The notes beneath the pieces are model-generated. The model had not been told where the DNA came from. It ran no database searches and saw only the letters and a list, made by a program, of their open reading frames with translations. Source: Bradyrhizobium sp. WBAH42 (GTDB lineage Bacteria > Pseudomonadota > Alphaproteobacteria > Rhizobiales > Xanthobacteraceae). Taken from it: a stretch of DNA of 64,000 bases. Position numbers and translations under genes: made by a program. Shown piece after piece: positions 1-64,000 of the stretch. The stretch lies in assembly GCF_024585265.1 (NCBI RefSeq), contig NZ_CP036533.1, forward strand, positions 3,357,001 to 3,421,000, written 5' to 3'. Each line of letters starts with the position of its first letter. Within the stretch, counting starts at the first letter, position 1.

Positions 1-1
1 G

Positions 2-463
2 CAGCTCGTGGTCAGCATCCGCAATCGCGAGGCGCTGCGCGACCGCACCGGCGATCCCTGGGACGGTCGCTCGCTGGAATGGGCGACCTCGTCGCCGCCG
101 CCGGTGTTCAACTTCGCCTTCCATCCCGATGTTCGCGGTGAAGACGCCTATTGGGACATGAAGGTGCACGCCCGGCAGCAATCGTTCGAGCATGACGTGC
201 CCGAATATCAGGACATCGAGATGCCGCGCAATTCTCCTACCGGCTTCGTCTGCGCGTTCTTCGCCACCATCATGGGCTTCGCCCTGATCTGGCACATCTG
301 GTGGATGGTGATCCTGGGGGGGATCGGCGCGTTCGCGACCTTCGTCGTGTTCGCCTGGCGCGACCATGACGAGTACGTCATTCCGGCCGCGGAGGTCGCC
401 GCGATCGACCGCGTCAATATCGAGGAACGGCGCAGCCTCGTCAGCATGGCGGGAGCGGTGTGA
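2..463 (+). CDS. cyoB: Cytochrome bo3 ubiquinol oxidase subunit I, C-terminal part
   Basis: The frame is open from the window edge, so only the last ~153 residues are seen. They hold the subunit I C-terminus: a region with PPPVFNFAF and a proline-rich stretch, two hydrophobic segments near the end (around GFVCAFFATIMGFALIW and the following WWMVILGG), and a short charged tail. Subunit I carries haem b, haem o3 and CuB, and pumps protons while reducing O2 with quinol in the inner membrane. Its stop overlaps the cyoC start (TGATG), and cyoD follows, which fixes the identification as a bo3 quinol oxidase rather than an aa3 oxidase. cyoA and most of cyoB lie outside the window. Confidence 0.9.
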   Translation, partial: QLVVSIRNREALRDRTGDPWDGRSLEWATSSPPPVFNFAFHPDVRGEDAYWDMKVHARQQSFEHDVPEYQDIEMPRNSPTGFVCAFFATIMGFALIWHIWWMVILGGIGAFATFVVFAWRDHDEYVIPAAEVAAIDRVNIEERRSLVSMAGAV

Positions 464-1104
464 TGGCGATGACAGCAACCGTCGGCCATGCGCACGCCGA
501 TCCCCATCACATCGGCGTCGTCATCGAGCATCCCGGGCCCGCGCCGAAGCGGATCGTGACCGCCTACGGCTTTTGGGTCTTCCTGCTCTCCGACATCGTG
601 ATGTTCTCCTGCTTCTTTGCGGCCTATGCGGTGCTATCAGGCCAGACCGCCGGCGGCCCCAAGGGCGCGGAGATCTTCGAGCAGAGGAACGTCGCGATCG
701 AGACGGTCTGCCTGCTGCTGTCGAGCTTCACCTGCGGCATGGCCAGCATCGCCGCCGACGTGCGCAACCGGTTCTGGTTCTATCTCGGCATGAGCGTGAC
801 CTGCGTGCTCGGCCTCATCTTCCTGGTGATCGAGTTCCGCGAATTCGCCGACCTTGTCGGCCGTGGCTACGGCCCGTCACGCAGTGCGTTCCTGACCGCG
901 TTCTTCTCGCTGGTTGGATGCCACGGCCTGCACGTCTCCGCCGGCGTGCTCTGGCTGCTCACCATGATGGCCCAGGTCTTCGCGAAAGGCTTTCGCGCCG
1001 ACGTGCTGCGGCGGATGATGTGCTTTGCGCTGTTCTGGCACGCACTCGACATCATCTGGGTCGGGGTGTTCTCCGTCGTCTACCTGCTTGGGGGTGCTCC
1101 ATGA
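463..1104 (+). CDS. cyoC: Cytochrome o ubiquinol oxidase subunit III
   Basis: A 213-residue membrane protein with five hydrophobic segments, of the haem-copper oxidase subunit III family. The motifs YGFWVFLLSDIVMFSCFFAAYAV near residue 30 (segment one) and GCHGLHVSAGVLWLL in the second half are typical of CyoC. Subunit III has no redox centre and stabilises the oxidase. The ATG at 463 overlaps the cyoB stop, indicating translational coupling; GTG 460 and ATG 469 are alternatives. The gene overlaps cyoD by ATGA at its end. Confidence 0.93.
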   Translation: MAMTATVGHAHADPHHIGVVIEHPGPAPKRIVTAYGFWVFLLSDIVMFSCFFAAYAVLSGQTAGGPKGAEIFEQRNVAIETVCLLLSSFTCGMASIAADVRNRFWFYLGMSVTCVLGLIFLVIEFREFADLVGRGYGPSRSAFLTAFFSLVGCHGLHVSAGVLWLLTMMAQVFAKGFRADVLRRMMCFALFWHALDIIWVGVFSVVYLLGGAP

Positions 1105-1487
1105 GCGATCAGACGCATATTCCGGCCGGGCGCGACCTCGCACCGGGCGAGGAAGAGCAGCATAGCGTCGGTGAGCGGATCCTGGGTTATGTCGTCGGTC
1201 TTGTTCTGGCGCTGTTGCTCACGGCGACGTCGTTCTTCATCGCCGGCACCGACCTGGTCTGGCAGCCTTCGATTCCCGTCGCGCTGATCGTGCTTGCGAT
1301 CGCGCAGATGGGCGTGCACCTCGTATTCTTCCTGCACATCACCACCGGCCCCGACAACACCAACAACGTGCTGGCGCTCGCCTTCGGGCTGCTGGTGGTG
1401 TTCCTGGTGGTGGGCGGGACGGTCTGGATCATGGCGCATCTCAACGCCAATATGCCGCCGATGGACCAGATCATGCGGACGCAGTGA
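1101..1487 (+). CDS. cyoD: Cytochrome o ubiquinol oxidase subunit IV
   Basis: A 128-residue protein with three predicted membrane helices (about residues 25-48, 53-75 and 85-110). The MGVHLVFFLHI segment is characteristic of CyoD/COX4_pro. It is the small assembly and stability subunit of the bo3 oxidase in the inner membrane. Its ATG overlaps the cyoC TGA (ATGA), the usual coupled arrangement of cyoABCD. No haem O synthase gene follows, and the operon seems to end here, with a strong hairpin 35 bp downstream. Confidence 0.93.
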   Translation: MSDQTHIPAGRDLAPGEEEQHSVGERILGYVVGLVLALLLTATSFFIAGTDLVWQPSIPVALIVLAIAQMGVHLVFFLHITTGPDNTNNVLALAFGLLVVFLVVGGTVWIMAHLNANMPPMDQIMRTQ

Positions 1488-1521
1488 CAGACCCCGCACG
1501 AATCCCGCACAAAAAGGAAGA

Positions 1522-1543
1522 GCCGCTTGTGGTGACAAGCGGC
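1522..1543 (+). terminator. Perfect hairpin downstream of cyoD
   Basis: GCCGCTTGT and ACAAGCGGC form a perfect 9-bp stem around a GGTG loop, 35 bp after the cyoD stop. No T tract follows, so it may be a weak terminator or an mRNA 3'-end stabiliser. The remaining ~170 bp before the convergent nuclease gene holds a purine-rich GGGAGGAAA stretch with no convincing gene after it. Confidence 0.5.
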
Positions 1544-1716
1544 CCAAGTCTAGGGAGGAAACGCCCGAGCAAAGACAATCCGATGAGGATCGTCTGCCAA
1601 GGAAACGCTCGCGCAAAGCGCGTGCGCACTTTGATAAGTGCCGCAACTCCCGATGAAGTTCAATTCCGGATCAATACGGTCTCGGACTACCACTCACGCG
1701 TGCGTGAAGGAAATGT

Positions 1717-2505
1717 TCACTTCGGCCGACGGCAATTGTAGGCCTTCCGAAAGCCGGCGGCCTGGGCGTCGTCCTCGGAGCAGAACCAGCGGTCCGGCTT
1801 GGTGGTCGCCGGGTAGCTCGGGCAGCCGCGCAGATGATAGATGCCGATATTGCCGGTGACGCGGGCGCGCACCGCGAGCTTGCCCTTGATGCTGCAGCTG
1901 GGTGGCATGGTCAGCTCCTCCGGAAACAGCACGGCGCGGATCTCCTTGTCGCGGTCGGGCCGGCAGGCGGCGCCCAGCAGTGCGCCGTCCTTCTTGCCGC
2001 TGCGGAAATCTTGCGGCGCAACAAAGCAGCCCTTCCAGATCCCGGCCGCCGCCGTCTTGGCCTCGTTGGCCGCCGGCTTCACGTTGGCCTTGATCGGCTC
2101 GCGTGCGAGGGCAAAGCCGAGCTTGATCAGCTGCTCGTTCAAGCTGGCCTTGTCGCCCTCGGCCGTGCAGATGGCGCGGTGGCGCTTGCCAAAACTCTTC
2201 TCGGGTCCGACATCGTCGCAGCGCACCGTCCGCTTGTTGACCAGCTTGGCCAGCTGATCGCGGGCCTCGATGCCGCAGGTCCAGGTATCGGCGTGATCAT
2301 CGATGCAGACCTGGTCCAGCTCCGGCGCGTCGACGCCGTCGAGCCGGTAGGTGACGTCTCCGACCTGGATGGAGTTGCCGTCCCGGACCGTCGCGGCGCC
2401 GGTCAGCGCGGAAACCGGTCCGGACGAGGCCAGAAATCCGGACAAGGCGAGAAACGAAACGAGCGCAAAAGCGCGGGCGGCGGCAAAGAATTTCTGGAAG
2501 GACAT
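1717..2505 (-). CDS. Secreted thermonuclease (SNase-like) family protein
   Basis: A 262-residue protein with an N-terminal signal peptide (hydrophobic stretch ~10-30, likely cleavage after VSA). The staphylococcal nuclease-like domain covers about residues 35-150. [15 protein letters not shown] matches the Arg/Asp/Glu active-site and calcium-binding segment, and [11 protein letters not shown] lies where the second catalytic Arg is expected. The C-terminal ~60 residues carry paired cysteines and an [11 protein letters not shown] segment resembling the calcium-binding tail of periplasmic SNase proteins. It probably degrades nucleic acids outside the cytoplasm. It converges on the cyo operon and is transcribed alone. 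Confidence 0.8.
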
Positions 2506-2707
2506 ACGGTCTCGCTATCGATGGCTCGTGCGCCCCGTTCCTAGCATCCGGATGTGGCGAGACCAATGGTCTGCGCCGCGCGAAGTGCGACATTCCCGCC
2601 CCGCAGCTTTACTCCGCCGTCGCTCTGCCCCTATCGTTTACCGGCCCTCGCGACGCGCGAAAGGCCGAATCGCCCGGTAAGCGGCGAGGGGGGAGGACAA
2701 GGTTGCG

Positions 2708-4306
2708 ATGAAAGACCCCGTGGACGTCCTGATCATCGGCGCCGGCGCTTCGGGCGCGGCGGTGGCGTGGTCGCTGGCCGAGACCAAGATGCACATCCTC
2801 TGCCTGGAGCAGGGCGGCTGGATGAACCCGGCGGAATATCCCAGCACGGGCCGCGACTGGGAGGCCAAGTTCTACGGCGAATGGTCGTCGAGCCCGAATG
2901 TCCGTGGCCGGCCCGAGGACTATCCGATCAACGACGACAACTCTCCGATCAAGGTGGTAAACTACAACGCGGTCGGCGGCTCGACCGTGATGTACACCGC
3001 GCACTGGCCGCGGCTGCATCCCTCCGATTTCAAGGTGCAGACGCTGGACGGCGTCGCCGACGACTGGCCGATCGATTACGACGCGCTGACCCCGTTCTTC
3101 GAAGAGAACGACCGCATGATGGGGACGTCGGGCCTGTCAGGCGATCCGCTCTCGCCGCTGACGCATCCGCCAATGCCGCAGCAGCCGCTCGGCCTGTCCG
3201 GCGCCATCATCGCCAAGACCATGAACAAGCTCGGCTGGCATTGGTGGCCGTCGGACACCACGGTCGCGACGATGGACTATGAGGGGCGGGCGCGCTGCAT
3301 CAATCTCGGCCATTGCACGCCGGCTTGCGCGCAAGGCGCAAAATCCTCGACCGACATCACCTATTGGCCGCATGCGATCCGCGCCGGCGTCGAGCTGCGC
3401 ACCCATTGCCGGGTGCGCGAGATCACCACCGACGAGAACGGCATGGCCTCGGGCGTGGTCTATTATGACAAGGACGGCGTCGAGCAGTTTCAGCCTGCGC
3501 ATGTCGTCATCATCGCCTGCAACGGCGTCGGCACGCCGCGGCTGCTGCTGAACTCGGCGTCCAGCCGCTTTCCGAACGGGCTTGCCAATTCTTCCGGCCT
3601 CGTCGGCAAGAACCTGATGTTCCATCCCTATGCGCAGATCTATGGCTATGTGAAGGAGCCGACCGACTCTAACCGCGCGCCGCCGACCTGCCTGTGGAGC
3701 AAGCAATGGTATGACACCGACCTGTCGCGCGGCTTCGTGCGCGGCTACGGCGTCCAGTTCGTGCGCGGAGCCGGGCCGGTGTTCGAGGCCGTCGTCAGCG
3801 AGCAGAAGGGCATTTTGCCCTGGGGCGAGGATCATCACCGCGTCTTCCGCAAGCTCAACGGCCACCGGCTTGGTTTCTCCGCAATCTGCGAGGATCTGCC
3901 CGAGGAGCACAATCGCGTCACGCTCGATCCGGTGCTGAAGGACAGTCACGGCATACCCGCGCCGAAGATCGACTACACGATCAGCGAGAACAGCCGGAAG
4001 ATGATGGAGCATGCGCTGGCGCGCGGCCGGGAGTTTCTCGAAACGGCCGGCGCGACCGACATCTGCGTCAACTCGCCGATCCCCTGGGGCGGCTGGCATC
4101 TGCTCGGCACGGCGCGGATGGGCACCGACCCCGAGCGCTCCGTCGTCAACGAATGGGGCCGCTCGCACGACGTGAAGAACCTCTTCATCGTCGACGGCAG
4201 CATCTTCGTCACCTCCGGCGGCGTGAACCCGACCTCCACCATCCAGGCCCTCGCGCTGTACATCGCCGACCAGATGAAGCAGCGTCTCGCCAATTTGTTT
4301 GATTGA
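2708..4306 (+). CDS. GMC-family FAD oxidoreductase (gluconate 2-dehydrogenase large-subunit type)
   Basis: A 532-residue protein. Residues 6-20 contain the dinucleotide-binding IIGAGASGAAVAW. A cysteine-rich CINLGHCTPACAQGAK segment lies near residue 200, as in gluconate/glucose dehydrogenase large subunits. The C-terminal GMC signature runs from GGWHLLGTARMG to SGGVNPTSTIQALA and holds the active-site His. These enzymes oxidise sugars, sugar acids or alcohols and pass electrons to quinone or cytochrome c; the substrate here is unknown. The start follows a GGAGG. The next gene, 7 bp downstream, resembles the small gluconate dehydrogenase subunit, so the two probably act as a complex. No signal peptide is visible, and no cytochrome subunit is adjacent. 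Confidence 0.85.
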   Translation: MKDPVDVLIIGAGASGAAVAWSLAETKMHILCLEQGGWMNPAEYPSTGRDWEAKFYGEWSSSPNVRGRPEDYPINDDNSPIKVVNYNAVGGSTVMYTAHWPRLHPSDFKVQTLDGVADDWPIDYDALTPFFEENDRMMGTSGLSGDPLSPLTHPPMPQQPLGLSGAIIAKTMNKLGWHWWPSDTTVATMDYEGRARCINLGHCTPACAQGAKSSTDITYWPHAIRAGVELRTHCRVREITTDENGMASGVVYYDKDGVEQFQPAHVVIIACNGVGTPRLLLNSASSRFPNGLANSSGLVGKNLMFHPYAQIYGYVKEPTDSNRAPPTCLWSKQWYDTDLSRGFVRGYGVQFVRGAGPVFEAVVSEQKGILPWGEDHHRVFRKLNGHRLGFSAICEDLPEEHNRVTLDPVLKDSHGIPAPKIDYTISENSRKMMEHALARGREFLETAGATDICVNSPIPWGGWHLLGTARMGTDPERSVVNEWGRSHDVKNLFIVDGSIFVTSGGVNPTSTIQALALYIADQMKQRLANLFD

Positions 4307-4313
4307 GGTTGTG

Positions 4314-4760
4314 ATGTCCGCAGACAACCAACTGACACGCAGGCAACGCGACGATCTCCGCGCCATCGCCGCGATGATCATTCCTGCCAGCGAGGAGTAC
4401 AAGGTGCCGGGCGCCGACGATCCAGCGATCCAGGCCGACATGCTGGCAACGCTCGGCCGCGACACCAAGTTGGTGGCGGCGGCACTGGATCATCTGGCGC
4501 GGCTCGCCGGAGCGCCGCTCGCCGAGCTTGATGCCGCCAGGCGCGATGCGGTGGCGCAGGAGTTTCGCAATAACGGCGTTGCCGCCGCAACGCTCGTCCG
4601 TGTCGTGCTGCAATGCTATTACCGCGATGACCGCGTGCTGGGCTCGCTGGGGCTCGAGCTGCGCGCGCCATTCCCCAAGGGACATGTGCTTCCGGACGGC
4701 GACTGGTCGCTGCTCGATCCGGTCAAGGCAAGAGGCGGCGCGCTGCGGCGGGCGCCCTAG
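4314..4760 (+). CDS. Small protein resembling gluconate 2-dehydrogenase subunit 3
   Basis: A 148-residue protein of moderate similarity, by eye, to the gamma (subunit 3) family. It has the features LRAIAAMIIPASEEYKVPGADD near the N-terminus and a C-terminal Tyr/Asp-rich CYYRDDRVLGSLGLE. That family chaperones or docks the GMC-type large subunit, which is encoded immediately upstream. Unlike typical family members there is no Tat signal, so the pair may work in the cytoplasm. ATG 4314 follows a GAGG and is preferred over the upstream TTG that overlaps the previous stop. Confidence 0.65.
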   Translation: MSADNQLTRRQRDDLRAIAAMIIPASEEYKVPGADDPAIQADMLATLGRDTKLVAAALDHLARLAGAPLAELDAARRDAVAQEFRNNGVAAATLVRVVLQCYYRDDRVLGSLGLELRAPFPKGHVLPDGDWSLLDPVKARGGALRRAP

Positions 4761-4851
4761 CCATCTGGGCAGTCCGGCCCTGCGCCCCAGGCAGGCCACT
4801 TGCGCCGGCGGGAACAGGCCACCATTTGTGTGAGCCCCAAGGACTCTTGCC

Positions 4852-5871
4852 ATGTTGGATTTCACCTCAGATATCGCCGATGACGCACCGTCATCGCGAA
4901 CGACGGCGGCCGCCCCGGTCGATGACCGGGCGCTGCTCGACGCCTATTCCAATGCCGTGATCGACGTCACCGACCGGGTCGGCCCTGCGGTCGTGCGGGT
5001 CGAGACCGGGCCGAAAGTGCCTGATAGACGCGAGCGCGGCGGGCTCGGCTCGGGCATCGTGATCTCGCCGGACGGACTCGTCCTCACCAACAGCCATGTG
5101 GTCGGCACGTCGAAGGAGATCCGGCTGCGCGACGTCGAGGGCCATGTTGGCGACGCCCAGGTGCTCGGCGTTGATCCCGACACCGATCTTGCGCTGCTGC
5201 GCGCCAACGGCGTGCGCGATCTGCCCTATGCCGCGCTCGGCAATTCCAAGACGTTGCGGCGTGGCCAGCTCGTGATCGCGATCGGCAATCCGCTCGGCTT
5301 CGAATCCACCGTGACGGCCGGCGTGGTCTCGGCGCTCGGGCGCTCGATCCGCTCGGTGAGCGGGCGCACCATCGAGGACGTGATCCAGACCGATGCCGCG
5401 CTCAATCCCGGCAATTCCGGTGGGCCGCTGGTGTCGTCGCATGCCGAGGTGATCGGCATCAACACGGCGATCATCAACGGCGCGCAGGGCATCTGCTTTG
5501 CGGTTGCCAGCAACACCGCGCAATTCGTGCTGTCGGAGATCATCCGCCACGGCTATGTCCGTCGCGCCTATATCGGTGTCGCCGGGCAGACCGCACCGGT
5601 CCCGCGGCGGCACGCGGTGCTGGCCGGCGTCGAGAACAAGATGGGCGCGCTTCTGATGCAGATCGAGCCGGACGGCCCGGCAGCCAAGGCAGGCCTGTTG
5701 CCCGGCGACGTCGTGATCAGGCTCGACGGCGTCGAGATCAACGGGGTCGACGACCTGATCCGCGTGCTCGACCGCGACCGGATCGGTCGCCGACTCGCCA
5801 TGGACGTGCTGCGGCTCGGCCGCCTGCGGACGATCGATATCGATCCCGTAGAGCGCAAGCCGGCGCGCTGA
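4852..5871 (+). CDS. HtrA/DegP-like trypsin-fold serine protease with PDZ domain
   Basis: A 339-residue S1C protease. The catalytic triad is visible: His82 in TNSHVV, Asp112 in DTDLALL and Ser189 in NPGNSGGPL. A single PDZ domain occupies about residues 235-330 (GALLMQIEPDGPAAKAGLLPGD). The N-terminus (MLDFTSDIADD...) has no signal peptide or membrane segment. A cytoplasmic location is therefore likely, unlike classical periplasmic DegP. The physiological substrate cannot be told. It is monocistronic, with a palindromic repeat beyond its stop. Confidence 0.88.
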   Translation: MLDFTSDIADDAPSSRTTAAAPVDDRALLDAYSNAVIDVTDRVGPAVVRVETGPKVPDRRERGGLGSGIVISPDGLVLTNSHVVGTSKEIRLRDVEGHVGDAQVLGVDPDTDLALLRANGVRDLPYAALGNSKTLRRGQLVIAIGNPLGFESTVTAGVVSALGRSIRSVSGRTIEDVIQTDAALNPGNSGGPLVSSHAEVIGINTAIINGAQGICFAVASNTAQFVLSEIIRHGYVRRAYIGVAGQTAPVPRRHAVLAGVENKMGALLMQIEPDGPAAKAGLLPGDVVIRLDGVEINGVDDLIRVLDRDRIGRRLAMDVLRLGRLRTIDIDPVERKPAR

Positions 5872-5935
5872 ACTGTACTGAATCGCCCGGTCCAGCGATG
5901 ATGCAGAAGGTGTGGCGAGCACGTGTCCACGATCT

Positions 5936-6022
5936 CGTCATTGCGAGCGAAGCGAAGCAATCCAGACTGTCTCCGCGGAAAGACTCTGGATTGCTTCGTC
6001 GCGAGGGCTCCTCGCAATGACG
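5936..6022. repeat. Palindromic intergenic repeat (REP-like)
   Basis: Outer arms CGTCATTGCGAG and CTCGCAATGACG are perfect reverse complements, and CAATCCAG/CTGGATTG forms an inner pair. This is the common Bradyrhizobium/Rhodopseudomonas style of intergenic palindrome. It lies between two convergent genes and could end transcription from either side. Confidence 0.75.
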
Positions 6023-6049
6023 GTGGCGAGAGCTGTGCGCCTTTAACCG

Positions 6050-9000
6050 CTACTCCGCCGCCGCCGCAAAGCGGCTGTTCTCGAGCTCTGCTTCCAGCCG
6101 CGCCGTCTCGGCGGCCGCCAGCTTGATACTGGCTTCCTTGACATGCCCGAAGCCGCGGATGGTCTCCGGCACGCGCGCGAGCCGCGCCAGCAGCGGGATC
6201 TGCTCCGCCCTCAGCCCGGCGATCCAACGATCTATCATGGCAAAATAGTCCTCGATCAGCTTCCGCTCCGTCCGTCTCTCCTCGGTGCGGCCGAACGGGT
6301 CGAACGCGCCGCCGCGCAGGAATTTGAGTTTTGCCAGCACGCGGAAGGCGTGGATCATCCAGCTGCCGAACTCCTGCTTCTGCAGATGTCCGGTCACCTT
6401 GTCGCGCTTGGCGAAGATCGGCGGTGCCAAATGATACTTCAGCGTGAAATCGCCGTCGAATTTCTCCGACACTTTCTTGGCGAAGCTGCCGTCGGTGTAG
6501 AGCCGGGCGACCTCGTATTCGTCCTTGTAGGACATCAGCTTGAACAGGTTCTTGGCAACCGCTTCGGTGAGCTCGGTTGACGCGGGCGAAACCGCGCTCT
6601 CCGCCTTGCGCACCTTGGCGAGGGCTGCAAGGTAGCGGTCGGCATAGGCCTTGTCCTGATAGGAGGTCAGGAATTCCGCGCGCGTCGCGATGATGTCGTC
6701 GAGCGATTTGGTCGGCGCGGACGCGCGAGCCTTGAACTGGAGCACGCTGCGCACGCGCGACATGTCATGGGCGGCGAGGCGACCCCAGGTGAAGGCGAGC
6801 TTGTTCATCTCGATCGCGGCGCCGTTGATCTCGATGGCGCGGAGCAGGGCCTCCAGCGACAGCGGGATCGCGCCCTTCTGGAACGCGAAGCCGAGCATGA
6901 AGGGATTGGTCGCGATGGAATCGCCCATCAGCGCCGCGGCAATGCCTGTGGCGTCGATAATGTCGAGGTTGTTGTCGCCGATGGCGTCGCGCAGCACGGT
7001 CTGCATCGCGCCCATCTCGAAGTCGAGATCGGGGTTTTGCACGAAGCTCGCGGTCGGCTGCAGATCGGCGTTGATGTAGGCCTTGGTCACGCCGCGCTCG
7101 GCCCGGCTCAGCGCCGTCGTGCCGGCCGAGACGATCATGTCGCAGCCGAGGATGACGTCGGCGCCGCCCGTGGTGATGCGGACCGCGGAAATATCTTCCG
7201 GCCTCCGTGCGATGCGCACATGGCTCATCACCGCGCCGTTCTTCTGCGACAGGCCGGTGAAGTCGAGCGCCGAGCAGCCGCGGCCGTCGACATGGGCGGC
7301 CATGCCGAGGAGGGCACCGATGGTGATGACGCCGGTGCCGCCGATGCCGGTGACCAGGATGTTGTAGGGGCCGTCCAGCTCACGCGCCGGCGGCAGCGGC
7401 AGATCGGCGAACAGCTGGCCTGAATCCACAGCCGACGTCTTCATCCGCTTCAACGAACCGCCATGGATGGTGACGAAGCTCGGGCAAAAGCCCTCGACGC
7501 AGGAAAAGTCCTTGTTGCAGTTCGACTGGTCGATCTGGCGCTTGCGGCCGAATTCGGTTTCCAGCGGCTGCACCGAGACGCAGTTGGAGGCCTGCGAGCA
7601 ATCGCCGCAGCCTTCGCAGACCAGCTCGTTGATGAAGGCGCGCTTGGCGGGATCGGGATAGAGCCCGCGCTTGCGGCGACGGCGCTTCTCGGCGGCGCAG
7701 GTCTGGTCGTAGATGATGACCGTGAGGCCCTTGATATCGCGCAGCTCGCGCTGCACGGCGTCGAGCTCGCGGCGGTGGTGGATGGTCGCGCCTTGCGGGA
7801 AGTAATTGCCTTGCGGATACTTGCTCGGATCGTCCGAGACGATCGCGAGCCGCTTGACGCCTTCGGCCCAGACCTGATGGGCGATCTGCGCGACGTTGAA
7901 GGCGCCTTCGGCCGGCTGGCCGCCGGTCATGGCGACGGCGTCGTTGTAGAGGATCTTGTAGGTGATGTTGATGCCGGCCGCGGAGGCGGCGCGCAGCGCC
8001 AGCAGGCCGGAATGGGTGTAGGTGCCGTCGCCGAGATTCTGAAAAATGTGCGTCTCGGTGGTGAAGGGCGATTGGCCGATCCAGTTCACGCCCTCGGCGC
8101 CCATATGCGAGATCAGATCGGTGCGGCGGGTCGGCATGCTCAGGGCCATGCCGTGGCAGCCGATGCCGGCCATGGCGCGGCTGCCCTCGGGCACGCGCGT
8201 CGAGGTGTTGTGCGGGCAGCCCGAGCAGAAGAACGGCGTGCGCGCGAGCTTGATCGGCGTGCTCGTCGTGACCGGATTGTCGAAGGCCTCGAGCCGGGCC
8301 AGGCGCTGCTCCAGCACCGGGCTGTGATGGCCGAGCTTGCGCAAGCGCGCCACCAGCGCGCCAGCGACGATGGTCGGCGTCAGCTCGCCCTCGCTCGGCA
8401 ACAGCGGTGCGCCGCGCTCGTCGCGCTTGCCCGTCACGGTCGGGCGCTTCGACGCATCGACGTTGTAGAGGATGCGCATCAGCTGGTCTTCGATGAAGCC
8501 GCGCTTCTCCTCGACCACCAGCACGTCCTGCAGGCCCTCGGCGAAGCGCTTCGCGCCGCTTTCCTCCAGGGGCCAGGTCAGTGCGACCTTGTAGATGCGC
8601 AAGCCCAGGTCCTGCGCGTCCTTGTCGGTGATGCCCAGATCGGCGAGCGCCTGGCGCAGATCGAGATAGGCCTTGCCGGTCGCGACGATGCCGAGCCGTG
8701 CGGGCTTGGAATCGAGCACGATGCGGTCGAGCTGGTTGGCGCGGGCGAAGGCCTGCACGGCGGCCATCTTCGGCCCGAATAGGCGCTTCTCCGCCTCAAG
8801 CGGCGGATCGGGCCAGCGGATGTTGAGGCCGCCGGGCGGCATCTCGAAATCGTCGGGAAGCGCGATCCTGATGCGCTCCGGGTCGCTGTCGATCGAGGCC
8901 GAGCTCTCGACGGTCTCGCTGATCGCCTTGAAGCCGACCCAGCAGCCGGAGAAGCGCGACAGCGCAAAGCCGTAGAGGCCGAGGTCGAGATAGTCCTGCA

Positions 9001-9526
9001 GTGTCGCCGGATTGATGACGGGGATCAGCGCCGCCGCGAACACCTGCTCGCTCTGATGCGCCAGCGTCGAGGACTGGCAGCCATGGTCGTCGCCGGCGAG
9101 CGCGAGCACGCCGCCATTGCGCGAGGTGCCGGCGGCATTGGCATGCTTGAGCGCATCCACCGAGCGGTCCACGCCCGGGCCCTTGCCGTACCAGATGCCG
9201 AACACGCCATCGACCTTGGCGCCGGGAAACAGGCCGACCTGCTGGCTGCCCCAGACGGCGGTGGCCGCGAGATCCTCGTTGAGGCCGGGCACGAAGGCAA
9301 TGTCGTGCTGCTGAAGGTGCGACTTCGCGCGCCACAGCGCGTGGTCGTACATGCCGAGCGGGGAACCGCGATAGCCCGAGATGAAGCCGCCGGTGTTGAG
9401 GCCCTGAAGCCGGTCGCGTTCGCGCTGCAACATGGGCAGGCGGACCAGGGCCTGCGTGCCGGACAGGAAGATCCGCTTCGATGCGAGCCGGTATTTGTCG
9501 TCCAGCTCGACCTGCAACAGCGTCAT
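6050..9526 (-). CDS. Fused indolepyruvate ferredoxin oxidoreductase (alpha + beta/gamma)
   Basis: A 1158-residue 2-oxoacid:ferredoxin oxidoreductase with all modules in one chain. The N-terminal half has thiamine-diphosphate-binding regions (GFISGYRGSPLG near residue 50; FCSGCPHNTSTRVPEG near 430). A 4Fe-4S ferredoxin-like cluster (CEGCGDCSQASNC) sits near residue 640, and the gamma-type domain begins near 730 with VTGIGGTGVITIGALLG. It decarboxylates aryl- or branched-chain 2-oxoacids to acyl-CoA, reducing ferredoxin or an aerobic equivalent. Single-chain forms of this size are usual in aerobic proteobacteria. It is transcribed alone, and a GAGG lies upstream of the ATG. Confidence 0.9.
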   Translation of the reverse strand: MTLLQVELDDKYRLASKRIFLSGTQALVRLPMLQRERDRLQGLNTGGFISGYRGSPLGMYDHALWRAKSHLQQHDIAFVPGLNEDLAATAVWGSQQVGLFPGAKVDGVFGIWYGKGPGVDRSVDALKHANAAGTSRNGGVLALAGDDHGCQSSTLAHQSEQVFAAALIPVINPATLQDYLDLGLYGFALSRFSGCWVGFKAISETVESSASIDSDPERIRIALPDDFEMPPGGLNIRWPDPPLEAEKRLFGPKMAAVQAFARANQLDRIVLDSKPARLGIVATGKAYLDLRQALADLGITDKDAQDLGLRIYKVALTWPLEESGAKRFAEGLQDVLVVEEKRGFIEDQLMRILYNVDASKRPTVTGKRDERGAPLLPSEGELTPTIVAGALVARLRKLGHHSPVLEQRLARLEAFDNPVTTSTPIKLARTPFFCSGCPHNTSTRVPEGSRAMAGIGCHGMALSMPTRRTDLISHMGAEGVNWIGQSPFTTETHIFQNLGDGTYTHSGLLALRAASAAGINITYKILYNDAVAMTGGQPAEGAFNVAQIAHQVWAEGVKRLAIVSDDPSKYPQGNYFPQGATIHHRRELDAVQRELRDIKGLTVIIYDQTCAAEKRRRRKRGLYPDPAKRAFINELVCEGCGDCSQASNCVSVQPLETEFGRKRQIDQSNCNKDFSCVEGFCPSFVTIHGGSLKRMKTSAVDSGQLFADLPLPPARELDGPYNILVTGIGGTGVITIGALLGMAAHVDGRGCSALDFTGLSQKNGAVMSHVRIARRPEDISAVRITTGGADVILGCDMIVSAGTTALSRAERGVTKAYINADLQPTASFVQNPDLDFEMGAMQTVLRDAIGDNNLDIIDATGIAAALMGDSIATNPFMLGFAFQKGAIPLSLEALLRAIEINGAAIEMNKLAFTWGRLAAHDMSRVRSVLQFKARASAPTKSLDDIIATRAEFLTSYQDKAYADRYLAALAKVRKAESAVSPASTELTEAVAKNLFKLMSYKDEYEVARLYTDGSFAKKVSEKFDGDFTLKYHLAPPIFAKRDKVTGHLQKQEFGSWMIHAFRVLAKLKFLRGGAFDPFGRTEERRTERKLIEDYFAMIDRWIAGLRAEQIPLLARLARVPETIRGFGHVKEASIKLAAAETARLEAELENSRFAAAAE

Positions 9527-9691
9527 TTCGGAAGTCCTCGTCTCTTGGCTCGGCGTGGGGTTTGCGCTGCGGGAGGGAGTGCGGCTGCGCGATGCGAATT
9601 GTGACAGTCAAAAGGATGGGCCCGCGAAGTCAATATCGCTGGCCGCATCCGTGGCGCTCCTGCTAGTCATGGCTTGCACGCGGAGGAAAAC

Positions 9692-10633
9692 ATGATGGCG
9701 TTCGACACCGAGATCACTCAGACCGGCGGCGCCTTGGTCGGGCCGTGGCGCCGGCCGCGACAGATGCTGCAGGCGCAAACCTACGATGCGCATGCCTCGA
9801 TCCATGACGACGCCACCGCGCAGAAGCTCGGCTTCAAGGGCGGGACGATCGAGGGCCCGACGCATTTCAGCCAGTTTGCCCCGCTTTGCGAGCGGCAATG
9901 GGGGCAGGTCTGGTTCGAAAGAGCTTGCCTTTCTGCCCACTATCGCAGCGTCTGCTACGAGGGTGAAGAGGTGCAGGCGATCCTGATGGCTTCTTCGGCT
10001 GAACAACCGGAGTGTCAAATTCAAATGGTCAAGCGGGACGGCACCGAGGTGCTGCGCGGCACGGCTTCCATCGTCGACAGCCCAACGGCTCTTGGTCTGC
10101 GTCTGCGCGAGCTTAAGCCGCTCGGCGACCCGGTGATCCTTCGCGACGTGCAAGTCGGTGTGACCGGCAAGCGGCAAACGGTGCGCATGGCGTTCGACCA
10201 GAACATGGGCGACCTCTATCCGTTCTCGCTTCGGCAGAAGCTCGCCGTCATCACCGAGCGCTCGCCGTACTATTCGGGCGCGGACAATCCGTGGGGCAAG
10301 CCGATCATCCCGATGGAGATGCTGAGCGTGCTGTTCCAGTACCGCTCCAAGGACGATCCGCTGCCGGCCAAGGGCCCGGCCGTCGGTCTGTTCGCCGACC
10401 AGGAGATCCGCCTGCTGAAGGGCCCACTCTTCGTCGACGAAGAATACGAAGTCGAGCGCGAGGTGGTCGCGCTCTCGGCCAGCCGCCGCACCGAAAGCGC
10501 CTGGGTCAAGACGCGCGTGTTCGACAAAGCGGGCACGATGGTCGCAACCATGCTGCTCAACGCGGCAACGCTGAAGGACTCTTATGCGCCGTATGAGGAG
10601 GAGTATCGGCGGCTGTATGGGGCAGGGCGGTAG
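9692..10633 (+). CDS. Double hot-dog (MaoC-like) protein of unknown function
   Basis: A 313-residue protein. The first ~130 residues include GTIEGPTHFSQF and a beta-rich stretch, and the second half includes GADNPWGKPIIPMEMLSV. Together they look like two tandem hot-dog folds, as in MaoC-type hydratases or acyl-CoA thioesterases. I cannot assign a substrate. GGAGG at 9682-9686 is spaced 5 nt from ATG 9692, so this start is preferred over the upstream in-frame TTG. It is divergent from the indolepyruvate oxidoreductase gene, with which it may share an acyl-CoA theme. Confidence 0.55.
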   Translation: MMAFDTEITQTGGALVGPWRRPRQMLQAQTYDAHASIHDDATAQKLGFKGGTIEGPTHFSQFAPLCERQWGQVWFERACLSAHYRSVCYEGEEVQAILMASSAEQPECQIQMVKRDGTEVLRGTASIVDSPTALGLRLRELKPLGDPVILRDVQVGVTGKRQTVRMAFDQNMGDLYPFSLRQKLAVITERSPYYSGADNPWGKPIIPMEMLSVLFQYRSKDDPLPAKGPAVGLFADQEIRLLKGPLFVDEEYEVEREVVALSASRRTESAWVKTRVFDKAGTMVATMLLNAATLKDSYAPYEEEYRRLYGAGR

Positions 10634-10641
10634 CCTCTGCT

Positions 10642-10747
10642 CGTCATTCCGGGGCGCGCGTAGCGCGAACCCGGAATCCATTTCACCTCGCGTACCGCGG
10701 CCCGATGGATTCCGGGCTCGACGCTGACGCGTCGCCCCGGAATGACG
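10642..10747. repeat. Palindromic intergenic repeat, second family
   Basis: Outer arms CGTCATTCCGGGGC and GCCCCGGAATGACG form a long inverted repeat with inner GGAATCCA/TGGATTCC arms. It is a different family from the element near 5.9 kb. It occupies a third of the 317-bp gap before the sigma-54 promoter and is probably a transcript 3' end for the preceding gene. Confidence 0.75.
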
Positions 10748-10899
10748 GCGGAACGAGAGTCGTGGCCCGCTTATCCTTTAAGCAAATGCACGTCGCAAAG
10801 CCGTCGCACAGCGAATGAGCAGGCGCGGGCTCTTCCGATAACATTCTGATAGCGCAGAAAATTTCCTCGCGCGGTGCTCCGGACCGCAATTGTACACAA

Positions 10900-10915
10900 T
10901 GGCACGGCGCTTGCA
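10900..10915 (+). promoter_or_regulatory. Sigma-54 (RpoN) -24/-12 promoter
   Basis: TGGCACG-GCGC-TTGCA matches the RpoN consensus TGGCACG-N4-TTGCW at every position, with correct spacing between GG and GC. It ends 35 bp before the start codon of the isochorismatase-fold hydrolase. Transcription would start near 10927. No activator-binding site was identified. Confidence 0.85.
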
Positions 10916-10950
10916 GAACTCCCGGCCAGGAGAGTTCTCGCGGGGCCGTC

Positions 10951-11649
10951 ATGTTGAACTCAGCCAAGCCGACAAAGGGCGTCGTCAGCGCCGAGCCCGA
11001 GCCGATCACGCTCGACTGGCCCGCCACCGCGCTTCTCATCATCGACATGCAGCGGGATTTCATGGAGCCCGGCGGCTTCGGCGAGACGCTGGGCAACGAC
11101 GTCAGCCAGCTCGCGCGCGCGGTGAAGCCGATCGGCGCGGTGCTGACGGCGGCGCGCGACAGCGGCATGTTGGTCATCCACACGCGCGAGGGCCATCTGC
11201 CCGATCTCTCCGACGCGCCGCCGGCGAAGGTCGAGCGCGGCGCGCCGAGCCTTCGCATCGGCGATCCCGGTCCGATGGGGCGCATCCTCATTCGCGGCGA
11301 GGCCGGCCACGACATCATTCCCGAGCTCTATCCGCTCGACAGCGAAATCGTGATCGACAAGCCCGGCAAGGGGGCATTCTACGCGACCGAGCTCGGCGAG
11401 GTCCTGGAGAAATACGGCATCGAGAATTTGCTCGTGTGCGGCGTCACCACGGAAGTGTGCGTCAACACCACGGTGCGCGAGGCTAATGACCGCGGCTATC
11501 GCTGCGTCGTCATCGCCGATGGCTGTGCGTCCTACTTCCCCGAGTTTCACGAGATAGGCCTGAAGATGATCAAGGCCCAGGGCGGCATCTTCGGCTGGGT
11601 CGCGGATTCAGCCGCAGTTTTGGAGGCGATGAAGATTTCGACCACATAG
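10951..11649 (+). CDS. Isochorismatase-fold cysteine amidohydrolase (biuret/ureidoacrylate hydrolase type)
   Basis: A 232-residue cysteine hydrolase with the family triad Asp32 (IIDMQRDF), Lys137 (IDKPGKGAF) and Cys170 (GVTTEVCV). Family members cleave C-N bonds in biuret, ureidoacrylate, N-carbamoyl compounds or nicotinamide. The long N-terminal extension and the tail [12 protein letters not shown] are reminiscent of biuret-hydrolase-like proteins, but the substrate is an inference. A consensus sigma-54 promoter lies directly upstream, and a nucleobase-type permease follows 11 bp downstream. That suggests uptake and hydrolysis of a nitrogen-rich compound under nitrogen limitation. Confidence 0.82.
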
Positions 11650-11660
11650 GGGGTACTATC

Positions 11661-13313
11661 ATGAGCACATTGACGGGGACGGCTGGCAAGTCTGGATTCA
11701 AGCCGGCGCTATGGACATCGGGCGACTGGAACGCGTTTTTCGGCTTCGGCACCAACATCCTCGTCAACATGCTGGTGCTCACGGGCCTGTTGCGCTTCGT
11801 GCTGAAGATGCCCGATAGCCTCGTGTTCGGCCGCATCCTGCCCGCGCTGGGGCTGATGATGTGCCTGTCCACCTTCTATTACGCCTATCTCGCCTATCGC
11901 CTCGCCCAGAAGACCGGCCGCAAGGACGTCTGCGCGCTGCCGTCGGGCGTCAGCGTGCCGCACATGTTCATTGTCACCTTCGTGATCATGCTGCCGATCA
12001 CGCTCAAGACCGGCGATCCGCTCAAGGGCTGGTCGGCGGGTCTCGTCTGGGTGTTCTTCCAGAGCTTTATCCTGATGATCGGCGGCTTTATCGCGCCGTT
12101 CATCCGCAAGATCACGCCCCGCGCGGCGCTGCTCGGCACGCTCGCCGGCGTTTCCGTCACCTTCATCTCGATGCGGCCGGCGCTCGAGATGTACATGACG
12201 CCGCAGATCGGCCTCGTCTGCTTCGCCATCATCCTGCTGAGCTGGTTCGGCGGCGTGAAATACTGGCGCGGCATTCCCGCGGGCCTCATCGCCATCGCGG
12301 CCGGCATGATCATCGCCTGGGGCTCGAACCTGTTCGGGCTCGGCCTCGGCGGCCTGAGCATCGCGGGTGTCGGCGCGGCCTTTGCCAATTTCGGCTTCTC
12401 GGTGCCGATCCCGGCGGTAGGCTACGTCTTCTCCGGCTTCGAGTTCCTCGGCATCATCCTGGTCACCGCCATTCCGTTCGGCATCTACGACCTCGTCGAG
12501 GCCATGGACAATGTCGAGAGCGCGGAAGCGGCCGGCGACGACTATCCGACCACGCGCGTGCTCACCGCCGACGGCGTCGTCAGCCTGATCGGCTGCCTGA
12601 TGGGCAATCCCTTCATCAACGCCGTCTATATCGGCCATCCCGGATGGAAGGCGATGGGCGGCCGCATCGGCTATTCGGCGGCGACCGGCATCATGGTGGT
12701 GGTGCTGTCCTGGTTCGGCATCATCTCGGTGCTGCTGGCGCTGGTGCCCGTCGTCGCGATCTCGCCGATCCTGCTCTACATCGGCATGCTGATCGGCGCG
12801 CAGGCGTTCCAGACCACGCCGGTCAAGCATGCGCCCGCGATCGTGCTGGCGCTGACGCCGCATTTGGCCGCCTGGGCCAAGCTCCAGATCGACACCATGC
12901 TGGGCTCGACCATGATGGCCGCGGCATCGGTTGGCGGGCTCGCCGCCGACAAGGCGGACGCGGTCAAGGCGGCCGCGATTGCCGCGCTGCCGCAGCAGGG
13001 CGTGTTCTATCACGGCCTCGAGGTGATGGGCGGCGGCTCCATTCTCGGCGGCCTCATCTTAGGTGCGATCGGCGTCTTCATTATCGAGCGCGATTTCGAG
13101 AAGGCCTCGGCGTTCGCGCTCGTCGGTGCGGTGCTGACTTACTTCGGCTTCATGCACGGCGAGGCCGTCGGTATTGGCGGCGGCTTTGGCGTGACGCCGG
13201 CGGTCGCGCTGGCCTACGCCGTGGTGGCCGCCGGCCTGTTCGCCGCCAGCAAGCTCGGCGCCAGCGAGCACTACGCCGCGCATCCTGAGATGTCGGCAGC
13301 GCCGGCGGAATAA
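11661..13313 (+). CDS. NCS2/AzgA-like nucleobase permease family protein
   Basis: A 550-residue integral membrane protein with about 12-14 hydrophobic segments. The sequence resembles xanthine/uracil/guanine permeases of the NCS2 superfamily, with conserved polar stretches such as FGIYDLVEAMDNVESAEAAG and GNPFINAVYIGHPGW. It starts 11 bp after the amidohydrolase stop, with a GGGGG-type ribosome site, so the two form an operon behind the sigma-54 promoter. It probably imports the amidohydrolase substrate or a related ureide or s-triazine-type compound. The exact ligand is unknown. Confidence 0.75.
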   Translation: MSTLTGTAGKSGFKPALWTSGDWNAFFGFGTNILVNMLVLTGLLRFVLKMPDSLVFGRILPALGLMMCLSTFYYAYLAYRLAQKTGRKDVCALPSGVSVPHMFIVTFVIMLPITLKTGDPLKGWSAGLVWVFFQSFILMIGGFIAPFIRKITPRAALLGTLAGVSVTFISMRPALEMYMTPQIGLVCFAIILLSWFGGVKYWRGIPAGLIAIAAGMIIAWGSNLFGLGLGGLSIAGVGAAFANFGFSVPIPAVGYVFSGFEFLGIILVTAIPFGIYDLVEAMDNVESAEAAGDDYPTTRVLTADGVVSLIGCLMGNPFINAVYIGHPGWKAMGGRIGYSAATGIMVVVLSWFGIISVLLALVPVVAISPILLYIGMLIGAQAFQTTPVKHAPAIVLALTPHLAAWAKLQIDTMLGSTMMAAASVGGLAADKADAVKAAAIAALPQQGVFYHGLEVMGGGSILGGLILGAIGVFIIERDFEKASAFALVGAVLTYFGFMHGEAVGIGGGFGVTPAVALAYAVVAAGLFAASKLGASEHYAAHPEMSAAPAE

Positions 13314-13331
13314 GGCGAAATCGCAACAAGA

Positions 13332-13371
13332 GCGGCCGGGCGCCGAGGAGGCGTCCGGCCGCTTCATTTTT
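13332..13371. terminator. Bidirectional rho-independent terminator
   Basis: A 12-bp GC-rich stem (GCGGCCGGGCGC / GCGTCCGGCCGC, one G-T pair) with a short loop is followed by TTCATTTTT on the plus strand. It sits between the permease and the convergent ABC-transporter operon. Confidence 0.85.
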
Positions 13372-14195
13372 CATCCGCCCTTCACGGCCCCCGCAGTCAG
13401 CCCAGCCACGATCTGCCGCTGCGCCAGCACGGTGAGCAGCAGCACCGGGAAGGTCACGATCAGCGCGGCGGCGGCCAGCGGTCCCCAGCTGAGCTGGTCG
13501 AACGAGATCATGTTATAGACCGCAACTGGCAGGGTGCGGGTCTCGCGCCCGGCCAGCACGATGCCGAACACAAAGTTGTTCCAGGAGAAGATCACGGCGA
13601 GAATGAAAGCGACCGCGATGCCGGGCTTGGCAATCGGCAGCGCAACGTGGCGGAAGACCTGCCAGCGGCCGGCGCCATCGATCAGGGCGGCTTCCTCCAG
13701 CTCCATCGGCGTCGTCTCGAAATAGCCGATCATGATCCAGATCACGATCGGCACGGTGACGACGAGATGGATGATGATCTGCGGCACCAGCGTGCCGAGC
13801 AGGCCGAGCCACTGGAACAGCAGGAACAGCGGGATCAAATAGGATAGGCCGGGTGTGATGCGGGCGATCAGGATCACGATCGCGGATTTATGCGCGGCCA
13901 TGCGCGCGATGCCGTAGCCGGCGGGGACGCCGACCAGCAGCGCCAGCGCGGTCGAGCTGCCGGTGACGATCAGACTGTTGATGAAATAGGTCAGGAAGCG
14001 GTTGGAGGCGAGCACGTCGGCATAGTTCTTCCAGGCGATGCGATCCGGAAAGAACACCGGCGGGTAGGCCGCATTGTCGACCTCGAACTTGAGTGACAGC
14101 GAGAGCATCCAGAGGAAGAACAGGATGGCCGGCGAGACGATGACGAGCACGGACAGCCACAGACCGATTTTGCCGATGATCTGACGGGGTGTCAT
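13371..14195 (-). CDS. Carbohydrate ABC transporter permease (MalG type)
   Basis: A 274-residue inner-membrane protein with six hydrophobic segments. The EAA loop that contacts the ATPase is visible near residue 190 (EEAALIDGAGRWQVFRHVALP). It belongs to the binding-protein-dependent sugar permease family. Its ATG overlaps the TGA of the upstream permease (ATGA). It is the last gene of a three-gene operon with a binding protein and a second permease. No ATP-binding subunit is encoded in the cluster, so an ATPase must come from elsewhere. Confidence 0.9.
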   Translation of the reverse strand: MTPRQIIGKIGLWLSVLVIVSPAILFFLWMLSLSLKFEVDNAAYPPVFFPDRIAWKNYADVLASNRFLTYFINSLIVTGSSTALALLVGVPAGYGIARMAAHKSAIVILIARITPGLSYLIPLFLLFQWLGLLGTLVPQIIIHLVVTVPIVIWIMIGYFETTPMELEEAALIDGAGRWQVFRHVALPIAKPGIAVAFILAVIFSWNNFVFGIVLAGRETRTLPVAVYNMISFDQLSWGPLAAAALIVTFPVLLLTVLAQRQIVAGLTAGAVKGG

Positions 14196-15130
14196 GCGCC
14201 GCTCGCGATCTCGGTCCACAGCATGCGCTGGCGGGCGTAGAGCATCACCGCCGCGAGCAGGACGATCAGCAGGAAGAACACGACCGCGATGGCCGAGCCG
14301 TAGCCGAGGTCGTAATAGGTGAAGGCGACGCTGTAGAGATAAATGTTGATCGTCTCCGATGCCGAGCCCGGTCCACCTTGCGTGATCGCGAAGATGATGT
14401 CGAAGCTCTTCACCGCGTCGATCATGCGGATCATGCCGGCGATGAACAGGAACGGCATGATCAGCGGCAGGGTGATGAAGCGGAACACCTGCCAGAAGCT
14501 GGCGCCGTCGATCTGCGCGCTCTCGTAAGGCTCGGTCGGGATCGCGGCGAGGCCGCCGAGCACGATCAGCATCACCAGCGGCGTCCACTGCCAGGTCTCG
14601 ACCAGCACCAGCGAGGGAATCACGGTCGCGGGATGAAAGACCCAGAGCTGCGCAGGAATCCCGACCAGCGACAGCAGGTAATTGAGCACACCGAGCTGCG
14701 GGTGGAACATCATGGTCCAGACCAGTGCGATCGCAACGGGCGTCGCCATCATCGGCATGATGAAGATGCCGCGCAGAAATCCGCGGCCGGCGAAGTTCTG
14801 GTGAAACACCACGGCAGAGAGTGTGCCGAGGATCAGCGGCAGCACCACCGACAGCACGGTGTAGACCAGCGTGTGGCCGACCGCCTCGAGAAACCGCGGA
14901 TCGCTGGTCAGCCGCAGATAGTTGGAGAATCCGACGAAGGTGGTGGGCGAGCCGACCTTCCATTCGTTCAGGCTCATCCAGATGGTGAAGACCCACGGGA
15001 AGATAATGATGGCGAGCACGACGACCAGCGCCGGCACCACGAACGGCCAGTAGGATGGCGGCCGCAGCTCCTTCTCCGGCGCGGCCTCGGTCGAAGCCGC
15101 GGCCGGAGTCGATTGTGTCAACGCACTCAC
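14192..15130 (-). CDS. Carbohydrate ABC transporter permease (MalF/UgpA type)
   Basis: A 312-residue permease with six predicted helices after a ~25-residue cytoplasmic lead. The EAA loop YESAQIDGASFWQVFRFITLP lies near residue 215. It pairs with the MalG-type permease that overlaps it downstream. Translation begins at a GTG overlapping the TGA of the binding-protein gene (GTGA). The ligand is likely a mono- or oligosaccharide or polyol, but nothing local identifies it. Confidence 0.9.
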   Translation of the reverse strand: MSALTQSTPAAASTEAAPEKELRPPSYWPFVVPALVVVLAIIIFPWVFTIWMSLNEWKVGSPTTFVGFSNYLRLTSDPRFLEAVGHTLVYTVLSVVLPLILGTLSAVVFHQNFAGRGFLRGIFIMPMMATPVAIALVWTMMFHPQLGVLNYLLSLVGIPAQLWVFHPATVIPSLVLVETWQWTPLVMLIVLGGLAAIPTEPYESAQIDGASFWQVFRFITLPLIMPFLFIAGMIRMIDAVKSFDIIFAITQGGPGSASETINIYLYSVAFTYYDLGYGSAIAVVFFLLIVLLAAVMLYARQRMLWTEIASGA

Positions 15131-16452
15131 GCTTTTTCGCTACGCTCCAGGATCGGCCGGAACTGCTCGTGAGCCTTTTTCAGCTCTGCGGCGGGGTCGG
15201 TACCTGTGATGGTCGAGGTAATTGCGGCGCCGACAAGATCGCGGAATTCGGCGACCGGGATGATCACGGGCAGGCCGAGCTTGCTGATCTTGGCGGAATC
15301 GATCACCGATTGCAGCCATTCCTTGGGCATCTTCACGCCGCTCTGGATCTCGGGATCGTTCAGGATCGAGTTGCGGAACGGCACGCCGCCACCGGCCTGC
15401 AGCAGCCGCGCGCCCTGCTTCTTGGAGACCACCCATTGGCAGAGCAGATAGGCGGCTTCCTTGTTCTTGCTCGCCGCAGCAATGCCGATGCCGTCGCCAT
15501 AGGTGGCCGAAAATTGCCCCTTCGGTCCGGCCGGCACGACGGTGTAGCCGACCTTGCCGGCGACACGCGAGGCGGCCGGATCCTCCAGCGGCGGCGCCCA
15601 GCCAACGCCGTCGATCCACATTGCCGAGCGGCCTTGCGTGAAAGACGCCATCGACTCCATCCAGTTAAAGCCGACGACGCCGGGCGGAGCGACCTTCGTC
15701 AGCAGCGTCTGGTAGATTTTTGTTGCCTCGATTGCTTCCGGACCGTCGGTCAGGATGTTGCCTTTGGCGTCGAGGAATTCGCCGCCGCAATTGAGGAAGA
15801 AGTTCGTCCACAACGTCATATTGGCATTGCGCAGGCCTCGTCCGACGAAGCCGAAGGTGCCTTCCTTGGGGTCGGTGAGCTTTTCGGCAGCCGCGATCAT
15901 CTCGTCGAAGGTCTTGGGCACCGCGACGCCCTTTTTCGCGAACAGCTCCTTGTTGTAGTAGAGGATGAAGTAATCGACCGACCACGGCAAGGAGAGCATC
16001 TGGCCCTTGTCGTTCTTGGCGTATTGCAGCCCCGCGGCCGAGAAATCGCTTTCGACGAGATCCGGCGCGGTCAGCGTCGGGTCCTTCATGAACGGCGTGA
16101 TGTCGGCGAGCCAGCCGGCTTTCTCGAACTGCCGCTTTTGCACGTGATAGCTGAGATGCACGACATCGAAGCTCGGCCGTCCCGAGGTGAGCTCGATCAC
16201 GACCTTCTGGCGCTGCTGTTGCTCGGGGATCTGCTCGGACTCGACCTGGATGCCGGTGAGCTCGGTGAACTCCTTGATGTTCTTTTGCAGGTTGTCGCCG
16301 CGCGGACCCTTGGCGAGGATCACCTCCAGCTTGGTCCCGGCGTATTTCTTCCAGTTGACCTCGGCGCGGGCGGGCAGGCCGGTCAGGCTGAGCGCGCCGG
16401 CCGCGGCGGTGCCCTTGAGCAGGCTACGGCGCGAGATGTCGTAATTGGCCAA
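15127..16452 (-). CDS. Extracellular solute-binding protein family 1, Tat-exported
   Basis: A 441-residue periplasmic sugar-binding protein. The N-terminus has a twin-arginine motif (ISRRSLLKG) followed by a hydrophobic stretch and PARA, implying Tat export of a folded protein. The domain shows family features such as LKEFTELTGIQVESE and LPWSVDYFILYYNKELF. The start is a TTG at 16452: GGGAGG lies 7 nt upstream and the signal peptide begins there, whereas longer in-frame starts add a non-signal leader. It is the first gene of the ABC operon, 79 bp downstream of soxA on the same strand, so read-through from the sox genes is possible. Confidence 0.87.
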   Translation of the reverse strand: MANYDISRRSLLKGTAAAGALSLTGLPARAEVNWKKYAGTKLEVILAKGPRGDNLQKNIKEFTELTGIQVESEQIPEQQQRQKVVIELTSGRPSFDVVHLSYHVQKRQFEKAGWLADITPFMKDPTLTAPDLVESDFSAAGLQYAKNDKGQMLSLPWSVDYFILYYNKELFAKKGVAVPKTFDEMIAAAEKLTDPKEGTFGFVGRGLRNANMTLWTNFFLNCGGEFLDAKGNILTDGPEAIEATKIYQTLLTKVAPPGVVGFNWMESMASFTQGRSAMWIDGVGWAPPLEDPAASRVAGKVGYTVVPAGPKGQFSATYGDGIGIAAASKNKEAAYLLCQWVVSKKQGARLLQAGGGVPFRNSILNDPEIQSGVKMPKEWLQSVIDSAKISKLGLPVIIPVAEFRDLVGAAITSTITGTDPAAELKKAHEQFRPILERSEKA

Positions 16453-16531
16453 TGTAGATCCTCCCTTTGATTCATATTCTTTGGGACGGATACTAGCGGC
16501 CGTACCACGCCTGCCTAGTCCTAATCTGCCA

Positions 16532-17311
16532 TCAGGGACGTACGGCCGGCGTTTCCATCGGCAGGCCACGGGCCCGCGACATCAGGTAAAGTTCGAGCGC
16601 GACCAGCTCGGGTGAGCCGTAATCATAGGCCTGGGCGCGGACCCCGCTCATGCAGCTGCGCAACCGGCGCTCGATCGACCCCAGCGTCTGCCACTCCAGG
16701 CGGTAGAGCGGATAGCCGGTCGGCTGCGCTTGCGTGATCGGGGCGCCGGCGAGGCGCTTGTCGAAATTGTCGTCATGGCAATTGGTGCAGGCAAGGTTGA
16801 GTTGGCCTTCGCGCTGCATGAAGAGGTCGCGGCCCTGGTCGACGAATGGCTTGAGCTGCGGATCGTCGCCTGCGGTGATCGGAATGCCGCGTGACTCGTG
16901 GCCGACGAAGGCGGACAATGCGAGCAGGTCGCGGCTCTCGTAGGGCAGCGGCGTCGCCTGCTGGTGATTGGCGCGGCAGAGATTGATCCGCTGATCGAGC
17001 GTGATTGGGCGCCCCAGCGCCTTGTCGAAGGCGGGGTAGCGCGCCGCGACGCCCTTCATGCTGCTGCGCGCATCGCCATGACAGTCCGCGCAGGCCTTGT
17101 CGGCGGTGCCGATCGTCTTCTTCCACAGCTGCTCGCCGTCGAGCACGAACAACATGCCGGGATTGGCGGTGTCGTCATCCTGCATCGCGCGCGTGTCCGG
17201 ACCCATGAACGAATAGCCGGAGCGGCGCGAATCCGACGGGATCTCTCCGGCGAGCAGGGCGGGGCCCGTGGCGAGCAATATCGCCGCCGCTATCGCACGC
17301 CAAGAGCTCAT
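16532..17311 (-). CDS. soxA: Sulfur-oxidation dihaem cytochrome SoxA
   Basis: A 259-residue periplasmic protein with a signal peptide (cleavage near LLAGE). Two haem c motifs are present: CADCH at residues 74-78 and CTNCH at 175-179. Cys220 in RRLRSCMSG is the expected active-site haem ligand (the cysteine persulfide position), followed by the family tail LPMETPAVRP. With SoxX it would form SoxAX, which oxidatively conjugates thiosulfate to SoxY. The start overlaps the soxZ stop (ATGA). A 79-bp gap separates it from the ABC importer. Confidence 0.9.
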   Translation of the reverse strand: MSSWRAIAAAILLATGPALLAGEIPSDSRRSGYSFMGPDTRAMQDDDTANPGMLFVLDGEQLWKKTIGTADKACADCHGDARSSMKGVAARYPAFDKALGRPITLDQRINLCRANHQQATPLPYESRDLLALSAFVGHESRGIPITAGDDPQLKPFVDQGRDLFMQREGQLNLACTNCHDDNFDKRLAGAPITQAQPTGYPLYRLEWQTLGSIERRLRSCMSGVRAQAYDYGSPELVALELYLMSRARGLPMETPAVRP

Positions 17312-17625
17312 TCGACCGTGATCGATGCCGATGCGGTGGACGAATAGCCGTTGTCGCCGATCCACTCGAACTCGAACTTGCCGCTCTCCTTGGCGACCGT
17401 AAAGAACGACAAATATGGGTTCGCCGCGATCGCCGGAAACAGGTCGGCGCGAAAGATCTCGGCGCCGTTGTAGCGGCAGACGAAGCTCGTGATGATGTCG
17501 CGCGGCACGAGCTTGCCGTCCGCGGTATGGCGGAAGCCTGTTTCCATGATGTGCGAGGTCAGCGTGCGAATCTCGATGATCTCGCCGCGTTTGGCTTTCG
17601 AGGGAACGTTGATGAGAGCGGACAT
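17308..17625 (-). CDS. soxZ: Thiosulfate-oxidation carrier-complex protein SoxZ
   Basis: A 105-residue protein with the normal SoxZ layout: an N-terminal PSKAKRGEIIEIRTL and a beta-sandwich containing RADLFPAIAANPYLSF. There is no signal peptide, as usual, since it travels with SoxY through Tat. It scaffolds the SoxY swinging arm in the periplasm. It is coupled to soxY (TGATG) upstream and soxA (ATGA) downstream. Nothing looks degenerate, which contrasts with the altered C-terminus of its SoxY partner. Confidence 0.92.
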   Translation of the reverse strand: MSALINVPSKAKRGEIIEIRTLTSHIMETGFRHTADGKLVPRDIITSFVCRYNGAEIFRADLFPAIAANPYLSFFTVAKESGKFEFEWIGDNGYSSTASASITVE

Positions 17626-18092
17626 CAGTTCAGCTCCTCGGTGCATGCCGCCAGCGTCACGACGATTTCGGCGGCAACCTGCCAGAACGTGTCGTCTGAC
17701 AGGCGCGCGATCGCGACGACCTTCTGGGTGTCGGCGAGCCGGATCCGGGTCGAGACCTGGGCTCGGCCGGAAGATGGGCCAAAATAGAAATTGCCGATGT
17801 TCGGCTGCGGGTTCTTTTCGTTGAAGACGTGGATGCTCTTGATGTAGTCGTCCGCCGTCATCGGGCTCGTCACGCTGACCGTCATCGGCACCGTGTTGCC
17901 GTTCTCGACCAGCGGCGGAATGTCGAGCTTGACCCGGCCGCTGCGAAGCTGTGCTTCGCCGACGACGTTGCGGATCGCGGTGTTGAGCATCGCCGGCGTC
18001 GCTTGAATCGGGCGCAGCGTTACGATTGGAATCGTCCCGGCGATTGTCACGCCTCCGGCGAGGTTCAAGAATTGTCGTCGCGTGGTTGGCAT
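17625..18092 (-). CDS. soxY: Divergent SoxY sulfur-carrier protein lacking the GGCGG motif
   Basis: A 155-residue protein with a Tat signal (TTRRQFLNLAGG) and a SoxY domain (KLDIPPLVENGNTVPMTVSV; FNEKNPQPNIGNFYFGP). In the family, the substrate is carried on the cysteine of a C-terminal GGCGG arm. Here the chain ends AACTEELN: Cys150 is present at the end of the last strand but has no flanking glycines, and five residues follow it. The flexible arm is therefore missing or altered. The reading frame is intact and coupled to soxZ, so this looks like a functional variant rather than decay. Whether Cys150 still carries sulfur is unknown. Confidence 0.85.
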   Translation of the reverse strand: MPTTRRQFLNLAGGVTIAGTIPIVTLRPIQATPAMLNTAIRNVVGEAQLRSGRVKLDIPPLVENGNTVPMTVSVTSPMTADDYIKSIHVFNEKNPQPNIGNFYFGPSSGRAQVSTRIRLADTQKVVAIARLSDDTFWQVAAEIVVTLAACTEELN

Positions 18093-18096
18093 GAAA

Positions 18097-18633
18097 CTAG
18101 TCCCGAAGCGTTGCAAGAAATGAGACGATGTCTTCGATCTCCGCAGCCGACAAGATTGGCTTCCCGGCAAAATTGCGTCCGATCCGAAAGAGGCCGTCGT
18201 TACGATAATAGGACGGCATGATGGTCTCCGGATTGAAGCGGGAGGCATCGACCAGTCGGAGCCGCAACTGGCTCACGGACCACCGGTTCCCGGCACCGCC
18301 GAGATCAGGCGCGAGGTCGCCCTGGAACCGCGTTTCCGGGAATGGGCCGGAATGGCAGAGGATGCAGGTCGTCGTGCGTGCGAGCACCAGCGCGCGCCCG
18401 CGCGCAGCATCGCCGGGTGAGCCTGTGAGCGAGTCGGGAATGCCGTCGCCGACGATTGTGTAGGGCACGAGCTCTTCGGCTTGGGTCGGCAAGGCGAGGG
18501 CGAGGCTTGCCACGATGAGCGCGGCGATCGCAGCTACCGGATAGGATGGCTGAGGTCGCCGCGAGCTCCACTTACCTCTCCCGCTTGCGGGAGAGATCGG
18601 CGCGCAGCGCCGGGTGAGGGCTCTTTCCATCAT
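18097..18633 (-). CDS. soxX: Sulfur-oxidation monohaem cytochrome SoxX
   Basis: A c-type cytochrome with one CILCH haem motif (residues 90-94 from the chosen start) and NPETIMPSYY supplying the axial Met. This is the SoxX pattern, and soxYZA follow. The signal sequence (VAAIAALIVASLALALPTQA) is clear, but the start is not. The only ATGs in frame lie ~30 codons upstream, inside a palindromic repeat, which gives a charged leader. A GTG inside the signal peptide seems too short. The stop is 4 bp from the soxY start, and the fccB stop lies just upstream. Confidence 0.82.
   Translation of the reverse strand: MMERALTRRCAPISPASGRGKWSSRRPQPSYPVAAIAALIVASLALALPTQAEELVPYTIVGDGIPDSLTGSPGDAARGRALVLARTTTCILCHSGPFPETRFQGDLAPDLGGAGNRWSVSQLRLRLVDASRFNPETIMPSYYRNDGLFRIGRNFAGKPILSAAEIEDIVSFLATLRD
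18576..18625. repeat. Palindromic repeat at the fccB-soxX junction
   Basis: CTCTCCCGC-TT-GCGGGAGAG is a perfect 9-bp dyad followed by GATCGGCGCGCAGCGCCGGGTGAGGGC, written here as two parts: the GCGC-rich block and GGTGAGGGC. This is a frequent Bradyrhizobium intergenic element. It overlaps the apparent 5' end of soxX and may supply its start codon. Confidence 0.7.
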
Positions 18634-18637
18634 GGCC

Positions 18638-19906
18638 CTAGCCAAAGGTGTCCGCCGTGATGGTCTCAAACCAGCGCTCCGCTTCCGTGGCCTCGCGGGC
18701 GCGCAATTCGCGCGGTGCATCGACCGGGCTGGTGCCGCCCTCGACCTCGGCAAAGATGTCGCCGCGCGGCTGGTAGTGGCCGGCGAGCGAGAAGCCGTAG
18801 CCTGGCGCGACGACGTTGTAACAGACGCCGGTCAGGCGTGGCGTGTCCGGCGCGCGGCCGGCGAGGAGATTCACGATCGCGCTAGCGCAAGCCTTGCCTT
18901 GCGCGCTCGCAGCGGACGCCGATTTGGGAATGCCGCCGCCGAGGCAGGCATCGCCAACGACGTGGACGTTCGGAACGAGTTTTGACTCGAACGTGACGGG
19001 ATCGATCGGGCACCAGCCCGTCGCGTCCACAACGCCTGCGACGCCGGCGATGCGCCCCGCGCGCTGCGGCGGGATGACGTTGGCGACATCAGGGGTGTAG
19101 TTGCCGAACTCGGTGACGATGGTTCGCGTCGTCGGATCGACCGAGGTGACGCGGCCGCCTTGCGACAGTGCGACGCGCTCGATCATGTCGCCATAGAGCT
19201 CCTTCCACGCCTTCTCGAACAGCCGCTGCTGCGAGAACGCGTCCTTGGCGTCGAGGATCAGAACTTTCGAGCGCGGCTTTCTCGACGTCAGGTAATGCGC
19301 GATCAGGCTCGCGCGCTCGTAAGGCGCTGGCGGGCACCGGGAAGGATTGGCCGGGATTGCAATGGCGACCGTGCCGCCGTCCCCCATCGCTTCCAATTGC
19401 CGGCGCAGCAAAAGAGTCTGAGCGCCCGCTTTCCAGGCGTGCGGCATCGTCTCCGACGCGGCCTCGTCGTAGCCGGGCAGGGCTTCGAGATGGAAGTCGA
19501 TGCCGGGCGAGAGCACGAGGCGATCATAGCCAACCGTGGTGCCATCGCCCGTCGTCACACGGCTCGTTTGCGTGTCGATGCCCGCCGCAGCCTGGGTGAC
19601 GATGCTGATCCCCCCGGCGGCAAGCTTGTCATAGCCGAACTGCTGCGCCTCGATCTCGCGCAGGCCCGCGATCACCTCGTTGCTGAAGGGGCAGGAGACG
19701 TAGGTCTTGTTCAGCTCGATCAGGGTGACCTGCAATTTTGCATCGGCGCGCTTGAGCGCGCGGGCGCAAGCCGCGCCGCCAAAGCCGCCGCCGACCACGA
19801 CGACGCGCCCCGCCGATTGCGCGCGCAGGATCGAAGGTGCGGCGAGCGATGTGGCCGCGACGGCGATGCCGAGAACGGCATTCCGCCGCGTCACCGGCGC
19901 ATTCAT
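18638..19906 (-). CDS. fccB: Flavocytochrome c sulfide dehydrogenase flavoprotein subunit (FccB/SoxF)
   Basis: A 422-residue periplasmic flavoprotein with a Tat signal (VTRRNAVLGIA...) and an FAD-binding GGGFGGAACARAL. Redox-active cysteines lie in TYVSCPFSNE and near GVCYNVVAPGYG, and the family's C-terminal domain is present. It oxidises sulfide to sulfur or polysulfide and normally passes electrons to a cytochrome c subunit. No fccA is adjacent; SoxX or SoxA could accept the electrons (inference). It heads the soxXYZA run, and no soxB, soxCD or soxV is in the window. Upstream in-frame ATGs give a leader without signal-peptide character, so the start at 19906 is preferred. Confidence 0.88.
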   Translation of the reverse strand: MNAPVTRRNAVLGIAVAATSLAAPSILRAQSAGRVVVVGGGFGGAACARALKRADAKLQVTLIELNKTYVSCPFSNEVIAGLREIEAQQFGYDKLAAGGISIVTQAAAGIDTQTSRVTTGDGTTVGYDRLVLSPGIDFHLEALPGYDEAASETMPHAWKAGAQTLLLRRQLEAMGDGGTVAIAIPANPSRCPPAPYERASLIAHYLTSRKPRSKVLILDAKDAFSQQRLFEKAWKELYGDMIERVALSQGGRVTSVDPTTRTIVTEFGNYTPDVANVIPPQRAGRIAGVAGVVDATGWCPIDPVTFESKLVPNVHVVGDACLGGGIPKSASAASAQGKACASAIVNLLAGRAPDTPRLTGVCYNVVAPGYGFSLAGHYQPRGDIFAEVEGGTSPVDAPRELRAREATEAERWFETITADTFG

Positions 19907-19927
19907 GAGACCTGTCCGGAAAATGCT

Positions 19928-19950
19928 GCGGCGGCCGGTATGGCCGCCGC
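19928..19950 (-). terminator. GC-rich hairpin after the molybdenum oxidoreductase operon
   Basis: GCGGCGGCC and GGCCGCCGC form a perfect 9-bp stem with a 5-nt loop. On the minus strand it is followed by a short AT-rich CAGCATTTT. It probably ends the molybdopterin oxidoreductase transcript before fccB. Confidence 0.55.
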
Positions 19951-19964
19951 GATTTGTCGTTTGA

Positions 19965-20009
19965 GCATGACCTTTTCGGAAAACCGCTCCACACTTTTCC
20001 TGATCATGC
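19965..20009. repeat. GCATGA...TCATGC palindromic repeat
   Basis: Arms GCATGA and TCATGC enclose CTTTTCGGAAAACCGC and ACACTTTTCC blocks. This is a widespread Bradyrhizobium/Rhodopseudomonas intergenic element. It lies directly beyond the stop of the molybdopterin subunit gene. Confidence 0.7.
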
Positions 20010-20010
20010 T

Positions 20011-22197
20011 TTACGCGAAGGTGATGTTCTGGTCGCGCAGCGGCACCTGGCGGATGCGCTTGCCGGTCGCGGCAAAGTACGCATTCAGCACCGCCGGGGC
20101 CGCGACGCCGATGGTCGGCTCGCCGACGCCGCCCCAGAATCCGCCGCTCGGCACCATCACCGTCTCCACCTTCGGCATCTCGTTGATGCGCATCGAATTG
20201 TAGGTGTCGAAGTTGGTCTGCTCGATCTTGCCGTCCTTCACCGTGCAGCCGCCGTAGAACAGCGCGGAGAGGCCATAGACGAAGGAGCCGGCGACCTGTC
20301 GCTCCACCTGCGCCGGATTGACGACGTAGCCGGGGTCGGTGGAGGCGACGATGCGATGCACCTTGATCTTGCTGCCGTCGGTCACCGAGATCTCGGCGGC
20401 GCCGGCGACATAGCTGCCGTAGCCCATGACCTGCGCGATGCCGCGATAGACGCCTTGCGGCGCCGGCGTGGTCCAGCCGATCTTCTCGGCAACCGCGTTG
20501 AGCACCGCAAGGTGCTTGGGGTGGTTGCCCATCAGCTTGCGGCGGAATTCGAGCGGGTCCTGGCCTGCGGCCTGGGCGAGCTCGTCCATGAAGCATTCCA
20601 TGTAGATCGCGTTGTGATTGACGTTGACGCCGCGCCAGAAGCCGGGCGGGACGTGCGGGTTGCGCATCGCATGCTCGACCAGAAGGTTCGGCACCGAATA
20701 GCCGATCGCGGCTTCGCCGGATTGGGCGACGCCCTGGAATGCCGCGGGATCCATCCCGTTCTGCAACGCTTCGGGGCGGAGCGAGAACAGGATAGATTGC
20801 CCGGACAGGCGGTAGTGTAGGGCGATCAAATTGTTGTTGGCATCGAACGCGCCGGTCATCTTGCACTGGGTGATGGGGTGATACCTGCCGTGCGCCATGT
20901 CCTCTTCGCGCGACCACAACAGCTTGATCGGCGTGCCCGGCATTTGCTTGGCGATCATGACGGCCTGGCGGACATAGTCGGTCTGGCCGCGCCGGCCGAA
21001 GCCGCCGCCTGGCATCACCTTGTGCACGTCACACTTTTCGGCCGGCAGGCCGGACGCTTCCAGCACCGCTGCAAACGCCGCCTCGCCGTTCTGCGTGCCG
21101 CACCAGACCTCGCATTTGTCCGCGGTGTAGAGCGCGGTGGCGTTCATCGGCTCCATGGTGGCGTGGTTCTGGTAGGGATAGGCGTAGACAGCCTCGACCT
21201 TCTTGGCGGCACCGGCAATCGCAGCCTTGGCGTCGCCGTTCTTGTTGCCGACATAGGCCGGCTGCGAATTGTCGAGCCCCTCCGCCAGCCATTTCGCGAT
21301 CGACTCGCTGGAAACCTTTGCGTTGTCGCCTTCGTCCCAGACGATCGGCAGCGCCTCGAGCGCGGTCTTGGCGTGCCACCAGGTGTCGGCGACGACGGCG
21401 ACCGCGGTGTCGCCGACCTTGACGACCTTCTTGACGCCTTTCATGCCGGCGATCTTGGCTTCGTCGAAGCTCTTCAGCTTGCCGCCGAACACGGGGCAAT
21501 CCTTGATCGCGGCGTTCAGCATGCCCGGCAGCTTGACATCGATGCCGTAGACCATCGCGCCGGTGGTCTTGTCGGCGGTGTCGAGCCGATTGACGCCCTT
21601 GCCGATCAGCTTCCAGTCTTTCGGATCCTTCAGCTTGACGTCCGCCGGCGGCGTCAGTTTCGCCGCAGCCTCGGCGACCTTGCCGTAGGTCGTGGTCCGG
21701 CCCGACGGCGTATGGGTGATGACACTGTTCTCGGCCTTGCATTCGGAGGCCGGCACTTTCCAGGCGTCGGCTGCGGCCTGGATCAGCATCACGCGCGCGG
21801 TGGCGCCGCCCTTGCGGACATAGTCTTGCGAGGAGCGGATGCCGCGGCTGCCGCCGGTGGAGAAATCACCCCACACGCGCTTGCGGGCGACGCTCTGGCC
21901 CGGCGTCGGATATTCGGTGGTGACCTTGGTCCAGTCGCATTCGAGCTCCTCGGCCACCAACTGGGCGAGGCCGGTCAGCGAGCCCTGGCCCATCTCCGAG
22001 CGGGCGATGCGAATCACCACGGTGTCGTCCGGCCTGACCACGACCCAGGCGCCGATCTCGGGCGAGCCGTCGGCCGCGCGGACCACGGCGGGGCCGCCGA
22101 AGGGGAGGTCGAGGCCGATGGCGAGGCCCGCACCGACCGCGGCCGTGCCAATGACGAAGGCGCGGCGATTGAGCCGCGGCGAGATATGCTTGTTCAT
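20011..22197 (-). CDS. Molybdopterin-binding aldehyde/isoquinoline oxidoreductase large subunit (IorB type)
   Basis: A 728-residue protein of the xanthine oxidase superfamily, in the short periplasmic class. The N-terminus has a Tat signal (RLNRRAFVIGTAAVG). Molybdopterin-binding landmarks are RSEMGQGSLTGLAQLVAEE (~residues 65-85), GGGFGRRG near 400 and the C-terminal GVGEPTIGVAAPAV with the catalytic Glu. Relatives oxidise aldehydes or N-heterocycles and donate electrons through a 2Fe-2S subunit to cytochrome c. The small subunit gene is 12 bp upstream. The substrate is unknown, and no cytochrome subunit is adjacent. Confidence 0.9.
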   Translation of the reverse strand: MNKHISPRLNRRAFVIGTAAVGAGLAIGLDLPFGGPAVVRAADGSPEIGAWVVVRPDDTVVIRIARSEMGQGSLTGLAQLVAEELECDWTKVTTEYPTPGQSVARKRVWGDFSTGGSRGIRSSQDYVRKGGATARVMLIQAAADAWKVPASECKAENSVITHTPSGRTTTYGKVAEAAAKLTPPADVKLKDPKDWKLIGKGVNRLDTADKTTGAMVYGIDVKLPGMLNAAIKDCPVFGGKLKSFDEAKIAGMKGVKKVVKVGDTAVAVVADTWWHAKTALEALPIVWDEGDNAKVSSESIAKWLAEGLDNSQPAYVGNKNGDAKAAIAGAAKKVEAVYAYPYQNHATMEPMNATALYTADKCEVWCGTQNGEAAFAAVLEASGLPAEKCDVHKVMPGGGFGRRGQTDYVRQAVMIAKQMPGTPIKLLWSREEDMAHGRYHPITQCKMTGAFDANNNLIALHYRLSGQSILFSLRPEALQNGMDPAAFQGVAQSGEAAIGYSVPNLLVEHAMRNPHVPPGFWRGVNVNHNAIYMECFMDELAQAAGQDPLEFRRKLMGNHPKHLAVLNAVAEKIGWTTPAPQGVYRGIAQVMGYGSYVAGAAEISVTDGSKIKVHRIVASTDPGYVVNPAQVERQVAGSFVYGLSALFYGGCTVKDGKIEQTNFDTYNSMRINEMPKVETVMVPSGGFWGGVGEPTIGVAAPAVLNAYFAATGKRIRQVPLRDQNITFA

Positions 22198-22209
22198 GTG
22201 AGGATTTCC

Positions 22210-22659
<450 letters not shown>

Positions 22660-22941
22660 CGCAAGTCCCCTGATTGGCCCAATCCACCGATTGAACTCAG
22701 GGGCGCAATGTGTCCGGCAAACTGGAACGGTTCAAATCAACAGTCCGAGGGGTGGCGGGGACGCATGGCCGTGTCGCTCTGGCGTATGGACCGGGACGCC
22801 GTTTTGGCTCATCCCTTCGCAATCGATTCGGGTTGACGCCTTATTCCGAGGGCGTCAATCCGTGGCTTGAGGCGACGTCCGGCTGCGAAGGCCGGTTCCA
22901 GGGCCCTGCGCGGCTTGCGCAGCGGCGACAGTTTGTCTCTT

Positions 22942-22955
22942 TTGCCGGGGTGCAA
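22942..22955 (+). promoter_or_regulatory. Possible FixK2/FNR-type box, TTGC...GCAA variant
   Basis: TTGCCGGGGTGCAA fits the relaxed FixK2 pattern TTG(A/C)-N6-(T/G)CAA. Its centre is about 51 bp before the radical SAM start codon. The GC-rich variant is more likely to occur by chance than the TTGA/TCAA form. The rest of the 340-bp gap shows nothing else convincing. Confidence 0.35.
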
Positions 22956-22999
22956 GTCGCGGGCGCTTTGGTACACTGCGCCGACGCAAAAGGAGTTCC

Positions 23000-24604
23000 A
23001 TGAACGTGCCGAGTCCCTGCAACGTACTGATGCTCTACCCGCTGTTCTCGGCAGAGTCCTTCTGGACCTTCGGCGAATCCTGCAAAGTGCTGGGTGTCAA
23101 GCGCCCGGCCGCCCCCCTCGGCCTGATCACCGTTGCCGCGATGCTGCCCGAGAGCTGGACGGTCCGGCTGATCGATTGCAACACGGCGCCCTTCGGCGAG
23201 GAGGATCTCGCCTGGGCCGACGTCGTGTTCACCGGCGGTATGTTGCCCCAGCAGGCCGACACGTTGCGCCTGATCGAGCTCTGCCGCGCCGTGGGCAAGC
23301 CGGTCGTGGTCGGCGGACCAGATCCGACCTCGAGCCCCCACATCTACGAGCGGGCCGATTTCCGGGTGCTCGGCGAGGCCGAGAGCGTCATCGACGATTT
23401 CATCGCGGCCTGGGAGAGCGGCGCGCGGTCCGGCGTCTTCACTGCGCCGAAGTTCCAGGCCGACGTCACCAAGACGCCGGTGCCGCGTTTCGACCTGCTC
23501 AAGTTCGAGGACTATCTCTATCTCGGGGTGCAATATTCGCGCGGCTGTCCCTTCACCTGCGAGTTCTGCGACATCATCGAGCTCTACGGGCGCGTGCCGC
23601 GGACCAAGACGATCGAGCAGATGTTCGTCGAGCTCGAGACGATCTACAAGATGGGCTATCGCGGCCATCTGGATTTCGTCGACGACAATTTCATCGGCAA
23701 CAAGAAGTCGCTGCGGCAATTCCTGCCGAAGCTCGCCGAATGGCAGCGCACGCACGGCTATCCGTTCGAATTCTCCACGGAAGCTTCCGTCAACCTCGCC
23801 GACGATCCGGAGCTCCTGGAGCTGATGGGTGCGGCCAATTTCTTCGGCATCTTCGTCGGCATCGAAAGTCCGGACCCCGAGACGCTGGTCGCGATGCGCA
23901 AGAAGCAGAACACGCGGCGCAACATCGCCGAGAGCATCCACAAGATCTACGCCGCTGGCATGCTCGTCACCGCGGGCTTCATCGTCGGCTTCGACAACGA
24001 GAAGGTCTCGATGGCGGAGTCGATGATCGAGTTCATCGAGGAGGCGGCTATCCCCGTGGCCATGGTCGGCCTGCTCTATGCCTTGCCGAACACGCAGCTC
24101 ACGCGCCGGCTGGAGCGCGAAGGCCGGCTGCATTCGGGCCACGACGTGGCGCCGACCATCGGTGCCGATCAGTGCACGGCCGGCATCAACTTCGATCCGG
24201 TCCGCCCGTTGCGCGACATCCTGACGGACTACAAGCGGGTGCTGGAGCACGTCTACAGCCCGGCCGCCTACGCAGCACGCGTCGATCGCCTGATGACGCT
24301 GCTCGACCGGTCCAGGCAGCGTTCCGAGCTTGCCGAAGGTGATATCCGCTCCAAGCTCGGCGCCATGGAGACCGTGCACAAGGTGGTCTCCGCCCTTCCC
24401 GAGGCGCGGGCGCCGCTCTGGCAGACCTTTATGAACTGCGCCAAGCGCGACACGTCGTCGGCGCGCATCGCCGTGCAGATGATCGCGGCCTATGCACATC
24501 TCGGACCGTACTCGCGCAAGGTCGTCGCGGCCATCGACGAGCGCCTGGCCGCGCTGGACAACGAGACCGTCGCTCCCGTGGCCGTCGGCGTGACGGCGGC
24601 CTGA
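23000..24604 (+). CDS. B12-binding radical SAM protein, HpnP-like
   Basis: A 534-residue protein. The N-terminal ~150 residues form a cobalamin-binding Rossmann-like domain. The radical SAM cysteines are Cys183, Cys187 and Cys190 in SRGCPFTCEFCDIIELYG. The C-terminal ~200 residues resemble the DUF4070-type extension of this class. By architecture and motif it resembles HpnP, the hopanoid C-2 methylase, and fits Bradyrhizobium, which makes 2-methylhopanoids. It could be another B12 radical SAM methylase instead. An AGGAG precedes the ATG by 5 nt. It stands alone; no other hopanoid genes are near. Confidence 0.7.
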   Translation: MNVPSPCNVLMLYPLFSAESFWTFGESCKVLGVKRPAAPLGLITVAAMLPESWTVRLIDCNTAPFGEEDLAWADVVFTGGMLPQQADTLRLIELCRAVGKPVVVGGPDPTSSPHIYERADFRVLGEAESVIDDFIAAWESGARSGVFTAPKFQADVTKTPVPRFDLLKFEDYLYLGVQYSRGCPFTCEFCDIIELYGRVPRTKTIEQMFVELETIYKMGYRGHLDFVDDNFIGNKKSLRQFLPKLAEWQRTHGYPFEFSTEASVNLADDPELLELMGAANFFGIFVGIESPDPETLVAMRKKQNTRRNIAESIHKIYAAGMLVTAGFIVGFDNEKVSMAESMIEFIEEAAIPVAMVGLLYALPNTQLTRRLEREGRLHSGHDVAPTIGADQCTAGINFDPVRPLRDILTDYKRVLEHVYSPAAYAARVDRLMTLLDRSRQRSELAEGDIRSKLGAMETVHKVVSALPEARAPLWQTFMNCAKRDTSSARIAVQMIAAYAHLGPYSRKVVAAIDERLAALDNETVAPVAVGVTAA

Positions 24605-24609
24605 CCGGC

Positions 24610-25998
24610 TTACTTCACCGCGAGCCGCAGCAAGCTCATCACGCTGCCGAGCGCGGCAAAGCCCGCGCCGAGCGCCAGCGCCAGTGTCGCGCCGTCATGA
24701 CCTGCGAGCGCGAAGCAGGCGGCGGCAAGCGCCGCGCCGGTCGTCTGCCCCGTCAGGCGCGCGGTCGCGACGATGCCGGAGGCGCTGCCGCTGCGGTGAG
24801 CCGGCGCGCTTGCCATCACCGCCTTCATGTTTGGCGCCTGGAAGAAGCCGAACCCCATGCCGCAGATCACCATTCGCCAGATGATGTCAGGGATCGCGGG
24901 ATTGGCCGGCAGTGCCGCCAGCAGCGCCATGCCGAGACCGAGCAGCACGAGACCGATGCCGCCGAGCAGGCCGACGGCATGGCGGTCGGAGAGACGGCCT
25001 GCGATCGGCGCCATGATGCCGACCACCAGCGGCCACGGCGTCATGAAGAAGCCGGTCTCGACCTGCGAGCGGCCGAGCACGTCCTCGAAATAGAACGGCA
25101 GCGAGACGAAGGCGAGGCCCTGGACTGCGAAGGAGCACACGGCCGTTGCCGCCGACAGGGCGAACATCGGCCTGGCGAACAGGTCGATCGGCAGCATCGG
25201 CGCGGGATGATCGGCATGGCGGCGGGTCAGGATCACGCCAAGCACGAGGGCGGTGACCAACTCGATGCCGACAACGATTGGCGACAGATTGTGCGCGGCG
25301 CTGCCGATGCCGGTGATGAACAGGCCGAGGCAGGCGGTGGCCAGGATCGCGCCGAGCAAGTCGAAGCCGTGATCGGCGCGCGGGGTCTTCGGCAGCATGG
25401 CAAAGCCTATGCCGATGGCGACGAGGCCGAACGGGATGTTGACGGCGAACAGCCACGGCCACGGTCCGAGCGCCAGGATGGCGGAGGCGATCGAGGGCCC
25501 GAAGGTGAAGGCGGTCGCGACCACGAGCGCGTTGTGACCGAAACCCCGGCCGAGCATGCGGCCGGGATAGACGAAGCGCACCAGCGCCGTGTTGACGCTC
25601 ATGATGCCGCTCGCCCCCAAGCCTTGCAGGGTGCGCGCCACCAGGAGGCTGTCGAGCGACCATGCCACCGCGCAGAACAGCGAGGCGATGGTGAACAGGA
25701 TCAGGCCGCCGAGATAGATGCGCTGGTGCCCGACGATCTCGCCGAGCGCCCCCAGCGGCAGCAGCGTCGCCACCAGCGCGATCTGGTAGACGTTGACCAC
25801 CCACACCGACTGCTCCGGCGTGACGTGCAGGTCGGCGGCGATGGAGGGCAGGGCGATGTTGGCGATCGCGGTGTCGAGCGAGGCCATCGCGAGCGCAGTG
25901 AAGATCGCCGCGACCGCCCAGCGCCGCTGCGTCGCCGGAAGGCCGTCGGCGGTGGGATGGTCGGGCTCGCGCGCGGCGGCAGGTAACGTGATCGTCAT
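24610..25998 (-). CDS. MFS transporter, DHA2 (14-helix drug exporter) type
   Basis: About 462 residues with 14 hydrophobic segments. MASLDTAIANIALPSIAADL after helix one and the LGGLILFTIASLFCA region are typical of DHA2/EmrB-QacA proton antiporters. It probably expels a toxic organic compound. The start at 25998 (MTITLP) is chosen; a second in-frame ATG at 26049 would add 17 residues, and neither has a strong ribosome site. It converges on the radical SAM gene with a 5-bp gap. The ~310 bp upstream of it show no gene. Confidence 0.85.
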   Translation of the reverse strand: MTITLPAAAREPDHPTADGLPATQRRWAVAAIFTALAMASLDTAIANIALPSIAADLHVTPEQSVWVVNVYQIALVATLLPLGALGEIVGHQRIYLGGLILFTIASLFCAVAWSLDSLLVARTLQGLGASGIMSVNTALVRFVYPGRMLGRGFGHNALVVATAFTFGPSIASAILALGPWPWLFAVNIPFGLVAIGIGFAMLPKTPRADHGFDLLGAILATACLGLFITGIGSAAHNLSPIVVGIELVTALVLGVILTRRHADHPAPMLPIDLFARPMFALSAATAVCSFAVQGLAFVSLPFYFEDVLGRSQVETGFFMTPWPLVVGIMAPIAGRLSDRHAVGLLGGIGLVLLGLGMALLAALPANPAIPDIIWRMVICGMGFGFFQAPNMKAVMASAPAHRSGSASGIVATARLTGQTTGAALAAACFALAGHDGATLALALGAGFAALGSVMSLLRLAVK

Positions 25999-26312
25999 TT
26001 TCGTTGGCGCGCTGCTCCGGCGGCGTAGCCATGGTGGGATGTTCGGCATGTACTACGGAGGCGCCGGCTTCCACAGGCGCAAGCTTGCATGCTGAGTATG
26101 CGCGAAGGTCAGGCGATGCGGCTCGCGCTGCGTGCGCAGGGGGAGGCCACAACAAAAAAGTCGAAAAACAACCCCATGCACAGTAGGAGGCCCTTTGATC
26201 GACAAGGCATTTTCCCGCCGTGTCGCAAACGGCGGTCGCAGCCGCGATCAAGTTGACCCGTCGGGCAAAACACTAGCAGGATGCTATCGTGACGGCGCCT
26301 GGACAGCAGCCT

Positions 26313-26588
26313 TCACGGCAAAAGCGTCACGAGCACATAGAGCACCACGGCAGCGCCGAGGCAGCGTCGCCAAGGGTTCACGCCGCGGAGGATCTCATCG
26401 GCGCCCCACATGATGAGTCCGCCTTTCACGACGACCGTCAAGCCGATGCTGGCCTTGCCGGCAGACGGCCATAGCCAAAGCAGAACGGCCGCAACGATCA
26501 CGATCCATAGAACGAGATTGGGCCACTGAGCGATGGTGATGGCGCCTGTTTCGCGGCTCCGGAAGAACCACTCAAGAATCCGCCTCAC
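26313..26588 (-). CDS. Small membrane protein of unknown function
   Basis: A 91-residue protein with three hydrophobic stretches (about residues 22-42, 47-60 and 74-90) and a charged N-terminus MRRILEWFFRSRE. I do not recognise a family. It lies 11 bp downstream of the pyridoxamine-phosphate-oxidase-fold gene on the same strand, so the two are probably co-transcribed. Confidence 0.6.
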   Translation of the reverse strand: MRRILEWFFRSRETGAITIAQWPNLVLWIVIVAAVLLWLWPSAGKASIGLTVVVKGGLIMWGADEILRGVNPWRRCLGAAVVLYVLVTLLP

Positions 26589-26599
26589 GATCCTGTCGA

Positions 26600-27031
26600 T
26601 CAGAGCTCGACCTCACCCTCTTCACGACCTTTCCAATAGGTCACGCGGTTGGCCTTGACCTTGATCAGGACGATGCCCGGCGTATCGACCCCGTCTTCGA
26701 ACCATCTGTCGAGATCGCTCGTCCAGTGCTGCTGGAAGGCCGCCTTGTCCCGGATCAGTTCGGCAGTCCCTTCGACGGCCACGTAGGTCCCCTTCGAGAA
26801 AAGGCCCGCTTCCGACGAAAATCCGAGCGCCACTTTCGGATTGCGTTGGATATCCGACACCGTCCGCGCCTGTTCGTAGGTGAAGTAGTACGAGGTGCCG
26901 TCATAGGCGACGTCGCCATTGTTGCTCATGGGACGGTTGGCGATCTCGCCGTTCTCGGTGTGGGTCGACAAAATGGCAATGTCGATGCCGGCCATGTCCT
27001 TGGCGATCTCGGCGAGCGATGTCTTGGGCAT
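26600..27031 (-). CDS. Pyridoxamine 5'-phosphate oxidase-fold (general stress protein 26-like) protein
   Basis: A 143-residue split-barrel flavin-binding protein. Recognisable stretches are ILSTHTENGEIANRPMSNNGDVAYDG near the start and AVEGTAELIRD in the middle. This group resembles general stress protein 26 and binds FMN or related cofactors; the reaction is unknown. The start at 27031 is supported by GGAG 8 nt upstream, and an upstream in-frame start lacks one. A small membrane-protein gene follows. The 27032-27386 region upstream shows no convincing gene. Confidence 0.8.
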   Translation of the reverse strand: MPKTSLAEIAKDMAGIDIAILSTHTENGEIANRPMSNNGDVAYDGTSYYFTYEQARTVSDIQRNPKVALGFSSEAGLFSKGTYVAVEGTAELIRDKAAFQQHWTSDLDRWFEDGVDTPGIVLIKVKANRVTYWKGREEGEVEL

Positions 27032-27386
27032 GAATTTTTCTCCAGTGAGCTGGAGCAACTGCGGAATTAGGCCCGTGTTCCCAGAAGGATGGAATGGGGT
27101 ACGTGCCTACATATCAGCTGGTGAATCGCGAGCCGGTCTCACGAACATGTGTCGGCGATACCGCTATTGGCCATCTTCGGACTCATGGTGGGCATTCTGC
27201 AATTCGCGCGAGCGGTGTCCGACCGCGCCAGGGCACGGCAAATCCTGGAGGACGGCGTCCAATCCGCGCTGCAGTTGGCGCGAGCCCTGCCATCCTGATG
27301 CCCGATGACCTGGGGACGGATCCTCGTCGTGCCTCGGGCCTGAGCATCGCCTCTGGCCATGCGGTGGCGCCTCTAATCCCTTCTCG

Positions 27387-27400
27387 TTGAGGCAGATCAA
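27387..27400 (+). promoter_or_regulatory. FixK2/FNR-type box upstream of the Ca2+/H+ antiporter
   Basis: TTGAGGCAGATCAA is a perfect TTGA-N6-TCAA palindrome. Its centre is ~68 bp before the antiporter ATG. A start site at -40.5 spacing would fall near 27434 and leave a ~27-nt leader, the geometry of a class II FixK2-activated promoter. Confidence 0.75.
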
Positions 27401-27460
27401 GACTCGTGCGGCGAACGCGCCGGACTCTCCTATCAGCGCATCGATGGAAGGGCGGCCCAC

Positions 27461-28564
27461 ATGCAGACCCTGCTCAGGGAAATCCGGAATACCCCTTTGC
27501 TCTGGATGCTGGCCTTCGTGCCCATCGTGCTGGTGGCCGAGGCGGTGGCGCCGCATTCTCACACGCTGCTGTTCGTGCTGTCGGTGCTGGCCATCGTGCC
27601 GCTGGCGGCGCTGCTCAGCCACGCCACCGAGGCGGTCGCCGCGAAGACAGGCGATGCCGTGGGCGGATTGCTCAATGCAACCCTCGGCAATTTGACCGAG
27701 CTGATCATCGCCATCGCGGCGCTGCGCGCAGGCCAGTACATGCTGGTGAAGGCCTCGATCGCGGGTGCGATCGTTACCAACGCGGTGTTCATGCTGGGCG
27801 CCTGCCTGCTGCTCGGCGGCCTGCGCTATCACGTGCAGGAGTATAACCGCGCCGGCGCGCGGCTTTCGTCCGGCCTGTTGCTGATGGCGACCGTTGCCCT
27901 GCTTGCGCCGTCGGCGGTTGCCGAACTCGACCACCTGCCGCAGGGCGGGGGCATCCTCAACAAGCTCAGCCTCGGCATTTCGATCCTGCTCATCCTCGCT
28001 TACGGGCTCGGCCTGTTGTTCTCGCTTCGAACCCACAAGGAATTGTTCGCCAGCGCCGATCATGGCGAGGACGACAAGGAGGCGCACTGGCCGATCGGAA
28101 CAGCCGTCGGCACGCTGCTGGTTGTCACCGTGCTGGTGGCGCTGGTCAGCGAGATCTTCGTGGAATCGGTGCAGAAGGCGGCGGAAACCTTCGGAATGAG
28201 CCCAGCCTTCGTCGGCTTCATCGTCGTCTCGCTGGTCGGCGCCGCCGCCGAATTTGCGGTGGCCTTCGCCGCGGCGCGCAAGAACCGGCTGGACATGGCC
28301 GTCAGCATCGCGCTCGGCAGCGCTTCCCAGATCGCGCTGTTCGTCGCACCCGCGCTGGTGCTGCTCAGCTATGTGGTGGGGCCGAAGCCGATGGACCTGC
28401 AGTTCTGGCCGGGGGCCGTCACCATGGTGATGATCGCGACGGTGACGTCGGCCTTCATCACGGCCAGCGGGCGCTCGGCCTGGTTCGTCGGCGCCCTGAT
28501 GATCTTCATCTATGCGGTGTTCGCGCTGACGCTGTACGTGGTCCCGCCGGCGGGCCAGGGATGA
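27461..28564 (+). CDS. Ca2+/H+ antiporter (Cax/ChaA family)
   Basis: A 367-residue membrane protein with about 11 helices and the duplicated CaCA motifs. The first is HATEA...GNLTELIIAI near residues 54-87, and the second is GAAAEFAVAF near 265. The acidic residues in both form the cation site. It exchanges cytoplasmic Ca2+ (or Na+/K+) for protons across the inner membrane. A hydrophilic, His/Asp-containing loop near residue 200 may be regulatory. A perfect FixK2-type box upstream suggests induction under low oxygen. Confidence 0.87.
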   Translation: MQTLLREIRNTPLLWMLAFVPIVLVAEAVAPHSHTLLFVLSVLAIVPLAALLSHATEAVAAKTGDAVGGLLNATLGNLTELIIAIAALRAGQYMLVKASIAGAIVTNAVFMLGACLLLGGLRYHVQEYNRAGARLSSGLLLMATVALLAPSAVAELDHLPQGGGILNKLSLGISILLILAYGLGLLFSLRTHKELFASADHGEDDKEAHWPIGTAVGTLLVVTVLVALVSEIFVESVQKAAETFGMSPAFVGFIVVSLVGAAAEFAVAFAAARKNRLDMAVSIALGSASQIALFVAPALVLLSYVVGPKPMDLQFWPGAVTMVMIATVTSAFITASGRSAWFVGALMIFIYAVFALTLYVVPPAGQG

Positions 28565-28748
28565 AGGTGGCTTTCGCGTCGCCGGTTGAATTGGTTGGCC
28601 GGAGAATGGCGGCTGTCGGCGAGCCATTCTCCGAAGAAGCGAAAGCGCTTCTCAATCCTCGCGCGATCGCGCCGCCGCCGACGGCGCCGGCCAAGCCATA
28701 ACCGAGGCCGCGATAGCCATAGCCGCGATAGCCCCACTGCGCGGCCAT
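28506..28748 (-). pseudogene. Possible remnant of a Gly/Tyr-rich small protein gene
   Basis: The first ~35 codons read MAAQWGYRGYGYRG then GLAGAVGGGAIARGL, a Gly/Tyr-rich pattern seen in small secreted rhizobial proteins. After that the frame turns unstructured and runs into the end of the antiporter gene on the other strand. It lacks a signal peptide, so it looks like the internal or C-terminal scrap of a once longer gene. It may also be a chance reading. Confidence 0.22.
28600..28633. terminator. 11-bp perfect inverted repeat after the antiporter gene
   Basis: CGGAGAATGGC and GCCATTCTCCG are perfect reverse complements separated by 12 nt, 36 bp after the antiporter stop. There is no T tract on either side, so it may be a structured 3' end rather than a classical terminator. 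Confidence 0.45.
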
Positions 28749-28783
28749 CCGGCCTATTCCGGTGTGGCGCTGCCGTGACGGGC

Positions 28784-28797
28784 TTGATCTGGATCAA
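28784..28797. promoter_or_regulatory. FixK2/FNR-type box between the antiporter and an orphan binding protein
   Basis: TTGATCTGGATCAA is a perfect TTGA-N6-TCAA palindrome. It lies 189 bp before the plus-strand binding-protein start, which would leave a ~155-nt leader, and 36 bp from the start of the possible minus-strand remnant. Which gene it serves is unclear. The rest of the 28565-28986 gap has only the inverted repeat and the possible gene remnant noted separately. Confidence 0.65.
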
Positions 28798-28986
28798 GCA
28801 TTTGAGGCGTGGCGAGGCACGCGTCCGCCTGACAGGGGCAAGTGGGATTCAGAGGCGAAGCGCCGCTTCTTCGGCACGGCAATCGTGTTGGGCACCGGGC
28901 CCGAAGCGGGCTTTCCCCGGCCCGATTGCACTTCCATGGCGTCGCCCTTTGTCTGTACGATGTTTCGTGCTTTGGCCGAGGGCCCC

Positions 28987-29988
28987 ATGAAACGGCGCCA
29001 GTTCATCACTGTCATCGGGGGTGTGGCTGCCACGTGGCCGTTCGCAGCTCATGCTCAGCAATTGACCAGGCTTCGCCAGATTGGCGTCCTTTCGCTCGGC
29101 CGTGGCGACAAATCCGACGCAAGTCTGAAGACGCTCGATGCGTTTGTCCCGGCCTTGCGTGAGCTCGGCTATGCCGAAGGAAAGGATGTCGCATTTCACC
29201 GCAGATTCGCCGACGGCGATGCCGACAAGCTCAGCGAGCTCGCACAGGAATTCGTGGCGCAACGGGTCGACGCAATCGTTGCGTTGGCTACCCCGGCTGT
29301 CCGCGCCGCCAGGAAAGCGACTTCCACCGTTCCCATTGTCGGCATCGGCATGGCCGATCCCGTCGAGGACGAACTCGCTTCCAGCCTGGCGCGGCCGGGC
29401 GGCAATGTTACCGGGACGACATTTCTTGGCCCGGAGCTGTTGTCCAAACGGCTTCAATTGCTCAAGGTGATCGTTCCAGGTCTTTCGCGCGTCGTCGTGC
29501 TGTGGCACCCCCGGGCATACGGTGAGCGCACGATGAAGGGGATGCTGAACGAAATCGAGAGTGCCGCTCAATCTCTCGGAGCCAAGCTTCAGCTTGTGTC
29601 GGCGGACGGTCCTGCCGATCTCGAAGGCGCGTTCGCGGACTTGGCCAAGGCGCGCGCCGATGGCCTCGTCCTGTTTCCCAGCCCGATGCTGTACAGCCAG
29701 TACGCGCGGATTGTGCCATTTGCCGAGAAGAACCGCCTGCCGGCGATCTACGCCGCCAGAGAGGCAGTGGACCTGGGGGGCCTGGTTTCCTACGGCGTCA
29801 ACCTGCCTGACTTGTCGCGTGCCACCGCCAGCTACCTGGCCAGAATTCTCAAAGGCGCAAAGCCGGCCGAATTGCCGATACAGCAGCCGACCAAGTTCGA
29901 GCTGGTCATAAATCTTGCAACGGCCAGGACGCTTGGCTTGTCGATTGGTCGAGACTTTCTCCTGGTCGCCGACGAGGTGATCGAATGA
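28987..29988 (+). CDS. Orphan ABC transporter substrate-binding protein (ABC_sub_bind type)
   Basis: A 333-residue secreted protein whose N-terminus (MKRRQFITVIGG...AHAQ) is a Tat-like signal. The mature part matches the family of stand-alone binding proteins abundant in Bradyrhizobium: IGVLSLGRGD, then REL-GYAEGKDVAF, LARPGGNVTGTTFLGPEL near residue 140 and TKFELVINLATARTLG at the end. The ligand is unknown; relatives are linked to tryptophan or aromatic compounds. No permease or ATPase is adjacent. A FixK2-type box lies upstream. Confidence 0.85.
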   Translation: MKRRQFITVIGGVAATWPFAAHAQQLTRLRQIGVLSLGRGDKSDASLKTLDAFVPALRELGYAEGKDVAFHRRFADGDADKLSELAQEFVAQRVDAIVALATPAVRAARKATSTVPIVGIGMADPVEDELASSLARPGGNVTGTTFLGPELLSKRLQLLKVIVPGLSRVVVLWHPRAYGERTMKGMLNEIESAAQSLGAKLQLVSADGPADLEGAFADLAKARADGLVLFPSPMLYSQYARIVPFAEKNRLPAIYAAREAVDLGGLVSYGVNLPDLSRATASYLARILKGAKPAELPIQQPTKFELVINLATARTLGLSIGRDFLLVADEVIE

Positions 29989-30076
29989 GCAGCCCACCAG
30001 CCTTCCTGCACCGAAGCGGGTTCGCGTGCGAGCGCGGCTTCGATGTCGCGCCGGTGGGGTGCACCGTGCCGTCGTG

Positions 30077-31120
30077 TCAGACGGCGCGCTGGCTTCGTCG
30101 CGAGGAGAGATCCGGGCAAAGCACGAGCTTGCCTTCGAGACCGCCAGCCTCGAGGCGACGGTGAGCATCGGCGACCTCCTCGAAGGAGATCCGCTCGGCG
30201 ATGCGCGGCCGAATGGCACCACTTGCCAGCAGCCCGAACAGTTGCTCCAGGTCCTCCTTGAACCAGCTGGGATGTCGCGCCCGCATGGCATTGACCGAGT
30301 AGAAGCGGGCTCGCTTGCCACCGGGCAACAATCTCCACAGGTACAGTCGCGCGATCTCCATCATGACAGGGAGCATCCGACGCTGTGCCTGCACGCTCGC
30401 CGAAAAGCCGATGGCACAGAGCAGGCCGCCGGGCTTGAGCGCCGCGTATGAGCGGCGATAGCCGTCTTCGCCGACGCCGTCGACGATGACATCGAATCCA
30501 CCCGGCAGAATCCGCGTGAAGTCCTCATGCTGGTAGTCGATCGGCGCTGCCCCCAGGTTTCGGACGAGCGCCATGTGCTCGCCGCGTACGGTGCCCCACA
30601 GCTCGAGGCCGGCCAGTCTCCCAAGCACGAGCAGAGCCTGGCCGACCGCGCCGGCGGCCCCATGAACGAGCACACGTTGGCCTCGCCGCACCTTGGCCGC
30701 GCGGTGCAGAAGCTGGTAGGCGGTGGTCCAGCTCAAGATCAGAGCGGCCGCTTCAGCGGCGTCCACGCCCAAGGGCACGCGGGTCAGGTCGTTGGCCCGA
30801 AGCGTGCGATACTCGGCGTTTGATCCTACCACCGTCATGTCGGCCACGCGGTCGCCGATCTGAAAGTCGCGCACGCTTTCGCCGAGCTGATCGATTGCTC
30901 CCACGACGTCGTAGCCCATCACGAACGGCGGCCGGAGGCGCATCGTTTGCGGGTATAGGTGGCGCCTGATCAGCACCTCGGTGTAGTTGAGGCTCGATGC
31001 GAGCACGCGAACGCGCACCTCGCCCCGGCCAGCGTTCGGCAGGGGACCGTCGACAACCTCCAGCGTCTCGGGATCACCGAAGCTGCCGACCTGAACAACT
31101 CGATTGCGCTGCTCCATCAT
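30077..31120 (-). CDS. Zinc-independent MDR alcohol dehydrogenase / quinone oxidoreductase
   Basis: A 347-residue medium-chain dehydrogenase/reductase. The N-terminal GroES-like domain contains LASSLNYTEVLIRRHLYP. The nucleotide-binding motif VLVHGAAGAVGQALLVLGRL lies near residue 150. The structural and catalytic zinc cysteines are absent, as in NADPH:quinone reductases. It probably reduces quinones or enals with NADPH. ATG 31120 has GGAG 6-7 nt upstream. A FixK2-type box lies in the divergent promoter region shared with the next gene. Confidence 0.82.
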   Translation of the reverse strand: MMEQRNRVVQVGSFGDPETLEVVDGPLPNAGRGEVRVRVLASSLNYTEVLIRRHLYPQTMRLRPPFVMGYDVVGAIDQLGESVRDFQIGDRVADMTVVGSNAEYRTLRANDLTRVPLGVDAAEAAALILSWTTAYQLLHRAAKVRRGQRVLVHGAAGAVGQALLVLGRLAGLELWGTVRGEHMALVRNLGAAPIDYQHEDFTRILPGGFDVIVDGVGEDGYRRSYAALKPGGLLCAIGFSASVQAQRRMLPVMMEIARLYLWRLLPGGKRARFYSVNAMRARHPSWFKEDLEQLFGLLASGAIRPRIAERISFEEVADAHRRLEAGGLEGKLVLCPDLSSRRSQRAV

Positions 31121-31188
31121 GGCAATCTCCATGCAATGCCGCAATTCAGCGCAAGGGAGGCAGACTGCAGTCGGGCTTGAACAGTGGA

Positions 31189-31202
31189 TTGATCCAGATC
31201 AA
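31189..31202. promoter_or_regulatory. FixK2/FNR-type box in a divergent promoter
   Basis: TTGATCCAGATCAA is a perfect TTGA-N6-TCAA palindrome. It is centred ~75 bp from the quinone oxidoreductase ATG (minus strand) and ~95 bp from the small plus-strand gene. Both distances allow an activator at -40.5 with leaders of about 35 and 55 nt, so it could drive both genes. Confidence 0.72.
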
Positions 31203-31289
31203 GCTTGAGCGTGCACCGCTTGGAATTCTCCTCGGGCCAAATGACCAAACCAGGTTGTCTGGCGCCATCATTCATCATTGGAGGGGAAT

Positions 31290-31601
31290 ATGCCTGCAGT
31301 CATTATGCAGTTCGTTTCGCATCCAAGGCCCGGTAGCGATCTTGCGACGGTCCTACAGCTGGCAAAAGAGGGCGCGACACTCTGGAGGAAACACGGGGCC
31401 GATGTCAGCTATTGGTCGGTGATCGGTGGCGAGATCGGGAACTACGCCTTCGTGGCCCGCTTTGATAGCGTCGAAGCCTATGGTCGCACCTTGGCGTCAC
31501 TGGGCGCCGATCCGGCTTTCGTTGAATTTCAAGCCAAGCGGCTGAAGGCAGGGCAATCGGATTGGGTGCGCTCCAACATTGCCGTCCAGGTTGATCTTTG
31601 A
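31290..31601 (+). CDS. Small protein of unknown function, NIPSNAP/dimeric-barrel-like
   Basis: A 103-residue soluble protein. The pattern of an N-terminal beta strand (VIMQFVSHP), a helix (VLQLAKEGATLWRKHGADV), a strand with NYAFVARFDSVEAYGRTLASL and a final helix is that of a ferredoxin-like dimeric alpha-beta barrel. The function is unknown. The ATG follows GAGGGG. A perfect hairpin terminator lies 24 bp after the stop, and a FixK2-type box lies upstream. Confidence 0.65.
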   Translation: MPAVIMQFVSHPRPGSDLATVLQLAKEGATLWRKHGADVSYWSVIGGEIGNYAFVARFDSVEAYGRTLASLGADPAFVEFQAKRLKAGQSDWVRSNIAVQVDL

Positions 31602-31625
31602 AGGAGCGCCTTCGCTCGCGCCTAC

Positions 31626-31647
31626 GAGACCGCCTTCGGGCGGTCTC
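31626..31647 (+). terminator. Strong UUCG hairpin terminator
   Basis: GAGACCGCC and GGCGGTCTC form a perfect 9-bp stem closed by a TTCG tetraloop, followed by TTGCTG. It ends the transcript of the small dimeric-barrel gene. Confidence 0.75.
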
Positions 31648-31839
31648 TTGCTGCACGACCGATGTCACCTGCTGGCCCGGCACCGAAGTCGGACCCCTTG
31701 TTGAAGTTCGGTCAGCGCGTTGGATAGGTAGAGTCGTTGCGAAGCCGATCAGGCTTGGCGGCGAACGTTGTCGATGGGTTCGCTTCGCTCTCGCCGGCCT
31801 GATCGCCGCCGCCCGCGGGCTTGGGCTGTCGAGGCGCCC

Positions 31840-32022
31840 CTACTGCCAAGATCGGCGTCGCCTCGCCGAGGTAGCTGTGACCTTTGAACGTCTGCGGATT
31901 CGTCTTTCCTGAGCTTTTTCCAGGCGGATACGAAGGTTCTGAAGCTCTGCCAGTTGAGAGCTGAGAGACGAAACACGTTGACGCAGAATCGCAATACGGT
32001 CGCACTGACCATGAGTACTCAT
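31840..32022 (-). CDS. Possible 60-residue coiled-coil protein
   Basis: The ORF begins MSTHGQCDRIAILRQRVSSL and continues with a Leu/Glu/Arg heptad-like helix (AELQNLRIRLEKAQERRIRR), ending in a very basic tail. A real small DNA- or RNA-binding or adaptor protein is possible. The ribosome site is weak (GGGG), and no family is recognised. It lies in a ~970-bp stretch (31602-32567) otherwise holding only a terminator, two operator-like dyads, a 26-codon ORF and an AT-rich segment. Confidence 0.3.
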   Translation of the reverse strand: MSTHGQCDRIAILRQRVSSLSSQLAELQNLRIRLEKAQERRIRRRSKVTATSARRRRSWQ

Positions 32023-32098
32023 GACGCGCCCCAAACTGTGACCTTTAAGAAATGACCGACTTGGGCGACAAAACAGACAAAACAGAATGGCTCAAACC

Positions 32099-32117
32099 TA
32101 TAGTCTTAATGACTATA
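32099..32117. promoter_or_regulatory. Operator-like perfect dyad TATAGTC-N5-GACTATA
   Basis: Two perfect 7-bp arms flank TTAAT in an AT-rich patch of otherwise GC-rich DNA. The symmetry and size suggest a dimeric repressor site. I cannot name the regulator or the target gene. Confidence 0.4.
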
Positions 32118-32127
32118 ACACAGGTTC

Positions 32128-32144
32128 ATTCACAAGGTGTGAAT
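32128..32144. promoter_or_regulatory. Second dyad ATTCACA-N3-TGTGAAT
   Basis: Perfect 7-bp arms around AGG start 11 bp after the TATAGTC dyad. It resembles a CRP-like or GntR-like operator in size. Two adjacent dyads suggest a control region, but no clear promoter can be placed. Confidence 0.35.
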
Positions 32145-32274
32145 TGGGTCGACAACGCGCGGGAGGAGACGTGGCCGACGCGGTCGGACAAGCCAAAGGT
32201 CAAACCGCCGTTGGAGCGGTGATTTCGGGGGACCGTCCCAAGTCGATTCCGAACTCGTTTGCGGTAAACCGCTG

Positions 32275-32355
32275 CTAGAGCACAAGCCCAAGCGCCAACC
32301 AGGTAGCAACAGACAAACAGACGCCAATTCCCAAATACGGCAATGCAATGCGCAT
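32275..32355 (-). CDS. Candidate 26-residue single-helix membrane protein
   Basis: The reading MRIALPYLGIGVCLS, then VATWLALGLVL, is one uninterrupted hydrophobic helix with a single N-terminal Arg, long enough to span the membrane. GAGGAG lies exactly 5 nt before the ATG, an unusually good ribosome site for such a short ORF. Similar tiny proteins serve as subunits of membrane complexes. Nothing nearby names a partner. Confidence 0.5.
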   Translation of the reverse strand: MRIALPYLGIGVCLSVATWLALGLVL

Positions 32356-32459
32356 GGTCACTCCTCGATGCCGAGACGCGACGAGAACATGGTCAGATAC
32401 GCAGATTCGGGGCGCCAGCCCTATATTCCATGCGATGTATTGAGCCGTGTAGCGGCATC

Positions 32460-32535
32460 GGCGAGCATATTTAATTTGACTCTTGAATATCGTGGAAATT
32501 ATATGTATTTCAGTTAATTATTATATTTAATTTGG
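32460..32535. promoter_or_regulatory. AT-rich leader upstream of the coiled-coil envelope gene
   Basis: About 75 bp are dominated by A/T (runs such as TATTTAATTTGA and AATTATTATATTTAATTT) in a genome of roughly two-thirds GC. It ends ~30 bp before the coiled-coil gene. It probably contains that gene's promoter and may be a binding site for a nucleoid protein that silences AT-rich DNA. Confidence 0.45.
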
Positions 32536-32567
32536 ACGTCCCCCGCGCCGCAAGAGAGGCGTAATGC

Positions 32568-34196
32568 ATGCGCCGATCAATCGATACTGGACCCAGGGAT
32601 CGAGAAAACACCCGGATAGAAGACGCGGCGGGGGAGCTCGGTCACGAGTCGCTCGAGACGGGCAGATGGGTAGCCAAGGACGGCTCGCCGATCGGCTTTT
32701 CACCGACCCCATTGGATCCTGAGACCCAGGATGTCGATCCGGAGGAGGCAACATCGGGCAGTTCGCTCGTTGCGGCTGTCGTTCTGGTCCCCCTCATCTT
32801 CATTGGGGTGACCCTGCTCGGTGCTTTCGACCCGTTCAAGGCACAAACGACTCTCGAAATGACACGCATTGACGGCGGGAGCGCCGCCGGCCTCGACCAG
32901 CGGCCGGACATCGGGACCGGATCGCTAGCACTCCTTCAGAGCGAAACGTCCGAGGTCCTGGTGCAGGCGGTCTCGGCAAGCACGGCGGGACCTCGACAAC
33001 GGCTCGACGCCGACGCTCCGCGCAGTGACGCGCTCTCCGGTGAGCTGGCCGGCGCGCGCAGCGAGCTTGACGAGGCGGTCCAGCGCACGCACGCGGCGGA
33101 AATTGCCGCGGAGGAGCTGCGGCAGTCGCTTCAACAGGAGCAGGCCCGCGGCGCCGCCTTCGCGGACGAACTTGCCGGAACCCGCCGCGAAATCGAGGCC
33201 CGTATCGCGCAGGCGCGCGACGCGGACGAGGCGGCCACGCAGCAGAGGGATGCGGCGGCGTGGGAGATCGCTGAACTTCGGCAGTCCCTGCAGCAGGAGC
33301 GGGAGAAGAGCGCTGTCCAGGCGAAGCGAGTGAGCGCCGCGCAGGCGCTAGCGGCAAGCGCCGAGCAAGAACGCTACGAGGCGCAGTCACGCGCCGCGGC
33401 GCTCGCGAGCGAGCTGGCCGGCATGGCTCGCGGATCGGCTCAGGCCGACAATGCGGCGGCGGAGCAAAGCGAGGCGGCGGGACGGGAGATCGCGGAATTG
33501 CGGCAGTCCCTGCAGCGGGAGCGCGACAAGAACGCAGCCCTCGCACAACAGGAGGACGCTGCGCGGTCGGCAACGGAGAACGCCGAGCACCAACGCCGTG
33601 CCTTCGAAGAGGCCCAGGCTCACGTTGCCGCGCTGGAGGGCAAACTTGCGCAAATGCGCGGAGACATCGAAACCCTGAACGAGCATCTGCGCGAGGCGAA
33701 CGATGCAGCCTCGCAGCAGAGACAGGCGGCGAACCGGGAGATCGCCGAATTGCGGCAGTCGCTGCACCAGGAGCGGAGCAGGACTGAAGCCAGGGAGAGA
33801 AGCCTCGCCTCGGTATCGCGCCTCACCGATGAGCGCGCCCCGGTTGCGCAAAGAAACGACGGTCCGATTCCATCGACGGCGCAGAACGTGACCGCAGCGG
33901 AGCCGCCGACGAGTCCAGGCCAGGACGAAGTGGAGGCCCGATTGATCCCGCGTGCCAGAGCGTTGCTCGATCAGGGCAATATCGGTGCAGCGCGGATTGT
34001 CCTCGAGCTCGCTGCCGAGAAGAACATCGCGCAGGCGACCTTCATGCTCGCGGAGACATATGATCCCGCGGTTCTGTCCGCTTGGGGGGCCTATGGAACG
34101 CGCGGCGAGGCGGCCAAGGCGCGAGAGCTCTACGCGAAGGCACAGAGGAGCGGCATCCGCGGAGCCAAGGAACGACTGGATGCATTGCATCACTGA
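32568..34196 (+). CDS. Membrane-anchored coiled-coil protein with Sel1-like C-terminus
   Basis: A 542-residue protein in four parts. It has a ~65-residue acidic cytoplasmic N-terminus, one membrane helix (~67-88, SLVAAVVLVPLIFIGVTLLG) and a long Ala/Glu/Arg/Gln coiled coil (~115-420). The C-terminal ~85 residues (RARALLDQGNIGAARIVLELAA ... KARELYAKAQ) look like Sel1/TPR helical repeats. The coiled coil holds four copies of an ELRQSLQQER-type unit, two of them nearly identical at DNA level, so it grew by duplication. The coiled coil is predicted to be periplasmic, where it might bridge the envelope. It is followed by three exported-protein genes on the same strand. No function is known. Confidence 0.7.
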   Translation: MRRSIDTGPRDRENTRIEDAAGELGHESLETGRWVAKDGSPIGFSPTPLDPETQDVDPEEATSGSSLVAAVVLVPLIFIGVTLLGAFDPFKAQTTLEMTRIDGGSAAGLDQRPDIGTGSLALLQSETSEVLVQAVSASTAGPRQRLDADAPRSDALSGELAGARSELDEAVQRTHAAEIAAEELRQSLQQEQARGAAFADELAGTRREIEARIAQARDADEAATQQRDAAAWEIAELRQSLQQEREKSAVQAKRVSAAQALAASAEQERYEAQSRAAALASELAGMARGSAQADNAAAEQSEAAGREIAELRQSLQRERDKNAALAQQEDAARSATENAEHQRRAFEEAQAHVAALEGKLAQMRGDIETLNEHLREANDAASQQRQAANREIAELRQSLHQERSRTEARERSLASVSRLTDERAPVAQRNDGPIPSTAQNVTAAEPPTSPGQDEVEARLIPRARALLDQGNIGAARIVLELAAEKNIAQATFMLAETYDPAVLSAWGAYGTRGEAAKARELYAKAQRSGIRGAKERLDALHH

Positions 34197-34258
34197 GCGT
34201 GGGCTTTGCATTCATGCTGGGACGAGTGGTTGCAGTGGGTCATCCGGAAAGGAACGAC

Positions 34259-35293
34259 ATGAACAAGGTGCCAAGGTCGCTCTCGTCGCTCCTGCTCGTC
34301 GCGCTGGTGCCGATTGCCGTGCTGCTTCAACCGGCTTGCCTGGAAGCGCAAACCGCAAGATCTGCCAAGGCGGATGCACGAGGGCCGCTCCCTCAGGAGA
34401 GAGAAAAGGACCGGATGAACGCCTGGACCGTCGGGCTCGCCGGCGGTCTGCTCGAGGGCGCGCCGATTCGTCTCGCCGCAGAAATGGCCCGTGTCGTCGA
34501 CGACGGAGCAGAGCTGCATCTGCTGCCGATCGTCACCCGGGGCGCCACCGACAATCTGAATGCGCTGCTCTATCTGCGTGGTGTCGATACCGCGATCATC
34601 AATTCCGATGCGCTCGACGAGTACAAGCTTCAGGTTCCGCAGATCCAAAGCCGCATTACCTACCTGCTCAATCTGTTCCCGTCCGAGCTGCACATCTTCG
34701 TACGGCCGGAGATCACGAGCCTGCAGGACCTTGCCGGCAAGAAAGTGAACTTCAATACCCAGGGCACCGCAGCCGCCTATTCCGGACCGCTGATCTTCAG
34801 CCGCCTCGGCATCGACGTCGACAAGACGTTCATTCCGCATCAGCTTGCCCTGGAACAGATGCGCAAGGGTGAGATGTCGGCCGCAGTGTTCATCACGTCG
34901 AAGCCCGTCGACGCCTTCGTACGCGGTCGTTGGGAGGCCGGATTCAAGTTTCTCCCGGTCCACTACGACAGGAGATTCGAGGATTATTATCTGCCCGCGA
35001 CGTTGGACGCGATCGAGTATCCCAATCTGATCAAGCAGGGCGACCGGGTCTCGACCATCGCGGTGCCGACGGCGCTCGTTGCGTTCAACTGGCGGCCGGG
35101 CTCGAATCGCTATCAACGGGTGGCGCGCCTCGTCGACTACCTGTTCTCGCGGATCGACCGCCTGCAGGCACCAGGCTTTGATCCGAAATGGCGGTCGATC
35201 AATCTTGCCGCAACCATCCCGGGGCTGACCCGCTTCCAGGCAGCGCAGGAATGGCTGGATCGCCAGGCGCGCAGCGCCCAGGCGAAGCCATGA
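34259..35293 (+). CDS. TAXI-family (TRAP-associated) solute-binding protein
   Basis: A 344-residue exported protein with a signal peptide after MNKVPRSLSSLLLVALVP. The mature part matches TAXI proteins: LAGGLLEGAPIRLAAEMARV, INSDALDEYK and LAGKKVNFNTQGTAAAYSGPLIFSRLGID. TAXI proteins normally feed a DctQM-type TRAP permease, but none is adjacent; the nearest TRAP permease, ~6 kb away, has its own DctP. The position in an envelope cluster suggests a sensory or scaffold role. ATG 34259 follows AAAGGAA. The stop overlaps the next start (ATGA). Confidence 0.78.
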   Translation: MNKVPRSLSSLLLVALVPIAVLLQPACLEAQTARSAKADARGPLPQEREKDRMNAWTVGLAGGLLEGAPIRLAAEMARVVDDGAELHLLPIVTRGATDNLNALLYLRGVDTAIINSDALDEYKLQVPQIQSRITYLLNLFPSELHIFVRPEITSLQDLAGKKVNFNTQGTAAAYSGPLIFSRLGIDVDKTFIPHQLALEQMRKGEMSAAVFITSKPVDAFVRGRWEAGFKFLPVHYDRRFEDYYLPATLDAIEYPNLIKQGDRVSTIAVPTALVAFNWRPGSNRYQRVARLVDYLFSRIDRLQAPGFDPKWRSINLAATIPGLTRFQAAQEWLDRQARSAQAKP

Positions 35294-35919
35294 ACACTGC
35301 CGTTGCCCCGCTCGCCGTCGTCTTCAACGTTGCCTGCGGAATTGCTTACGCGCAAAGCGCGAGCGATTCCATGGAAGCACTTCGGGCTTGTTCGGGAATG
35401 GACGGATCGGCCCGGCTGGAATGTCTTCAAGAGTCATCACGCAAGTTGTCACCGCTTGCCCGGCGGGTGTCGGACGATAACTGGCTGGTCAGCGAGACCA
35501 CCTCGCCGGTCGACTATTCGCCGATCGTCACCGCCATCACATCCTCTGTCGGCGGCTCCGATGGAGCCGCCATGCAGCTCGCAATCCACTGCCGCAAAGG
35601 CCGCACCGAAGTCACGATTGCCGGACCGGCGCTGTCACGGAGCGCCAACGAATACGTCATCTCCTTTCGGCTGAATGCGGACACGCCAACGCAACTCGCG
35701 GCAGCGTCGCCGTCATTCGGCTCCGGCGTCGCTTTCGGGGGCGACGTCGTAAAGTTGCTGAACGCGCTACCCGACGAAGGTCACATCGTTGTGCGCCTTT
35801 TCGCCCGCACTGGTCAGGTGCAAGACGGACAATTCCTGCTCAGCGGATTTGGGAACGTGCGCAAGAGAATGGCGGCTGCATGCAAATGGCCACATAGCGT
35901 CGCCAGACCAGGAAGGTGA
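35290..35919 (+). CDS. Exported protein resembling type VI secretion-associated TagO/VasI
   Basis: A 209-residue secreted protein with a signal peptide ending near AYAQS. After it come a Cys pair (ACSGMDGSARLECLQE) and a W-x3-SETTSPVDYSP segment leading into a beta-rich domain with RKRMAAACKWP at the end. This arrangement resembles the VasI/TagO family, a judgement by eye only. No other type VI genes are visible. It is translationally coupled to the TAXI protein (ATGA) and precedes a secreted DsrE-family gene. Confidence 0.5.
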   Translation: MNTAVAPLAVVFNVACGIAYAQSASDSMEALRACSGMDGSARLECLQESSRKLSPLARRVSDDNWLVSETTSPVDYSPIVTAITSSVGGSDGAAMQLAIHCRKGRTEVTIAGPALSRSANEYVISFRLNADTPTQLAAASPSFGSGVAFGGDVVKLLNALPDEGHIVVRLFARTGQVQDGQFLLSGFGNVRKRMAAACKWPHSVARPGR

Positions 35920-35943
35920 TGGTCAGGAAACGGGAGACACGAG

Positions 35944-36561
35944 ATGATCAATCCGAAATTGGCGATGGCAGCGATCGGCGGCCTGGCGATGGTGCTTCTG
36001 GTCGTACCAAGCGTGCAGGCGCAGCAGGACAACCAGTTGAATCCGCACTCGAGCGCGACGAATCAAGTAAGCGATCCGAAGCAACCGAGTAGACAGGCGC
36101 AGGCGAGCAAGCCGGGACAGACTCGCACGGGCAAGCAAACCGCTGCGACCAGGGCGGCGATGGCTCAGGCGACAAAGGCCGAGATCGCCAAAAAGCCGCA
36201 TCAGCTGATATTGCAGGTCAATTCCAACGACCCCGCGATGATGAACCTCACGCTCAACAATGCGAGCAATGTCGCTCAATATTACCGCGATCTCGGTGAA
36301 CCAGTGTCGATCGAGATCGTCACCTTTGGTCCGGGTCTTCATATGCTGCGCGATGATACCTCGCCGGTAAAGCCACGCATCGAGGTGCTCGCGATGAGCA
36401 ATCCCGAAATCTCCTTCAAAGCCTGCGGCAATACCCAGGACAATATGCGGAAGGCGGAGAGCAAGGACATCAATCTGATTCCTCAGGCGACGGTGGTCAA
36501 ATCGGGTGTCGTCCGCGTCATGGAGCTGCAGGAACAGGGCTGGAGCTACGTCAAGCCCTGA
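35944..36561 (+). CDS. Secreted DsrE/DsrF-like protein
   Basis: A 205-residue protein. It has a signal peptide (cleavage after VQAQ), a ~60-residue Gln/Ser/Lys-rich linker and a DsrE-like domain from about residue 85. That domain has VNSNDPAMMNLTLNNASNV, then IVTFGPGLHMLRDD and FKACGNTQ with the single conserved Cys. Cytoplasmic DsrE relatives relay sulfur; an exported version could bind or transfer sulfur in the periplasm (inference). It ends the four-gene cluster and faces a SulP anion transporter on the other strand. Confidence 0.75.
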   Translation: MINPKLAMAAIGGLAMVLLVVPSVQAQQDNQLNPHSSATNQVSDPKQPSRQAQASKPGQTRTGKQTAATRAAMAQATKAEIAKKPHQLILQVNSNDPAMMNLTLNNASNVAQYYRDLGEPVSIEIVTFGPGLHMLRDDTSPVKPRIEVLAMSNPEISFKACGNTQDNMRKAESKDINLIPQATVVKSGVVRVMELQEQGWSYVKP

Positions 36562-36642
36562 GGTCCGGCGGTATGGGGCCATCGGATGCGCGGCTGGAGC
36601 ATGATGGCGTGAGGCTTGATCGCTGCGCCGACGGAGGTGCAC

Positions 36643-36665
36643 TCCCTCTCCCGCAAGCGGGGAGG
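36643..36665. repeat. Partial copy of the CTCTCCCGC repeat
   Basis: CCCTCTCCCGCAAGCGGGGAGG is an imperfect half of the same palindrome family found near 18.58 kb. It lies in the 180-bp gap between the DsrE-family gene and the convergent SulP gene and may act as a transcript end. Confidence 0.4.
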
Positions 36666-36743
36666 CCGCGGCAGCCGTTTCGACGCAAAGCCATTCCGCT
36701 TTGGCAGGACATCTCGGCTCCGACGATCGGTTTCGCTCTCGCT

Positions 36744-38495
36744 CTACAATCCGACGGGCTGCGAACCGACCTTGACCTGATCTTCCCAGTCCTCCCATTC
36801 GACATTGTTGATGTCCAGGTAGCTCGAGACCGCCGAGCCGATGGTCGGAAAGAACTGGGCTTCGCCGACCTGCGCATACAAACCAAACCGCTTCAGCTTG
36901 TCCTTCACGGGATCCTTGAGCTCGGCAAAGCATAGTTCGATGCCCCTGGCGTGCAGCGCCTTGTCCAGTTCGGCAACGGTATCGCAGGCGGTGACGTCTA
37001 CGCTCGTGACCGGTTCGGCGGCGACGACCAGCCAGCGCACGGGCGTCGGCGATTTTTCGACCGCGGCCAAAATACGCTCCTTGAAGAACTCGGCATTGGC
37101 GAAGAACAGCGGCGCGTCCCAGCGGAACAGCACCAGTCCGGGTATCAGGCGGGCATCGGGATATCTCGTGATGTCGTGATAGCCCTTGACGCCGTGCGCC
37201 CGCCCCAGAATCGCGGAGTGTGGACGCCAGCCGTCCCACAGAAACTCGGCAATGGCCACCGCGATGGCGAGGCCGATTCCCGGAATCGCGCCCAGCACGG
37301 CCACGCCGACGAAGCAGAGCACGGTCAACCAGAATTCCCAGCGCTGGATTCGGTAGATCCGTTTGAGATCACCGATCTCGATCAGACCGATCGCGGCTGC
37401 GATCACCACGGCGGCCAATGCGGCATTCGGCAGGTGCTGCAACAGGTTTGGCGCAGCCAACAGAAGGAACGCGATCGCAAGCGCGCCGACGACGCAGGTG
37501 AGTTGGGTGCGGGCGCCGGCCGCTTCGGCAACGGGCGTGCGCGAGGAGCTGCTGCTGATCGGAAAGCCCTGAAAAAACCCGGTTGCCAGGTTGGCGGCGC
37601 CGAGACCCACCATCTCCTGGTTCGGATCGACCTTGTCGCCCAAGCGAGCAGCATAGGTTCGCGACAACACGCTGGTATCGGCGAACGAGACCAGAGCGAT
37701 GGCGCAGCCGCCGGCCAGCACGGGGATCAGATCGCTATAGCCGATCCTGGGGATGGAGAAGGCCGGCAGCCCCTGGGGGAGTGGCCCCAGGACTTTCACA
37801 CCATAACCGGTTCCCAGGTCGAGGAGTGAGACGACAAGCGTCGCTCCGACGACGGCGATCAGGATTCCCGGCAGTCGTTTGTTGTCCTTGAGCAGCAGGA
37901 TGACCATCAACGTGCCAAGTCCGACTGCGAATGCGGCCCAATTGATCTTGCCATCGCCGATCCCAACGGCGATCGCCCACAGGTCTCTCAGCGGTCCTTC
38001 GCTTTCGATCGAGAAGCCGAGCAGCTTTGGCAGCTGGCTGATCAAAACGGTCAGCGCGATCCCGTTCATGTAGCCGTATCGGATCGGCTTGGACAGCAGC
38101 TCGGTCACGAACCCCAACCGTGCGATGCCCGCTACAACGAGCACCGCTCCGGAAACGAGCGCCATCATCGCGGCAAGCATGGCCGCGCGGACCGGATCGC
38201 CGCCGGACAAGGGGACAATGACACCGAGGATGACGGCGGCCAGCGCCGAGTCGGGTCCGAGCACGATGATGCGGCTCGGACCGAACATCGCGTAGGCCAG
38301 AAGCGGGACGATGGTCGCGTAGAGGCCATGGATGCCCGGCAGTCCGGACGCCACGGCATAGGCGATCCCGACCGGGACCAGCATGGTCGCCAGCACGAGA
38401 CCTGCGAATACATCATGCCGAAGCCAATCAGCTTCGTAGTGGCGAAGCGTGTTGATCCCGGGCACCCAACGCGTCCAACCGTTCACCGCGCGCAC
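36744..38495 (-). CDS. SulP-family inorganic anion transporter with STAS domain
   Basis: A 583-residue protein with 11-12 helices. The SulP signature lies near the N-terminus (VGIAYAVASGLPGIHGLYATIVP). The core motif SFADTSVLSRTYAARLG and FFQGFPISSSSSRTPVAEAAGA lie in the middle, and a STAS domain (~450-565) includes LVLFRWDAPLFFANAEFF. It would import sulfate, bicarbonate or another anion. A perfect FixK2-type box is 56 bp upstream of the ATG, which suggests low-oxygen control. It converges on the DsrE-containing cluster. Confidence 0.9.
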   Translation of the reverse strand: MRAVNGWTRWVPGINTLRHYEADWLRHDVFAGLVLATMLVPVGIAYAVASGLPGIHGLYATIVPLLAYAMFGPSRIIVLGPDSALAAVILGVIVPLSGGDPVRAAMLAAMMALVSGAVLVVAGIARLGFVTELLSKPIRYGYMNGIALTVLISQLPKLLGFSIESEGPLRDLWAIAVGIGDGKINWAAFAVGLGTLMVILLLKDNKRLPGILIAVVGATLVVSLLDLGTGYGVKVLGPLPQGLPAFSIPRIGYSDLIPVLAGGCAIALVSFADTSVLSRTYAARLGDKVDPNQEMVGLGAANLATGFFQGFPISSSSSRTPVAEAAGARTQLTCVVGALAIAFLLLAAPNLLQHLPNAALAAVVIAAAIGLIEIGDLKRIYRIQRWEFWLTVLCFVGVAVLGAIPGIGLAIAVAIAEFLWDGWRPHSAILGRAHGVKGYHDITRYPDARLIPGLVLFRWDAPLFFANAEFFKERILAAVEKSPTPVRWLVVAAEPVTSVDVTACDTVAELDKALHARGIELCFAELKDPVKDKLKRFGLYAQVGEAQFFPTIGSAVSSYLDINNVEWEDWEDQVKVGSQPVGL

Positions 38496-38551
38496 TCTCG
38501 TGTCGGTTCGCCGATAGCGCGCGAGGATCTCGCAACGGCTCGACCGTCCGC

Positions 38552-38565
38552 TTGACGCAAATCAA
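38552..38565 (-). promoter_or_regulatory. FixK2/FNR-type box upstream of sulP
   Basis: TTGACGCAAATCAA is a perfect TTGA-N6-TCAA palindrome, 56 bp from the SulP start codon. A start site at -40.5 spacing leaves a ~22-nt leader. The next gene on the other side converges on this region, so SulP is the only adjacent target. Confidence 0.75.
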
Positions 38566-38632
38566 CGTTGTCGATGCCTCGACCCTTCCGCGGCGCAGCA
38601 ATGCTTGGGACGTGCATGAAGAGCGTGCGGTT

Positions 38633-39376
38633 CTAGAACTGATACCGCCGCAGTCCTCCATCCACCGGGATCACCGTGCCCGTGATGTACCGCGCCACCG
38701 GCGAGGCCAGGAACACCGCGAGTGCGGCCAGATCGTCCGGCTCGCCCCAATAGCCGACCGGGATCTCCTCCTCGGCAAAGCGCTCGCGGTAATCCGGCGG
38801 GTAGTTGCGGCGGATCTGCTCGCTCATGATGCGGCCGGGCGGGATGCAGTTGATGGTGATGCCGTGCTTGCCGATCTCGCGCGAGAGCCCCTTGGCCCAG
38901 GCGTGCACGGCGGCTTTGGCGGCGAAAGCGGCATTGAGGCCCTCCGGCTCCGACTTGCCGGTGATGTTGACGATGCGGCCCCATTTGCGCTCGATCATCT
39001 GCGGCAGCAGTGCATGCGCGATGCGGCGGTAGCTGGTGAAGTTGAGCGCGATCGCCTCGTCCCATTTGCTGTCGGGCGCATCGACGGGCAGGGGACGGCT
39101 GCCGCCGGCATTGTTGACGAGGATGTCGACATGGCCGAGCTCCTCCACGGCAAAGGCCGCGATGGTCTCGGCGGCGTCCTTGGCCATCACGTCCTGCGCG
39201 AACGGGATGATCAATCCGCCGCCGACCTCTTTCACCAGCTCGGCGAGGAGATCGGTGCGGCGCGCCACGCCGATGACACGCACGCCTTCGGCGGCGAGGC
39301 CCTTGGCGATGGCGCGGCCGATGCCGATGCTCGCGCCAGTGACGACAGCGGTTTTCGATGTGAGCCCGAGGTCCAT
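38633..39376 (-). CDS. SDR-family oxidoreductase lacking the catalytic Tyr
   Basis: A 247-residue short-chain dehydrogenase/reductase. The N-terminal TGASIGIGRAIAKGL (TGxxxGIG cofactor motif), NNAGG and the C-terminal YITGTVIPVDGGL are normal. At the active site the usual Ser...YxxxK reads GLNAAFAAKAAVHAW. The Lys is present, but the residue four before it is Ala, so the catalytic Tyr is missing and only a Phe lies beside it. It may use an altered mechanism or act as a non-enzymatic binder. The start at 39376 is preferred, since the upstream in-frame extension does not look like protein. Confidence 0.82.
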   Translation of the reverse strand: MDLGLTSKTAVVTGASIGIGRAIAKGLAAEGVRVIGVARRTDLLAELVKEVGGGLIIPFAQDVMAKDAAETIAAFAVEELGHVDILVNNAGGSRPLPVDAPDSKWDEAIALNFTSYRRIAHALLPQMIERKWGRIVNITGKSEPEGLNAAFAAKAAVHAWAKGLSREIGKHGITINCIPPGRIMSEQIRRNYPPDYRERFAEEEIPVGYWGEPDDLAALAVFLASPVARYITGTVIPVDGGLRRYQF

Positions 39377-39558
39377 GGTCGCACGCTTTCTTGGTCCTGC
39401 TTGTGTTTTGTTGTTGGTTTCCTGCCCTGTCCCGCGGGCTTGCGAATTGCCCGAGCGGGACGAGCAGTGGTAACCAAGAGGCTTGCCGAAGGACAAGAGC
39501 CTTTTTTTAAGGACAAAAGCCTTGGCGAAGGAAATACGAAAAACAAGGGCGTCGAAGG

Positions 39559-40329
39559 ATGGTCTGGGATCCGCAGCAATATCTGAAGTTCTCCGGCCAT
39601 CGGCTCCGGCCCGCCGTCGACCTGTTGCTGCGGATACCGGATTTTGCCCCGCGCGCGATCGCCGATCTCGGCGCCGGCGCCGGCAACGTCACCAAGTTAA
39701 TCGGGGAGCGCTGGCCTGAGGCGCGCGTGACCGGTGTCGAGGGCTCGGCCGAGATGGTTGCGGCGGGACGCAGGGCCGCCCCTGACGTGGAATGGTCACA
39801 TGAAGATCTCGGCCATTGGAGTCCCGCCGGACAGTACGACTTGATCTATTCCAATGCCGCACTGCACTGGCTGCCCAATCACGCAGCACTGTTTCCGTCG
39901 CTGATGGAGAAGGTGACGCCAGGAGGCATGCTCGCGGTGCAGATGCCGCGCAATTTCCTCGCGCCTTCGCATGTGCTGATCGGCGAGACCGCGCTCGACG
40001 GCCCATGGCGGTCCAAGGTGGAGCATCTCGTCGCCCCGCCCCCGGTGGAAGGGCCGGCCTTCTATCACGATCTGCTCGCGCCGATGTCGGCGAACATCGA
40101 CATCTGGGAAACCGAATATCTGCAGGTGCTCGAAGGCGACAACCCCGTGAAGGAATGGACCAAGGGCACTTGGCTGACGCGCTATCTCGACGTTCTGCAA
40201 GGCGAGGAAAAAGCCGCGTTCGAAGCCGCCTACGGGATGCGCGTCGCAAAGGCCTATCCGAAGAATGCGGCGGGGCAGACGCTGTTCCCGTTCCGCCGCC
40301 TCTTCATGGTCGCGCAGCTCAAGGGCTGA
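39559..40329 (+). CDS. tam: Trans-aconitate 2-methyltransferase
   Basis: A 256-residue SAM-dependent methyltransferase close to Tam in length and motifs: MVWDPQQYLKFSGHRLRPAVDLL at the start, IADLGAGAGNVTKLI (SAM binding), IYSNAALHWLPNH and the C-terminal LFPFRRLFMVA. Tam methylates trans-aconitate, a spontaneous isomer that inhibits aconitase. It is transcribed alone, and the 182-bp gap to the divergent SDR gene shows only a poly-T/poly-A patch near 39.5 kb. Confidence 0.88.
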   Translation: MVWDPQQYLKFSGHRLRPAVDLLLRIPDFAPRAIADLGAGAGNVTKLIGERWPEARVTGVEGSAEMVAAGRRAAPDVEWSHEDLGHWSPAGQYDLIYSNAALHWLPNHAALFPSLMEKVTPGGMLAVQMPRNFLAPSHVLIGETALDGPWRSKVEHLVAPPPVEGPAFYHDLLAPMSANIDIWETEYLQVLEGDNPVKEWTKGTWLTRYLDVLQGEEKAAFEAAYGMRVAKAYPKNAAGQTLFPFRRLFMVAQLKG

Positions 40330-40525
40330 TGGCACTGCCGCAATGCGGCATAAGCGATCGTCCCCTTGGACTCGCGCGGGCACCGGCTTGCGCATCTGGC
40401 GGTCGCCACGTTAGCTTGGCTGCGGCAAATTGGGCTTAGGTCTAGTTGTTCGGCTGGCGGATTGCTGCCACTACTCGCCTGAAAAACAAGAAGAACCCGG
40501 TTAGAGGTTGTTGGGAGGTACGTTC

Positions 40526-41551
40526 ATGCGCAAGCTGCTTGCCGCGGTCGCCGCCGCGGCTGTTCTCTTCGCTGCTCTCTCGGCTCCTCTCTTGGCTCCC
40601 GCCATCGCTCAAGCCCAGGGCCCGATCGTCATCAAGTTCAGCCACGTCGTCGCCAACGACACGCCGAAAGGGAAGGGCGCGCTGAAGTTCAAGGAGCTCG
40701 CCGAAAAATACACCGACGGCAAGGTCAAGGTCGAAGTCTATCCGAACTCCACGCTCTACAAGGACAAGGAGGAGATCGAGGCGCTCCAACTCGGCTCGGT
40801 GCACATGCTCGCGCCCTCGACCGCGAAATTCGCGCCGCTCGGCATCAAGGAATTCGAGGCGCTCGACCTGCCCTGGCTATTCAAGGACGACGTGACCTAT
40901 TCCAACGCGATGAAGGGCACGATCGGCAAGTGGCTGTTCCAGAAGCTCGAGGCCAAGGGCATTATCGGCCTCGCTTATTGGGACAACGGCTTCCACATGC
41001 TCTCCGCCAACCGCCCCTTGCTGAAGCCGACTGATTTCCAGGGGCTTAAATTCCGCATCTCCGGATCGAAGGTCGCAGACCAATATCTCCGTATCATGGG
41101 CTCGATCCCGCAGATCATGGCGTTCTCGGAAGTCTACCAGGCGCTGCAGACCGGGGTGGTCGACGGCTGCGAGAACACGGCGTCGAACTATCTGACGCAG
41201 AAGTTCTATGAGGTGCAGAAGGACATCACCGTGTCCTATCACGCGCATCTGCAATATGCCGTCATCGTCAACTCGAAATTCTGGTCCGGCCTGCCGCCCG
41301 ATATCCGCGCGCAGCTCGACAAGGCGATGGCGGAGGCGACCGACTACACCAACTCGATCGCGCGCCAGGAGAACGAGGATGCGCTGGCCGAGATCAAGAA
41401 GACGGGCAAGACCAACCTGCATTATCTCACCGAAGCCGACCGCAAGGCCTGGCAGGAGGCGATGCAGCCGACTTATAAATGGGCCAAGGGGCGCGTCGGG
41501 CAGGAGGTGCTCGATCTCCTCGCCAAGGAACTCGACGTCAAGATGAACTGA
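40526..41551 (+). CDS. TRAP transporter solute-binding protein (DctP type)
   Basis: A 341-residue periplasmic protein with a signal peptide (MRKLLAAVAAAAVLF... AQAQ). DctP features are IKFSHVVANDTPKG, NSTLYKDKEEIEALQLG and FRISGSKVADQYLR with the carboxylate-binding Arg, followed by EVYQALQTGVVDGCEN. The ligand is probably a C4-dicarboxylate or another organic acid. GGGAGG precedes ATG 40526. A stem-loop separates it from the fused permease gene, as is common for over-produced binding proteins. Confidence 0.92.
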   Translation: MRKLLAAVAAAAVLFAALSAPLLAPAIAQAQGPIVIKFSHVVANDTPKGKGALKFKELAEKYTDGKVKVEVYPNSTLYKDKEEIEALQLGSVHMLAPSTAKFAPLGIKEFEALDLPWLFKDDVTYSNAMKGTIGKWLFQKLEAKGIIGLAYWDNGFHMLSANRPLLKPTDFQGLKFRISGSKVADQYLRIMGSIPQIMAFSEVYQALQTGVVDGCENTASNYLTQKFYEVQKDITVSYHAHLQYAVIVNSKFWSGLPPDIRAQLDKAMAEATDYTNSIARQENEDALAEIKKTGKTNLHYLTEADRKAWQEAMQPTYKWAKGRVGQEVLDLLAKELDVKMN

Positions 41552-41578
41552 CGGGCTGCGGCCCAACAAGAACACTAC

Positions 41579-41612
41579 CAACGGTCGGGGGTGATCGCGC
41601 TCCCGGCCGTTG
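41579..41612 (+). terminator. Intra-operon stem-loop between TRAP binding protein and permease
   Basis: CAACGGTCGGGGG and CTCCCGGCCGTTG pair along 13 bp with two G-T pairs around an 8-nt loop. There is no T tract, so it more likely protects the upstream mRNA or attenuates the permease gene than fully ends transcription. Confidence 0.55.
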
Positions 41613-41643
41613 CGCTTGAACGATCCAATCCAGGGGGACCAAG

Positions 41644-43677
41644 TTGCTGCGTGTGCTGAATCGTTTTCTCGACCATCTCGAGGAATGGCTGATCGCGACG
41701 ATGATCGCGGCTGCGACGTCGCTCATCTTCGTCGCCGTGCTGCACCGTTACGGCGCCGGGCTGTCGATCGACATCGCCAAATGGGCGGAAGCCCGCCACC
41801 TGGCCTTCCTCGCCGTGCCCGCGCGCGCCGCGTTCACCTGGCTTGCCTCGCTCGACCTGTCCTGGGCGCAGGAGCTCTGCATCTACATGTTCATCTGGAT
41901 GGCGAAGTTCGGCGCCGCCTACGGCGTCCGGACCGGCATCCATGTCGGGGTCGACGTGCTGGTCAACATCCTGCCCGGCGGCTCGCGCCGGCGCGTCATC
42001 ACCTTCGGCCTCCTGTGCGGAGCGTTGTTCACCGCCATCGTCGCCTATTTCGGCGCCGCGTTCGTCAGCCAGATGTGGCAGACCGGCCAGCAGTCCAACG
42101 ATTTGGAAGCGCCGATGTGGATGGTGTATCTCACCATCCCGCTCGGCTCCGGCCTGATGTGCTTCCGCTTCCTGCAGGTCGCCTGGTCGTTCCACCGCAC
42201 CGGCGAGTTGCCGCATCACGACATGGCGGGCGTCGAGGGTGTCGAGGCGGATCCGGTGCATCCGGCGCCGGTCACGCCCACCCAGGTCGTGCGGGACGAG
42301 CGCAGCCCGCTCGGCTGGATCCTGATGCTGCTGCCGGTGCTGATCGTCGCCCTGTGCTTCGCGCATGCGGCCCACGTCATCACCCTGCCGCAGGGCCTGC
42401 GCGTCCTCATCGTGTTCGCGCTGCTGCTCTCGTTGATGCTCACGGGCATGCCGATCTCGATCGCGCTCGGTCTGACCGTGCTCAGCTTCATGTTCACGCT
42501 GACCGACGTGCGAACCGAATCGGTGGCGCTGAAGCTGTTCACGGGCATCGAGAATTTCGAGATCATGGCGATCCCGTTCTTCATCCTCGCCGGCAACTTC
42601 CTGACCCATGGCGGCGTGGCGCGGCGGATGATCACCTTCGCAACGTCGCTGGTCGGCCATTGGTACGGCGGCCTCGCGCTGTCGGGTGTGGTCGCCTGCG
42701 CGCTGTTCGCCGCGATCTCCGGCTCCTCGCCGGCGACGGTCGTCGCCATCGGCTCGGTGATCCTGCCCGCCATGGTCGTGCAAGGCTTTCCGAAGCGGTT
42801 CGGCGCGGGCGTGATCACGACGTCGGGCTCGCTCGGCATTCTGATTCCGCCGTCGATCCCGATGGTGCTCTACGCCGTCTCCACCAACAGCTCGGTCGGC
42901 AAGCTGTTCATCGCCGGCATCGTGCCGGGGCTTGCGCTCGCCACGCTGCTCGGGATGACGACGTTCTATCGCGCCTGGCGCAACGACTATCCGCGGATGC
43001 CGAAGGCCACCTTCGTCGAGCGACTCGATGCGTTCCGCAAGTCGATCTGGGGCATCCTCCTGATCGTGATCGTGATCGGCGGCATCTACAGCGGCCTGTT
43101 CACGCCGACTGAAGCTGCCGCCGTCAGCGCGGTCTACGCCTTCATCGTCGCGGTGTTCATCTACAAGGATCTGAAGCTGCGCGACGTGCCGCGCGTGCTG
43201 CTGTCGTCGGCGAACCTCTCGGCGATGCTGCTCTACATCATCACCAACGCCGTGCTGTTCTCGTTCCTGATGACCTACGAGAACGTCCCGCAGGCGCTGG
43301 CGCAATGGATGATCGACCAAGGCCTGGGGTGGATCGGCTTCCTGCTGCTCGTCAACCTGCTGCTGCTGCTCGCGGGCAACGTGATGGAGCCGTCCTCGAT
43401 CATCCTGATCATGGCGCCGATCCTGTTTCCGGTCGCGGTCAAGCTCGGCATCGATCCGATTCACTTCGGCATCCTGATGACGGTCAACATGGAGGTCGGT
43501 CTCTGCCATCCGCCCGTCGGCCTCAATCTCTACGTCGCCTCGGGCATCGCCAAGATGGGGATCACCGAGCTCACGGTCGCAGTGTGGCCGTGGCTGCTGA
43601 CGATGCTGGGCTTCCTCGTGGTGGTGACCTATTGGCCCGGCCTGTCGCTGTGGCTGCCGCGGCTATTGGGGATGTAG
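41644..43677 (+). CDS. TRAP transporter fused permease (DctQ-DctM)
   Basis: A 677-residue protein. The N-terminal ~190 residues form the four-helix small subunit (AQELCIYMFIWMAKFGAAYG). A ~35-residue hydrophilic linker leads into the large 12-helix DctM permease (~225-677; GSLGILIPPSIPMVLYA; MEVGLCHPPVGLNLYVASG). It imports an organic acid bound by the preceding DctP using a cation gradient. The start appears to be a TTG with GGGGGA upstream. A palindromic repeat follows. Confidence 0.9.
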   Translation: MLRVLNRFLDHLEEWLIATMIAAATSLIFVAVLHRYGAGLSIDIAKWAEARHLAFLAVPARAAFTWLASLDLSWAQELCIYMFIWMAKFGAAYGVRTGIHVGVDVLVNILPGGSRRRVITFGLLCGALFTAIVAYFGAAFVSQMWQTGQQSNDLEAPMWMVYLTIPLGSGLMCFRFLQVAWSFHRTGELPHHDMAGVEGVEADPVHPAPVTPTQVVRDERSPLGWILMLLPVLIVALCFAHAAHVITLPQGLRVLIVFALLLSLMLTGMPISIALGLTVLSFMFTLTDVRTESVALKLFTGIENFEIMAIPFFILAGNFLTHGGVARRMITFATSLVGHWYGGLALSGVVACALFAAISGSSPATVVAIGSVILPAMVVQGFPKRFGAGVITTSGSLGILIPPSIPMVLYAVSTNSSVGKLFIAGIVPGLALATLLGMTTFYRAWRNDYPRMPKATFVERLDAFRKSIWGILLIVIVIGGIYSGLFTPTEAAAVSAVYAFIVAVFIYKDLKLRDVPRVLLSSANLSAMLLYIITNAVLFSFLMTYENVPQALAQWMIDQGLGWIGFLLLVNLLLLLAGNVMEPSSIILIMAPILFPVAVKLGIDPIHFGILMTVNMEVGLCHPPVGLNLYVASGIAKMGITELTVAVWPWLLTMLGFLVVVTYWPGLSLWLPRLLGM

Positions 43678-43737
43678 CGAGGCGAGCGATAGGGCGCTCG
43701 TGCCCCGTTCTTTCTGTCATCTCTCTCCGCACACTCG

Positions 43738-43858
43738 CTGTCATCGCCCGGCGGCGAAGACCGGGCGATCCAGTATCCCACAGACGGTCGTGATGGAGCC
43801 GAGATGCCGCGGCGTACTGTATGCCCCGGTCGAGCCGGGGCATGACAGTGTGCCTCGA
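43738..43858. repeat. Composite palindromic repeat
   Basis: It contains CGCCCGG/CCGGGCG and TGCCCCGG/CCGGGGCA inverted pairs around a CAGTATCCCACAGACGGT core. This is another intergenic element common in Bradyrhizobium. It separates the convergent TRAP permease and glycosyltransferase genes. Confidence 0.6.
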
Positions 43859-43872
43859 GGTGAGAGCAGCCC

Positions 43873-44943
43873 CTACTCCGCGCTGCTCACCAGCTTGATC
43901 CGCGGCGCCTTGGCCTCGGTCAGGCTGCGATAGGCGGCGAGATAGTCGAGGGCCATGCGCCGCGCGGTGAAGCGCGTCTCGAACTGCTTGCGGATCGCGG
44001 TGCGGTCGAGCTGCGAAAGCCGGTTCACCACGCCTGCGGCGCTGATGACATCCTCGACGATGAAGCCGGTGAGGCCCTCGTCGATGATCTCCGGCACCGA
44101 GCCGCGGTTGAAGGCGACGACGGGTGTTCCGCACGCCATGGCTTCGATCATGACGAGGCCGAACGGCTCCGGCCAGTCGATTGGCAGCAAGAGGCCGAGC
44201 GCGCCGCTCAGGAAATCCGATTTCTCGTGATCGCTGATCTCGCCGATGAACTCCACCAGCGGATTGTTCTCGATCATCGGCCGGATCAGCTCGTCGTAAT
44301 AATCCTGGTCGGCACGATCGACCTTGGCCGCGATCTTGAGCGGAATGCCGCAATGGGTCGCGATCTTGATGGCGCGGTCGACGCCCTTCTCGGGTGCGAT
44401 GCGGCCGAGCACGGCGAGATATTCCTGTTTCGCCGGCTTCGGCGTCAGCAGCTTCTCCGGCAGGCCATGGTGGATCGTCGTCACCCAGTTCGCCTGCGGC
44501 ACCGGCCGCCGCTGCGCGTTGGAGATCGATATGACCGGCATCTTGGAGAAGGTGTTGAAGACCGGCTGATGCTCGGGAAGATCGAGCCGGCCGTGCAGCG
44601 TGGTCACGAACGGGGTCGGCTGGCGGTGGAACAACGACCAGGGATAATAGTCGAGGTGAAAGTGGAGGAAGTCGAATTCCTCGTCGTCACATTTCTGCCG
44701 CACCCGCTCCAGCAGCACCATGTGCAGCGCATTGGGATCGCGCACGGAACCGTCGAGCCGTAGCGCCCGCGGCCATAATGCATCGAGCTTGGCAGATGTC
44801 TGCGAGTCGCCACTGGCGAAAAGCGTCACGTCATGTCCCAGGGCCACCAGCTCTTCCGTCAACCAATGCACCACCCGCTCGGTGCCGCCATACAGCTTGG
44901 GTGGAACAGCCTCCGTCAACGGAGCTACCTGCGCGATGCGCAT
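43873..44943 (-). CDS. Glycosyltransferase family 4 protein
   Basis: A 356-residue GT-B fold enzyme. The N-terminus has PPKLYGGTERVVHWLTEEL (donor/acceptor glycine loop). The C-terminal domain shows VLGRIAPEKGVDRAIKIA and PEPFGLVMIEAMACGTPVVAF with the EX7E motif that holds the nucleotide sugar. The product is unknown, possibly a glucan or surface polysaccharide. The start at 44943 has GGAG upstream, and the longer in-frame extension lacks homology-like features. It is divergent from an ABC exporter and near a glycogen-debranching gene. The 275-bp gap to the exporter shows no clear gene. Confidence 0.88.
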   Translation of the reverse strand: MRIAQVAPLTEAVPPKLYGGTERVVHWLTEELVALGHDVTLFASGDSQTSAKLDALWPRALRLDGSVRDPNALHMVLLERVRQKCDDEEFDFLHFHLDYYPWSLFHRQPTPFVTTLHGRLDLPEHQPVFNTFSKMPVISISNAQRRPVPQANWVTTIHHGLPEKLLTPKPAKQEYLAVLGRIAPEKGVDRAIKIATHCGIPLKIAAKVDRADQDYYDELIRPMIENNPLVEFIGEISDHEKSDFLSGALGLLLPIDWPEPFGLVMIEAMACGTPVVAFNRGSVPEIIDEGLTGFIVEDVISAAGVVNRLSQLDRTAIRKQFETRFTARRMALDYLAAYRSLTEAKAPRIKLVSSAE

Positions 44944-45218
44944 CTCACCATCTCCTCTGCGATCATGAATGTTGAAACCCCCACCTTTTACGGCACCGGC
45001 AATGCCAGACGAGGGAACGTTCCCGCACCTGCGAAGTTCCTTCTCCCAAACGTTACATATTCGACACGTCGGGGGACCGTCGCGATGCTGCCACCACATC
45101 TTCGCAGATCGTCCGCATCCGCATGTCGTGATGGCGTTGCCCGGGAACCGGGGCGAAGCGGTCGATGTTCACTCGACCAGTAACGAAACGAAAATCAGCA
45201 TAACGGGGCGATAGCCAT

Positions 45219-46982
45219 ATGGATCAGCTTTCTGGATACGCGCGCAGGCCATTTGCCTTTGTCTTGCGCTATCTCCGGCGTCGTCTCGCGTCGCATTTGG
45301 TGATCCTGGCCGCGGTCGTGGGGGCCGTTGCCTGCTCCGTAGGCACTCAATATGGCGTCAAGGCTTTGGTCGATGCCTTGTCCGCCGGGCCCTCGCATGG
45401 CGGCGGCGTATGGCTGGCATTCATTCTGCTCATGTCACTGATCGCCGCCGACAACTTCCTGTGGCGGATCGCGAGCTGGACGGCGAGCTTCACCTTTGTC
45501 CGGGTCACGGGTGATTTACGGCGCGACATCTTTCGTCATCTGACCGGGCACGCGCCGAGCTATTTCTCGGATCGCATGCCCGGCATGCTGACGAGCCGCA
45601 TCACGGCGACGTCGAACGCGGTGTTCACCGTCGAGAACATGTTCGTCTGGAATGTGTTGCCGCCGTGCATTGCCACAATTGCGGCAATCTTGCTGATTGG
45701 AACCGTCAGTCCCTATATGGCGCTCGGCTTGATCCTGATCGCCGGCGGCATGGTCGCCGCGATGTTTCGTCTCGCCGCCGCCGGCAAGCCGCTGCATGAC
45801 GATTTCGCCGACAAGGCCGCGGTGGTCGACGGCGAGATGATCGACGTTATCAGCAACATGCCGCTGGTGCGCGCCTTCTGCGGCATCAGCCACGAGCATG
45901 AGCGGTTCGACGCGACGGTGAACCAGGAGCTGACCGCGCGAAGCCGCAGCCTGCGCTATCTGGAGAAGCTGCGGCTGCTGCATGCCGCCATCACCGTGCT
46001 ATTGACCATTGCGCTGATGGCCTGGGCCATCTCGCTCTGGCAGAAGGGCGAAGCGACGACCGGCGACGTCGTGCTGGTCTGTACCCTTGGCATCTCCATC
46101 CTGAGCGCCACGCGCGATCTCGCGGTGGCGCTGGTCGACGTCACCCAGCACGTCGCGCGTCTGACCGAGGCGATCGCCACGCTGCTGGTGCCGCACGGGC
46201 TCCGCGACCATCCCGAGGCCGAGCCCCTGGTGAAGAGCGGCGCGGCCATCGCGTACAACAACGTCACCTTCGGCTATCCCGGCGGCGACAAGATCTTCGA
46301 GCGCTTCAGCCTGCGCCTGCAGCCCGGCCAGCGCGTCGGACTGGTCGGCCAGTCCGGTGGCGGCAAGTCGACGCTGTTCACACTGCTGCAGCGCTTCTAC
46401 GACGTCGATGAGGGCAACATCACCATCGACGGCCAGGACATCGCGAAGGTGACGCAGCTGAGCCTGCGCGAGGCGATTTCCGTCGTGCCGCAGGACATTT
46501 CCCTGTTTCATCGGTCGATCCGCGAGAACATCCGCTACGGCCGGCCGAACGCGACCGACGACGAGGTGCTGCGCGCGGCGATCGCGGCGCGCTGCGACTT
46601 CGTCGAGAGCCTGCCCGAGGGTCTCGACACCATGGTGGGCGACCGCGGCGTCAAGATGTCGGGCGGCCAGCGCCAGCGCATCGCCATCGCGCGCGCCTTC
46701 CTGAAGGATGCGCCGATCCTGCTGCTGGACGAGGCGACCGCCGCGCTCGACAGCGAATCCGAGGAGGCGATCCGCGAGGCGCTGTCGCGCCTGATGCGCG
46801 GCCGCACCGTGATCGCGATCGCCCATCGACTCGCGACGCTGCGCAATTTCGACCGTGTGGTGGTGCTGAGGAATGGTAAGATCATCGAGGACGGCTCGCC
46901 CGAGCGTCTGATGCAGGGTCACGGGCCGTATCGTGAGCTGGTCACGCAGGAAATGAGCCGGCTCGCGCAAGCTGCCGCGTAA
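45219..46982 (+). CDS. ABC transporter, fused membrane and ATPase exporter
   Basis: A 587-residue half-transporter. Six helices occupy residues ~25-320. The nucleotide-binding domain follows, with Walker A GQSGGGKST (~390), signature MSGGQRQRIAIARAF (~485) and Walker B ILLLDEAT. It works as a homodimer in the inner membrane. It may export a lipid, peptide or glycan; the neighbouring glycosyltransferase and debranching enzyme suggest a carbohydrate link (inference). Confidence 0.88.
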   Translation: MDQLSGYARRPFAFVLRYLRRRLASHLVILAAVVGAVACSVGTQYGVKALVDALSAGPSHGGGVWLAFILLMSLIAADNFLWRIASWTASFTFVRVTGDLRRDIFRHLTGHAPSYFSDRMPGMLTSRITATSNAVFTVENMFVWNVLPPCIATIAAILLIGTVSPYMALGLILIAGGMVAAMFRLAAAGKPLHDDFADKAAVVDGEMIDVISNMPLVRAFCGISHEHERFDATVNQELTARSRSLRYLEKLRLLHAAITVLLTIALMAWAISLWQKGEATTGDVVLVCTLGISILSATRDLAVALVDVTQHVARLTEAIATLLVPHGLRDHPEAEPLVKSGAAIAYNNVTFGYPGGDKIFERFSLRLQPGQRVGLVGQSGGGKSTLFTLLQRFYDVDEGNITIDGQDIAKVTQLSLREAISVVPQDISLFHRSIRENIRYGRPNATDDEVLRAAIAARCDFVESLPEGLDTMVGDRGVKMSGGQRQRIAIARAFLKDAPILLLDEATAALDSESEEAIREALSRLMRGRTVIAIAHRLATLRNFDRVVVLRNGKIIEDGSPERLMQGHGPYRELVTQEMSRLAQAAA

Positions 46983-47039
46983 CCAACAGTCGCGTTCTCG
47001 TGTCGGTCGCGTTTCGAAACAAGCGCAGGGGAGCAGCTC

Positions 47040-49244
47040 ATGTCGGCCGAAGCCGTAACCAAGTTCGTCTCCGTGACGCGGACCCCGGAACAGGTCGCGG
47101 AACAGCCCTTCTACATTCCGATGACCGGGCCCTCGGCCCGGCCGCGGCGTTCGCTCAAGCACGACGACACGTTCATCGTGCTCGACAGCCACGGCGACAT
47201 CGGCGCGTCCGCCGGCGGGCCAGACGGGCTGTTCCATCACGACACGCGCTACCTCGCGCGGCTCGAGCTGGTGCTCGACGATCTCCAGCCATTGCTGCTC
47301 GGCTCCAATCTGCGCGACGACAATTCGGCGTTGACCGTCGACCTCACCAATCCGGACATCTATCGGCAGGGCAACCTCGTTCTGCAAAAGGACCTCTTGC
47401 ACGTCGTACGCACGATCTTCCTGTGGCGCGGCACCGCCTACCAACGCATCGGGGTGCAGAACCACGGCGACCGGCGCACCAGCTTCAACCTGACGCTGCT
47501 GTTCGGCAACGACTTCGCCGATCTGTTCGAAGTCCGCGGCGAGCGGCGACCGCGCCGCGGGATCGGAACGAGCCGGCTGCTCGGGCCGACCGACGTGCTG
47601 TTCGAATATCGCGGTCTCGACGACACCGAGCGGACCACCGGGCTGCATTTCGATCCGCGTCCGACGCGGCTCTCGGTCGATGCCGCAACCTGGGAGCTCG
47701 ACCTGGAGCCGCACCAAGCCAAATCGCTGTTCGTCGCCGTATCCTGCAACCGGCCGGTGACGGAAAAGCCGGTGCGGTTCTTCCCGGGTCTGCTGGCGCA
47801 CCGCCGCGAGATGCGGCTTCAGACGGCCGGGGCCGCCAGCATCGAGACCTCCAACAACATCTTCAACGAGGTGCTGTGCCAGGCCATGGCCGACCTCAAC
47901 ATGCTGATGACCGAGACGCCGCAGGGCCGTTATCCCTATGCCGGCATTCCCTGGTACTCGACGACGTTCGGGCGCGACGGCCTCATCACCGCGCTGCAGA
48001 TGCTCTGGGTCGATCCGCGCATTGCCAAGGGCGTCCTGCGCCGACTCGCGCATTTCCAGGCCACGGCCGTCGATCCGCTCGCCGACGCCGCGCCCGGGAA
48101 GATCCTGCACGAGATGCGCGGCGGCGAGATGGCCGCGCTCGGAGAGGTGCCGTTCGCGCATTATTACGGCAGCGTCGATTCGACCGCGCTGTTCGTGCTG
48201 CTCGCAGGCAGCTATTTCGAGCGCACCGGCGACGAGGCCACGTTGATCGAACTGTGGCCCGCGATCGAGGCGGGGCTGGCCTGGATCGACGGTCCGGGCG
48301 ATCCCGACCAGGACGGCTTCGTCGAATACCAGCGCGCGACCGAGAAGGGGCTGGCGAACCAGGGCTGGAAGGATTCCTACGATGCGATCTTCCATGCCGA
48401 CGGCCAGCTTGCCGAGGGCAATATCGCGCTTGCGGAGGTGCAGGGCTACGTCTTTGCCGCCAAGCAGCTCGCCGCGCGTTGCGCGCTGCGGCTCGGCAAG
48501 CCGGACCGCATGCGCAAGCTCGAGGCCGAAGCCAGGGCGCTCGCCGAGCGCTTCGAGCAGGCGTTCTGGTGCGAGGAGCTCGGCACTTATGCGCTCGCGC
48601 TCGACGGCAAGAAGCGGCCCTGCACGGTCAGGACCTCGAATGCCGGGCAGGTCCTGTTCAGCGGCATGGTTCGCGAGGACCGCGCGCGTCTCGTCGCCGC
48701 CGATCTGATGCGGCCGCATTTCTTCTCGGGCTGGGGCATCCGCACCGTCGCGCAAGGCGAGGTGCGCTACAATCCGATGTCCTATCATGACGGATCGATC
48801 TGGCCGCACGACAATGCGTTGATCGCGCTGGGGCTGGCGCGCTACGGTCTCAAGCATACGGTGGCGCATGTCTTCAAGGGTCTGTTCGACGCCGCGACCT
48901 ACATGGACCTGCGGCGGTTGCCCGAATTGTTCTGCGGCTTCCGGCGCGAGAAACGGCGCGGGCCGACGCTCTATCCGGTCGCCTGCGCGCCGCAGGCCTG
49001 GGCCAGCGCGACGCCGTTCACGCTGCTGGAGGCGGCGCTGGGCCTCGAGTTCGACGTCGCGCGCGGCGAGATTCGTCTGCGCAATCCGCATCTGCCGGCG
49101 TTCCTCAACGAGGTGATCCTGCACGATCTGCGCCTCGGCGACTCCAGCGTGGACTTACGCGTCAGTCGTCACGGCGACGATGTGGCGCTGGAAGTGTTGC
49201 GCACGCGCGGTCAGATTCAGGTCTCGATCGTGCTGGCGCGCTAG
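47040..49244 (+). CDS. Amylo-alpha-1,6-glucosidase / glycogen-debranching-type enzyme
   Basis: A 734-residue protein with a beta-rich N-terminal debranching domain (~30-235, SHGDIGASAGGPDGLFHHDTRYLARLEL split across it). A C-terminal (alpha/alpha)6 barrel has landmarks GIPWYSTTFGRDGLITALQ, DGFVEYQRAT, WKDSYDAIFHADG and SIWPHDNALIALGLARYG, with the acidic catalytic residues expected of GH15/GH133-like enzymes. It hydrolyses branched or alpha-linked glucans. AGGGGAG precedes the ATG. It follows the ABC exporter by 57 bp and precedes a PRC-barrel gene by 18 bp. Confidence 0.85.
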   Translation: MSAEAVTKFVSVTRTPEQVAEQPFYIPMTGPSARPRRSLKHDDTFIVLDSHGDIGASAGGPDGLFHHDTRYLARLELVLDDLQPLLLGSNLRDDNSALTVDLTNPDIYRQGNLVLQKDLLHVVRTIFLWRGTAYQRIGVQNHGDRRTSFNLTLLFGNDFADLFEVRGERRPRRGIGTSRLLGPTDVLFEYRGLDDTERTTGLHFDPRPTRLSVDAATWELDLEPHQAKSLFVAVSCNRPVTEKPVRFFPGLLAHRREMRLQTAGAASIETSNNIFNEVLCQAMADLNMLMTETPQGRYPYAGIPWYSTTFGRDGLITALQMLWVDPRIAKGVLRRLAHFQATAVDPLADAAPGKILHEMRGGEMAALGEVPFAHYYGSVDSTALFVLLAGSYFERTGDEATLIELWPAIEAGLAWIDGPGDPDQDGFVEYQRATEKGLANQGWKDSYDAIFHADGQLAEGNIALAEVQGYVFAAKQLAARCALRLGKPDRMRKLEAEARALAERFEQAFWCEELGTYALALDGKKRPCTVRTSNAGQVLFSGMVREDRARLVAADLMRPHFFSGWGIRTVAQGEVRYNPMSYHDGSIWPHDNALIALGLARYGLKHTVAHVFKGLFDAATYMDLRRLPELFCGFRREKRRGPTLYPVACAPQAWASATPFTLLEAALGLEFDVARGEIRLRNPHLPAFLNEVILHDLRLGDSSVDLRVSRHGDDVALEVLRTRGQIQVSIVLAR

Positions 49245-49262
49245 CTGCGCAAGGAGGAGGTC

Positions 49263-49796
49263 ATGCGCGCGACCGGATGGTTGGTTCTAAGCGTGGCGAT
49301 CGTCGCGGGCTTGACGGTCGCCGTATCGCGCGCGGCGGAAGAGCCGGCCGCAGCGCCATCTTCACCTCCGACCGAAGCAAACGCACCGGCAACGGTACAA
49401 CCGCCGGCTTCCGTCGTGCCCGTCACGCCCAAGGACGCCGCGCCGCCGCCATCGGTGACCATCATCGGCGCGAGCGAGGCCCACGGTGTGCTCGGCCGCG
49501 ACGTTCGCAGCGCCGCCGGCGAGGACATGGGCCGCATCGTCGACGTCATCGTCGACCGCACCGGTCACGTCCGCGCTGCGGCGATCGATTTCGGCGGCTT
49601 CCTCGGCGTCGGCAGCCGCAAGATCGTCGTGGACTGGAACGCGCTGCGCTTCGGCAAGATCGCCAACAAGAAGGACAGCATCACCCTGGAATTGACCAAG
49701 GCGCAGGTCGCGGCCGCACCGGAATACAAGGAGGACACGCCGATCGTCGTGCTCGGCGCGTCCGGCAGCCTTCAGCCGCTGCAAGCGATTCAGTGA
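49263..49796 (+). CDS. Exported PRC-barrel domain protein
   Basis: A 177-residue protein. It has a signal peptide (cleavage near SRAAE), a Pro/Ala-rich linker to about residue 65 and a PRC-barrel with LGRDVRSAAGEDMGRIVDVIVDRTG and ALRFGKIANKKDSITLELTKAQV. PRC-barrels bind protein or RNA partners; the role of secreted forms is unknown. AAGGAGG precedes the ATG. It lies in a tight run between the debranching enzyme and an MFS transporter. Confidence 0.8.
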   Translation: MRATGWLVLSVAIVAGLTVAVSRAAEEPAAAPSSPPTEANAPATVQPPASVVPVTPKDAAPPPSVTIIGASEAHGVLGRDVRSAAGEDMGRIVDVIVDRTGHVRAAAIDFGGFLGVGSRKIVVDWNALRFGKIANKKDSITLELTKAQVAAAPEYKEDTPIVVLGASGSLQPLQAIQ

Positions 49797-49819
49797 GGTG
49801 CAGGGAGGGCTGACCGCCC

Positions 49820-51133
49820 GTGCTGTTGTCGAGGAAGCCGAACCATGCAGATCGCGGCGGCGGCGTCGAGCAGGACAACGTCGCGGTGCAGGCGGCTGCG
49901 GGCATTCCGGCGCCGTCGCGCCAGAGCCTGCGCGGCCTCGACTGGTTCATCTTCTTCCTCGCCGACGTGCAGACCGGATTCGGCCCCTTCATCGCGGTCT
50001 ACCTGACGACGCAGAAATGGACCCAGGTCGAGATCGGGCTCGTGCTCTCCATCGGCGGCATCGTCGCCCTGATCGGGCAGATGCCGGGCGGCGCGATCAT
50101 CGATGCCGCGAAATCGGAACGCCTCGTCGCCGCCCTCGCGATCGCGGCCATCGGCGCCTGCGCGCTGGCCTATGCGGCGATGCCGATCTTCCCCGTCGTG
50201 GTCACCGCGGCCACGCTGCATGCGATGGCGAGCTGCGTGCTCGGGCCCGCGATCGCGGCGATCAGTCTCGGCCTCGTCGGCCCGCTCGCGATCGGCGAGC
50301 GGCTCGGCCGCAACGCGCGCTTCGCCTCACTCGGCAACGGCGTCGCCGCGGCGGTGATGGGCACCGCGGGCTATCTGCTGTCGAGCCGCTCGGTGTTCCT
50401 GGTCACCTTCCTGCTCGCGATCCCGACCCTGATCGCGCTGTCGCGCATCCGCGAGAACGAAGTCGACATCAGGCGCTGTCACGGCGAGATGCCGCCTGAA
50501 GCCGCCGATCGCGGCGACCCCAATATCTGGCACCTGGTCCGGCAGCGCCCGCTGATCGTATTCGCGCTCAGCGTGCTGCTGCTGCAGCTGGCGAATGCCG
50601 CGATGATGCCGCTGATGGCGAGCGCGGTGACGGCGCGGTCGAGCCAATGGGCGACTGTTCTCGTCGCCTTTTGCATCGTCGTTCCGCAAGCGATCGTGGC
50701 GCTGGTGTCGCCGACGGTCGGGCGCAAGGCGCAAGCGTGGGGCCGCCGGCCCCTGCTGCTGATCGGATTCGGCGCACTGGCGATCCGCGGCCTGTTGTTT
50801 GCGACCGTGCGCGATCCGTATCTGTTGGTGCTGGTGCAGGTGTTCGACGGCATTACCGCCGCGGTATTCGCGGTGATGATCCCGCTGATCGTCGCCGACG
50901 TCGCGTTCGGCAGCGGACATTTCAATCTGGCGCAGGGGATCGTCGGCACCGCGATGGGCATCGGCGCGTCGCTGAGCACGGTGCTTGGCGGCTACGTCAG
51001 CGACAAGTTCGGCAATGCCACCGCGTTCATCGGGCTGTCCGGCGTCGCTGCAGCGGGACTGCTGCTGATCCTCTTTGCGATGCCGGAGACGCGGCGCACG
51101 GGTCTGGTCGCCGCGAAAGAAATGGCCGGCTGA
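49820..51133 (+). CDS. MFS transporter
   Basis: A 437-residue protein with 12 hydrophobic segments after a ~40-residue N-terminus. It shows GPFIAVYLTTQKWTQVEIG, a helix 2-3 loop with GGAIIDAAKSERL and the repeat-like GRKAQAWGRRPLLLIGFGA after the central loop. The substrate is unknown. The GTG start follows GGGAGGG, 23 bp after the PRC-barrel stop. Its stop codon lies inside the stem of the terminator shared with fixK2. Confidence 0.85.
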   Translation: MLLSRKPNHADRGGGVEQDNVAVQAAAGIPAPSRQSLRGLDWFIFFLADVQTGFGPFIAVYLTTQKWTQVEIGLVLSIGGIVALIGQMPGGAIIDAAKSERLVAALAIAAIGACALAYAAMPIFPVVVTAATLHAMASCVLGPAIAAISLGLVGPLAIGERLGRNARFASLGNGVAAAVMGTAGYLLSSRSVFLVTFLLAIPTLIALSRIRENEVDIRRCHGEMPPEAADRGDPNIWHLVRQRPLIVFALSVLLLQLANAAMMPLMASAVTARSSQWATVLVAFCIVVPQAIVALVSPTVGRKAQAWGRRPLLLIGFGALAIRGLLFATVRDPYLLVLVQVFDGITAAVFAVMIPLIVADVAFGSGHFNLAQGIVGTAMGIGASLSTVLGGYVSDKFGNATAFIGLSGVAAAGLLLILFAMPETRRTGLVAAKEMAG

Positions 51134-51150
51134 ACGAGTTCAGCCGGCCA
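51123..51150. terminator. Bidirectional terminator between the MFS gene and fixK2
   Basis: TGGCCGGCTGAA and TTCAGCCGGCCA form a perfect 12-bp stem with a CGAG loop. The left arm includes the MFS stop codon. It can end both converging transcripts, insulating fixK2. Confidence 0.8.
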
Positions 51151-51176
51151 AAGTGGTTGGGGAGGTAGATCAAGGA

Positions 51177-51875
51177 TCACGCGTCGAGATTGTGCAGGCG
51201 CTGGCGGTTGCGCAGCACGATCTGGCGGGCGCCGGAGAAACCGAGGATGCCCTGAGCGTGAAGCTGCGACAGCGCGCGCGACACGGTCTCCAGGGTGAGG
51301 CCGAGATAGTCGCCGATGTCGCGGCGGCACATCGGCAGCGCCATCATGCCGGCAACGGCGAGGCGGCGATCCATTTCGAGCAGGAAGGTCGCAACGCGCT
51401 CCATGGCGGTCTTGCGGCCCAGCAGCAGCATGTGGTCCTCGGCATGGCGAAGCTCGCCGGCGGTCATGGCCCAGAGCTTGCGGGCGACCTGGACGTCGGT
51501 GCCGGCGGCCTTTTCGAGGCTCGCGCGCTTCACGAGGCGCACGGTGGTGTCGATGATGGCTTCTGCGGCGAGGCGGTGGGTGGGACCGGATTCGAGGCCG
51601 AACACGTCGCCGGGAAGATGGAAGGCGCCGATCTGGCGGCGGCCGTCGGAGAGAAGCTTGTAGCTGCGCACCGCGCCGGTGACGACCTGGTAGACATATT
51701 CGGCCGCCTCGTCCTCGCCATAGATCTCCTCGTCCTTGCCGTAGGAGAACTCGGTGGCGACCAGGCCGACATGGCCGGCGATGGCGCCGAACTGGTCGGT
51801 AACGGGGTGGGCAGGAGCAATCTTGCCACCCACTTGGGTGTTGATCGCCTGGGTGTTGAGCGTCTGGGTCAGCAT
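51177..51875 (-). CDS. fixK2: FixK2, CRP/FNR-type activator of the low-oxygen regulon
   Basis: A 232-residue CRP/FNR regulator. The N-terminal effector-like beta-roll (~30-130) lacks the FNR iron-sulfur cysteines. The helix-turn-helix is MCRRDIGDYLGLTLETVSRAL. Starting at ATG 51875 places the helix Cys at 183, the residue known to inactivate B. diazoefficiens FixK2 on oxidation. GGAG lies 9 nt upstream of this ATG but directly abuts the ATG at 51884, so the shorter form is favoured. FixK2 binds TTG(A/C)-N6-(T/G)CAA boxes. It is activated by phospho-FixJ. Confidence 0.95.
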   Translation of the reverse strand: MLTQTLNTQAINTQVGGKIAPAHPVTDQFGAIAGHVGLVATEFSYGKDEEIYGEDEAAEYVYQVVTGAVRSYKLLSDGRRQIGAFHLPGDVFGLESGPTHRLAAEAIIDTTVRLVKRASLEKAAGTDVQVARKLWAMTAGELRHAEDHMLLLGRKTAMERVATFLLEMDRRLAVAGMMALPMCRRDIGDYLGLTLETVSRALSQLHAQGILGFSGARQIVLRNRQRLHNLDA

Positions 51876-51959
51876 CTGCGCCATCTCCGTTGTGATGACG
51901 CTTTCCTACGCGGTATCGGGTGCTTCGAAAATTTCGCGAGATATCTTAAGGGGGGTGCC

Positions 51960-51967
51960 TTACGTAG
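51960..51967 (-). promoter_or_regulatory. Candidate FixJ-binding site in the fixK2 promoter
   Basis: TTACGTAG matches 7 of 8 positions of the FixJ motif I recall, GTAMGTAG, and a partial repeat CCGTAG follows 8 bp on. It lies ~85 bp before the fixK2 start codon, a suitable place for an activator. Confidence 0.45.
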
Positions 51968-51978
51968 AATCCCGTAGG

Positions 51979-52395
51979 TCAGGCGTGGGGGCGGTCCTTG
52001 ATCGCGTGGCGGATGCATTTGACGAGGTTTTCATCGAGAAGCGGCTTCAAAACCACGTCCTTGATGCCCGCCGTCGCAGCCCGGGCCGAGATGTTCTCGT
52101 CGGGATAGCCGGTGATCAGGATCACCGGCGCATCGCGGTCGGATTTGCGCAGCCGGCCGGTCAGGTCGATGCCGTTGATGTCGGGCATCTTGTAGTCGAT
52201 GACGTAGCAGTCCGGCCCTGGCGCGGCGCCGAGATTGAGCAGCGCCGTGCCGCTCCTGAAGGTTCGCACGGCGAAGCCGTCGGTCTCCAGCAGAAACCGC
52301 AGGGATCCCAGGACTGCGGCATCATCGTCGACCACAAAGACGGTGGGCTGTGGGGAGGACGACGGCCGCGCACGATATGGGCTGACCTCAACCAT
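51979..52395 (-). CDS. Receiver-only response regulator between fixK2 and fixJ
   Basis: A 138-residue single receiver domain. Acidic pocket DDD at residues 23-25, phospho-acceptor Asp67 in VIDYKMP, conserved Thr in ILITG and Lys in VVLKP are all present. No output domain is present. The same position in B. diazoefficiens holds a known single-domain regulator (bll2758 there) that is a member of the low-oxygen circuit. It could drain phosphate from FixL or another kinase, giving feedback on the cascade (inference). Confidence 0.9.
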   Translation of the reverse strand: MVEVSPYRARPSSSPQPTVFVVDDDAAVLGSLRFLLETDGFAVRTFRSGTALLNLGAAPGPDCYVIDYKMPDINGIDLTGRLRKSDRDAPVILITGYPDENISARAATAGIKDVVLKPLLDENLVKCIRHAIKDRPHA

Positions 52396-52438
52396 GCTCT
52401 CTGGCTAGCACGGCGCCGTGAAGCCGCCTTGACCTGCC

Positions 52439-53056
52439 TCAATCCTTGAGCATGCCGGCGCGCATCGCCAGGCGAACCAGTTCCGAAAGGCTGCTCGCCT
52501 GCATCTTGGTCATGACGTTGGCCCGGTAGACCTCGATCGTCCGCGGGCTGATGTCGTATTCGCGGGCGATCAGCTTGTTGGAGAGGCCCGCGACCAGCCC
52601 CTCCATGACCTGGCGCTCGCGCGGGCTCAAGGACGCGACGCGGGCAGCGATGTCCTGCGCGACGGCCTCGTTCTTGGCGGCGGGCTCGGCCTGGCGGATC
52701 GCCGATTCGATCATGGCGGTGAGACGGTCGTCATCGAACGGCTTTTCCAGGAAGTCGACGGCCCCGAGCTTCATCGCCTCGACCGCCAGCGGCACGTCGC
52801 CATGACCGGTCATGATCACGATCGGGAACGGGCTTTGCTGCGCCTTCATCCGCTTCAAGAGCTCGATGCCGTCGAGGCCGGGCATGCGCACGTCGGAGAC
52901 GATGCAGCCGAAATCGAGGCCGGGCAGGGCTTCGAGAAAGGCGAGCGCGTCGTCGAACAGGGTGACGGCGAAGCCGGCGGAATCCAGCAGGAAGTTCAGC
53001 GAGTCCCGCATCGCCGCGTCGTCGTCGATGACATAGACATGTCCCTTGGTCGTCAT
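52439..53056 (-). CDS. fixJ: FixJ, response regulator for microaerobic gene activation
   Basis: A 205-residue protein. The receiver domain (1-~120) has DDD at 11-13 and phospho-acceptor Asp55 in IVSDVRMP. The C-terminal LuxR-type helix-turn-helix runs SLSPRERQVMEGLVAGLSNKLIA then YDISPRTIEVYRANVMTKM. Phosphorylated FixJ dimerises and activates fixK2. It sits 3 bp after the fixL stop in the same transcript. Confidence 0.97.
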   Translation of the reverse strand: MTTKGHVYVIDDDAAMRDSLNFLLDSAGFAVTLFDDALAFLEALPGLDFGCIVSDVRMPGLDGIELLKRMKAQQSPFPIVIMTGHGDVPLAVEAMKLGAVDFLEKPFDDDRLTAMIESAIRQAEPAAKNEAVAQDIAARVASLSPRERQVMEGLVAGLSNKLIAREYDISPRTIEVYRANVMTKMQASSLSELVRLAMRAGMLKD

Positions 53057-53059
53057 GAA

Positions 53060-54577
53060 TCAGCTCTCGTCGGTTGCCGGCAGGGTGAAGCGGAATGTCG
53101 CTCCGCCCGCTGCGTTGCTCTCGGCCCACATGCGGCCGCCATGGGCCTCGATGATCGAGCGGCTGATCGAGAGTCCCACGCCCATGCCGGTGTCTTTGGT
53201 GGTGAAGAAGGTCTGGAACAGGTTTGGAATGATGTCTTCCCGGAAGCCGATGCCGGTGTCGGAGACTTCCACCTCGATCATGCCGTCGGCGACGCGGGTG
53301 TTGGCGACGACGAGCTCGCGCCGCTGCGACTGCGCCATGGCCTCGAGCGCGTTGCGGAACAGGTTGACCAGCACCTGCTGAATCTGCACCCGGTCGGCGA
53401 GAACGAGGTCGGCGTCGGGATCGAGGCTGAAGCGGAGCTGCACGTTCTGCTCGCGCGCGCCGGCGAGCCCGAGCGCGCCGGCTTCCTCGATCAGCTTGGA
53501 CAGGCTTTCGACCCGCTTCTCCGATTCTCCGCGGGAGACGAAGTCGCGCAGGCGGCGGATGATCTGGCCGGCGCGCAAGGCCTGCTCCGCGGCGCGGTCC
53601 AGCGCGCTTTCGACCTTCGGCATGTTGGGATCGGTGCTGCCGGCGAGGAGGCGCCGCGATCCCTTCATGTAATTGCTGATCGCCGCCAGCGGCTGGTTGA
53701 GCTCGTGGGCGAGCGCGGAAGCCATCTCGCCCATCGCGGTCAACCGCGACACGTGCACGAGCTCGGATTGCAGCTCCTGGAGCCGCGCCTGGGTCTGCTG
53801 GTGTTCGGTGAGGTCGCGCACGAAGCCGGTGAAATAGGGCTCGCCCGCGCGTTGCGTCTTCCCGACGGACAGGTGCATCGGGAACGTCGTGCCGTCGCGG
53901 CGTTTGCCCGTCACGATCCGGCCGATGCCGATGATGTGCGGATCATTGGTCCTGAGATAGCGCGCGAGATAGCTGTCGTGACGCGACTGATCGGGCTCCG
54001 GCATGAGAATGCTTACGTTCCGCCCGATGGCTTCCTGCCTGCTGTAGCCGAACAGCCGCTCCGCGGCGCTGCTGAAGAGCTGCATGATGCCGCGTGAATC
54101 GATGACGATCATGGCGTCGGGCACCGTTTCGAGAATCGAGCGAAGATGATTCTCCTGGGAGCGCAGCGCCTCCTCGAGCTGCTTCTCCTCGTTGATGTCG
54201 AGGAATATCCCGCTGAGGTGACGCGGCGTGCCCGCATCGTCCCGGATCACGCCGGCCCTGGCCCGGATCCATTGGCCGTTACCGGACGCGCCGCCGATCT
54301 TGAAGGACAGGTCGAGACCCCCGCCGCCTTCCGAGGCGCGCCCGATCGCTTTCAGGAGATGGTCCCGATCGGCGGGCTGCAAGAGCGAAAGAAAGAGATC
54401 GTAGCTGACGGCCTGGTCCGGCTGCAGGCCAAACAGCCGCCTGGCCATGTCCGACCATTCGAGTTCGCGGGTCTGCAGGTCGAGGTCCCAGGTGCCGACG
54501 CCGAATCCCTCGATGCGGACCCGGAAATGCTCGCCCCGACCATCGTCTGCCGGATGGGTCACGCGGGTCGGCGCCAA
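53060..54577 (-). CDS. fixL: FixL, haem oxygen-sensor histidine kinase
   Basis: A soluble 505-residue kinase without membrane helices. PAS1 covers ~15-130. The haem-binding PAS2 (~140-260) has proximal His200 in DQSRHDSYLARYL and ligand-sensing Arg220. The H-box His291 is in ALAHELNQPL, and ATP-binding N and G boxes follow (LFRNALEAM; DTGIGF; GMGVGLSIS). All key residues sit at the numbers known for B. japonicum FixL. O2 on the haem inhibits autophosphorylation, so kinase activity rises in microaerobic cells. Confidence 0.97.
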   Translation of the reverse strand: MAPTRVTHPADDGRGEHFRVRIEGFGVGTWDLDLQTRELEWSDMARRLFGLQPDQAVSYDLFLSLLQPADRDHLLKAIGRASEGGGGLDLSFKIGGASGNGQWIRARAGVIRDDAGTPRHLSGIFLDINEEKQLEEALRSQENHLRSILETVPDAMIVIDSRGIMQLFSSAAERLFGYSRQEAIGRNVSILMPEPDQSRHDSYLARYLRTNDPHIIGIGRIVTGKRRDGTTFPMHLSVGKTQRAGEPYFTGFVRDLTEHQQTQARLQELQSELVHVSRLTAMGEMASALAHELNQPLAAISNYMKGSRRLLAGSTDPNMPKVESALDRAAEQALRAGQIIRRLRDFVSRGESEKRVESLSKLIEEAGALGLAGAREQNVQLRFSLDPDADLVLADRVQIQQVLVNLFRNALEAMAQSQRRELVVANTRVADGMIEVEVSDTGIGFREDIIPNLFQTFFTTKDTGMGVGLSISRSIIEAHGGRMWAESNAAGGATFRFTLPATDES

Positions 54578-54722
54578 GCTCTGCTCCTATTCTCGGCGGG
54601 CCGGCAGGATGCCTTTACCGCTTCTGGAATGTCGCCCAAGCCATGCCCGTAGGCAAGCGCGGACGTTGAATTCACTGGCGGATTCCCATCACACGGAGAG
54701 CGAGCCACCAGCAGCGTCGGAT

Positions 54723-54736
54723 TTGATCTATCTCAG
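54723..54736 (+). promoter_or_regulatory. Near-match FixK2 box upstream of the universal stress gene
   Basis: TTGATCTATCTCAG matches TTGA-N6-TCAA in all but the last base. It is 59 bp before the usp ATG, about the same distance as the fixN box from its gene. It may be a weak or degenerate FixK2 site. Confidence 0.4.
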
Positions 54737-54795
54737 CCTGTTGCGCGGCAGCAGGTCTAGGATTCGAAAAAATTCTGTAATGCTGGAGATATCCG

Positions 54796-55629
54796 ATGAC
54801 ATACGCGACCGTCATGGTCAGCCTGGCGCTCGATCAGCCCAACGAAGCGCGTCTTCAGGTCGCAGGCGAACTCGCCGAACGATTCGAGGCGGCCATCATC
54901 GGGGTCGCAGCAGCGCAGTTCGCCCCGCCGCTCTATTTCACCGACGGCGCCGAGGCGCAAGCGCTGATCGACGACGGCGAAGCTTCGATCAGGCGGCGGC
55001 TCGCCGGCCTCGAAGCGCAATTCCGCGCGGCCGTGAAAAATCGCGGCGGGCATGCGGAGTGGCGCAGCGCCATGGACTATCCGGCGCGCTTCGTCGCGGC
55101 GCAGGCGCGTTGCGCCGACATCGTCGTCAGCGGTGGGCAGAGCCCGGCCTTCTCCGACGCTTTCTCGCTGGCGAGCCCCAAGGACCTGGTGATGCAGGCC
55201 GGTCGCCCGCTGCTCGTCGTTCCCGACAGGGCCAACTGGCTCGATCTGCGCAACGTGCTGGTGGCGTGGAAGGACACGCCGGAAGCGCGGCGGGCGGTGG
55301 CGGGCGCGCTGCCGATGCTGCACAAGGCGAAGGACGTCACCATCGTCGAAATCCCAGAGCGGGGCGACGACCGTTCGGCCGTGATGGCCGGGATCAGCGA
55401 CGTTGCCGCCTGGCTCGGCCGTCACGGCGTCACCGCGACGGCGCGGGTCCTGGAGGCCGCAGGAAACGAAACCGCTGCTGCGCGGTTGGAGAAAGTCGCC
55501 GGTGACATCGGCGCGGGCCTGATCGTCGCGGGCGCCTATGGTCATTCGAGATTTCGCGAACTGATCCTCGGAGGCGTCACCCAATATCTGGTGACGCAAA
55601 CCGCCCGCAGCGTGCTGCTGTCGCACTGA
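54796..55629 (+). CDS. Universal stress protein, tandem UspA domains
   Basis: A 277-residue protein made of two UspA-like halves (~1-140 and ~150-277). The second half ends with GLIVAGAYGHSRFRELILGGVTQYL, the usual G-X2-G-X9-G(S/T) nucleotide-binding style. It is cytoplasmic and probably binds ATP or AMP during stress or growth arrest. It lies between fixL and a CBS-domain gene, upstream of fixNOQP, as in B. diazoefficiens. A near-match FixK2 box suggests hypoxic induction. Confidence 0.85.
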   Translation: MTYATVMVSLALDQPNEARLQVAGELAERFEAAIIGVAAAQFAPPLYFTDGAEAQALIDDGEASIRRRLAGLEAQFRAAVKNRGGHAEWRSAMDYPARFVAAQARCADIVVSGGQSPAFSDAFSLASPKDLVMQAGRPLLVVPDRANWLDLRNVLVAWKDTPEARRAVAGALPMLHKAKDVTIVEIPERGDDRSAVMAGISDVAAWLGRHGVTATARVLEAAGNETAAARLEKVAGDIGAGLIVAGAYGHSRFRELILGGVTQYLVTQTARSVLLSH

Positions 55630-55669
55630 CCATCCGGCCGGCCAATTGAGGAATCGAGGAGGACGCGCC

Positions 55670-56095
55670 GTGTATCAATTTCTTGAACAGACCGTCGACG
55701 GCTACATGACGCGCAACGTCAAGACGGTGCAGCGCGGCCTCGACTTGTTCCAGCTCAGCGAGATGTTCGAGACCGACGATTTCAATTCCTACCCTGTCGA
55801 AGACGACGGGCAGGTGGTCGGCATCGTCACCAAGTTCGACATCCTGAAGTGCTTCGCCTTCACGCCGAGCCAGATGTTGCCGCGCTACGACGACCTGATG
55901 AGCCGCAAGATCGGCGACGTCATGACGCCCGAGTTCATCTATGTGAGCCCCGACACGCGGCTGACACGCGTGCTCCAGATCATGGTCGAGCACCGCATCA
56001 GGAGCATCATCGTGCTCGATGGCATAGAGAAGCTGGTCGGCATCATCGCGCGCGAGGACGTCATCGCGGCGCTCAAGGCGACGGCGCGGGAGTGA
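55670..56095 (+). CDS. CBS-domain pair protein
   Basis: A 141-residue protein with two CBS motifs (VDGYMTRNVKTVQRGLDLFQLSEMF split at ~10-60, and IGDVMTPEFIYVSPDTRL at ~80-140). Such proteins sense adenosine nucleotides. Translation is taken from GTG 55670, with GGAGGA upstream. It is 40 bp after the usp stop and probably co-transcribed with it. Linkage to fixNOQP is conserved in Bradyrhizobium, but the role is unknown. Confidence 0.85.
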   Translation: MYQFLEQTVDGYMTRNVKTVQRGLDLFQLSEMFETDDFNSYPVEDDGQVVGIVTKFDILKCFAFTPSQMLPRYDDLMSRKIGDVMTPEFIYVSPDTRLTRVLQIMVEHRIRSIIVLDGIEKLVGIIAREDVIAALKATARE

Positions 56096-56251
56096 CGTCT
56101 GGATCCCTCGGTTCCAACCTCCGTGATTTCACGGAGGTGTCTCCAAGCGTGCCTACAGAACCAAGCCCTCGCGCGCGATGGCGCTACGCGCGGGGCGAAA
56201 AGGCACTCAGCTGGCGGCACATCGGCTCACATTAACAGAAATCCATCCATC

Positions 56252-56265
56252 TTGATTTCAATCAA
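56252..56265 (+). promoter_or_regulatory. FixK2 box of the fixNOQP promoter
   Basis: TTGATTTCAATCAA is a perfect palindrome. It lies 56 bp before the fixN ATG and is the classical activator site for the cbb3 oxidase operon. Confidence 0.93.
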
Positions 56266-56321
56266 TTCCCCGCGAGGGTGGATGTGGTTTCTGGCAGCGT
56301 GTTCTTTCAGAGAGAATCCGC

Positions 56322-57971
56322 ATGAGCCAGCCCTCCATCTCAAAATCCATGACCATCGGTGAAAGCGGCTTGGCTGTCGTATTCGCAGTCACCGCTTTCC
56401 TCTGCGTGATCGCCTCGGCCAAGGCGCTCGATGCGCCCTTCGCATTCCACGCCGCGCTCAGCGCGGCGGCGAGCGTGGCTGCGGTGTTCTTCATCGTCAA
56501 CCGCTACTTCGAACGGCCGGCGGCTTTGCCGCCGCAGGAAATCAACGGCCGACCCAACTACAACATGGGGCCGATCAAGTTCTCCGCCTTCATGGCGATG
56601 TTCTGGGGCATTGCCGGATTTCTCGTCGGTCTCATCATCGCCTCGCAGCTGGCCTGGCCCGCGCTGAACTTCGATCTGCCGTGGACCAGCTTCGGCCGCC
56701 TGCGGCCGCTGCACACCTCCGCCGTGATCTTTGCCTTCGGCGGCAACGTGCTGATCGCGACCTCCTTCTACGTGGTGCAGAAGTCCTGCCGTGCGCGCCT
56801 TGCCGGCGACCTCGCGCCGTGGTTCGTCGTGGTGGGCTACAACTTCTTCATTCTGATCGCTGGCACCGGCTATCTGCTCGGCGTCACCCAGTCGAAGGAA
56901 TATGCCGAGCCGGAATGGTACGCCGACCTCTGGCTGACCATCGTCTGGGTGGTCTATCTGCTGGTTTTCCTCGTCACCGTCATCAAGCGCAAGGAACCGC
57001 ACATCTTCGTCGCGAACTGGTTCTATCTCGCTTTCATCGTGACGATCGCGGTGCTGCATCTCGGCAACAACCCCGCGCTGCCCGTCTCCGTGTTCGGCTC
57101 CAAGTCCTACATCGCCTGGGGCGGCATTCAGGACGCCATGTTCCAGTGGTGGTACGGCCACAACGCGGTCGGCTTCTTTCTGACCGCCGGCTTCCTCGCC
57201 ATCATGTACTACTTCATCCCGAAGCGCGCCGAACGGCCGATCTATTCCTATCGGCTGTCGATCATCCACTTCTGGGCGCTGATCTTCCTCTATATCTGGG
57301 CCGGCCCGCACCATCTGCACTACACGGCGCTGCCTGACTGGACGCAGACGCTCGGCATGACCTTCTCGATCATGCTGTGGATGCCCTCCTGGGGCGGCAT
57401 GATCAACGGCCTGATGACGCTGTCGGGCGCCTGGGACAAGCTGCGTACCGATCCCGTGCTGCGCATGCTCGTCGTCTCCGTCGCCTTCTACGGCATGTCG
57501 ACCTTCGAAGGCCCGATGATGTCGATCAAGGTGGTCAACTCGCTCAGCCACTACACCGACTGGACCATCGGCCACGTGCATTCCGGCGCGCTCGGCTGGG
57601 TCGGCTTCGTCTCCTTCGGCGCGCTCTACTGCCTGGTGCCGTGGGCCTGGAATCGCAAGGGTCTCTACAGCCTCAAGCTCGTCAACTGGCACTTCTGGAT
57701 CGCCACCCTCGGCATCGTTCTCTACATCTCGGCGATGTGGGTGTCCGGCATCCTGCAGGGCCTGATGTGGCGCGCCTACACCTCGCTCGGCTTCCTCGAA
57801 TATTCCTTCATCGAGACCGTCGAGGCGATGCATCCCTTCTACATCATCCGCGCCGCAGGCGGCGGCCTGTTCCTGATCGGCTCGCTGATCATGGCCTACA
57901 ATCTCTGGATGACGGTTCGCGTCGGCGAACAGGAAGTCCAGATGCCCGTCGCTCTTCAGCCGGCGGAATGA
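56322..57971 (+). CDS. fixN: cbb3 cytochrome c oxidase catalytic subunit I
   Basis: A 549-residue membrane protein with at least 12 helices and the haem b / haem b3 / CuB histidines, for example in [35 protein letters not shown] and [15 protein letters not shown]. It is the O2-reducing, proton-pumping subunit of the high-affinity oxidase used in hypoxic or symbiotic respiration. The length equals that known for Bradyrhizobium FixN. It leads fixNOQP behind a FixK2 box. Confidence 0.97.
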
Positions 57972-57983
57972 GGAGCTCAAGCA

Positions 57984-58718
57984 ATGTCGTTCTGGACACG
58001 CCACCAAATCTTCGAAAAGAACTCGATCATCCTGATCGTCGGCATCCTGCTGGTGATCGCGGTCGGTGGTCTCGTCGAGATCACCCCGCTGTTCTACCTC
58101 AAGAGCACGATCGAGAAGGTCGACGGGGTCAGGCCCTACACGCCGCTCGAGCTCGCCGGACGTAACGTCTACGTCCGCGAGGGCTGCTATCTCTGCCACT
58201 CGCAGATGGTCCGGCCCTTGCGCGACGAGGTCGAGCGCTACGGTCACTTCTCGCTCGCCGCGGAGAGCATGTACGACCACCCGTTCCAGTGGGGCTCCAA
58301 GCGCACCGGTCCGGATCTCGCCCGCGTCGGCGCCAAATATTCCGACGAGTGGCACGTCACGCATCTGACCAACCCGCGCGCGATCGTGCCGCAGTCGGTG
58401 ATGCCCGGCTATCCGTTCCTGAGCAAGGCCGAGGTCGACCCGGATGCGATCGCCGGCGACATGCGCGCGCTCAAGACCGTCGGGGTCCCCTATAGTGACG
58501 AACAGGTCGCCAATGCCGCAGCCGACCTGAAGGCCCAAGCAGATCCGGACAATGCCGGCACCGACGCCTTCACCAAGCGCTACGCCAAGGCCGTTGTACG
58601 CAATTTCGACGGCAAGACCGGCACGCCGACCGAGATGGACGCGCTCGTCGCGTACCTGCAGATGCTCGGCACGCTGGTCGACTTCAAGATCTACAACGAG
58701 AAAGCCAATCTTCGCTGA
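57984..58718 (+). CDS. fixO: cbb3 oxidase monohaem cytochrome c subunit
   Basis: A 244-residue protein. One N-terminal membrane anchor (~15-35) holds a periplasmic cytochrome domain with CYLCH at residues 68-72 and a later MPGYPFL region supplying the Met ligand. It passes electrons from FixP or soluble cytochrome c to FixN. It starts 12 bp after the fixN stop. Confidence 0.96.
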
Positions 58719-58731
58719 GAAGGCATGAACG

Positions 58732-58896
58732 ATGAAAGCCATCCTGACCGTCCATAATCTTGCGTCCGATCTCGTGACGACGATCTGGACCCCGGCGTTC
58801 GTCGCGATCTTTCTCGCGATCATCGCCTACGCTTTTTGGCCCCGTAACAAGGCTGCGTTCGACAAGGCAGCGCACCTGCCCTTGCGGGAGGAGTGA
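58732..58896 (+). CDS. fixQ: cbb3 oxidase small subunit IV
   Basis: A 54-residue protein with one membrane helix (~residues 17-36, IWTPAFVAIFLAIIAYAFW) and a charged C-terminal tail. FixQ stabilises FixP in the complex. It lies 13 bp after fixO and 6 bp before fixP. Confidence 0.94.
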   Translation: MKAILTVHNLASDLVTTIWTPAFVAIFLAIIAYAFWPRNKAAFDKAAHLPLREE

Positions 58897-58902
58897 GACA
58901 TC

Positions 58903-59778
58903 ATGACCGATCATTCTAGCGACATCGATTCCGTCTCGGGCAAGTCCACGACCGGGCACGAGTGGGACGGCATCAAGGAGCTCAACACGCCGCTGCCGCG
59001 GTGGTGGGTGATCTGCTTCTACCTCACCATCGTCTGGGCGATCGGCTATTGGATCGTCTATCCGGCCTGGCCGCTGATCCAAAGCAACACCACCGGCCTG
59101 TTCGGCTACTCCTCGCGCGCCGACGTCGCCGTCGAGCTCGCCAACCTCGAGAAGATCCGGGGTGACAAGATGGCGGCGCTGGGCACGGCCTCGCTCGTCG
59201 ATATCGAGAAGGACCCGGCTCTGCTGGCGCTCGCCCGCGCCAAGGGCAAGACCGTGTTCGGCGACAATTGCGCGCCGTGCCACGGTTCCGGCGGTGCCGG
59301 CGCCAAGGGTTACCCGAACCTCAACGACGACGACTGGCTGTGGGGCGGCACGCTCGACCAGATCATGCAGACCATCCAGTTCGGCGCGCGTTCCGGCCAC
59401 ACCAAGACCCATGAGGGCCAGATGCTCGCCTTCGGCAAGGACGGCGTGCTGAAGGGCGACGAGATCGTCACGGTCGCCAATTACGTGCGGTCGCTCTCGG
59501 GCCTGTCCACCCGCAACGGCTATGACGCCGCCAAGGGCCAGAAGATCTTCGCGGAGAATTGCGCCGCCTGCCACGGCGACGCCGCCAAGGGCAACCAGGA
59601 GATGGGCGCACCTGATCTGACCGACAAGATCTGGCTCTACGGCTCCGACGAGGCGAGCCTGATCGAGACGATCAGCCAGGGCCGCGCCGGCGTGATGCCG
59701 GCCTGGGAAGGCCGGCTCGATCCCGCCACCATCAAGGCGATGGCGGTCTACGTCCACTCGTTGGGCGGCGGTAAATAG
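58903..59778 (+). CDS. fixP: cbb3 oxidase dihaem cytochrome c subunit
   Basis: A 291-residue protein with an N-terminal membrane helix (~36-55) and two cytochrome c domains. The haem motifs are CAPCH (123-127) and CAACH (220-224). It takes electrons from cytochrome bc1 or c carriers and feeds FixO. It is the last gene of fixNOQP, and a strong terminator follows. Confidence 0.96.
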   Translation: MTDHSSDIDSVSGKSTTGHEWDGIKELNTPLPRWWVICFYLTIVWAIGYWIVYPAWPLIQSNTTGLFGYSSRADVAVELANLEKIRGDKMAALGTASLVDIEKDPALLALARAKGKTVFGDNCAPCHGSGGAGAKGYPNLNDDDWLWGGTLDQIMQTIQFGARSGHTKTHEGQMLAFGKDGVLKGDEIVTVANYVRSLSGLSTRNGYDAAKGQKIFAENCAACHGDAAKGNQEMGAPDLTDKIWLYGSDEASLIETISQGRAGVMPAWEGRLDPATIKAMAVYVHSLGGGK

Positions 59779-59804
59779 GCCGTTCCGCGACCGACGACTT
59801 CCGG

Positions 59805-59831
59805 CGGGGGCGAAGAAAAGCGCCCCCGTTT
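59805..59831 (+). terminator. Terminator of fixNOQP
   Basis: CGGGGGCG and CGCCCCCG form a perfect 8-bp stem with an AAGAAAAG loop, followed by TTT. The T run is shared with the first bases of the fixG FixK2 box. Confidence 0.85.
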
Positions 59832-59843
59832 GAGCTGGATCAA
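59830..59843 (+). promoter_or_regulatory. FixK2 box of the fixGHIS promoter
   Basis: TTGAGCTGGATCAA is a perfect TTGA-N6-TCAA palindrome, 55 bp before the fixG ATG. It overlaps the fixP terminator by two bases. Confidence 0.92.
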
Positions 59844-59898
59844 CTGATGCGGCGGTGTCGGGTCTAGGTTTAATCGCACCTCTTGAAAAGTTTTGGCG

Positions 59899-61365
59899 AT
59901 GAACAAGACCGTGAACCCGAAAGACCTCACAACGGACGATGACTACGGGCCACTCTACGCAGCCCGCAAGAAGGTCTATCCCCAGAGCGTCTCCGGCACA
60001 TTCCGCCGGATTAAATGGGGCCTGATGGCGTTCTGCCTCGGTGTCTACTATTTCCTGCCCTTCGTGCGCTGGAATCGCGGTCTCGGCGCGCCGAGCCAGG
60101 CGGTGCTGATCGATCTTCCCAACAGCCGCTTCTATTTCTTCTTCATCGAGCTGTGGCCGCAGGAGGTCTATTACTTCACCGGCCTGTTGATCGTCGCCGC
60201 GGTGGCGCTGTTCCTGATGAACTCCATCGGCGGCCGGATCTGGTGCGGCTATCTCTGTCCGCAGACGGTGTGGACCGACCTGTTCTATGCGGTCGAGCGC
60301 CTGATCGAGGGCGACCGGCGCGAGCGCATGAAGAAGGATGCCTCGAGCGATCCGATGAAGCTCGAGCGCATCTCCGAAATCGTGCTCAAGCATTCGATCT
60401 GGCTCTTGATCGCCTGGTGGACCGGCGGCGCCTGGGTGCTCTACTTCAACGACGCGCCGACCCTGGTGAAGGAGCTCGTCACCTTCCAGGCGCCGATGAT
60501 CGCCTATATCTGGATCGGCATCCTCACCGCGACGACCTACATCCTCGCCGGCTACATGCGCGAGCAGGTCTGCACCTATATTTGCCCCTGGCCGCGTATC
60601 CAGGCCGCGCTCACCGACGAATGGGCGCTCAACGTCACCTATCGCTATGACCGTGGCGAGAAGCGCACCTCGGTGAAGAAGGCCGCCGAGCTGCGCGCGC
60701 TCGGGCAGCAGGTCGGCGATTGCGTCGACTGCTACCAGTGCGTGGCGGTCTGCCCGACTGGCATCGACATCCGCAACGGACCGCAGATGGAATGCATCCA
60801 GTGCGGGCTCTGCATCGATGCCTGCGACAACGTGATGACCAAGATCGGCCGGCCGAAGCGGCTGATTGGCTACGACAACGACATCAACATCCACCGGCGC
60901 CAGGAGGGCAAGGCGCCGATCTACCGGATCGTCCGCGCCCGCACCGTCGTCTACAGCGCGATCATCGCGGCGGTCGGCGGCATCATGATCTATACGCTGG
61001 CGACCCGCAGCCTGCTCGACGTCAACGTGCTGCACGACCGCAACCCGGTCGCGGTCAAGCTCAGCGACGGCTCGATCCGCAACGCCTATACGGTGCGGCT
61101 CCTGAACAAGAGCGGCTATGACCGCCTCATCGCGATCGACGCCAATGGGCCGGTCAACTCGACCGTTCACGTCGTCGGCGTCGATTCGGTGACGCCGGAC
61201 CGGCCGATGATCGTGATCCCGCGCGATGCCACGAGCGAGCTGCGGCTCCTCGTCACCGCGCCGGCCGACAACAATCCGGAGAAGTCGATTCCGGTCCACT
61301 TCCACGTCACGGACATCGGGCTCGGCGTTGTCGCTTCCGCCACCGACAATTTCGTCTCGCCTTGA
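59899..61365 (+). CDS. fixG: FixG, polyferredoxin-like cbb3 assembly protein (CcoG)
   Basis: A 488-residue membrane protein with about five helices. The centre holds two 4Fe-4S ferredoxin clusters (GDCVDCYQCVAVCPTG and CIQCGLCIDACDNVM), and a periplasmic immunoglobulin-like C-terminus follows. CcoG/FixG reduces copper for delivery to cbb3 oxidase. ATG 59899 is chosen; an in-frame TTG lies two codons upstream. It is the first gene of fixGHIS. Confidence 0.96.
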   Translation: MNKTVNPKDLTTDDDYGPLYAARKKVYPQSVSGTFRRIKWGLMAFCLGVYYFLPFVRWNRGLGAPSQAVLIDLPNSRFYFFFIELWPQEVYYFTGLLIVAAVALFLMNSIGGRIWCGYLCPQTVWTDLFYAVERLIEGDRRERMKKDASSDPMKLERISEIVLKHSIWLLIAWWTGGAWVLYFNDAPTLVKELVTFQAPMIAYIWIGILTATTYILAGYMREQVCTYICPWPRIQAALTDEWALNVTYRYDRGEKRTSVKKAAELRALGQQVGDCVDCYQCVAVCPTGIDIRNGPQMECIQCGLCIDACDNVMTKIGRPKRLIGYDNDINIHRRQEGKAPIYRIVRARTVVYSAIIAAVGGIMIYTLATRSLLDVNVLHDRNPVAVKLSDGSIRNAYTVRLLNKSGYDRLIAIDANGPVNSTVHVVGVDSVTPDRPMIVIPRDATSELRLLVTAPADNNPEKSIPVHFHVTDIGLGVVASATDNFVSP

Positions 61366-61381
61366 GAATCAGGAGACTGCC

Positions 61382-61867
61382 ATGGCTTCCAAGCCGCTGA
61401 CCGGAACCAAAGTCTTCCTGATGCTGGTCGCTTTCTTCGGCCTCGTGATCGGCGTCAACGCGACGATGATGAAGCTCGCGATCGCGACGCTGCCCGGCAC
61501 CGACGTCGACAGCCCCTACGCCGCGGGCCTGACCTATGAGCACGAGATCTCGGCGGCGCAGGACCAGGCCGCGCGCAAATGGAAGGTCAACGCCCATATC
61601 GAGCGCCGCAACGACGGCGGCGCTTCGGTCCAGGTCGAAGCCCGCGATGCCGGCGGCCAGCCGATCTCCGGGCTGAAGTTCGGCGGCCGGCTGGAGCGGC
61701 CGACCGACAAGCGCGCCGACCTTGCGGTCGAGCTCAGCGAAGCCGGCAGTGGTCTCTATCGCGGCAATGCGGCGTCGGTCGCGCCGGGCCAATGGGACCT
61801 GGTGATCGAGGGCGAGGCGCGGGGGACGCGCGTGTTCATGTCGCGCAACCGCGTGATCCTGAACTGA
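61382..61867 (+). CDS. fixH: FixH, cbb3 oxidase assembly factor
   Basis: A 161-residue protein with one N-terminal helix (~10-34, VFLMLVAFFGLVIGVNATMM) and a periplasmic domain containing GLTYEHEISAAQDQAARKWK and GQWDLVIEG. FixH/CcoH is needed for assembly of the cbb3 complex. It starts 16 bp after fixG and ends 11 bp before fixI. Confidence 0.95.
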   Translation: MASKPLTGTKVFLMLVAFFGLVIGVNATMMKLAIATLPGTDVDSPYAAGLTYEHEISAAQDQAARKWKVNAHIERRNDGGASVQVEARDAGGQPISGLKFGGRLERPTDKRADLAVELSEAGSGLYRGNAASVAPGQWDLVIEGEARGTRVFMSRNRVILN

Positions 61868-61878
61868 AGGATTGGGTC

Positions 61879-64000
61879 ATGCAGGTCACGCGCGATTTCT
61901 CTCACTATGTCCGCGACGCGGGCGAGGGCCTCCGGCACATCGATCTCGCCGTCGAGGGCGTTCACTGCGCCGGCTGCATGGCCAAGATCGAACGCGGGCT
62001 CTCGGCCATCCCCGACGTTACGCTGGCGCGCGTCAACCTCACCGACCGCCGCGTCGCGCTGGAATGGAAGGCGGGCACGCTCGAGCCCGACCGCTTCATC
62101 GATCGGCTCGAAGAGCTCGGCTACAAGGCCTATCCGTTCGAGACCGAGAGCGCCGAGGTCACCGAGGTCGCCGAATCCCGCTTCCTGCTGCGCTGCCTCG
62201 GGGTTGCGGCCTTTGCCACCATGAACGTGATGATGCTGTCGATCCCGGTGTGGTCGGGCAACGTCTCGGACATGCTGCCGGAGCAGCGCGACTTCTTCCA
62301 CTGGCTGTCGGCGCTGATCGCGCTGCCGGCGGCGGCCTATGCCGGCCAGCCGTTCTTCCGCTCGGCTTGGCGCGCGCTGTCGGCGAGGACCACCAACATG
62401 GACGTGCCGATCTCGATCGGCGTGATCCTGGCGCTCGGCATGTCCGTGGTCGAGACGATCCATCACGCCGAGCATGCCTATTTCGATGCGGCGATCATGC
62501 TGTTGACCTTCCTGCTGGTCGGCCGCTTCCTCGACCAGAACATGCGACGGCGGACCCGCGCGGTCGCCGGCAATCTCGCGGCGCTGAAGGCGGAGACGGC
62601 GGCGAAGTTCGTCGGGCCCAGCGAGATCTCGCAGGTGCCGGTCGCGGCGATCCATCCCGGCGACATCGTGCTGCTCCGGCCCGGCGAGCGCTGCGCGGTC
62701 GACGGCACCGTGATCGAAGGGCGTTCGGAGATCGACCAGAGCCTGATCACCGGCGAGACACTCTATGTCACGGCCGAGCAGGGCACGCCGGTCTATGCGG
62801 GATCGATGAACATCTCCGGCAGCTTGCGGGTGCGGGTCTCGGCCGCCTCCGAGGCGACGCTGCTCGCCGAGATCACGCGGCTGCTCGACAACGCGCTCCA
62901 GGCGCGCTCGCGCTACATGCGCCTCGCCGATCGAGCCTCGCGGCTCTACGCGCCCGTGGTGCATGCGACCGCGCTTTTGACCATCCTCGGCTGGGTCATC
63001 GGGGGTGCCTCCTGGCATGATGCGATCGTGACCGGCGTTGCCGTGCTGATCATCACATGTCCCTGCGCGCTCGGGCTCGCGATCCCGACCGTGCAGACGG
63101 TGGCCTCGGGGGCGATGTTTAGGGCAGGTGTGCTGCTCAATGCGGGCGATGCGATCGAGCGACTGGCCGAAGCCGATCATGTGATCTTCGACAAGACCGG
63201 CACGCTGACGCTGCCCGAGCTCGAAGTCATGAACGCGGCCGATATCCCCGCCGATATTTTCGAGCTCGCCGGCCGGCTCGCGCTCTCGAGCCATCATCCG
63301 GTGGCGGCTGCGGTTGCGCAGGCTGCCAGTGCGAAGTCTCCGATCGTCGGCGCTGTGGAGGAGGCCGGGCAGGGCGTCCGCGCAACCGTCGACGGCGTCG
63401 CGCTTCGCCTTGGTCGCCCCTCCTTCTGCGGCGCCGAGGCGCTGGTCGGCGTCGCCGCGCTTGATCCCGAGGCCTCCATCGTGGCGTTCAGCAAGGGCAG
63501 CAAGAAGTTCATCCTCTCGGTTCGCCAGGGCCTGCGCCCCGATGCGCAGGCCGTGATCGCAGCGCTGAAGGAGCGCAACATCGGCATCGAGATCTTGTCC
63601 GGCGACCGCGAGCCCGCGGTGAAGGCGGCGGCGCATGCACTCGGCATTTCCGAGTGGCGTGCCGGCGTCACGCCGGCCGACAAGATCGCGCGCATCGAAG
63701 AATTGAAGCGGCGGGGCATGAAGGTGCTGATGGTCGGCGACGGCATGAACGATGCGCCCTCGCTCGCGGCGGCCCATGTCTCGATGTCCCCGATCTCGGC
63801 CGCGCATCTCAGCCAGGCCACCGCCGATCTCGTCTTCCTCGGCCGGCCGCTGGCCCCCGTCGTCGCCGCCATCGACGCTTCGCGCAAGGCGCTGCACCTG
63901 ATGCGGCAGAACCTCTGGCTTGCGATCGGTTACAATGTGCTCGCGGTGCCGGTTGCGATCAGCGGCGTCGTGACGCCCCTGATCGCGGCCGCGGCCATGA
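61879..64000 (+). CDS. fixI: FixI, copper-exporting P1B-type ATPase for cbb3 maturation (3' end missing)
   Basis: At least 707 residues are seen, and the frame is open at the window edge. The order is an N-terminal metal-binding domain with CAGC at 30-33, membrane helices, the actuator motif LITGET, the intramembrane CPC at 394-396, the phosphorylation motif DKTGT at ~438 and the hinge GDGMNDAP. FixI/CcoI pumps Cu+ to the periplasm for the CuB site of FixN. A gene for FixS is expected just beyond the window. Confidence 0.95.
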   Translation, partial: MQVTRDFSHYVRDAGEGLRHIDLAVEGVHCAGCMAKIERGLSAIPDVTLARVNLTDRRVALEWKAGTLEPDRFIDRLEELGYKAYPFETESAEVTEVAESRFLLRCLGVAAFATMNVMMLSIPVWSGNVSDMLPEQRDFFHWLSALIALPAAAYAGQPFFRSAWRALSARTTNMDVPISIGVILALGMSVVETIHHAEHAYFDAAIMLLTFLLVGRFLDQNMRRRTRAVAGNLAALKAETAAKFVGPSEISQVPVAAIHPGDIVLLRPGERCAVDGTVIEGRSEIDQSLITGETLYVTAEQGTPVYAGSMNISGSLRVRVSAASEATLLAEITRLLDNALQARSRYMRLADRASRLYAPVVHATALLTILGWVIGGASWHDAIVTGVAVLIITCPCALGLAIPTVQTVASGAMFRAGVLLNAGDAIERLAEADHVIFDKTGTLTLPELEVMNAADIPADIFELAGRLALSSHHPVAAAVAQAASAKSPIVGAVEEAGQGVRATVDGVALRLGRPSFCGAEALVGVAALDPEASIVAFSKGSKKFILSVRQGLRPDAQAVIAALKERNIGIEILSGDREPAVKAAAHALGISEWRAGVTPADKIARIEELKRRGMKVLMVGDGMNDAPSLAAAHVSMSPISAAHLSQATADLVFLGRPLAPVVAAIDASRKALHLMRQNLWLAIGYNVLAVPVAISGVVTPLIAAAAM

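Follow-up and report, generated by a model that had tools for sequence, protein, structure and literature searches.

A Sox-type carrier with an AAC arm is encoded beside a predicted molybdenum hydroxylase in Bradyrhizobium

Genes of the operon

The window (the whole 64-kb stretch of Bradyrhizobium DNA that was analysed) contains a reverse-strand operon with the gene order MoS-MoL-FccB-SoxX-SoxY-SoxZ-SoxA.

22210..22659, (-): MoS, [2Fe-2S] small subunit of the MoL enzyme (PF00111, PF01799)
20011..22197, (-): MoL, molybdenum subunit of a xanthine-oxidase-family hydroxylase, with a Tat-like signal by eye (PF02738, PF20256)
18638..19906, (-): FccB, flavin subunit of flavocytochrome c sulfide dehydrogenase, start inferred from the reading frame (PF21706, PF09242)
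18097..18579, (-): SoxX, monohaem cytochrome, start not fixed (TIGR04485, 69 bits, above the cut-off of 61)
17625..18092, (-): SoxY-type carrier with an AAC arm and a Tat-like signal by eye (TIGR04487, PF13501)
17308..17625, (-): SoxZ, its partner (TIGR04490, 83 bits, above the cut-off of 76; PF08770)
16532..17311, (-): SoxA, dihaem cytochrome with Cys220 (TIGR04484, 233 bits, over the cut-off; aligns with 1h31 and 2c1d)

An earlier note described an otherwise intact soxXYZA set. The sox genes are indeed present, but they are not simply a Sox set with parts missing: they belong to a distinct operon headed by MoS and MoL (20011-22659), two genes that the note did not mention and that lie upstream of FccB and the sox genes and are predicted to encode a xanthine-oxidase-family molybdenum hydroxylase (together, MoLS). 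The SoxY frame is intact and coupled to a normal SoxZ, as the note had claimed: the SoxY stop and the SoxZ start share a single base, 17625, and SoxZ scores above its family cut-off. The haem motifs claimed for the cytochromes were likewise found, CADCH and CTNCH in SoxA and CILCH in SoxX. SoxA Cys220 aligns with Cys222 of 1h31, which we take to be the haem-ligand, catalytic Cys required for sulfur chemistry, and it is kept in 46 of 47 aligned rows, the remaining row being cut off. The window SoxA therefore has the haem-ligand Cys expected of SoxXA in a thiosulfate-oxidising Sox system, and, judged from sequence, SoxXA retains its haems and Cys220.

The best PDB match of MoL is the large subunit of an aldehyde dehydrogenase (8gy3_C, E 1.5e-73). 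The two can be aligned over ~720 residues and share the GEP motif, in which MoL Glu693 sits; unlike 8gy3, MoL is tied to SoxYZ. This catalytic-type Glu is kept in 45 of 46 relatives, with one gap, and eight Cys of MoS are invariant in 43/43 relatives. With its molybdenum-binding domains, [2Fe-2S] subunit and catalytic-type Glu, MoLS is a probable member of the xanthine oxidase family.

Along its length, FccB can be aligned with sulfide dehydrogenases of known structure, best 5n1t (E 2.7e-128), then 3vrd and 1fcd. Cys64 (26/27), Cys183 (27/27) and Cys354 (26/27), presumably the flavin-linking and redox Cys, are conserved, and the misses are rows cut by contig ends. Domains and Cys residues together mark FccB as a putative flavin subunit of FccAB. 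No FccA lies beside it in the window, where the MoL-FccB gap is ~0.1 kb, and no FccA-like match was found in the best 80 of 475 related loci. An FccA-like gene is present in other loci, including two of the same genus (L171 and L180). When ORFs of at least 100 aa were compared across 28 loci, four groups were common to at least four loci, and only the FccA-like cytochrome (9 loci) looked like part of the operon; judged by eye, the remaining groups consisted of ABC-transporter, LysR-like and antisense frames. We did not count the ABC transporter and permease genes that adjoin the operon in the window as part of it, because loci outside the genus gave only weak, scattered matches (25-33%) to the transporter genes.

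The note had reported fccB in the window and no soxB or soxCD, and this stands: no SoxB was found in the 64-kb window or in the AAC-arm cluster. Elsewhere in the genome, where the note had proposed to look, a second sox cluster (soxXYZA-B) lies at 429-433 kb and contains the only SoxB match over the cut-off (C1:431073-432776). No SoxC over its cut-off was found anywhere in the genome.

The changed arm of SoxY

The window SoxY has 155 aa and the C-terminus VVTLAACTEELN, with Cys150 as putative carrier. The claim that it lacks the GGCGG arm is confirmed: it ends LAACTEELN, with Cys150 as the single arm Cys. On sequence, the arm thus appears to have retained the Cys and replaced the preceding Gly by Ala. 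The canonical SoxY profile TIGR04488 scores 107.3 bits, below its cut-off of 125, whereas TIGR04487 scores 222.4 bits against a cut-off of 172. The AAC-arm SoxY is therefore a member of an already catalogued family, NCBIfam TIGR04487, "SoxY-related AACIE arm protein". The entry names the arm type and neither a function nor a partner, and no function for the family was found in the open-access literature searched.

Among the best 80 of 475 related loci, nearly all Bradyrhizobium, the arm ends AACTE in 79 and AACTD in one, so the ending is kept in other members of the genus. Because relatives share it, a sequencing error or frameshift that masks a GGCGG arm, one of the objections foreseen in the note, is ruled out; nor was evidence seen that the orthologues are thiosulfate carriers. 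Of 98 genomes sampled from the genus, 79 have a TIGR04487 match above the cut-off and 94 have SoxB. The operon also occurs in four genomes of 1.7-2.1 Mb from one genus (one is Polynucleobacter by an identical protein), and the family is plasmid-borne in two genera. A 2024 SoxY survey removed sequences without "GGC" as poor quality, a filter that the AAC-arm family would fail (PMC11237559).

Arm type and neighbouring enzyme

MoL and SoxB were scored within 6 kb of 102 unfused SoxY; the weakest matches of the TIGR04487 search of class genomes, and most of the fused ones, were left out of the counts. Where Ala precedes the arm Cys (n=49), MoL was found in 40 loci, SoxB in 0 and neither in 9. Where Gly does (n=53), SoxB was found in 38, MoL in 1 and neither in 14. 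Twelve of the 40 MoL beside Ala-arm SoxY are distant (28-52% identity), but such a match seldom arises by chance, judging from the Gly-arm loci (1/53). L232 has MoL although Gly precedes the arm Cys, and five loci with a GACS arm have no MoL within 6 kb. Twenty further loci (one a fusion) gave MoL in 7/7 and no SoxB for the Ala arm, and no MoL and three SoxB for the Gly arm (n=12). We found no report of this arm-partner rule in the open-access literature searched.

Relatedness inflates these counts, and an independent-pairs test on the SoxY tree, with 2 pairs on starred branches, was not significant. The tree, built on 143 columns and with half of its forks open, suggests that the arm changed two or three times independently; the pair test does not uphold this.

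MoL of at least 60% identity occurs in 31 of 385 class genomes, 30 of which also have an Ala-arm SoxY (Fisher p 8e-33, which ignores relatedness). In 24 of the 31, MoL lies beside the Ala-arm SoxY. Among the exceptions, a contig break separates the two in 2 genomes and MoL is elsewhere in 2 (G188 and G224); in G466 and G389, SoxY adjoins another, more distant MoL; and G163, with a close MoL and no SoxY, retains MoLS with SoxXA after SoxYZ loss. Of the 36 Ala-arm loci whose sequence extends 6 kb to either side, MoL is present in 31 and FccB in 21. MoL is tied to Ala-arm SoxY more tightly than FccB is, and the carrier travels with the predicted two-subunit hydroxylase MoLS instead of SoxB.

SoxB is not depleted in Ala-arm genomes, being found in 10/44 of them vs 29/341 others in the class sample. 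However, SoxB supplied from elsewhere is ruled out as a general solution: of the 21 class genomes in which TIGR04487 exceeds its cut-off, 18 have no SoxB over its own, a few of these being only 82-90% complete.

A carrier module with another enzyme

The module resembles canonical Sox in its PF13501 domain, C-terminal Cys, SoxZ partner and SoxXA with Cys220. Unlike canonical Sox, its SoxY lacks GGCGG and falls below the TIGR04488 cut-off, and its cluster has a molybdenum enzyme of another family and neither SoxB nor SoxCD. The second sox cluster of Starkeya novella, soxX2Y2Z2A2F2 with the xanthine-oxidase-family enzyme Snov_1975/1976, has the same kinds of gene, a molybdenum enzyme and no SoxB or SoxCD (PMC3797975); it is known from one organism and is likened by gene content, not by SoxY arm.

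The AAC-arm SoxY is almost certainly a conserved working variant, the module very probably works without SoxB, and MoLS is probably the partner of the carrier. Our best reading is a Sox-derived periplasmic carrier module in which a molybdenum hydroxylase has taken the place of SoxB in processing the carried group. That MoLS acts on the carried group, on which this reading as a whole depends, is a tentative proposal somewhat short of even. By analogy with canonical Sox, SoxXA would couple a sulfur-bearing substrate oxidatively to Cys150 as a disulfide, and the changed arm of SoxYZ would then present it to MoLS for oxidation of the carried group with water. The electrons would pass via the 2Fe-2S clusters to c-type cytochromes, while FccB (with FccA where present) may oxidise leftover sulfide or persulfide. 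Enzymes of the xanthine oxidase family act on carbon, so an organic sulfur compound is favoured as substrate, itself a guess and rather doubtful. Possible, if hardly to be counted on, is a tethered pathway in which SoxXA loads such a compound on the arm and the molybdenum enzyme oxidises its carbon while protein-held, the residue before the Cys (Gly or Ala) telling the reader enzyme, SoxB or molybdenum hydroxylase. The earlier suggestion of a different substrate or chemistry is thus partly supported: the conserved non-GGCGG arm, the other enzyme beside it and the 18 of 21 genomes without SoxB over its cut-off fit it, and a different substrate is a possibility.

SoxYZ and SoxXA could instead serve MoLS, which would oxidise a free periplasmic substrate such as an aldehyde, with SoxXA taking the electrons and SoxYZ either holding the aldehyde as a thiol adduct or supplying sulfur to maintain the Mo=S ligand outside the cytoplasm. 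The closest resemblance of MoL is to the large subunit of an aldehyde dehydrogenase, and 8gy3 presumably has its own cytochrome subunit; this has no counterpart in the operon, so SoxXA could stand in. L215 retains MoLS and SoxXA without SoxYZ, and another SoxYZ-like family, TIGR04557, is named for a quinoprotein dehydrogenase link. However, L281 has MoLS and SoxYZ with no SoxX or SoxA detected within 6 kb, and no SoxX was detected in L217, L219, L220 or L222 (contig ends truncate L219, L220 and L222), which argues that SoxXA is not the constant part. Conservation of SoxA Cys220, given its presumed need for sulfur chemistry, also counts against this arrangement, which we consider unlikely. A sulfide or persulfide oxidation module, in which the SoxY arm receives sulfane sulfur from FccB for oxidation by SoxXA and the molybdenum enzyme is a bystander under shared regulation, would agree with the match of FccB to solved sulfide dehydrogenases (5n1t) and with its retained Cys64, Cys183 and Cys354. 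It seems improbable, since MoL is the more constant neighbour: among the 36 Ala-arm loci with both flanks, FccB is absent from 15 and MoL from 5.

The dispensable soxY2 of B. diazoefficiens is presumably of the AAC-arm type. In that species, soxY1 of locus I is the one soxY gene essential for thiosulfate (PMC5748708), which speaks against a spare thiosulfate set that borrows SoxB from the canonical cluster. SoxB is at hand elsewhere in the genome and in most sampled members of the genus, and it is more frequent in Ala-arm genomes of the class sample, yet most TIGR04487 genomes there lack it and none of the 49 Ala-arm SoxY has it within 6 kb; we regard a spare set as very unlikely. A decaying duplicate without function would fit S. 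novella, where SoxXA and SoxYZ of the second cluster were undetected under every growth condition tried, expression being low or absent, and where the authors suggested that the cluster has no functional significance, while leaving room for other conditions (PMC3797975). Since the haem, Cys, Fe-S and Glu positions are maintained in 43 to 47 loci, and the operon is present in the small genomes and on the plasmids described above, decay is scarcely credible.

Genes of the sox set are commonly used as markers of thiosulfate oxidation. The AAC type is over its cut-off in most sampled genomes of the genus and reaches Polynucleobacter, so a genome could be mis-scored as a thiosulfate oxidiser because of an operon that may do something else. 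If the carrier feeds a molybdenum hydroxylase, this would be a new mode of operation for an enzyme of that kind, in a compact operon and in culturable hosts.

A molybdenum hydroxylase heads the soxXYZA set

The window has a row of seven minus-strand genes, all head to tail, in the order MoS-MoL-FccB-SoxX-SoxY-SoxZ-SoxA, where MoL and MoS (together MoLS) are the two subunits of a xanthine-oxidase-family enzyme:

22210-22659, minus strand: MoS, 2Fe-2S subunit of a xanthine-oxidase-family enzyme
20011-22197, minus strand: MoL, molybdenum subunit of a xanthine-oxidase-family enzyme
18638-19906, minus strand: FccB, between MoL and SoxX
18097 to about 18579, minus strand: SoxX, score above profile cut-off
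17625-18092, minus strand: SoxY, ending LAACTEELN
17308-17625, minus strand: SoxZ, score above profile cut-off
16532-17311, minus strand: SoxA, score above profile cut-off

SoxY and SoxZ overlap by 1 base, and SoxZ and SoxA by 4 bases. The earlier note's description of a SoxY without the canonical GGCGG arm in an otherwise intact soxXYZA set stands, although it left MoL and MoS unmentioned. The nearest solved chain to MoL is 8gy3_C, an aldehyde dehydrogenase large subunit. A gene for an FccA-like cytochrome separates MoL from FccB in other taxa and in L171 and L180, both of the same genus; it is absent from the corresponding interval here (19907-20010) and from all 80 close loci examined.

SoxY passes the TIGR04487 profile, "SoxY-related AACIE arm protein" (222 bits, cut-off 172), and fails that of true SoxY, TIGR04488 (107 bits, cut-off 125). 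The TIGR04487 cut-off is exceeded in 79 of 98 genus, 21 of 385 class and 15 of 398 phylum genomes, these samples overlapping. The genome collection gave 475 loci; in the best 80, nearly all titled Bradyrhizobium, the arm reads AACTE in 79 and AACTD in one, so the ending is indeed kept in relatives, as the earlier note had asked. The Ala and Cys are invariant in an alignment of 21 sequences picked for having such an arm. By sequence comparison, the SoxY variant is real and conserved, and it is already catalogued as TIGR04487.

The genome (8.29 Mb, one contig) contains three SoxY-domain matches: the window SoxY, one at 429-433 kb and one at 6.755 Mb. The second supplies the canonical soxY and soxB that the earlier note proposed to look for, since its SoxY closes with VTVGGCGG and its soxXYZA cluster includes SoxB (G000:C1:429165-432776, locus L175). 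Despite this cluster, no SoxC over cut-off was found in the genome (best 177.7 bits, cut-off 420). The third match is a SoxYZ-fusion-like protein (L001, 416-2211; G000:C1, near 6755 kb) in which an extension follows the GGC arm, and its gene adjoins that of a putative metallo-beta-lactamase-fold hydrolase, judged by eye.

Neighbours of Ala-arm and Gly-arm SoxY

Of the 80 best loci described above, 76 have MoL and none has SoxB; the remaining four have less than 1.7 kb available upstream of SoxY. A wider test covered most class-sample TIGR04487 matches, fetched with their flanks and including family members down to canonical SoxY, together with six genus-sample loci and L179 from another search. 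Leaving out duplicate loci (L185-L214), three fusions and L221, a truncated row, gave a set of 102 SoxY, which were classed by the residue before the arm Cys. With Ala at this position (n=49), MoL lies within 6 kb in 40, SoxB in none and neither in nine. With Gly (n=53), SoxB is the neighbour in 38, MoL in one (L232, arm ASGCI) and neither in 14. Contig breaks account for two of the nine Ala-arm loci that lack MoL (L148, L043; MoL ends another contig), two more have MoL elsewhere in the same genomes (L162, L169), and five GACS-arm loci (L275, L277, L279, L283, L284) are without explanation. Twenty further loci from the phylum sample gave MoL beside seven of seven Ala arms, with no SoxB, and beside none of 12 Gly arms, three of which have SoxB; one was a fusion. 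Four of these seven Ala-arm loci belong to one genus outside the class, and one of them (L322) has a SoxY identical to a protein recorded under the name Polynucleobacter. The operon also occurs on plasmids of Methylobacterium sp. NMS14P and Neorhizobium galegae, the MoL of the latter being missing from the gene table and detected by tblastn only. As far as gene neighbourhood goes, a partner swap from SoxB to MoLS is well supported; as chemistry it is unproven.

In L184 and L231, SoxY runs 33 and 19 residues past the profile end, beyond a GACVE arm, and adjoins one or two MoLS pairs. Six loci (L329, L333, L334, L335, L336, L339) carry SoxYZ with GGCAG or GGCVG arms and FccAB a few kb away; neither SoxB nor MoL was detected there, and they possibly represent another partner type. 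L228 (G412:C61:1-14382) contains a tandem series of four MoS matches and three MoL, and SoxY had no match along this stretch.

Trees and co-occurrence across genomes

In a SoxY tree computed without the arm, one large group consists mostly of Ala arms. Ala arms also make up a GACVE pair (support 99) and, as a separate group with support 99, ten GACS/GACGG rows next to three SoxB-linked SoxY (support 91). The arm needs at least six changes on this tree and the neighbour at least three; half of the inner forks are open, and an independent-pairs test was not significant. The window MoL belongs to a branch of 42 rows in the MoL tree (local support 100): 36 adjoin Sox genes, and six do not (contig breaks, unlinked copies, L216, L218). 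Of the 40 MoL beside Ala arms, 28 are at least 58% identical to the window MoL and 12 are distant (28-52%); SGAC, GACVE, GACS and GACGG arms go with more distant MoL.

MoL of at least 60% identity was found in 31 of 385 class genomes (two partial matches). An Ala-arm SoxY is present in 30 of these, compared with 14 of the 354 others (Fisher p 8e-33, relatedness ignored), each genome being scored on its two best MoL candidates and the arm list being read by eye. MoL adjoins the Ala-arm SoxY in 24; the others comprise contig breaks (G190, G168), unlinked genes (G188, G224), SoxY adjoining another, more distant MoL (G466, G389) and a genome with a close MoL and no SoxY match (G163). In 25 of the 31 MoL genomes, and in 18 of the 21 passing TIGR04487, no SoxB exceeds its cut-off; some of these genomes are 82-90% complete. 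Across the class sample, Ala-arm genomes do not avoid SoxB (10 of 44, against 29 of 341 others).

Possible role of the molybdenum enzyme

A gene set of this kind adjoins a xanthine-oxidase-family molybdenum enzyme in Starkeya novella, where its SoxXA and SoxYZ were undetected in chemolithoautotrophic, methylotrophic, heterotrophic and mixotrophic extracts and one FccAB-like subunit was detected at low level; the authors suggest no functional significance and allow for other conditions (PMC3797975). Of the two soxY of B. diazoefficiens, only soxY1 is essential for thiosulfate (PMC5748708). Elsewhere, SoxY sequences without GGC were deleted (PMC11237559), and the carrier arm of canonical SoxYZ has been described (PMC5336275). 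The available portions of these four papers assign no function to AAC-type SoxY.

In Ala-arm loci, residue conservation argues against decay. Of 47 SoxA rows, 46 have both CxxCH motifs and Cys220 (the remaining row, L220, is cut off); Cys112 is missing from two rows, and neighbouring Arg residues are variable. All 43 SoxX rows have the haem motif and Met121, all 43 MoS rows the eight Cys, and 45 of 46 MoL rows Glu693 (L168 has a gap). In FccB (n=27), Cys183 is invariant, and Cys64 and Cys354 are each present in 26, each miss being a truncated row.

Since the arm Cys and the SoxXA residues are kept, something would still be loaded on the arm, and the loss of Gly and of SoxB suggests processing other than the thiosulfate-oxidation route. 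Among 36 Ala-arm loci with both flanks, MoLS is a neighbour in 31 and FccB in 21; as the more constant neighbour, MoLS is the likeliest processor. In some distant loci with MoLS and SoxYZ, SoxX and SoxA were not detected (L281), or SoxX was not (L217, L219, L220 and L222), although divergent copies may escape a search with one query per protein, and contig ends cut three of these loci. MoLS and SoxYZ would then be the smallest common core, but L215 (MoLS and SoxXA, SoxYZ gone) points the other way. In this locus (11412-12612; G163:C1:2346301-2366300), the order is MoS-MoL-SoxX-SoxA, with SoxYZ gone from between SoxX and SoxA, the rest intact, and the haem motifs and SoxA Cys kept. Judging from the chemistry of the xanthine-oxidase family, MoLS would act on an organic group held by the SoxY carrier.
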